Shown: positions 1-23,680 of the stretch, piece after piece | Numbering within the stretch: position 1 is the first letter of the stretch | How the letters are laid out: each line of letters begins with the position of its first letter | IMG/VR virus record: IMGVR_UViG_3300009034_000211 | Location: 1-23,680 of that record | Reading direction: 5' to 3' (one strand) | Source: a virus | Length of the DNA stretch: 23,680 nt | Translations under genes and position numbers: made by a program | The notes under the pieces: generated by a model | Databases searched by the model: none | What the model was told of the DNA's origin: nothing | What the model saw: only the letters and a program-made list of their open reading frames with translations

Positions 1-1
1 C

Positions 2-1777
2 CTCCCAACCCGCGCGGTAGAGAAACAAGCCGATCCGTACATGGAGATCCCGGACGAAGACAAGGCGCCTTATGCCTATTCTGTGCAGCATCATTTTCGC
101 GGAAAATCTATGCATTCGGATCTCCGCATTGTACTGCGACCGAAGCGTCTGCTAATCGGCTGGACGTTGCTCACCGGCATCAAGGGAGAGATCAAAGAAC
201 CCGTCACCAAGCTATCGCAGGCTCGGGCGCTGAGCCGAACGCGCATGGATGAGATTTCCAAGATCAACTGGAACACCGGAGAGTGGGCGAAGAGGCGCAA
301 GCGCGGTGTGAAAGAGCCAGTTCGCACTTCAATCAACTCGGTTCGGAAGGCAGCGGAGCCGTACGATTGGCTCAATGTCGAAGGTGCCACTAAGATGCCT
401 GAGGAGGGCAAGCCGCCACCCGTGGGAGGGACGCGAGAGTTCCCTGGCGTGTTCCAGATCGTGGACCAGGGCGAGGCTGAATACTTGGCTCAAAAAGTTT
501 GGCTCCACGAGTATGCAATGGTCGGCAAGGCGCTCAACTACCGGATCTTCTTCCGCCAGCTTCGGTTGAAGAAAGACGGCACTCCAGACGATGAGGATCT
601 ACCTGAAAACCTGAAAGGCGAGGTGCTGAGTAAAGCGGTACTCCCACCTTCAGAGGAGTCTGAGTTGCCTGGACCTGTTTGGCTGTGTATCCGTCCAGAC
701 GATCAGACTCCCTATGTGCTCGACCGCGACGCCGTAAAAAAAGGTTGGATGCCTCCGGTGGGAATCTCAGCGCTGCCAAAGGCTATCCGCAAGCAGGTGC
801 CGGTCGAGTACCGCTACTGGAAAAGCAAGACAGCTGCCAAGGCCAAGCAGACTCGTGACGCGCTGCAACTGGCGATCAAGGCGAAAGACGTGGAGATCGA
901 CTACACCGCGCCGTACAAGCGGCGAACCACGAAGGCCAGCATGCTCGACGCACGATTCGTGCTTCAAGAGCAGACCTGGCGAGGTCCGATCCAGATCCGC
1001 GTCGGTCCGTCCCGAACGCTCTGGCACCTACGGCTGGATGTTGGTCGACCGGAACTGATCGTCGTTGAGATGTACTTGAACCCGCTGGACAACAAGCGGC
1101 TCGCGGCGGACGTGAAGGACGATCCGCACAAGGAGAGCATGAAATTCGAGGGCGAGATCAAGCCGAGTCACTATCTGAACCCGACGAAGGCCACGCCTTC
1201 AAACATCGAGATCCTGGATTCCGGAAAAGCCTCGGTCCTGTCCTACAGCGACAAGTTTCTGAAGGTGCAGATCAAGGGCGAGCTACTGAAAGGCTTGTAC
1301 GAGGCTAAGCGCTCGGACGGCGACTGGTTGTGGCAGCCTTCTGTCCCGGGTCCGGAGGTGAAGAAGGAGGCTGGAGAAATGGCAGAGGTATTCAAAGCGG
1401 CGTTCGTCAACGAGACCGTGATCGCGAAGGTGGACAAGGAAAAGCGAATCGTCACCGGCATAGTCCTAGAACCGGACGAGGTGGACGCGCAGGGCGATAC
1501 AATCGATGCTGAGGCCATCGAGCGCGCAGCACACAAGTTTCTGGCGAGCTACAACCGCGAGACTCAGCTCGGGGTGCTGCACACGATGTTCGGAGAGATA
1601 GGCGTGGAGTTGGTCGAGTCCTGGATAGCAAAAACGAGTTTCAAACTCGGCGATCAGAAGGTGACAAAGGGTACGTGGCTCATGTCGAACAAGATTAACG
1701 ACGACACGCTATGGAAGAAGGTGAAGAAGGGGGAAATCACCGGATTTTCTATTCAGGGAGTGGCAACCGTAATATGA
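2..1777 (+). CDS. XkdF-type prohead protease with two N-terminal LigD phosphoesterase-like modules (5' partial)
   Basis: The C-terminal part (about residues 447-578, counting from the ATG at 41) reads as an XkdF-like serine protease of phage proheads. It has the segment VDAQGDTIDAEAIERAAH, a candidate catalytic His514 in VLHTMF, Ser527 in VESWIA, and the closing GFSIQG. Such proteases process scaffold and capsid during head maturation. Upstream are two modules resembling the 3'-phosphoesterase domain of bacterial LigD. Module 1 (about 12-175) has VQHHFRGKSMHSDLRI, keeping the H-x-D-x-R metal signature (H25, D27, R29). Module 2 (about 304-432) keeps the later part of the fold (FEGEIKPSHY, IEILDSGKA, KGELLKGLY, DWLW) but has lost the HxDxR residues. 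The frame is open to the left edge and the ATG at 41 has no Shine-Dalgarno, so the true start probably lies outside the window. The protease call is solid; the phosphoesterase relationship is my reading of motifs. Confidence 0.82.
   Translation, partial: LPTRAVEKQADPYMEIPDEDKAPYAYSVQHHFRGKSMHSDLRIVLRPKRLLIGWTLLTGIKGEIKEPVTKLSQARALSRTRMDEISKINWNTGEWAKRRKRGVKEPVRTSINSVRKAAEPYDWLNVEGATKMPEEGKPPPVGGTREFPGVFQIVDQGEAEYLAQKVWLHEYAMVGKALNYRIFFRQLRLKKDGTPDDEDLPENLKGEVLSKAVLPPSEESELPGPVWLCIRPDDQTPYVLDRDAVKKGWMPPVGISALPKAIRKQVPVEYRYWKSKTAAKAKQTRDALQLAIKAKDVEIDYTAPYKRRTTKASMLDARFVLQEQTWRGPIQIRVGPSRTLWHLRLDVGRPELIVVEMYLNPLDNKRLAADVKDDPHKESMKFEGEIKPSHYLNPTKATPSNIEILDSGKASVLSYSDKFLKVQIKGELLKGLYEAKRSDGDWLWQPSVPGPEVKKEAGEMAEVFKAAFVNETVIAKVDKEKRIVTGIVLEPDEVDAQGDTIDAEAIERAAHKFLASYNRETQLGVLHTMFGEIGVELVESWIAKTSFKLGDQKVTKGTWLMSNKINDDTLWKKVKKGEITGFSIQGVATVI
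1364..1381 (+). promoter_or_regulatory. Strong internal ribosome binding site for a stand-alone protease product
   Basis: AAGGAGG (1364-1370) lies 8 bases before an in-frame ATG at 1379, which is residue 447 of the fusion. Translation from here gives a 132-residue protein starting MAEVFKAAFV, which is where XkdF-type proteases normally begin. This is a better start signal than anything at position 41. The protease may therefore be made both fused to the phosphoesterase-like part and alone. The signal is visible; its use is inferred. Confidence 0.5.
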
Positions 1778-2004
1778 ACAAAAATAAATCTCTTGACAGC
1801 AAGAACAACAGTTTGTCACAATTGAGGCATGAGAACGGAAAGACCCAATGCAATCTTCTAGGTTTGTACTTTGAGAGCCTGAAGCAGCGTGGTTTTTTCG
1901 GTCAGGTTACTTTGAAATTTGAAGCAGGCAAAGTCGTCTACGTCAACGAGAGTCGCGGTTGGACGCGGCTAGAAGAGCTGGGGAGCGAGTTAGGCAACAA
2001 GTAG
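1774..2004 (+). CDS. Small YezD/DUF2292-like protein of unknown function
   Basis: A 76-residue protein. The ATG at 1774 overlaps the TGA of the protease gene (ATGA), suggesting translational coupling; a longer reading from 1711 is possible but would overlap the protease gene by 67 bases. The core, LKQRGFFGQVTLKFEAGKVV followed by YVNES, resembles the small YezD/DUF2292 family, whose members have a short helix followed by a GxVTxxxxxGKV beta-hairpin. No function is established for that family. The start of the gene is AT-rich compared with its neighbours. An intrinsic terminator follows 36 bases after the stop, so the gene closes a transcription unit inside the head operon, as a late-acquired cargo (moron) gene might. 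Family assignment is tentative. Confidence 0.55.
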   Translation: MNKNKSLDSKNNSLSQLRHENGKTQCNLLGLYFESLKQRGFFGQVTLKFEAGKVVYVNESRGWTRLEELGSELGNK

Positions 2005-2039
2005 ACGACTCAAAAAAACGAGGTATCGGAGAAAACCGG

Positions 2040-2071
2040 ACCCCGGATGGCATAAGCCGTCCGGGGTTTTT
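2040..2071 (+). terminator. Intrinsic (Rho-independent) terminator
   Basis: The arm CCCCGGATGGC (2041-2051) and the arm GCCGTCCGGGG (2056-2066) pair over 11 positions with one G-T wobble around the loop ATAA, followed by TTTTT. It sits between the YezD-like gene and the scaffold-like gene. Because it lies inside an otherwise continuous late operon, it probably acts as an attenuator, or is overridden by antitermination. Confidence 0.85.
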
Positions 2072-2095
2072 GCGTTCCAAAGGGGAGTTAGTCGG

Positions 2096-3283
2096 ATGGG
2101 CGAGACGGAAAACGATAAGGACAACCCACGCAGGATTCTCGACGTAGACGTTCGGGAGGTATCGCTGGTAGATCGCGCAGCGAACCTCCGTAAATTTCTG
2201 ATCATCAAACGACTCAAGGAGGAAGAAATGGGCGCATTTCAAGCGGAAGTGGACGCACTGCTGAAGAACGAGGATGGCGGAGACTTCAAGCCTATCTTCG
2301 AGGGCATCGCCGAAGTCGAAAAGGCACTGCCCGAAACCGAGGGCGATCCAGGATCGTTCTGGGAGTCGGACAACGAGGAGATCACAAAAGCGCTACCAGC
2401 CGATCTGGCCAAGGCGATCCGCGATGTATCGGCGTGGATGAAGCGCCTTTCGCGCATGAAGGGCGCGCCCGGTCCGGCCATCGCGCGGGTTCTGACTTTC
2501 CTGGGCAAGGTGGTCGGAGGAAAATACCCGTACCCGAAGCCGGTTGGCAAGGCCGAGGACATCCCGACGGAAGAGGAGGCGAAGAAGGCGCTGACCGAGG
2601 AGTTGGAGAAGGCGATCAAGAGCGTCGCGGAGTTCATGGCCAAGGCCGCCAACGGCAAGCTTCCGATCCCGGAAGCGGAAAAGGACGAGGTCGCGAAGGC
2701 CGTGCCCGCAGATCTCGCGTCGGCGATCAAGCGCGTCGTGTCCTTCCTGAACAAAGTCGTGGGCGGTCAATATCCGTACCCGAAGCCGGGCGCTGCCGGT
2801 GGCGCTGGCGGGTATCCAGCGCCTGCCAAGAAGTCTGACGATGTGGCTGATCCGGGCGCGGATGCGGAGATCCCCGCGGTACAAGTCATGGATGATGGGA
2901 GCGTGATCGTCAAGGGCCAGGCCGTGAGCAAGGGGAAGAAGTTCACCGCTTCAAGAATCGGCGCGATCAAGGACACGGCTCTGCAGATGATCAAGCTGCT
3001 GGGCGAAGTCGGAGACGAGGATACCAGAAAGGCGCTCGGTGATGCGCTGAAGGCGCTCACGGGTGCGGCAGAGCCCGCAGCCCAAGGGGTCCAGGCCGTT
3101 GGTGCCCAGAAGTCGGAGCTGGAACCCGAAGTCGAGGAGCTGCGCAAGCAGCTCGCCGATGTGACCAAGCAACTAGAAGAAGTGGTGAAGGAGCGGAAGG
3201 CTGGATCAGGTATCGAAGACGGCACCGCAGCCGCACGAGTTGAGAAGAAGGAGGAGGATGGGTTCTGGGGCGGCGTGATCTGA
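2096..3283 (+). CDS. Scaffold-like prohead protein with internal repeats
   Basis: A 395-residue, very charged protein between the protease and the major capsid gene, the usual place for a scaffold. The start at 2096 has AAGGGGAG (2079-2086) ahead of it. Residues 14-38 contain VREVSLVDRAANLRKFLIIK, a motif I associate with phage prohead proteins. Residues 98-235 hold repeated amphipathic units beginning with KALPADLAKAI or KAVPADLASAI; the motif VVGG-K/Q-YPYPKP occurs at 139-149 and 221-231. A coiled-coil-like heptad stretch runs from about 340 to 368, and the C-terminus is DGFWGGVI. The long helical, repeat-rich make-up suits a scaffold that is removed by the protease. I infer the scaffold role from position and composition, not from a clear family match. 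A second in-frame start exists at 2228. Confidence 0.65.
   Translation: MGETENDKDNPRRILDVDVREVSLVDRAANLRKFLIIKRLKEEEMGAFQAEVDALLKNEDGGDFKPIFEGIAEVEKALPETEGDPGSFWESDNEEITKALPADLAKAIRDVSAWMKRLSRMKGAPGPAIARVLTFLGKVVGGKYPYPKPVGKAEDIPTEEEAKKALTEELEKAIKSVAEFMAKAANGKLPIPEAEKDEVAKAVPADLASAIKRVVSFLNKVVGGQYPYPKPGAAGGAGGYPAPAKKSDDVADPGADAEIPAVQVMDDGSVIVKGQAVSKGKKFTASRIGAIKDTALQMIKLLGEVGDEDTRKALGDALKALTGAAEPAAQGVQAVGAQKSELEPEVEELRKQLADVTKQLEEVVKERKAGSGIEDGTAAARVEKKEEDGFWGGVI
2217..2230 (+). promoter_or_regulatory. Internal ribosome binding site and in-frame start in the scaffold-like gene
   Basis: AGGAGG (2217-2222) stands 5 bases before the ATG at 2228, residue 45 of the scaffold-like protein. A product starting MGAFQAEVDALLKNEDGG would lack the VSLVDRAAN segment. 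Nested in-frame products are common in head-assembly genes (lambda C/Nu3, for example). The site is clear but its use is inferred; the purine-rich stretch could also simply encode KEEE. Confidence 0.4.
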
Positions 3284-3346
3284 AAGACTCATCTGGCCTC
3301 GTAGCACAGGATAACAAACTTTCTCTAAGAATAGGAGGAGGAGACC

Positions 3347-4540
3347 ATGGGCGGTATTTCAAACGAAGAACTGTTGCGCAAGGCAGCGATCCTGCTGGAC
3401 ACCCTTGCAACGTCTGGGAAGCTGAACCCCAAGCAGGCCGACCGATTCATCGACTACGTGGTGGACGAGACGATCCTGAAGAACAACGCGAGAATCGAGC
3501 GCTTCCGGAACGAAGCACTGGACATCGACAAGATCGGAGTCGGCGCACGCGTCATGGTCCCGTTCACGGAAGCGACGGATCCGGGCGTAAGGATCGGCGT
3601 CACGACTTCCAAGGTCACTCTGACCCCCAAGGCGGTTATGGTGCCCTTCGAGATCGGCGATCTCTTCAAGGAGCGGAGCATCGAGGAGAATGTGGCGGAC
3701 CATGTGGTGAAAATGATGGCCAAGGCCTTCGCCAACAACTGGGAGGAACTCTACATCAACGGCGATACCAACGGACACGCCATCCTCGAAAGCAACTACC
3801 CAGGCGGCGCAGACGCCACCAGGTACCGCAAAGACTCGCTCATGGCGCTGTTCGACGGCTGGTTCCGTCTGGCCGACGGCGGGAACTCGTTCGACGCGCA
3901 GGGAGCCAACATAGGCATTTCCGTATTCGGCGGAATGGTCCGAAAGATGCCGACGAAGTTCCGGCGCAACAAACGAGATCTCCGGTTTTTCATCTCGCCC
4001 GATCTGGCCAGCCTCTACTACGAGAAGCTGGCGTCGCGGTCGACCGCGCTCGGCGATGCAACGGCCGGCGGCGCACCGCACGCACCCCTAGGCATCCCGC
4101 TGGTGGAAGTCCCGCTGCTGGACCTCCTGCCGCCGGTAGTCGAGCACGTGGTCCTGACCGGTACCGCTGCCACGGCCCTGCGCTACGGCCCGATTAGCAG
4201 CGTGGTCGTGACGACTTCGACGCTGGGCGCGACTCCGGAAGACGCATATACCGAGGACACCGACTACGTGGTGGACTACACCGCAGGTACGATCGCACGA
4301 GCAGGCGGAAGCACTATCGGATCCGGTGCGACCGTGAAGGTCACGTACAAGGCGAACCCGCAGATCGTGCTAACACACTATATGAACTACATTTCTGCAA
4401 TAAATACAAGCATTTCCATAGAACGTGACCGCCGAATTTTCGCCCGTCTTGACCAATACGCCATTCATGCGTCGGTTGCCTGCGAGTTCGAGGAGGACAC
4501 CGCGCTGGTCAAGGGGATCAACATCGGCAGCAGCATCTAG
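3347..4540 (+). CDS. Major capsid protein (HK97 fold) with a beta-rich insertion
   Basis: A 397-residue protein that forms the icosahedral shell. It follows the protease and scaffold-like genes and has a very strong Shine-Dalgarno (AGGAGGAGG, 3333-3341), as expected for the most abundant virion protein. The N-terminus resembles the helix of HK97-type capsids (LLRKAAILLDTLATSGKLNP), followed by an E-loop-like region with VMVPFTEATDPG and a spine-helix-like segment (VADHVVKMMAKAFANNWEEL). The C-terminal strands (IVLTHYMNYISAINTSIS, and RRIFARLDQYAIHASVAC) fit the P and A domains. Residues about 265-342 form a Thr/Val/Gly-rich beta domain (including YTEDTDYVVDYTAGTI and GATVKVTYKANPQ) that looks like an Ig-like decoration insert. 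Identification rests on context and overall pattern; I see no clash with it. Confidence 0.85.
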   Translation: MGGISNEELLRKAAILLDTLATSGKLNPKQADRFIDYVVDETILKNNARIERFRNEALDIDKIGVGARVMVPFTEATDPGVRIGVTTSKVTLTPKAVMVPFEIGDLFKERSIEENVADHVVKMMAKAFANNWEELYINGDTNGHAILESNYPGGADATRYRKDSLMALFDGWFRLADGGNSFDAQGANIGISVFGGMVRKMPTKFRRNKRDLRFFISPDLASLYYEKLASRSTALGDATAGGAPHAPLGIPLVEVPLLDLLPPVVEHVVLTGTAATALRYGPISSVVVTTSTLGATPEDAYTEDTDYVVDYTAGTIARAGGSTIGSGATVKVTYKANPQIVLTHYMNYISAINTSISIERDRRIFARLDQYAIHASVACEFEEDTALVKGINIGSSI

Positions 4541-4609
4541 TAGGTAGTAGCTACCGGATGCTTTTGAAAATCTGAAACGCTATCGATTGGAAACAGGAGG
4601 TTTCTCAAG

Positions 4610-4876
4610 ATGGCACGAGTGAGAGCAGAGTTAAAAGAAGGTTCGTCGTACTCCTTTCGCAACGGACCATCGTTCGTGAGGGGCACACCCCAGACCTTGA
4701 CCGATCCCGAGCTGATCAAGCTGGTGCGCAACTGTGGGTTCTTCACCATGACGGATCTTGAAGCGGAGGAGGCGGCGCGGAAAGCGGAGATTGAATCCGC
4801 CTCTGCCAAGGCTGCGGAAACGAAGCCGGAGTCGGTGAACAAGGGCGGTAGACCAAGAAGGAAGGCCAAGCCGTAG
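4610..4876 (+). CDS. Small head-region protein of unknown function
   Basis: An 88-residue protein starting MARVRAELKEG, with AGGAGG (4595-4600) ahead of the ATG. The first half looks like a small beta domain (YSFRNGPSFVRGTPQTLTD, then ELIKLVRNCGFFTM). The second half is an Ala/Glu-rich helix (LEAEEAARKAEIESASAKAA), and the end is strongly basic (KGGRPRRKAKP). Small proteins of this type often follow capsid genes in PBSX/Mu-like modules and can be head or head-tail accessory proteins, but I recognise no family with confidence. The 69-base gap before it (4541-4609) holds only a weak hairpin (CATC/GGTAG paired with CTACC/GATG, 4534-4560) that is not a convincing terminator. Confidence 0.75.
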   Translation: MARVRAELKEGSSYSFRNGPSFVRGTPQTLTDPELIKLVRNCGFFTMTDLEAEEAARKAEIESASAKAAETKPESVNKGGRPRRKAKP

Positions 4877-4887
4877 AGGTGAGCGAA

Positions 4888-5241
4888 ATGGGCGAAGTTC
4901 TCGTACAACTGAAAGAGACTTCCTTCCCTCAACAGGTGGATGGTTTCCCTGCGGGCGCGAAGCGTTCCGTGAAGGGCGCTCTGCACTTCCGGCCTGGTTC
5001 CGCGACATGGATTACCGACGACGAGTTCCGCTTTATTCTTGACCAGCGTCCGGACACGGCCAGAAACCTCCGAGTACTCAGCAAGAAGCTGGCGGACGTT
5101 CCCACATCAAAGTCCGAGCCCGAACCAGCCGCACCTCCGGATTTATCCGAGGATCCGGAGCCCAAGGCAGTCGAACCAACACCGGAAGAGGCGAGACCGC
5201 GTTCTCGGCGTCGGCGCAGCAACCGCGAGAAGGAAGACTGA
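4888..5241 (+). CDS. Small head/neck-region protein with acidic-proline linker and basic tail
   Basis: A 117-residue protein. I prefer the ATG at 4888 because AGAGGTG (4875-4881) lies 6 bases upstream; a GTG at 4879 in the same frame would add three residues but would fall on the Shine-Dalgarno itself. Residues 1-65 look like a compact domain (VLVQLKETSFPQQVDGFPAG, then WITDDEFRFILDQRPDTARN). After that comes a low-complexity Pro/Glu/Ser stretch, ending in an Arg-rich tail (RPRSRRRRSNREKED) that could bind nucleic acid or capsid charge. No family is recognised. It sits in a run of four small genes between the capsid and the connector, so a head-completion role is plausible but unproven. Confidence 0.7.
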   Translation: MGEVLVQLKETSFPQQVDGFPAGAKRSVKGALHFRPGSATWITDDEFRFILDQRPDTARNLRVLSKKLADVPTSKSEPEPAAPPDLSEDPEPKAVEPTPEEARPRSRRRRSNREKED

Positions 5242-5285
5242 CTCTCGCTCTGACAGCCTGAAGCACGGGCTGGAGGTCTTCGGAG

Positions 5286-5645
5286 GTGCTCCGGGTTCAC
5301 AGCGCTGACGGACGAACGGTGGAGATCGATCTTGAGGACGAGGAGCAAGCGCGTTCATGGTTGGAGAGGTTGAAAGACCCGGCATTTCGGGAGGCCATCA
5401 CGGGCCTGACCGTTTCTCACAACGGCATAACGTACTCGCTTCCGCGTCCAGGGGATTTTCGTCAGGTGGTCTTGACGGCCGAGCCAGTCGTCAACAATGG
5501 GCGCAGGAACAAGGGCGGAGAAAGGCTGCTGTGCTTCGCGGACGACGTGCGGCTGTCGGTAATGGTCCACCGGGAGCAGATCGCAAACGTGCGTATCGCA
5601 CTCTCAAAGCCGGGACGACGCAGATTCGATCCGGAACAGAGGTGA
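5286..5645 (+). CDS. Conserved-looking protein of unknown function (119 residues)
   Basis: Starts with GTG at 5286, supported by GGAGGT (5272-5277) 8 bases upstream. The protein begins MLRVHSADGRTVEIDLEDE, has an amphipathic helix (EQARSWLERLKDPAFREAI), then HNGITYSLPRPGDFRQVVL and a C-terminal part with GGERLLCFADDVRLSVMVH, finishing basic (KPGRRRFDPEQR). The mix of strands and one helix suggests a folded domain, but I do not recognise the family. It is separated from the next gene by 4 bases and shares its direction and tight spacing with the other head/neck genes. Confidence 0.65.
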   Translation: MLRVHSADGRTVEIDLEDEEQARSWLERLKDPAFREAITGLTVSHNGITYSLPRPGDFRQVVLTAEPVVNNGRRNKGGERLLCFADDVRLSVMVHREQIANVRIALSKPGRRRFDPEQR

Positions 5646-5649
5646 GGCA

Positions 5650-6045
5650 GTGAACGACGAAACCGAAAAAGCTCAGGTCGGAACGGTGGTAATGGTCGAG
5701 AAGGCTGACCTACCTCTACGAAATCAGGAATCGATCGGCGAGTTCAACGAGAAGATGGACCGCGCTCTGACAGAGCACTTCAAGGGGTTGGAACTTCCGA
5801 AGAAGCCTCGGCATCTCTGGATCAACGAAGTCTACGCCGATAGAATCGTGGCCTGCATAAACTGGTTCACGAAAGAGGATGAGCTGCACGATCCGAGCAC
5901 GCACTACCAGCTTTCGTACACGCGAGGTGCGAACGGAGTGTTCACCTTCGGCGGCGCGACGGAGGTCGAGCGAAAGACATCATGGACCAAGAGAGCCGAG
6001 TTGCGGAAGCGGCTGGCCGACGACTTTTGGAAGGGGGCCGTCTGA
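5650..6045 (+). CDS. Small head/neck protein of unknown function
   Basis: A 131-residue protein starting with GTG at 5650, preceded by AGAGGTGAGG across the stop of the upstream gene. The centre reads WINEVYADRIVACINWF, then STHYQLSYTRGANGVFTFGG and EVERKTSWTKRAELR. The pattern of a hydrophobic Y-x-L/V-x-Y strand followed by a Gly-rich turn and FTFGGATEV resembles short beta segments I associate with phage prohead-protease and head proteins, but the match is too short to name a family. Its TGA at 6043-6045 directly abuts the TTG start of the connector gene, implying coupled translation. Confidence 0.65.
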   Translation: MNDETEKAQVGTVVMVEKADLPLRNQESIGEFNEKMDRALTEHFKGLELPKKPRHLWINEVYADRIVACINWFTKEDELHDPSTHYQLSYTRGANGVFTFGGATEVERKTSWTKRAELRKRLADDFWKGAV

Positions 6046-7146
6046 TTGGGCGCCTACGTAACAGTGCAGGACGTTCGCGACGAGGGCTTGACGGATATCA
6101 CGAAGTATCCGGACAAGAAGGTCGTGGACTACATCCGAACCTGGCAGGAATTGCTGGACAGAGCATGTCGGCAGTGGTTTGAGTCACGAACGCTCACTCT
6201 CCTGCTCGATGGCAACGATTCTGATACCCTCTTCTTCGGCGTGCCGATCATCTCGGTAGAGCATCTGAAACTGAACGGCTCTACCGCCGCGCTTGACGCC
6301 AGCCTGTACAAGGTCTACTCCGAAAAGTCCTACCCAGACAATCGTAGGAATCCCAAGATCTCGCTGGTTAGCCCTGATGCTGTGCGAGACATCTATACAG
6401 CTCCACTCACTTACGGACGTCTGAAGTTTCATCTCGGCCGAAAGAACCAGGAAGTGAAAGGCGCGTTCGGTTACGTGGAAGACGGTATCCCGGCGCATGG
6501 TGCCGTTCAGTTCGTTACGAAGGCGGAACTAGTCGATGGCGAGACCTTCGTGCTCCCCGACGGCACGAATCCGGCAGTCACGTTCTATTTCGATGTCTCT
6601 GGATCTTACGTACCGCCTAGCGGATACGATGCAACGAACGTGCGCGTGGATGTGTCTGGCGATACCACGGCGGACGAAGTCGCGGCCACGGCTAAGACCG
6701 CGATCAACGGGGCCGCTGCGCTGGACATCACGGCGGGCACCATCGAGACCGGCGGGCTTCTTCGCTTGGAGAACGACGCGGGCGGCACCACCGGGAACCA
6801 GGCGATCACGGAGACAGTAGCCGATACTGGATTCGCTGCTTATGGAATGGTCGGTGGTGGCGTTCCGTACGCAATCGTACGCGCCCTGATCAAACTGGTT
6901 ATCGAGAAGCTGACGAGCCCGATGTATGGTGGCGGTGCTGTAACGCCATCCCCGTCGGCGCTGGGTGCAATCTTGAGCGAAAAAACTGACGGACATGAAA
7001 TCCGCTATCAGCCGGCTGGCGGCGGGTTCGGAGAGCGCAAGCCGGGGCTGAGCGGCATCACGAGCGATCCGGAGATTTTGGACATCATTACTCTATATCG
7101 TGCGCCACTCGGGGTGGCGTCGCCAGTCGCATGGTCGTACACATGA
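6046..7146 (+). CDS. Head-tail connector (adaptor) protein with a large inserted domain
   Basis: A 366-residue protein starting with TTG at 6046, with AAGGGGG (6031-6037) upstream; the N-terminus (MGAYVTVQDVRDEGLTDIT) immediately begins a helical adaptor-like domain, which supports this start. Helices containing VVDYIRTWQELLDRACRQWF, then strands with TLLLDGNDSDTLFFG, fit the gp6-like adaptors that join the portal to the neck. Residues about 158-271 are a Thr/Gly/Val-rich module that separates VKGAFGYVEDGIP from VPYAIVRALIKLVIEKL, two segments that would normally be contiguous, so it appears inserted in a surface loop. A closely related module occurs in the J-like baseplate protein. The stop overlaps the start of the GIY-YIG gene. 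The adaptor role is inferred from position and the helix pattern. Confidence 0.7.
   Translation: MGAYVTVQDVRDEGLTDITKYPDKKVVDYIRTWQELLDRACRQWFESRTLTLLLDGNDSDTLFFGVPIISVEHLKLNGSTAALDASLYKVYSEKSYPDNRRNPKISLVSPDAVRDIYTAPLTYGRLKFHLGRKNQEVKGAFGYVEDGIPAHGAVQFVTKAELVDGETFVLPDGTNPAVTFYFDVSGSYVPPSGYDATNVRVDVSGDTTADEVAATAKTAINGAAALDITAGTIETGGLLRLENDAGGTTGNQAITETVADTGFAAYGMVGGGVPYAIVRALIKLVIEKLTSPMYGGGAVTPSPSALGAILSEKTDGHEIRYQPAGGGFGERKPGLSGITSDPEILDIITLYRAPLGVASPVAWSYT
6517..6858 (+). repeat. Shared inserted domain, copy A (in the connector)
   Basis: Residues 158-271 of the connector. Over a 60-residue ungapped core starting GETFVLPDGTNPAV, I count 38 identities with copy B (21991-22320), about 63% by hand. 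The two copies share DGTNPAV, VDVSGDTT, TAING and end in GM-V/S-GG. Their hosts are otherwise unrelated, so this is a mobile or duplicated domain. Confidence 0.75.
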
Positions 7147-7994
7147 GCATGAGCAAATACATAGTTTACGGTCTGACCGATCCTCGTAGCGGATTGATCC
7201 GGTATATTGGTATGAGCACGACTGGACACGTACGCGCCCGTGCCCATTGGTACCGCAAGGGACAGGACCACAAAAGCTGCTGGATCCAAAACCTCCGCGA
7301 TGCTGGGTTGAAGTACGGGATTGAGGTTCTCGAAGAACATCTCAGTCCCTCAACACTTGGAGATGCCGAAAGGGCATGGATCGCCTATCTCAAAAAAGAG
7401 ATCGGTAACAAATTGACCAACGCAGTGGAGGGCGGGCAGATCGGGAGTCGAGGCTACAAGTGGACTAAGGAACAAAAGGCTAAGATCAAGGGAAGATTCA
7501 AGGGTACCAAATGGTCCAAGGAATCTTGTGAAAAACTTCGTGCATCGCAGATGGGTCATGAAGTCACTGCGGCCACACGCGAGAAGTTGCGCCAAGCCAA
7601 TCTGGGTAAAAAATACAGCGCGGAGACAAAGGCGAAGCTAAGCAAAATTCATCGTGGGCGTAAACACACGGATGCCACCAAAAGAAAAATCGGCGACGCT
7701 CATCGGGGCAAGATCGTAAGCCCCGAGACCATCGAAAAGCTGCGGCAATCCAATCTCGGTAGGAAACATTCAGAAGAAGCCCGGGCCAATATGGCTGCTG
7801 CTCACATGGGCCTGACTCACGAGACCTCCACCGAGACGCGGGAAAAAATCCGCAGAGCACATTTAGGAAAGAAGCACAGCGACGCGACGCGAAAGAAAAT
7901 GAGCCTGTCTCACAGAGGGAAACGGCACAGTGCGGAAAGCAAGACAAAAATTCGAGAAGGGCTTCTGCGTTACAATGCGAGGAGAAAGTCATGA
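7143..7994 (+). CDS. GIY-YIG homing endonuclease with NUMOD3 repeat array
   Basis: A 283-residue protein that would cut DNA at a recognised site and spread its own gene. Residues 5-80 are the GIY-YIG nuclease domain: YIVYGL (6-11) and IRYIG (19-23) supply the two signature strands, R31/R33 the arginine region and Glu76 in DAERAWI the metal-binding glutamate. Residues 100-283 are about nine NUMOD3-type DNA-binding repeats, each with a pattern like GKKHS-x-E/D-T-x-x-K-I/L-x-x-x-H-x-G. The start is taken at 7143 because ATGA overlaps the connector stop; ATGs at 7131 and 7149 are also possible. The end overlaps the next gene (ATGA at 7991), and its last codons carry that gene's GAGGAG ribosome binding site. 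It has no structural role and looks like a selfish insertion. Confidence 0.92.
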   Translation: MSMSKYIVYGLTDPRSGLIRYIGMSTTGHVRARAHWYRKGQDHKSCWIQNLRDAGLKYGIEVLEEHLSPSTLGDAERAWIAYLKKEIGNKLTNAVEGGQIGSRGYKWTKEQKAKIKGRFKGTKWSKESCEKLRASQMGHEVTAATREKLRQANLGKKYSAETKAKLSKIHRGRKHTDATKRKIGDAHRGKIVSPETIEKLRQSNLGRKHSEEARANMAAAHMGLTHETSTETREKIRRAHLGKKHSDATRKKMSLSHRGKRHSAESKTKIREGLLRYNARRKS

Positions 7995-8404
7995 CCCTGC
8001 CTCGCTTGCTACACCCCGTGGATGTGTACGTAGAAAAAATAGACAGGGCTGGTACGTACTACGACGAGGACGCTAGAGAGCCCGCGCAGGGCGCCGCCAG
8101 GAAAACCATCGTAGTCATACCCGGTCAGGTGAAATGGGGAACACAGTTGGGCTTGGAGCCGTCTAAGGGTGGACCGCGCGAGGGCGCAGTCGGTTACGTG
8201 CTGTTCCGGCGTGTTGATCTGGAAGCCGCTGGTGTGACATTACAGGATAACGATTGCTTCAAGCAGCTCGGCGATGTTGACTGCGATTTGTACGTTGATC
8301 GCTTGGAATTTAATTCACACTATCCCTCTGCGGGCGGACCGACTCTGGTCAAGGCCCACTTTTCGGACAGGCAGCCAGCGAAGCAAACGCGCGGGGTGGC
8401 TTGA
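7991..8404 (+). CDS. Probable neck/head-completion protein
   Basis: A 137-residue protein whose ATG overlaps the TGA of the homing endonuclease. GAGGAG (7979-7984), 6 bases upstream, lies within the end of the endonuclease frame. It starts MTLPRLLHPVDVYVEKIDRA and is rich in strands (KTIVVIPGQVKWGTQLG, VGYVLFRRVDLEAAG), ending DRQPAKQTRGVA. The opening LHPVDVYVEKID and the all-beta look are typical of small head-closure/neck proteins that lie after the adaptor in contractile-tail phages. I see no decisive motif, so the role comes mainly from gene order: adaptor, this gene, tail-completion protein, sheath. Confidence 0.6.
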   Translation: MTLPRLLHPVDVYVEKIDRAGTYYDEDAREPAQGAARKTIVVIPGQVKWGTQLGLEPSKGGPREGAVGYVLFRRVDLEAAGVTLQDNDCFKQLGDVDCDLYVDRLEFNSHYPSAGGPTLVKAHFSDRQPAKQTRGVA

Positions 8405-8405
8405 G

Positions 8406-9014
8406 ATGGCGCGCACTCGTTTCAAAAAGACTGGTAAGTGGAAGGAGTTCAAGAGGGCACTGGATCCACGGGTATTTCGTGCCACCTCACGCAAACACAT
8501 GCGTCGTGCCACGGGCATCAACGCGCTGCTGGCCGTGCGTGGCATCCGTCAAGCGATTACAAAAGGCGATGTCAAGCCGAACGCCGAGCTATCCGTGGCA
8601 ATCAAGGGCGCGGGTAAGAGACCGCTTGTCGACACCGGCGACATGAGGCAGGCAATCACGCACAAACTGATCGACGATTTCACAGCGTTCGTCGGTGTGC
8701 TCAAGATGGACAAGCTGTACAACATTGCGATGACAGTGCACGAACGGGTAGTCATCACAGTCACTAAGAAGATGCGTGCGATGTTCTACTATCTCTGGCT
8801 CAAACAGCACCGCCCGGATTTGAATCTTACTGGTCGCGCTGCCGAGTTGTGGGAGCGTTTCAAGGGTCCGTGGCGAAGGCTTGAGAAGCCAGCGATCATC
8901 AACCCGAAACGGCCGTTCATCGAGATCGCGTTTGACGATCCAGCGCTGCATAAGCAAGCGCAACGTAACTGGGAAGTGGCTATAGCAAAGACACTCCGGG
9001 AGTTGGCGAAATGA
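8406..9014 (+). CDS. Tail-completion / virion morphogenesis protein (gpS-like)
   Basis: A 202-residue protein. I take the ATG at 8406, one base after the upstream stop; the frame is open back to 8274, but that would overlap the upstream gene by more than 130 bases. The protein has a basic N-terminal helical part (KTGKWKEFKRALDPRV, then HMRRATGINALLAVRGIRQA), the segment KRPLVDTGDMRQAITHKL and, later, NPKRPFIEIAFDD. The 'PL-D-TG-x-x-x-x-SI ... RPFI' pattern is characteristic of phage virion morphogenesis proteins (P2 gpS, Mu gpG group) that complete the tail before joining. Its place before the sheath agrees with that. Confidence is moderate to good. Confidence 0.72.
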   Translation: MARTRFKKTGKWKEFKRALDPRVFRATSRKHMRRATGINALLAVRGIRQAITKGDVKPNAELSVAIKGAGKRPLVDTGDMRQAITHKLIDDFTAFVGVLKMDKLYNIAMTVHERVVITVTKKMRAMFYYLWLKQHRPDLNLTGRAAELWERFKGPWRRLEKPAIINPKRPFIEIAFDDPALHKQAQRNWEVAIAKTLRELAK

Positions 9015-10255
9015 GGTTGCTTAAGCTCATCAAGGAGTTCCGTTTCTCAGAGGACGTGAGGGCGAAGATCACGCTCGGGACAGACGTGCGCCTGAACCCG
9101 GACGAGCACTGGCTACAGTTGAAAGCTGGCTCCGATGGGTATCCGCTGACCTCGGATCTCTACGCGAAGACATGGGTTTCTAATCCGGAGAGCGTCAAGC
9201 AGTGGATCGGATTCGAGGCTGAAGTACTGCACACGAAAGTGAACACGGTGCAGGTCACTAGCGTCGGCTACCAGATATCTGACGGGACGACAGACCGGTA
9301 CTGGAGCGGGGCTGCGTGGGTCGCTGCCGGAGCTAGCGACTGGAACACGGAGGAGGAAGTCGCAGCCAATATCGGGACCTATCCGGTTACGGAACGCAAG
9401 TTGCAGGTGATCCTGAATCTGAAGACCACCGATAAAGTGGCTACGCCGAAGGTCCTGGCCATCAAGGTACTCTACGCTTCGGCGATCGAGTTCCAGGAGG
9501 ATATCATCTATCGCTCTCTGGTTCCAGCGCTGCGCGATGGTGTCCGACCGAGAGCGCGTGTGCCGTTCACCGCAGCCACCACAACGGATACCTTCGACCT
9601 CGACGATCTTGGAATCGAGACGCCGTACAATATCGTAGATGTGGACGCCGTGTTCAACGACACGGATGATCCGAACCACCTCACGGATCTGCTGGACACC
9701 TACACCCCGAGCACGAAGGTGATCACGCTCACATCCACCATCGCGCAGGGCAAGACCGTGTGGGTTGATTTCCTGTGGGAACCGGAAGTGGCGGTCACAA
9801 CCAGTCAGGACTATTCCGAGGTCGAGAAGGTTCCGGCAATCGTACTCGACGACATAAATCTGGTGGATGCTTCGGTTCGCGGTCAGAAGGAAAGTGTGGT
9901 CAATCGCAATGACGGCACAGCGGTAACTCTCCAGCGCCCACTTGTTGGAGATCTGGAAATTCTCATGCATCTATTGACAGATAAGGGCGTGGATCTCCAG
10001 CGGTTGGCGACGGAGGTAAAACGCTTCTTCGCAAACAACCCGCTCCTACGTTCGGTTGGCACGGACGAAGAGTACAGACTATGGGTGCTGGATGAATTCG
10101 ATATGACAACCGCCGCGAACCGTGGAGACATCCACACGGGCCGCCTTCGATTTAGCATCGTGGGCGTACGCTACTACCTACGGGACGCCGTGGACGGATA
10201 TGGGATCAAGAAGTTCCACCTAACTGGAGATATGGACGTTATTGTTCCACCGTAA
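9011..10255 (+). CDS. Composite neck/tail-terminator-region structural protein
   Basis: A 414-residue protein; its ATG overlaps the previous TGA (ATGA), with GGGAG 8 bases upstream. Residues about 95-165 look like a beta-sandwich (ISDGTTDRYWSGAAWV, then DWNTEEEVAANIGTYPV and LNLKTTDKVATPKVLAI). Residues about 190-260 are a second beta domain (ITLTSTIAQGKTVWVDFLW). Residues about 300-414 (GDLEILMHLLTDKGVDLQRL, VKRFFANNPLLRSVG, then VLDEFDMTTAANRG and a final run of strands) could be a tail-terminator-like domain; the position between the tail-completion protein and the sheath would suit that. It is longer than ordinary tail terminators because of the extra beta domains. No family is securely recognised. 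Confidence 0.6.
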   Translation: MRLLKLIKEFRFSEDVRAKITLGTDVRLNPDEHWLQLKAGSDGYPLTSDLYAKTWVSNPESVKQWIGFEAEVLHTKVNTVQVTSVGYQISDGTTDRYWSGAAWVAAGASDWNTEEEVAANIGTYPVTERKLQVILNLKTTDKVATPKVLAIKVLYASAIEFQEDIIYRSLVPALRDGVRPRARVPFTAATTTDTFDLDDLGIETPYNIVDVDAVFNDTDDPNHLTDLLDTYTPSTKVITLTSTIAQGKTVWVDFLWEPEVAVTTSQDYSEVEKVPAIVLDDINLVDASVRGQKESVVNRNDGTAVTLQRPLVGDLEILMHLLTDKGVDLQRLATEVKRFFANNPLLRSVGTDEEYRLWVLDEFDMTTAANRGDIHTGRLRFSIVGVRYYLRDAVDGYGIKKFHLTGDMDVIVPP

Positions 10256-10269
10256 GAGGAGGTTAGCCA

Positions 10270-10857
10270 ATGGTACGCAGAATAGGACCGGTGAGAGGAG
10301 CCGGAACCGTTATTGAGGAGTTGGAAGGTCAACCACAGATCGAACCTGGTGCACTGGGCTGGGCTGGCTACGCCGGGATTCTGGAGAAGGGCGAAGTCGG
10401 TGAGTTGATTGTAGCTCAGAACCGAACGCGGTTTCTGAAGAAGTGCGGGAGCTACCTCCCGGACAGCCTGCTTCCGGATGCGTGTCTCGATTACTACGGC
10501 CTGGCACAGGGCCGTGGTGGGCTCCTGCTCACGCGCATCACGGACGGGAACGAGGAACAGGCCGTCATGAATCTGTACAGCCGCCGCGTTCCCCGCGCAG
10601 CGATGGGAACCATCAAGGCCAAGAACGGCGGTCGATGGGGCGGCAAGCAGCGGAAGTACACCGACGATGTGACATCGGATACCAAGGTCACGAACACAAC
10701 CCTTGATACCGAGAACACCACGGACTTCACGAAGGATCAATGGAAGGGTGGGTGGATCAGGCTCGACGCCGTCGCAAACACACTGTACCCCATCGTGAGC
10801 AATACAGCTCTCGGCGTGATCACCGTGGCTTCCAATTCCACCATGAAAGACGACTGA
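10270..10857 (+). CDS. Tail sheath protein, N-terminal part (ends at an in-frame TGA)
   Basis: The first 195 codons of the sheath gene, with AGGAGG (10255-10260) before the ATG. The start MVRRIGPVRGAGTVIEELEG and the segment EPGALGWAGYAGILEKGEVG match the N-terminal arm and first domain of contractile sheath proteins, which wrap the tail tube and contract to drive it into the cell. It ends with SNSTMKDD and a TGA at 10855. The same reading frame continues without interruption for 569 more codons (10858-12564) with sheath sequence. The 195-residue fragment alone lacks the C-terminal domain that interlocks subunits and would not be a working sheath. Confidence 0.85.
   Translation: MVRRIGPVRGAGTVIEELEGQPQIEPGALGWAGYAGILEKGEVGELIVAQNRTRFLKKCGSYLPDSLLPDACLDYYGLAQGRGGLLLTRITDGNEEQAVMNLYSRRVPRAAMGTIKAKNGGRWGGKQRKYTDDVTSDTKVTNTTLDTENTTDFTKDQWKGGWIRLDAVANTLYPIVSNTALGVITVASNSTMKDD
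10855..10857 (+). other. In-frame TGA inside the tail sheath gene
   Basis: The stop sits in the context GACGAC-TGA-ACG, with the same frame coding for sheath on both sides. One change (TGG to TGA) would restore DDWTAADPTY. TGA is a normal terminator elsewhere in the window, so the code is not reassigned. The alternatives are a sequencing or assembly error, a natural nonsense mutation, or readthrough (UGA followed by A is known to be leaky in E. coli). Confidence 0.9.
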
Positions 10858-12564
10858 ACGGCAGCGGACCCCACCTACGCGAACAAGCGCTTTTACGTCT
10901 ATCTGGAGAACGAGAGCAAGGCGCTTTCCGTGGAAGTGCGGGACGGCGAGGAGAAGCCGGACACGGAGTTCGGGATCTTCGTTTACGTGGATGGCGCGCT
11001 GGTTAATTCATGGACGAATCTTTCCGTTGAACCGACAGACTCTCGATTCTGGGAAAACATCATAAACAACGATGGCAACAACGACGAGGTAGTAGTAGAA
11101 GACCTCCTGTCCGGAGCGCTCACCGCCGATGATCGGCCCGCGAACTACTACGGGAAAATCTCGGCCGTGACCGCCACGGTGCTAACCTGTTACATCAACG
11201 ACTTCGATCCGGATGTAGTGGGCGATGGTAACGGAACCTGCGCGCTGGGTACCACCACCGACGATATGGTAGATCAGACCATCACTCTCACGTTCACTGC
11301 ACCCACGACATTCACCGTCGTCAGCGACAAGTTTGGATCGTTGGGCGCGGATGGTACGGTCGGGGTGCTGTATACGCCGAACAACGACTGGTCTCCGCCG
11401 TTCACTCTCACAGCCGGAAGCACCGCTTGGGAGGTCAGCGACGTGGCAACGCTGGTCTATCGCCCGTTCGTCAAAGACGCCTTGATCAACGGCTACGTCT
11501 GGCCAGACAAGGTGAACTCTCCGCGTGAGAAATACCGTATCGTGGACAACGATCACAAGACAGTGACCGCAGCGCCGGGCTCGGATCTGACCACAGCCGG
11601 TGCCATTGACGACTTCTTCATGCTCCAGGCTCCGCTGGAGATGGAGGAAGGAAAGGACGGTATCGCGGATCTCACGGATGCGGACTACAACCAGCAGGCT
11701 TGGAACTTAGGCAGTTCGCCATTCGACCGCATTCTCGGCCGCAACCTCGGACTGGTCAAGATGGCCACGCCGGGCGTTACGTCGACAGCGGTGCAGAAGG
11801 CGGGTATCGCGTACGCGGATGCCAAGAACCATCAGTACCGCGTTGAGATCCCGAGCGCTACGGTTACAGAAGACGCGGTTCAGACTTACGTGAACGACAC
11901 GATCGGCCGTAGCGAGTTCTCGGTCTACGCTTTTCCGTCCTATGCTTACGTGACTGATCCAGAGGGCCAGGGCCAGGGCAGGCTGAAGCTGGTATCCAAC
12001 ACGGGGATGATCCACGGGCGCGAAGCCCGTACCGCAAATGACTGGGGCGGATACCACAAAGCAGAGGCGGGCGAAGATCAGATCTTGCCAGCGATCCTGA
12101 AGATCCCGACGGGCGAGGCCATTCTCGACCACGAGATACTGAACCCGCTGGGCGTAGCGATCATCAAGAAGGTGAAGGGCAACTTCGTGATCTGGGGAGA
12201 CCGCACCGCGAACCTGAGCCCGGAGTGGAAGTGGAAGCATCAGCGAGAGTACATGTGCCATACAGAGAACGTGTTGCGTGAGAACTTCGATTGGATCATC
12301 TACGCAATCAACGATCCAATCGAGTGGAAGAAGGCGCTCACAACGCTGAAAGCTTACTTCCTGCCCGAGTGGAGAAAGCGCGCCCTCCAGGGTAGGTCGT
12401 TAGACGAAGCCGCCATAATCAAGGTGGATTCGGAGATCAACACCCCGGTCACAACGGCAGCAGGAGATGCGTACGCGCAGCTATCACTCTGGCTCGCGGA
12501 CACGATTGAACGTTTCATAATCGTCATGTCGAAAAGAGGAATTTTTGAGTCGGTCACAGCATAG
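10858..12564 (+). CDS. Tail sheath protein, remaining part in the same frame after TGA
   Basis: Continues the sheath frame (TAADPTYANKRFYVYLENES, then VEVRDGEEKPDTEFGIFVYV) to the TAG at 12562. With the first part the whole protein would be 764 residues. The end carries the conserved sheath C-terminal domain: IKKVKGNFVIWGDRTANL, FDWIIYAINDPIEWKKAL, LKAYFLPEWRKRALQGRSLD, EAAIIKVDSEINTPVTTAAG. An internal GTG at 10930 could serve as a start, but it has no Shine-Dalgarno and would begin in the middle of a beta-strand, so independent translation is unlikely. A middle region (about 11040-11480) is Thr/Asp-rich and probably forms the variable outer domain. The role is clear; how an intact sheath is made is the question. 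Confidence 0.88.
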   Translation, partial: TAADPTYANKRFYVYLENESKALSVEVRDGEEKPDTEFGIFVYVDGALVNSWTNLSVEPTDSRFWENIINNDGNNDEVVVEDLLSGALTADDRPANYYGKISAVTATVLTCYINDFDPDVVGDGNGTCALGTTTDDMVDQTITLTFTAPTTFTVVSDKFGSLGADGTVGVLYTPNNDWSPPFTLTAGSTAWEVSDVATLVYRPFVKDALINGYVWPDKVNSPREKYRIVDNDHKTVTAAPGSDLTTAGAIDDFFMLQAPLEMEEGKDGIADLTDADYNQQAWNLGSSPFDRILGRNLGLVKMATPGVTSTAVQKAGIAYADAKNHQYRVEIPSATVTEDAVQTYVNDTIGRSEFSVYAFPSYAYVTDPEGQGQGRLKLVSNTGMIHGREARTANDWGGYHKAEAGEDQILPAILKIPTGEAILDHEILNPLGVAIIKKVKGNFVIWGDRTANLSPEWKWKHQREYMCHTENVLRENFDWIIYAINDPIEWKKALTTLKAYFLPEWRKRALQGRSLDEAAIIKVDSEINTPVTTAAGDAYAQLSLWLADTIERFIIVMSKRGIFESVTA

Positions 12565-12572
12565 GAGTACCG

Positions 12573-13283
12573 ATGTCGATAAAGGGCAGTAAGCTTTCTG
12601 AAGCGACGAAATGCAAGATGTGTGAAGCGGCGCATCGCCGTCTGGCTACACCAGAGGGGCGTAAGCAACTTCGGCGTGCTGCTGCAAAGGCTTGGGAGAC
12701 TCGTCGCGGGCTAAAGGAATCTGATGAGCTTTGCGAAAAGCGCGCAACGATTGTTCAACGCCGGATGCAGAATCCCGAAGAGCGGAAGAAGATCTTAGCC
12801 TGTCTTGATATGGCATCTAGCAGGAGAGGTTGGCTCTCGGAAGAGCACAAGGCAAAAATTTCTAAGGCTCATAAGGGCAGACCCAAAAGCAGGGCGCACC
12901 GACAGAAACTCCGCGAGATAAGTCTTGGAAGAAAACAATCTGCCGAGACCCGTCGAAAGCGTTCCGAGACTCTGAAACGCATCGGCCATGGTAAGCACAA
13001 CAAAGGCCGCAAACGCTCCGAGGCGACCAAGCAGAAAATGCGAGCGGCCCAGAAGCGTCGTTTCGAGCGTCCGGGTGAGCGAGAGAAGCAAGCGGAGCGT
13101 AATCGTCGGCGATGGGCACGATTAGGCCATAAGCACCGACTCTACGACGCTGCTGCTGAGAAAGAGGGCTGGAGTGTGCTTCGAATTTGGGAGCATGAAT
13201 TAGCAGAGGGCGAAGCCGAACGCATCATTTTGACGCGGGCAAATACTTGCAAGAGACGTAATTCAAACCTTTCAATCTCATAG
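12573..13283 (+). CDS. NUMOD3-repeat homing-endonuclease-like protein with a Vsr-like C-terminus
   Basis: A 236-residue, very basic protein starting ATG at 12573, with TAGGAG formed by the sheath stop codon. It contains NUMOD3-type DNA-binding repeats: KLSEATKCKMCEAAHRR, WLSEEHKAKISKAHKGRPKS, RKQSAETRRKRSETLKRIG and KGRKRSEATKQKMRAAQKRR. Near the C-terminus, EKEGWSVLRIWEHELAEG strongly resembles the closing strand and helix of Vsr/EDxHD-type nucleases (GWxVLxxWExE). I cannot find the rest of that catalytic core (the acidic residue and the WHG/HD region), and the repeats run straight into the last segment. It may be a degenerate or minimal homing endonuclease. It lies between sheath and tail genes and has no evident structural role. 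Confidence 0.8.
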   Translation: MSIKGSKLSEATKCKMCEAAHRRLATPEGRKQLRRAAAKAWETRRGLKESDELCEKRATIVQRRMQNPEERKKILACLDMASSRRGWLSEEHKAKISKAHKGRPKSRAHRQKLREISLGRKQSAETRRKRSETLKRIGHGKHNKGRKRSEATKQKMRAAQKRRFERPGEREKQAERNRRRWARLGHKHRLYDAAAEKEGWSVLRIWEHELAEGEAERIILTRANTCKRRNSNLSIS

Positions 13284-13295
13284 GAGGTAGCAAAC

Positions 13296-14015
13296 ATGAC
13301 TTTACTAGCATTGGAACAGAAACCGGGAACGGACCTCGTCGATGCGCACAACAAGCGGAACATCGATCGCATCAACGCGATCGTGACGCAGGTGAACAAG
13401 CTGCCGGAGGACACAGGGCACGTCGCGCAGGCGTGTCTGTTCCTCGCGACGTTGCCGACGGACACCAACACCGTGACCATCGGATCGGACGTGTATGAGT
13501 TCGAGGGCGTCGGCGCGAACATCAACGTGCTGAAGGGCGCGAGCGCGGCCGAGTCGCGGGCGAATCTCGTCATCGCGATCAACAACGAGGGCACCGAGCT
13601 GGTGGTGGCTGATCAGCCAACCACGCCAGCGACCAGCGTCCGCATCCAGCCCGCCGACCGGACAGGCGGCACACCGCAGATCGGGGCGGGAACGAGCATT
13701 GCCGTCTCCGAGACGCTGGCCGATGCGGCAGATGTTTGGAACGTCGCGAACTTAAACGAGTCTGGGGCACCGGCGTACAAACAAGTCGCTCGCGGCGTTA
13801 TCGTGATCACGGCCGAGAGCCTTGCGTCATTGTTCACGCTAGAATTGCCGTTCACCCCAGCGGTACTTGCCTGGTCTGCGTTCAACGCATCTGGGTTACC
13901 CATCGCTGGCAAGGGGGAGTGCGTGATCAACGGGGACTATCTGGAGTTCGACTTCGACGCCACCTCCACGCTAGCGGCCACAGATTACGTCGTGTGGGAA
14001 GCGTATGGCAACTAG
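13296..14015 (+). CDS. Tail-region structural protein with a recurrent beta domain
   Basis: A 239-residue protein with a strong TAGGAGGTAG signal before the ATG. Residues 1-46 are helical (LVDAHNKRNIDRINAIVTQV). Residues about 47-147 form a repeat-type domain (NTVTIGSDVYEFEG, GASAAESRANLVIAI, then GAGTSIAVSETLADA) of the same general kind as the insertion modules in the connector and the J-like protein, though much more diverged. Residues 160-239 are beta-rich (KQVARGVIVITAESLASLF, GKGECVINGDYLEFDFDATS) and end YVVWEAYGN. It sits between the sheath (with the homing-type gene in between) and the tail tube. It may be a decoration or accessory protein of the tail; I know of no named family. Confidence 0.6.
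   Translation: MTLLALEQKPGTDLVDAHNKRNIDRINAIVTQVNKLPEDTGHVAQACLFLATLPTDTNTVTIGSDVYEFEGVGANINVLKGASAAESRANLVIAINNEGTELVVADQPTTPATSVRIQPADRTGGTPQIGAGTSIAVSETLADAADVWNVANLNESGAPAYKQVARGVIVITAESLASLFTLELPFTPAVLAWSAFNASGLPIAGKGECVINGDYLEFDFDATSTLAATDYVVWEAYGN
13434..13736 (+). repeat. Shared beta domain, diverged copy C
   Basis: Residues 47-147 of the 239-residue tail protein. It shares with copies A and B the layout of a T-x-T-I/L strand, a loop, a helix of the ASAAESRANLVIAIN type ending in A-I-N, then paired strands and a T-I-A-V-S-E-T-like strand. Identity is low, so the relationship is by pattern only. Confidence 0.45.
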
Positions 14016-14060
14016 CATCCGGCTTTCGATGACGCTGTAGAACCTAAAGGAAGGTGAACT

Positions 14061-14498
14061 ATGAAAGGCGTTATATCAGCGGATCACATCCCAGTCAGTG
14101 AGTACCAGCTCCTGTTCCTTGGACTGCCTCCGCTCACGATCACGGAGATCTCCGGAATCGAGGAGGAACTGCAGACCACGGAACTCCCGGACAAGACGAC
14201 TGCTACCACAGGCGACAGCATGCCCACGGAATACTCCATTAAAATTCCGTTACACGAAACGGTGCAGATCGCCGCGCTTGAACTCTGGTTTCAACTTTGT
14301 AAGGCCGGGGATCCACTGTCCAAGAAAGTTGGCACGCTCCTCTTGCAGAGTATCTCGGGAAATATCCTGCGTTCGTACTCTGTCCTCGGCACTTACCCCT
14401 TCAAGCGCGGATTGCCCGATCTCTCGATGGAGAACGAAGGCGAGCTGGCCGTCATGGAGTGGACGTTCAAGGCAGACGAGATACTCTGGCTTGGTTGA
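14061..14498 (+). CDS. Tail tube protein (gp19-like)
   Basis: A 145-residue protein with AAGGAAGGTG ahead of the ATG. The pattern fits the T4 gp19/contractile tube family: an N-terminal strand (YQLLFLGLPPLTITEISGI), an acidic loop with EEELQTTELPDK, a long helix (AALELWFQLCKAGDPLSK), then strands ending in YSVLGTYPFKRGLPD and the closing VMEWTFKADEILWL. Such proteins stack in rings to form the inner tube through which DNA passes. Size (usually 140-170 residues) and position between the sheath and the tape measure agree. The 82-base gap after it contains a GCCCA/TGGGC hairpin (14522-14536) without a T-tract. Confidence 0.78.
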   Translation: MKGVISADHIPVSEYQLLFLGLPPLTITEISGIEEELQTTELPDKTTATTGDSMPTEYSIKIPLHETVQIAALELWFQLCKAGDPLSKKVGTLLLQSISGNILRSYSVLGTYPFKRGLPDLSMENEGELAVMEWTFKADEILWLG

Positions 14499-14580
14499 GT
14501 AGTAATGCAATTCTAACCTCTGCCCAGTGGTTGGGCCTAACAGGGTTTCGATTGTTACCGGAACCGACTGGAGGTGAACC

Positions 14581-15453
14581 GTGGAAGACTCGGAAACCAA
14601 AAATAACGGACTACGAAAAGTTCCTCTGATCGATCAGGGTCCGCACCTGCCCATTAGTATGATCGATACCAGTGGTAAATATCACAAAGATATTTTGGTG
14701 CGGGCGTGGAAATTGAGAGAGGAACGCGAACTTGGCACGCTGGTAAAACATCAGCAGAGCGCCAGATTCGGGCAGTACGTAGCGATCGTCCTCGCGCATA
14801 TGTGCACACAGTTGGGTCACCATGATTTCGGATCCAAAGTGGTAAAGGACAAGATCGTCAACAAGAAACTTCTTTCGGAGAGACTGGCGATTGTCAACGA
14901 TATGTACATGGGCGACGTGCTGTTCGCTTACCTATGGCTTCGCGTTCAGTCCATGGGTACGGAATTACCGATCCAACTGAGCTGTCCCCGCTGTCGCGAG
15001 AAAATCCCCTTCAAAGCGGACCTCGATAGCTTGGAAGTTAGATCCGTTGATAGAGTTGAGGACTCGGAATGGCGTTACAAGCTTGCAACCCCGATCGAGA
15101 TCCGGAATCAAGAGATAGTAGATCTCCTAATCAGGCCGCCTCGCTGGTCTGCGTTGAAGAGTGCTGGCAGTGACGGTGGTAACTTCGGCGAGTTGAAGGC
15201 ATCTATGATCCATAGTTCGGTCTACGCAGCCGGTGATATGGAGCCATTGCCGTTAGCCCCGCACGAATTCGATGAGCTAACGAAGTTGGATTTCGAGACG
15301 TTGACCGCAGATATCGATGCCCAGTCGGTGGGTCCGGATCTAATGGTGGAACTGGATTGTTCTGCTTGCAGTAGGCAAATACGAACTTCCATAGAATGGG
15401 CATCAGAAGATTTTTTCGGAGTGTCCTCCCGATCGACAGCGATGCGATCTTAA
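14581..15453 (+). CDS. Tail assembly protein with two CxxC motifs (gp26/eCIS-type), 0-frame product
   Basis: A 290-residue protein starting with GTG at 14581, with GGAGGTGA (14570-14577) upstream. The features are those of the T4 gp26-related family found in phages and contractile injection systems: a helical N-terminal half (AWKLREERELGTLVKHQQ), a first cysteine pair C135-x-x-C138 in LSCPRCREKIPF, a second pair C260-x-x-C263 in LDCSACSRQIRTS, and a closing EDFFG. The four cysteines probably form a zinc ribbon. The gene stands directly before the tape measure, the usual site of tail assembly chaperones. Near its end a -1 frameshift signal (15411-15460) would switch part of the ribosomes into the small frame downstream, giving a 341-residue longer form. 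Confidence 0.75.
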   Translation: MEDSETKNNGLRKVPLIDQGPHLPISMIDTSGKYHKDILVRAWKLREERELGTLVKHQQSARFGQYVAIVLAHMCTQLGHHDFGSKVVKDKIVNKKLLSERLAIVNDMYMGDVLFAYLWLRVQSMGTELPIQLSCPRCREKIPFKADLDSLEVRSVDRVEDSEWRYKLATPIEIRNQEIVDLLIRPPRWSALKSAGSDGGNFGELKASMIHSSVYAAGDMEPLPLAPHEFDELTKLDFETLTADIDAQSVGPDLMVELDCSACSRQIRTSIEWASEDFFGVSSRSTAMRS

Positions 15454-15605
15454 GGGAGGAAGCTTTCTTATTGACATACGGGATGAAAGGCGGGCTCACC
15501 TGGAGCGAGGTCGAGGATCTGACTTGGAGTGATCGGTCATGGCTTATGAAGCGATTGGTCAAACAGTACGAGAAGGAGAGGGCAGCAATTAAACCCAAGA
15601 GGTGA
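15396..15605 (+). CDS. Small tail assembly domain, probably expressed by -1 frameshifting
   Basis: An open frame from about 15375 to 15605, overlapping the end of the zinc-ribbon gene in the -1 frame. It has an ATG at 15396 but no Shine-Dalgarno, so separate translation looks poor. Through the frameshift at 15411-15417 the upstream protein would gain 62 residues beginning RSVLPIDSDAILREEAFLLT and ending KERAAIKPKR. The core (EEAFLLTYGMKGGLTWSEVE, DLTWSDRSWLMKRLV) resembles the small helical proteins that follow gp26-like genes in phages and contractile injection systems (DUF6760 type), with a tryptophan motif then a D/E-R-x-W helix. It ends 6 bases before the tape measure gene, as expected for the second part of a tail assembly chaperone pair. 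Confidence 0.75.
   Translation: MGIRRFFRSVLPIDSDAILREEAFLLTYGMKGGLTWSEVEDLTWSDRSWLMKRLVKQYEKERAAIKPKR
15411..15460 (+). promoter_or_regulatory. -1 programmed ribosomal frameshift signal
   Basis: The heptamer T TTT TTC (15411-15417) is in exact X-XXY-YYZ phase with the 14581 frame, reading GAT TTT TTC GGA. After a 6-base spacer, TCCTCCCGATCG (15424-15435) pairs with CGATC (15445-15449) and GGGAGGA (15454-15460), giving a 12-bp stem with a 9-nt loop and a TTAA bulge. A -1 slip enters the frame that encodes the next small ORF, to 15605. Confidence 0.8.
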
Positions 15606-15611
15606 TGACGG

Positions 15612-17693
15612 ATGGCTTTCGAACGCCTTGGTCTCGGTGGAATTCTTACGTTCGACGAGAAACCTGCCGTTGGTGGCTTGAAGAAAGCCCAAGGTTCATT
15701 TAACCGCTTCGTGGAGTCGAGCGATAAAGTCCAACCAGCGATGCGGCGGACCGGAAACGCGTTCAGCAGTTTTGGAAAGCTTTTGCCGACGTTGGGTATA
15801 GCTGCGGTAGTAACCGGCATAGCAGCTGCGTTCAAGAAGATGATAACGTCCGCTGGGGAGTTGGAAACCGGCATGGCGCGGATCAGCACCTTGCTGGATG
15901 TCGTGCCTGGTCAGATGCAGATGATGACGAAGGATATTCTCCGCTTGTCCGACAAATACGGCATGGCGACGAAGGATATGACCGATGCGACGTTTCAGGC
16001 GATATCCGCAGGTGTGAAGCAGGAAGAGTCACTGGGTTTCATGGAAGTTGCGTCGAAAGCCGCTGTAGGAGGCTACACTGATGTGAAGACGGCTATATCC
16101 GGACTCACCACGGTCATGAATGTCTGGGGTTTGAAGACGGCACCAGAAGCATTGCGCGTTGCTGATTCAATAAACATCGCAAATAAAAAGGGCGTAACCA
16201 CATTCGAAGAGGTCTCGCGTTCCGTGGGGCGCGCAGCAGCCGTTGCCAAGGGAGCTGGACTGAGTTATGACGAACTGCTCTCCACGATCGTGGCTGTTAC
16301 CAAGGGTGGCGTTGTCACGGCAGAAACCATGAGTGGGCTCAAGGCAGTGCTTGCGGGAATAGCTCATCCGACAAAAGCTGCTGAGGAGGTGATCGGGGAT
16401 CTTGAAAAAGATTTTAGCACAGCCGCTGTCCAGACGAAGGGCTGGGCGAAGTTCCTCGCTGATCTGGTAGAAATAACCAAAGGCGACAAAGTAGCTATCG
16501 ATAAATTATTTGGTTCAGTGGAAGCGGGGAACACGATTCTCAACCTGGTTAGCCAGGAAGGTTTCGCTAATTTTACGGAGGCCATGGAAGGAATGCGGCA
16601 GGGCGCGGGAGCCACAGAAGAAGCGTTCCGAAAAGCGTCAGAGACCTCGACGCATCAGTGGAAGAGGATGACCACTTCGGTCGCGAATTTGGGCAAGCAG
16701 CTAGGTCTGCGGTTGCTGAAATCTTTTGATGGCACCTTCGATGATCTCGCGGGCAGTATCTCAAACTTCCGTCAGGCTTTGGATGAGGTCTTGGATGTGG
16801 ACTGGAGCGATGCGGAGCAAGCGCAACGAAGGGTTACGGAACTGACCAAGAAGTACGGTAAAGACACGGTGAGAGTTGCGCAATGGGTATCAGGAGCGAT
16901 CGACATTATTAAAGCGGCGTGGACAGCATTGAAGACTGTAGTCGGGACGGTGTTTGCATTTCTGGACGCTACGATAGGCGAGTACTTCAGGGGATTCATG
17001 GATTACTTTGCGCCGTTGAGATCGGCTATTGAGACTTTGGTTAACACGCTTGGTCAACTATTCGAGACGCTTTTTGGCTGGCTTGGTCCCGCGACCAAAT
17101 CAGCAACCGGTGAGTCGATGAGTTATTTCAGAGCTTTTGGTTCAATGGTAGCAAAAATGCTGACAACTATAATCAAGGGTTTGGCCTTCGTCTTTGAACT
17201 TCTGCGCACTGCGATGGAAGAGTGGCGCAGTTCTTTCGAGAGGGGAATTGCCTCGGCTCATGCAACGGGGGCTAAAGGCCTAGCGGCGCTTGGGATCATT
17301 AGCGAGGAGACTGCAGCCCGTGAGGTAAGAGCGGCGACGTTTGCTGATAGACTTATTAAGGAAAAAAGGCGGAAGGAGCGAGAAGCATTCCATGCAAGGC
17401 TGGAAGAAATCAACAAACTAGGGCAGGCACAGACCGAGGTCGGCGTTGCTCCAGCCAAAGCGGCTACAGAGGCAGCAAGAGCAGCGAAGGAAACCGCCGC
17501 CGCTGTACCGCCTAGACCCAAGTTTAGTATCGACATCCGTAATCGTGTTGACATCGATGGCCGCGAGGTGAGCCAGAGGATGTCCAGACACCAACAAGAA
17601 GTCAAAGAACGCGCTGGTTTCAAGTCCACGCCGTGGCAGCGGAGAATGGTTTTGGAACACGGCGCAATGCCCGCTACGGTGAGAGGTTCCTGA
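15612..17693 (+). CDS. Tail tape measure protein
   Basis: A 693-residue protein that sets tail length and fills the tube before DNA ejection. GAGGTGATG precedes the ATG. Residues about 20-400 have the TP901/PhageMin-tail core: a hydrophobic segment near 55-75 (LLPTLGIAAVVTGIAAAF), then the typical AGELETGMARISTLLD, LRLSDKYGMATKDMTDATFQ, AAVGGYTDVKTAISGLT, and VSRSVGRAAAVAKGAGLSYD. Further hydrophobic stretches lie around 430-530 (WTALKTVVGTVFAFLD, TIIKGLAFVFELLR). The last third is Ala-rich and helical (KAATEAARAAKETAAAVPPR). At about 0.15 nm per residue, the tail would be near 100 nm. Position after the frameshifted chaperone and before the baseplate genes agrees. Confidence 0.93.
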   Translation: MAFERLGLGGILTFDEKPAVGGLKKAQGSFNRFVESSDKVQPAMRRTGNAFSSFGKLLPTLGIAAVVTGIAAAFKKMITSAGELETGMARISTLLDVVPGQMQMMTKDILRLSDKYGMATKDMTDATFQAISAGVKQEESLGFMEVASKAAVGGYTDVKTAISGLTTVMNVWGLKTAPEALRVADSINIANKKGVTTFEEVSRSVGRAAAVAKGAGLSYDELLSTIVAVTKGGVVTAETMSGLKAVLAGIAHPTKAAEEVIGDLEKDFSTAAVQTKGWAKFLADLVEITKGDKVAIDKLFGSVEAGNTILNLVSQEGFANFTEAMEGMRQGAGATEEAFRKASETSTHQWKRMTTSVANLGKQLGLRLLKSFDGTFDDLAGSISNFRQALDEVLDVDWSDAEQAQRRVTELTKKYGKDTVRVAQWVSGAIDIIKAAWTALKTVVGTVFAFLDATIGEYFRGFMDYFAPLRSAIETLVNTLGQLFETLFGWLGPATKSATGESMSYFRAFGSMVAKMLTTIIKGLAFVFELLRTAMEEWRSSFERGIASAHATGAKGLAALGIISEETAAREVRAATFADRLIKEKRRKEREAFHARLEEINKLGQAQTEVGVAPAKAATEAARAAKETAAAVPPRPKFSIDIRNRVDIDGREVSQRMSRHQQEVKERAGFKSTPWQRRMVLEHGAMPATVRGS

Positions 17694-17695
17694 TA

Positions 17696-18139
17696 ATGGC
17701 TGGAAAGCAAGTTTCATGGTTCCTGTACAATCTGGATACCGACGATAAGATCGAGGGACAGTTCCCACCCGAGGACACGACTCAGGAGCTGAGCGCGGCC
17801 TACGCAGCGGAAAGCCCACTGAATCGCCAGCACCCGATCACGCAGTTCCTGCACGGCAATGCGGAGACAGTTAGCTTTCGTGGCAGGCTCTACGCAGAGG
17901 TCATAACCGACGATCTGACCAAACCACTTAGGTTACTTCAATCCTGGACAAAGCGAGATCCCGATCTGTTCCGCCCACCGATTCTGCATTTCTGGGTTGG
18001 GGACTCTACCTTGAAAGTGGACCAGTGTCTTCTCGAAGCACTATCAGACATTTCCTATGCTAGCTTCCGCAGTGATGGAAGCCCTAGGGATATTAGCTTC
18101 ACCGTGCATCTCCGCGAATATGTACGTTCTCTCTTCTAG
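17696..18139 (+). CDS. Baseplate/tube protein (CIS-tube, XkdP/gp53-like N-domain)
   Basis: A 147-residue protein. I choose the ATG at 17696, two bases after the tape measure stop, with GAGAGG upstream; the longer frame from 17633 overlaps the tape measure. Residues 9-30 (FLYNLDTDDKIEGQFPPEDT) and the run ITQFLHGNAETVSFRGRLYA, DDLTKPLRLLQSWTKRDPDL, PPILHFWVGDSTLKVDQCL and ISFTVHLREYVRSLF match the pattern of the tube/LysM-type baseplate proteins of contractile injection systems and PBSX-like phages. In those families a LysM domain often follows in the same protein; here a LysM-like coding region follows in another frame (next entry). The role would be linking the hub to the tube. Confidence 0.68.
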   Translation: MAGKQVSWFLYNLDTDDKIEGQFPPEDTTQELSAAYAAESPLNRQHPITQFLHGNAETVSFRGRLYAEVITDDLTKPLRLLQSWTKRDPDLFRPPILHFWVGDSTLKVDQCLLEALSDISYASFRSDGSPRDISFTVHLREYVRSLF

Positions 18140-18453
18140 TCGAAGCCGGGGGCGAGACCCGGTACCACCGTGCGCGAGATCACGACTACTACGAATGGCT
18201 ATGTCAGCGGGAGTACGACAATCCGCTAATGGGCGTCGTGATCAGAAGCAGACATCCGGATCAGGCGCTGCTTGAGGCTGGTGATGTCGTGAAGCTTCCA
18301 AGCGCTGAAACACTGAGGAAAGAAAGGGCACAGCCCACATCAATTGCACTGAGGACCGCCTATGGTAGAAAGGCTACACCTCAGAGGGATCTGCGTGTTG
18401 AAGCATTCGACAGGCTGAATGTGGAGAGCACTTCGCACGTTGTTCTGGAGTAG
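18120..18453 (+). CDS. LysM / tail-protein-X-like gene with a frame disruption
   Basis: From about 18142 to 18453, one frame encodes ETRYHRARDHDYYEWLCQRE and further residues ending AGDVVKLPSAETLRKER, with the layout of a LysM or tail protein X domain (Y, then D-x-x-x-x-L-C/A, YxxP, AG-x-x-V-x-LP). That frame has no ATG, GTG or TTG until 18229, which would cut the domain in half and has no Shine-Dalgarno. A different frame starts at ATG 18120 (MYVLSSSRSRG), a plausible N-terminus for this family. Skipping one base in the GGGGG run at 18148-18152 would join them into a 110-residue protein. Alternatively, a -1 shift from the upstream gene would fuse the LysM part to the tube protein. Sequencing error, mutation or recoding cannot be told apart here. 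Confidence 0.55.
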
Positions 18454-18458
18454 AAAAG

Positions 18459-19700
18459 ATGGCAGGTGAGGATTTAGCGCCGCATTATAGCTTGGAAGTT
18501 GCGGGCCATGAACTTCGATCCGATATCACCCAGTTCATTCAACGAGTAGAATACGAGAGTGCGGATGGAATTGTCGATACGGCCAGGATTACGGCTTTTA
18601 ATCCGGATTTTTTGCTGTCCAAATCCAAGGTGCTTGCTCCCGGGAATGAGATGGATATTTGGATGGGTTATGGTGGACTCGTTAGCAGAGTTGGGCGTGT
18701 TATTCTCATGACTCCAAGAGTCTCATTTCCTACCGATGGTATACCTATTGTGGAGGTAACCGGCTATACCAAAGACTATCTGATGCAGGAGCAGAAACCC
18801 GATCCAGGTGGGAAAAAACGAATCAAGGAGATCGAAGCGAGACTCAGCCGAGCCAAGAAGTGGGAAGAGAAACTAAGATGGAAGGCCGTGCTCAAACGGG
18901 CACGAGGTACTATTGTTTTCAGAGACACGACGGTCGATAAAGTCGTCGATGAACGATCGTCAGGGTATCAGTTTTATCCAGATATCGACCCCACGCCGTT
19001 CATAAAGGGCGAGATCCAGCAACCTTCAATGATGTCGGACTATCAGCTTGTGCAAGGGCTAGCGAACTTGACAGGTTATCTTTTTTGGGTGGACTACGAC
19101 TACGAAACTGGTTGGACACTACACTTCAGGGATCCTACAGAACCCCTTGGTGTCCAGGATCGTGTATATACTTTTCGATATAATCAAGGTGATAAAACTA
19201 CTCTCCTGAACTTTGTACCCGAGATGGTTTTTCGGGAACACTTTACGAGCATACGGGTTCAAACTGCGAATAGACACCCCGCTGGCCTTCGTTTTGGCTG
19301 GCCCTTGGAAGCGGAAATTCATGAAGAACTTGGTCTCGAAGCGGATCTCCAGCACACCGGCGCAATAGAGGAGATGGAAAAAGCACCAGAAAGCGCCGAG
19401 GCTGTAAAGTTTTTCATCGGCAATTTTAGCTTTACCACAAAAACAAATGTGGTATTCCGAAACAAAAAGGATTTGGAAGTATGGGCGTCCCAGTGGTACC
19501 GGCGAATGCGAGAGCAATTCATAGTCGGCAGCGGAACAGTCATCGGTATGGAGAGTCTGCTTGCAAGACAAGTGCATCGTCTTGAAGGGATGGGGATTCC
19601 CTACGACGGAAAGTACTACTTTTCCAAGGTTCGCCATATCATGGAAACTGAGTCTGGTTATCGTTGCCAGTTTTCGGCCAGAAAGATACTGGAGGGTTAG
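18459..19700 (+). CDS. Baseplate hub protein (late control D / gp27-like)
   Basis: A 413-residue protein with CTGGAG 8 bases before the ATG. The beginning (PHYSLEVAGHELRSDITQFI, YESADGIVDTARITAFNPDF) is the standard opening of the gpD/gp27 hub family: a peptide strand, then a 'DGIVD' type turn and 'F-NPDF'. The strand GNEMDIWMGYGGLVSRVGRV and the later VQGLANLTGYLFWVDYDYE also match. The family forms the central trimeric hub on which the spike sits and which ends the tube. Residues about 115-150 (IKEIEARLSRAKKWEEKLRW) form a charged helical insert not usual in short versions. The gene is followed by the spike gene 5 bases later, the normal D-V order. Good confidence. Confidence 0.85.
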   Translation: MAGEDLAPHYSLEVAGHELRSDITQFIQRVEYESADGIVDTARITAFNPDFLLSKSKVLAPGNEMDIWMGYGGLVSRVGRVILMTPRVSFPTDGIPIVEVTGYTKDYLMQEQKPDPGGKKRIKEIEARLSRAKKWEEKLRWKAVLKRARGTIVFRDTTVDKVVDERSSGYQFYPDIDPTPFIKGEIQQPSMMSDYQLVQGLANLTGYLFWVDYDYETGWTLHFRDPTEPLGVQDRVYTFRYNQGDKTTLLNFVPEMVFREHFTSIRVQTANRHPAGLRFGWPLEAEIHEELGLEADLQHTGAIEEMEKAPESAEAVKFFIGNFSFTTKTNVVFRNKKDLEVWASQWYRRMREQFIVGSGTVIGMESLLARQVHRLEGMGIPYDGKYYFSKVRHIMETESGYRCQFSARKILEG

Positions 19701-19705
19701 TTCGG

Positions 19706-20581
19706 ATGCCGAATGTCATAGAGAAGTACATCGCGAAAGTCATAGCGAACAACGATTCCGAGTTCAGAGGAAGAATTAAGGTCACCTGCGCCGATCTGAC
19801 AGGCGATCCAGAAGCCGTGCTCCCGGGATGGATTGAGCCGCTTCTGGACTGGGGTTGGTTCTACGTTCCAGATGTGGACGAGCATGTGGAGATAGAGGGG
19901 GTGGTCTCTACAGACGACGATGAGGTGCCGGGACAGAGCATGATCATGAACCCGCAGATCACTTGGAGAGGAAAAAGATTTTACCACGAAGCTGAAGAGG
20001 CACCGACTCCTGTACATGATGATTTCAAACAGGAGACTACCTACGGCAAGCGCCGTGGATTCGCCACACCCAATGGTCATATTCTAATGTTCGACGATAC
20101 TGATGGAGCGCAGCAAGTCCGTCTCACCTGGCACGCAAAGGAGGACAACGAGGATAAGTATTCCTATATCGCGTTCGATGCCGATGGATCCGTCGTCATG
20201 CAGAACAAGACTGGCTCGCTAGTCTATATTGACGCGAAGAACGGGGCGATAACGATCGTTGACGAGAACGGGAATCTGATTGCTTCAGATGAAGTAGGAC
20301 TTCGGCTGATCGACAAGCACGGAAATATTATCGACATGAAGCAGGGCGCGATCCAGATTCTGGGACAGAAAGCGGTGACCGTTAGTTGCAAGAACTGCGA
20401 CTTAAAGGCCGGTTCTGTGAACTTGGGCGACGGTGCGGATCAGCCGATAATTCGCGGAACAGAATGGTACGCTTGGGCAGAGACGCATATACACACCTCT
20501 GGCGGTTCTGGTTCGCCGTCTTCTCCTCCGACAGTTACACCACCACCGACCTCATTGAGTACAGTGGTGAAAACGAAATGA
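19706..20581 (+). CDS. Baseplate spike protein (gpV / gp5 OB-fold type)
   Basis: A 291-residue protein. The ATG at 19706 has GGAGGG (19691-19696) upstream; the earlier ATG at 19664 lies within the hub gene. The N-terminal OB-fold domain starts MPNVIEKYIAKVIANND and runs through FRGRIKVTCADLTGD, LPGWIEPLLDWGWFYVPDVD and VEIEGVV, the pattern of phage baseplate assembly protein V and the gp5 N-domain. A stalk-like beta-helix region follows (GSVVMQNKTGSLVYIDAKNG, IIDMKQGAIQILGQKAVTV). The end is the family's typical GTEWYAWAETHIHTSGG then a Ser/Pro-rich tail finishing STVVKTK. The protein trimer forms the membrane-piercing needle. No lysozyme domain as in T4 gp5 is visible. Confidence 0.85.
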   Translation: MPNVIEKYIAKVIANNDSEFRGRIKVTCADLTGDPEAVLPGWIEPLLDWGWFYVPDVDEHVEIEGVVSTDDDEVPGQSMIMNPQITWRGKRFYHEAEEAPTPVHDDFKQETTYGKRRGFATPNGHILMFDDTDGAQQVRLTWHAKEDNEDKYSYIAFDADGSVVMQNKTGSLVYIDAKNGAITIVDENGNLIASDEVGLRLIDKHGNIIDMKQGAIQILGQKAVTVSCKNCDLKAGSVNLGDGADQPIIRGTEWYAWAETHIHTSGGSGSPSSPPTVTPPPTSLSTVVKTK

Positions 20582-20585
20582 GACT

Positions 20586-20912
20586 ATGAGCAAATGCATA
20601 TTCCCAGAGATACCGATTCCGAAGCTGCCTTTCCCCATACCTCCGGGCGTGCCCGCGATTCCGAAGCTACCGCCGCTACCCAAGCTTCCAGATGTGCTGG
20701 TAGTGCCTCCACTGCCTCCGCTGAAACTTCCGTTTCCTGTACCACCAGGTATTCCGGCGATACCAAAGTTGCCCGCACTTCCCCAGCTTCCGGATGTGCT
20801 GGTGGTGCCCCCACTACCGACTTTGAAACTTCCGATCCCGATACCGCCCGGGGTACCGGCTGTGCCCGCGCTGCCCGCATTGCCACTCATTCCACCGTGT
20901 GCGCTGGATTGA
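20586..20912 (+). CDS. Proline-rich repeat protein between spike and gp25 genes
   Basis: A 108-residue protein starting MSKCIFPEIPIPKLPFPIPP, almost entirely Pro, Leu, Val, Ile, Lys and Gly. It is built of a 34-residue unit repeated almost three times (from residues 11, 45 and 79), each carrying KLPFPIPPGVPAIPKLP then LPDVLVVPPLP. There is one Cys near each end (C4, C105). No Shine-Dalgarno is evident, but its ATG lies 5 bases after the spike stop, so coupling is likely. Its place, between gpV and gp25 genes, is where PAAR-type spike tips are often found. I recognise no family; a tip, linker or structural peptide is only a guess. The frame is the only one of three that gives a regular repeat with a hydrophobic, coherent composition. 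Confidence 0.65.
   Translation: MSKCIFPEIPIPKLPFPIPPGVPAIPKLPPLPKLPDVLVVPPLPPLKLPFPVPPGIPAIPKLPALPQLPDVLVVPPLPTLKLPIPIPPGVPAVPALPALPLIPPCALD
20616..20909 (+). repeat. 102-bp tandem repeat coding for proline-rich units
   Basis: Three imperfect units begin at 20616, 20718 and 20820 (the last is 90 bases), with a 34-codon period. The repeated DNA is similar but not identical in third codon positions, so selection has kept the protein sequence while the DNA drifted. This is not a CRISPR array: there are no unique spacers. Confidence 0.8.
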
Positions 20913-20929
20913 GAGAGAGGTGCTGATCA

Positions 20930-21301
20930 ATGGCCAAGGGTCTGAAACTTCCGGTGGGTGTTGACTCGATGGGCGGGGCGGCGATGGTGGAGGGAGAAGA
21001 CGATAACAAGCAGGTTATCATGGCAGCGCTCTCCGACTGCGACAACGACCACGCTTTTCAGCAGGATATCGGGCTCGGCGTGGATATGATATTCGACATC
21101 AGCGATCCCATTTCACGGGCCAGAATCCTGCGGAAAGTTAGATCCATCTTCGACCGCTTTGAAGCGCTGCACCGCTTCCGGCTTCTGACGGATACTCTCC
21201 GCTGGACTACGGACGAAGGCGAACTGACGTTGGAATTCATTTACCACGATATCGAGAGCGATGAGGATCGCCCGTTTGCGCGGACGTTTACGAGCAAGTA
21301 G
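20930..21301 (+). CDS. Baseplate wedge protein (gp25 / gpW-like)
   Basis: A 123-residue protein; GAGAGAGGTG precedes the ATG at 20930. The opening MAKGLKLPVGVDSMGGAAMV and the segment KQVIMAALSDCDNDHAFQQD then IGLGVDMIFDISDP match the gp25-like family, small lysozyme-like wedge subunits that start sheath assembly in contractile tails. In most members the helix reads 'I-x-x-x-L-x-T-x-x-G-E'; here it is adapted to 'IMAALSDCDNDH', as in some phage branches. It lies between the spike region and the J-like gene, the normal W-J order. Good confidence. Confidence 0.82.
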   Translation: MAKGLKLPVGVDSMGGAAMVEGEDDNKQVIMAALSDCDNDHAFQQDIGLGVDMIFDISDPISRARILRKVRSIFDRFEALHRFRLLTDTLRWTTDEGELTLEFIYHDIESDEDRPFARTFTSK

Positions 21302-21315
21302 AAGGAGCTATCCCC

Positions 21316-23680
21316 ATGACAACCATACAGATCCCAGATTTTGAATTTTCCGCTTTCTACTACGCGAAAATCCTTGATGCGCTGACCACCTATAAGAGAC
21401 AGAATTTACCGGAGCACACGGATGAGAGCGAGTACGATCCCTTCATGCAGTTCCTGCGCATGCAGGCTCTGGTCGGGCACATCAACAACTGCCTTCTGGA
21501 TCTGGTGGCCAATGAAGCCACGCTTCCAACCGCGCAGTTAACGGAAAGCGTGAGGAACATGCTCCGTCTCATCGACTACGAGCTGGCAACCGCGAGCCCG
21601 GCCTCAGCGGATATCGTCTACGAACTCAGCAAGGTCTTTACCTCCGCATACGAGTTGATTCCAGAGGGCGCACTCACTTCCACCGAGCGGGAGACCGGCG
21701 TTGATCCAGTGATCTTCGAGCGGCCCACGGCGGTGACAATCGACCGCACGGATCAATTCTCCTACGTATTCGGTCTGGAGGGATCGACGTACACGGACTA
21801 CACGGACAAGGCAAACTCACAGACGACACCAGCCGACGACTGGACACCGTGGACCGGTGCGGTGGCTACGAAGGACGCGATCTACTTCGGCCACAAGCAC
21901 ATCATGTGGGATAAGCTCGGGCTGTGGTTCACGACGCCCATGGCTGGCACGAAGCCAACCGGAACTATAAACTGCATTATCCAGAGTTGGATGGGCGATG
22001 GCGACTACTTCACGCTGGACGACGGCACGAACCCGGCTGTTAATTTCTGGTTCAATGTGACTGGCATTTACACACCTCCGGGCGGTTACAATTCGACGAA
22101 CATCGAGGTGGACATATCCGGTGATACCACTTCGAGCGAGGTTGCCACCACGGTCAGGACGGCAATCAACGGTGTTGGTGCCAGTCTACTCATTACAGCG
22201 AGCGGTTCCGGTAACGTGGTTACACTGACGCATGACAATTTCGGCACTGAGGGCAACAAGGCGGTCACCGAGAACGTGACTAATGTGAATTTTACAGTAG
22301 CGGGCATGTCCGGTGGTACCGATGGTATCAAGGGTATCTGGGAGTACTACGACGGGAACTTCGATAAAACGGAACCGACGGAAGTGAAGATCGATGTGCC
22401 ATCGGCGGGGAAGCTCCTTTTCGATCTTACCGACTATCTCGGCAGCGCTGTTAAGAGCGGAACGCAGATTCGTGTACGCTTGAATGTCTCAGCGGCATAC
22501 TCGGATGTTGAAAGTGCTTTCGGTATTCCTAGCGGTAGCGGTTTTTCTGTGGCGAAGAATTACTGCGTGGTAGATTCCTATCTCGGGCAGACAACGCCGA
22601 GCACTGTTACTTCTGACTACACAGTGGGAAGCGATTGGGAGGAGGTTCAGGATCTTGTTGACGGATCGGCGCTGCTCTCCCAGGACGGTAACGTCGAGTT
22701 CTCTCTCCCGCAGACGCTAACTCGCGATTGGAAAATCGGTACCGTGAACGGAGTCGATGCCCAATGGTTGCGCTATAGGGTAATAAGCGTGGACGCAGTT
22801 GTGGATCTCCCCACCTTCCAGTACGGCCGGCTTGACCAGGGCAAGCAGTACGCTCTGGCAACTTCTACCCAGGGCCGCACGCAGAGCGACGATCCTCTAG
22901 CGTCATCGGACGGGACAGCAGACCAGCGATTCGAGACCACGAGGGACAACTACATCTCGGGCACAATGGAGTTCGAGGTAGAAGGAGAGCTGTGGGCGGA
23001 GGTGGACAACTTCTTGTTCTCTGCTCCAACGGACAAACATTGCATCGTGGAAATCGGTGAAGATGATCGGGCTACGGTCGTGACCGGTGACGGAATCAAG
23101 GGCAAGATCCCACCCGTGGGCGTTGACAACGTTGCGGCTGACTATCGTTATGGTGCGGACCTCGATGGCAATGTCGGTGCGGATACGATCACCGTGGACA
23201 AAACTAGTCTCACGTACGTGAACAGGATCTGGAACCCGCGCCCCGCCTCTGGGTGGTCGAAGGCGGAAGGCGCGGACGAGGCGAGCCTGGAGCAGGCGAA
23301 GATCGCTGGACCGGCTACACTGAGGGTCAAGGACATCGCACTTGGGCCAAGTGACGTAGAGACCTTGGCGAAGAGCTACGTCGACGCGGCCGGGTCAAAG
23401 CCGTTCTCTCGCGCGAAAGCTATAGAAGAAGGTTTCGGACCGAAGACGATTGAGTTGGTTGTTGTCGCGAAGGGCGGCGCGCAGGCTACCGCTTCTCAGC
23501 TCGCGGAGATCGAAGAGCACTTCAACGGAGATCCCTATTCATATCCCGTGAAGGAAAAGCATCTTGTAGCGAACCAGGAAGTCACGGCCGTGAACTTCGT
23601 GCCGAAAACGATCGATATAACCGCTACCGTCTATGGTGAGGTCGCGGCTGCCGCTATCGAAGCGAGGCTGGCGACGGTGA
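21316..23680 (+). CDS. Baseplate J-like wedge protein with an inserted domain (3' partial)
   Basis: The frame opens at ATG 21316 (AAGGAGC upstream) and runs without a stop to the right edge, giving at least 788 residues. The start is MTTIQIPDFEFSAFYYAKIL. The C-terminal visible part (NRIWNPRPASGWSKAEGADE, RVKDIALGPSDVETLAKSY, FSRAKAIEEGFGPKTIELVV, then TVYGEV) is typical of gpJ/gp6-like baseplate wedge proteins, which form the ring that triggers contraction. The middle has extra beta domains (a jelly-roll-like region with GIWEYYDGNFDKTEPTEVK and WLRYRVISVDAVVDLPTFQY). Residues about 226-335 are the same module found in the connector, and they split that jelly-roll region. The protein is longer than plain J proteins because of these inserts. 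Confidence 0.82.
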   Translation, partial: MTTIQIPDFEFSAFYYAKILDALTTYKRQNLPEHTDESEYDPFMQFLRMQALVGHINNCLLDLVANEATLPTAQLTESVRNMLRLIDYELATASPASADIVYELSKVFTSAYELIPEGALTSTERETGVDPVIFERPTAVTIDRTDQFSYVFGLEGSTYTDYTDKANSQTTPADDWTPWTGAVATKDAIYFGHKHIMWDKLGLWFTTPMAGTKPTGTINCIIQSWMGDGDYFTLDDGTNPAVNFWFNVTGIYTPPGGYNSTNIEVDISGDTTSSEVATTVRTAINGVGASLLITASGSGNVVTLTHDNFGTEGNKAVTENVTNVNFTVAGMSGGTDGIKGIWEYYDGNFDKTEPTEVKIDVPSAGKLLFDLTDYLGSAVKSGTQIRVRLNVSAAYSDVESAFGIPSGSGFSVAKNYCVVDSYLGQTTPSTVTSDYTVGSDWEEVQDLVDGSALLSQDGNVEFSLPQTLTRDWKIGTVNGVDAQWLRYRVISVDAVVDLPTFQYGRLDQGKQYALATSTQGRTQSDDPLASSDGTADQRFETTRDNYISGTMEFEVEGELWAEVDNFLFSAPTDKHCIVEIGEDDRATVVTGDGIKGKIPPVGVDNVAADYRYGADLDGNVGADTITVDKTSLTYVNRIWNPRPASGWSKAEGADEASLEQAKIAGPATLRVKDIALGPSDVETLAKSYVDAAGSKPFSRAKAIEEGFGPKTIELVVVAKGGAQATASQLAEIEEHFNGDPYSYPVKEKHLVANQEVTAVNFVPKTIDITATVYGEVAAAAIEARLATV
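21991..22320 (+). repeat. Shared inserted domain, copy B (in the J-like protein)
   Basis: Residues 226-335 of the J-like protein: DDGTNPAVNFWFNVTGIYTP, then EVDVSGDTTSSEVATTVRTA and finally VAGMSGG. It is about 63% identical to copy A in the connector over 60 aligned residues. It divides IINCII-type strands (TINCIIQSW) from GIWEYYDG, so it appears nested inside another domain. Confidence 0.75.

Follow-up and report, generated by a model that had tools for sequence, protein, structure and literature searches.

The reading frame at the start of the window (the whole stretch of DNA analysed, 23,680 nucleotides of the virus record IMGVR_UViG_3300009034_000211, an uncultured tailed virus) encodes, with a probability that we put at about one half, the C-terminal half of a polyvalent-type protein in which a LigD-like end-healing and end-sealing cassette is combined with a head maturation protease. 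Within the window this gene comprises two modules related to the LigD 3'-phosphoesterase (PE1 and PE2), a conserved middle segment between them, and an XkdF protease domain in the same frame. The features on which the analysis is based are given below; residue numbers are counted from the ATG at position 41.

2..1777, plus strand: 3' portion of a gene whose frame continues past the 5' edge of the window (frame of 1298 residues in L002, L003, L011 and L012)
41..568, plus strand: PE1, LigD 3'-phosphoesterase-like, with conserved metal-ligand set (AlphaFold2, VIA, Foldseek, hhalign)
92..127, plus strand: H18 (92-94), H25 (113-115), D27 (119-121) and R29 (125-127)
356..370, plus strand: E106 (356-358) and W110 (368-370), at the places of LigD H84 and Y88 by hhalign alignment
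653..910, plus strand: conserved middle segment, flanked by PE1 and PE2 (PDDQTPYVL..AVKKGWMPP..SALPK..RYW)
944..1360, plus strand: PE2, with the LigD PE fold but no conserved metal ligands (VIA, hhalign)
1418..1771, plus strand: XkdF head maturation protease (PF14550), conserved His at 1580-1582 and Ser at 1748-1750
2096..3283, plus strand: next gene, with a VSLVDRAAN motif and no protease domain (phrog_3017, E 2.4e-7, residues 11-60)
3347..4540, plus strand: match to a 'virion structural protein' family (phrog_1623, E 1.2e-63)

Gene extent and domain order

The frame is continuously open from base 2 of the window to the stop ending at 1777, and in an 83-kb contig of the same virus (L002) it measures 1298 residues from stop to stop. 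Over 9369 bases, the window and the L011 stretch of the 83-kb contig share 99.98% identity. In L002 and L003 the frame runs about 700 codons upstream of the window edge, across a ligase and a DNA methyltransferase; the ligase is thus absent from the window because the window begins mid-gene. The ATG at 41, where the first-pass annotation had placed the start of the feature, is ruled out as gene start by the same continuation, although the residue numbering counted from it holds. L002, L003 and L006 have a metagenome number in common.

The domain order of the 1298-residue frame is C5 DNA methyltransferase, ATP-dependent DNA ligase, OB-like domain, PE1, middle segment, PE2 and XkdF. The methyltransferase (PF00145, E 6.6e-39) displays its PC and ENV motifs, and the ligase core is matched by PF01068 with an E-value of 2.7e-22. 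Upstream lies a 1066-residue frame with ASCH-like, 2H-like and nucleotidyltransferase-like domains, and in the relative L016 these three are found together with ligase, PEs and protease in a single frame of 1768 residues. The names ASCH and OB come from our own reading of the sequence rather than from a curated profile. Likeness of the nucleotidyltransferase to solved structures is weak (best E 0.0043; DNA polymerase beta 0.38-0.59; TdT about 1), so that it is assigned to superfamily level only.

Catalytic positions are well conserved across the relatives. In the ligase KxDG motif the Lys is found in 45 of 49 rows and the Asp and Gly in 47 of 49, with the Glu and Gly of a later motif in 48 and 49 of 49, respectively; the Asp residues of the nucleotidyltransferase are present in 40/41 and 38/41. 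Purifying selection acts on PE1, PE2, ligase and XkdF, as shown by computation: dN does not exceed about 0.15 of dS in any comparison of these domains with a defined dS. For the pair L025/L147, for example, dN is 0.104 against a dS of 2.15 in PE1 and 0.034 against 1.34 in PE2, while dS is saturated, yielding no ratio, between the window and L016 and between the XkdF domains of L023 and L031.

An assembly artefact was considered and discarded, since 24 contigs contain the XkdF fusion, some of them from the same or a close virus (L011 and L012 belong to the window's own virus; L014 and L015 are close to each other, as are L023 and L031). An Rfam scan of the window and tRNA scans of five loci gave no matches.

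Fold and conservation of the phosphoesterase modules

The first-pass annotation had proposed two LigD PE-like modules, and structural as well as profile comparisons bear this out. PE1 modelled alone with AlphaFold2 reached a mean pLDDT of 94.4 and the PE1-PE2 pair one of 86.6. In the VIA comparison with 3p43, PE1 gave a Z of 12.5 (rmsd 2.0, 110 aligned) and PE2 a Z of 15.3 (rmsd 2.0, 117 aligned); for both modules alike the top six rows are the same six LigD PE entries and the next rows fall to Z of about 4, which contradicts an unrelated fold for either of them. With PE1 as the sole query Foldseek returned two matches at E <= 0.001 (best 2.9e-4, a modest value) and with the pair six, LigD PE entries in every case; a BFVD structure search gave nothing at that threshold. 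Profile comparison by hhalign against 24 cellular LigD PE domains yielded a probability of 96.9 (E 1.4e-10) for PE1 and of 97.0 (E 1.2e-10) for PE2, and the two modules match each other with a probability of 95.5 (E 1.4e-8). The LigD PE fold of both modules is thus confirmed by computation.

The relationship becomes visible mainly through profiles. With a profile built from an alignment of 35 relatives across PE1, middle segment and PE2, 3p43 (E 2.6e-5) and 3p4h (E 7.7e-5) rank first in the PDB, while a single-sequence search with the window reaches 3p43 at a weak E of 0.33. TIGR02777 touches module 2 in the window at E 0.0059, with 16.4 bits against a cut-off of 144; in Pfam, XkdF is the only domain recognised in the window and PF13298 gives no match. 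The relative L007 also stays below the curated cut-offs, with 25.7 against 31.1 bits for PF13298 and 29.1 against 144 for TIGR02777. Single-sequence support being this weak, a plain database scan would miss the link to LigD.

Concerning the active site, residues H18, H25, D27 and R29 of PE1 are by alignment the equivalents of H42, H48, D50 and R52 of Pseudomonas aeruginosa LigD. According to PMC8656161, H42, H48 and D50 of that enzyme bind manganese, R52, H84 and Y88 bind a phosphate mimic, and mutants in H84 or Y88 lose activity. Conservation in PE1 was counted over 60 rows, of which 35 are the window plus 34 of 50 candidate regions (near-copies, very long and several divergent regions being left out; L033 and L039 are identical) and 25 are further rows. 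H25 and D27 are present in 60/60, H18 in 59/60 and R29 in 58/60; the residues H25, D27 and R29 named in the first-pass annotation are therefore as given there and, far from varying freely, are constrained.

The two remaining positions behave differently. At the Y88 place a Trp is found in all 60 rows, and at the H84 place a Glu in 43, followed by Gln (7), Lys (3), Ile (3), Gly (1), Ala (1), a single His (L158) and one gap. The first 35 rows contain 31 Glu and no His there, the further 25 rows 12 Glu, 6 Gln, 3 Ile and one each of Ala, Lys, His and gap, while His and Tyr are invariant at the two places in the 24 cellular LigD PE domains aligned. From its residues, PE1 reads as having an altered active site, in which the metal site is kept, every member of the set has Trp for the Tyr, and the residue at the His place differs between members, most often being Glu. 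With both equivalents replaced, PE1 is better regarded as a divergent relative than as a standard catalytic PE, and it may be inactive or may carry out another chemistry.

PE2 has lost the metal ligands and keeps R320, N380 and W431 in 33-34 of 35 rows. The earlier view that each module is degenerate where the other is strong thus holds for the ligands of PE2 but not for PE1, whose second half is recognisable too (VEG...IVDQG...GKALNYR). In the middle segment, D221, P224, Y225, V226, W260 and R272 are invariant in 35/35.

Protease domain and head-gene neighbourhood

The fusion to a head protease, likewise claimed in the first-pass annotation, is confirmed by PF14550 in the window frame, with an E of 1.5e-32 and a score of 112.7 bits, the cut-off being 24. 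Its conserved His and Ser, which we take to be the catalytic pair of the protease, are each present in 43 of 43 aligned XkdF domains. A 'DNA methyltransferase' label carried by XkdF genes of isolate phages and by phrog_1530 was rejected: in one Pseudomonas phage the gene has about 154 residues, 124 of them covered by the XkdF match, so that the label there looks like annotation spill-over.

The surroundings are those of a head-gene region. In the 83-kb contig the fusion gene has upstream of it genes for a terminase large subunit (phrog_38, E 1.8e-75), for a portal protein (phrog_12, E 1e-32) and for a minor head protein that looks MuF-like by eye (phrog_115, E 2.3e-8). Downstream in the window, the product of 2096..3283 is a probable scaffold, with a weak phrog_3017 match to the N-terminal part of a family of head maturation proteases, and the product of 3347..4540 is, from its position, the probable major capsid protein. 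Between the fusion gene and the next, at about 2038-2071, a strong hairpin followed by a T run (MFE -28.1, z -3.7) would suit a bacterial terminator.

In each of the six fused contigs of 62-92 kb that were searched (G001, G002, G003, G004, G010 and G017) PF14550 occurs once, inside the fusion. With one copy per contig, and the contigs possibly being incomplete, the fused XkdF is probably the head protease itself.

Linkage of the cassette to a head protease among relatives

The search for the same fusion in other viruses covered 64 loci, 63 of which have PE-cassette domains (L009, with XkdF and no PE cassette, was excluded); some of the 63 are incomplete, for instance L061, which consists of middle segment and XkdF only. 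XkdF shares a frame with PE domains or middle segment in 24 of the 63 viral records, and is encoded by the following gene in 19. Among the former, L028 was counted as fused on weak XkdF matches that overlap PE2, its tail resembling by eye the other protease group. In the XkdF-fused frames, XkdF sits after PE2 or after the middle segment.

Of the 20 loci that show no XkdF match, four stop at a contig edge (L017, L035, L049 and L060) and 15 have a protease-like region either fused or in the next gene, partly judged by eye. It is in the same frame by alignment in L026, L047, L056, L058 and L064, and by eye only in L052. The next gene carries it in L021 (phrog_133) and, by alignment, in L027, L033, L037 and L043, to which L039, L040, L042 and L054 are added by eye from their likeness to L033 or L037. 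Nine protease-like regions aligned against XkdF with hhalign give a probability of 93.8 (E 1.7e-7), with one His and one Ser invariant, and PHROGs named as head maturation protease match three of ten such regions, L021 and, weakly, L027 and L043. For ANMV-1 no head protease was seen either in the cassette frame or in the gene that follows, and PF14550 is absent from the record.

On a tree with 19 fused rows, 13 next-gene rows and 3 in no group, the fused state requires five changes, at least three of them by well supported branches, so fusion or fission has been repeated. The cassette parts are separate genes in L041, L051 and L057, and fusion is therefore not required. Concerning the other domains, the ligase shares one frame with PE1 or the middle segment in 45 of the 64 loci, three (two of them from the window's own virus) also have the C5 DNA methyltransferase on the chain, and a 2H-like domain is found in two (in L006 with 34.2 bits for PF13563 against a cut-off of 27). 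These relatives show that the end-processing modules proposed in the first-pass annotation, whose LigD homology stands, do not stand alone in the fusion: they form the C-terminal part of a ligase and end-healing cassette.

Distribution and hosts

Among 50,697 phage records the cassette is present in one, ANMV-1, while related XkdF domains are found in 570. A scan of a genome collection of 84,980 species with two short patterns, taken from the ligase and the middle segment respectively, did not reveal the PE-PE arrangement, all 76 of the 76 confirmed matches being to the ligase part (query residues 3-182), and a plasmid search for the cassette found none. In 115 genomes of the phylum of the L103 genome (Methanomicrobia) there was one match, with an E of 1e-4 and covering part of the model. 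TBP genes are present in ANMV-1 and in the L043 contig (2 of 18), and some members of the cassette-bearing group are therefore probably archaeal viruses.

Comparison with known systems

Both modules share the fold of the LigD PE superfamily (3N9B of P. aeruginosa; archaeal 3P43 and 3P4H), and PE1 retains all three Mn ligands as well as the equivalent of R52. The viral modules differ from it in being tandem and in falling under the curated cut-offs, PE2 in lacking the ligands, and PE1 in having Trp for the Tyr and mostly Glu for the His of the 24 cellular domains, with an additional residue separating the first His from the second in the hhalign alignment.

The bacterial and archaeal LigD of non-homologous end joining (NHEJ) likewise has an ATP-dependent ligase and a PE in one chain, and many viral members place a polymerase-beta-like nucleotidyltransferase (weak PDB likeness) before the ligase. 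The viral order is in contrast LIG-PE-PE followed by the head protease, scanning five full-length proteins with Pfam and NCBIfam did not reveal an AEP-type POL, and Ku was found in 0 of the 18 viral records searched, which may be fragments. Mycobacteriophages Omega and Corndog, as described in PMC7719229, depend on phage Ku together with host LigD for successful infection, hence LigD-type end joining can matter to a phage. The common point is phage use of this type of joining; Omega and Corndog bring Ku and the host gives LigD, whereas here the virus encodes ligase and PE.

A similar architecture is that of the polyvalent proteins, in which, according to Iyer et al. 2017 (PMC5512222), an assemblin-like peptidase, when present, is C-terminal. 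As they are described there, these proteins share with the present one the large multidomain chain, N-terminal nucleic-acid enzymes, a C-terminal head-type protease and the head-gene context. The terms 'DNA ligase' and 'LigD' are absent from the main text of that paper, which does not describe the ligase/LigD combination. What is new is thus, relative to that main text, not the C-terminal head-type protease of a polyvalent protein, which was known, but the LigD-like ligase/PE cassette with its tandem, partly altered PE. In one prophage, according to PMC5567305, a LigD-like ligase and a prohead protease are encoded far apart by different genes. Searches of the open-access literature brought up no recognisable fusion of LigD-PE/ligase to a head protease.

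XkdF itself (Peptidase_S78_2) has the same profile, the same His/Ser pair and the same place before the capsid gene as in other phages. In three isolate regions, by contrast, the protease has a gene to itself, which measures about 154 to 542 residues.

Functional interpretation

If the window segment is the C-terminal half of a polyvalent-type protein, the chain would enter the prohead together with the protease, which would then cut it and release the enzymes. Part of the enzyme could stay with the packaged DNA and enter the next cell, where PE1 would clean the 3' ends of the incoming DNA, PE2 would assist DNA binding, the ligase would seal nicks or ends and the methyltransferase would protect the incoming DNA. 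The arrangement suggests, rather than shows, that such viruses carry DNA repair tools in their particles. A more specific form of the proposal, which we hold tentatively and consider rather unlikely, is Ku-independent end joining by a machinery delivered in the virion: a nucleotidyltransferase-ligase-PE-PE set carried by the protease would, with an altered PE site, clean, join or circularise the genome ends on arrival.

The cassette could also act in the infected cell, in repair during replication or before packaging, the fusion then serving co-production and self-cleavage freeing the enzymes in the cytoplasm. This is possible, if on the doubtful side. The location in the head-gene region fits a role at the time of packaging, and both the separate neighbouring genes of L041, L051 and L057 and the ANMV-1 cassette, with no visible head protease, are in line with it; what such a role leaves unexplained is that proteases of more than one subtype are repeatedly found right behind PE2, in the same chain or in the next gene, and that the contig's only XkdF is the fused one. 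A role on RNA, in tRNA or mRNA repair or in anti-defence, would have the ligase, the polymerase-beta-type nucleotidyltransferase, the 2H phosphoesterase and the PE rebuild cleaved ends. LigD PE also takes off 3' ribonucleotides (PMC8656161) and a 2H-like domain does occur in the two loci mentioned, but the families that the ligase domain matches are those of DNA ligases (PF01068, TIGR00574 and phrog_114), a C5 DNA methyltransferase is part of the same chain in three loci, and polyvalent 2H versions are, according to PMC5512222, never seen with RNA ligases, all of which makes an RNA substrate improbable.

It was further suggested in the first-pass annotation that the fold had been recruited as a structural part, that is, that the PE modules belong to a protease-scaffold core and have no enzymatic role. 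The lost ligands of PE2, the absence of the Y88 equivalent from all PE1 rows and that of the H84 equivalent from all but one agree with such a role. The invariance of H25 and D27 and the retention of the ligase motifs oppose it, as do the accessory domains, which differ widely between members, unlike a scaffold. Since catalytic residues are conserved in ligase, nucleotidyltransferase, PE1 and protease and dN/dS is low, a purely structural function is very unlikely.

Returning to the polyvalent-type protein with its LigD-like cassette and head maturation protease, this reading, if true, would mean that a group of mostly uncultured viruses (63 records) makes its head protease fused to, or beside, a DNA ligase and LigD-type domains. 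It would also add to the PE superfamily a subfamily with an altered active site. Whether virion-borne DNA repair readies the genome on entry would then become a directly testable question.

Features around the fusion gene and in related loci

Window 1793-1822, directly past the fusion gene: promoter-like TTGACA-18-CACAAT (10/12 matches)
Window 2038-2071: GC-rich hairpin with a T run (MFE -28.1 kcal/mol, z -3.7)
Window 7131-7994, among tail genes: frame with NUMOD3 motifs (PF07460, E 1.3e-18)
Window 12573-13283, among tail genes: frame resembling the preceding one by eye
Locus L048, frame 1794-7130: intein-like insertion in the first phosphoesterase-like module (PE1)
Locus L059, frame 5187-10151: intein-like insertion between the ligase and the OB-like region, ending HN
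Locus L063, frame 3143-6130: intein-like insertion in PE1, ending HN
L208 (Pseudomonas phage vB_PpuM-Amme-3), record 3003-3467: short XkdF protease gene annotated 'DNA methyltransferase'

The hairpin, which is absent from the pattern scanner's list, sits between the fusion gene and the following head gene. Two promoter-like sites were observed in the region scanned vs 0.9 expected. The NUMOD3 motifs among the tail genes are of the kind found in homing endonucleases. Among the relatives, the three insertions span ca. 290-350 residues and, with Hint-like sequence recognized by eye, look like inteins. L005 and L017, which are the same contig, carry a very long N-terminal region that precedes the ASCH-like domain and has no match in Pfam.

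Protease and probable scaffold

The 'DNA methyltransferase' label is also found on XkdF genes in other phage records and on phrog_1530, and is probably a misannotation. Concerning the gene that follows XkdF, a VSLVDRAAN-type motif is present at its start in the window (2096-3283, the probable scaffold), in L016, L018, L025, L030 and L147, and in L009, where XkdF occurs without the phosphoesterase cassette. This motif matches the beginning of PHROG 3017, immediately before the protease part of that family. Since the post-XkdF gene opens with the motif that precedes the protease there, the usual protease-scaffold gene seems, judging from these sequences, to be split, with the protease residing on the enzyme chain and the VSLVDRAAN-type motif on the scaffold.
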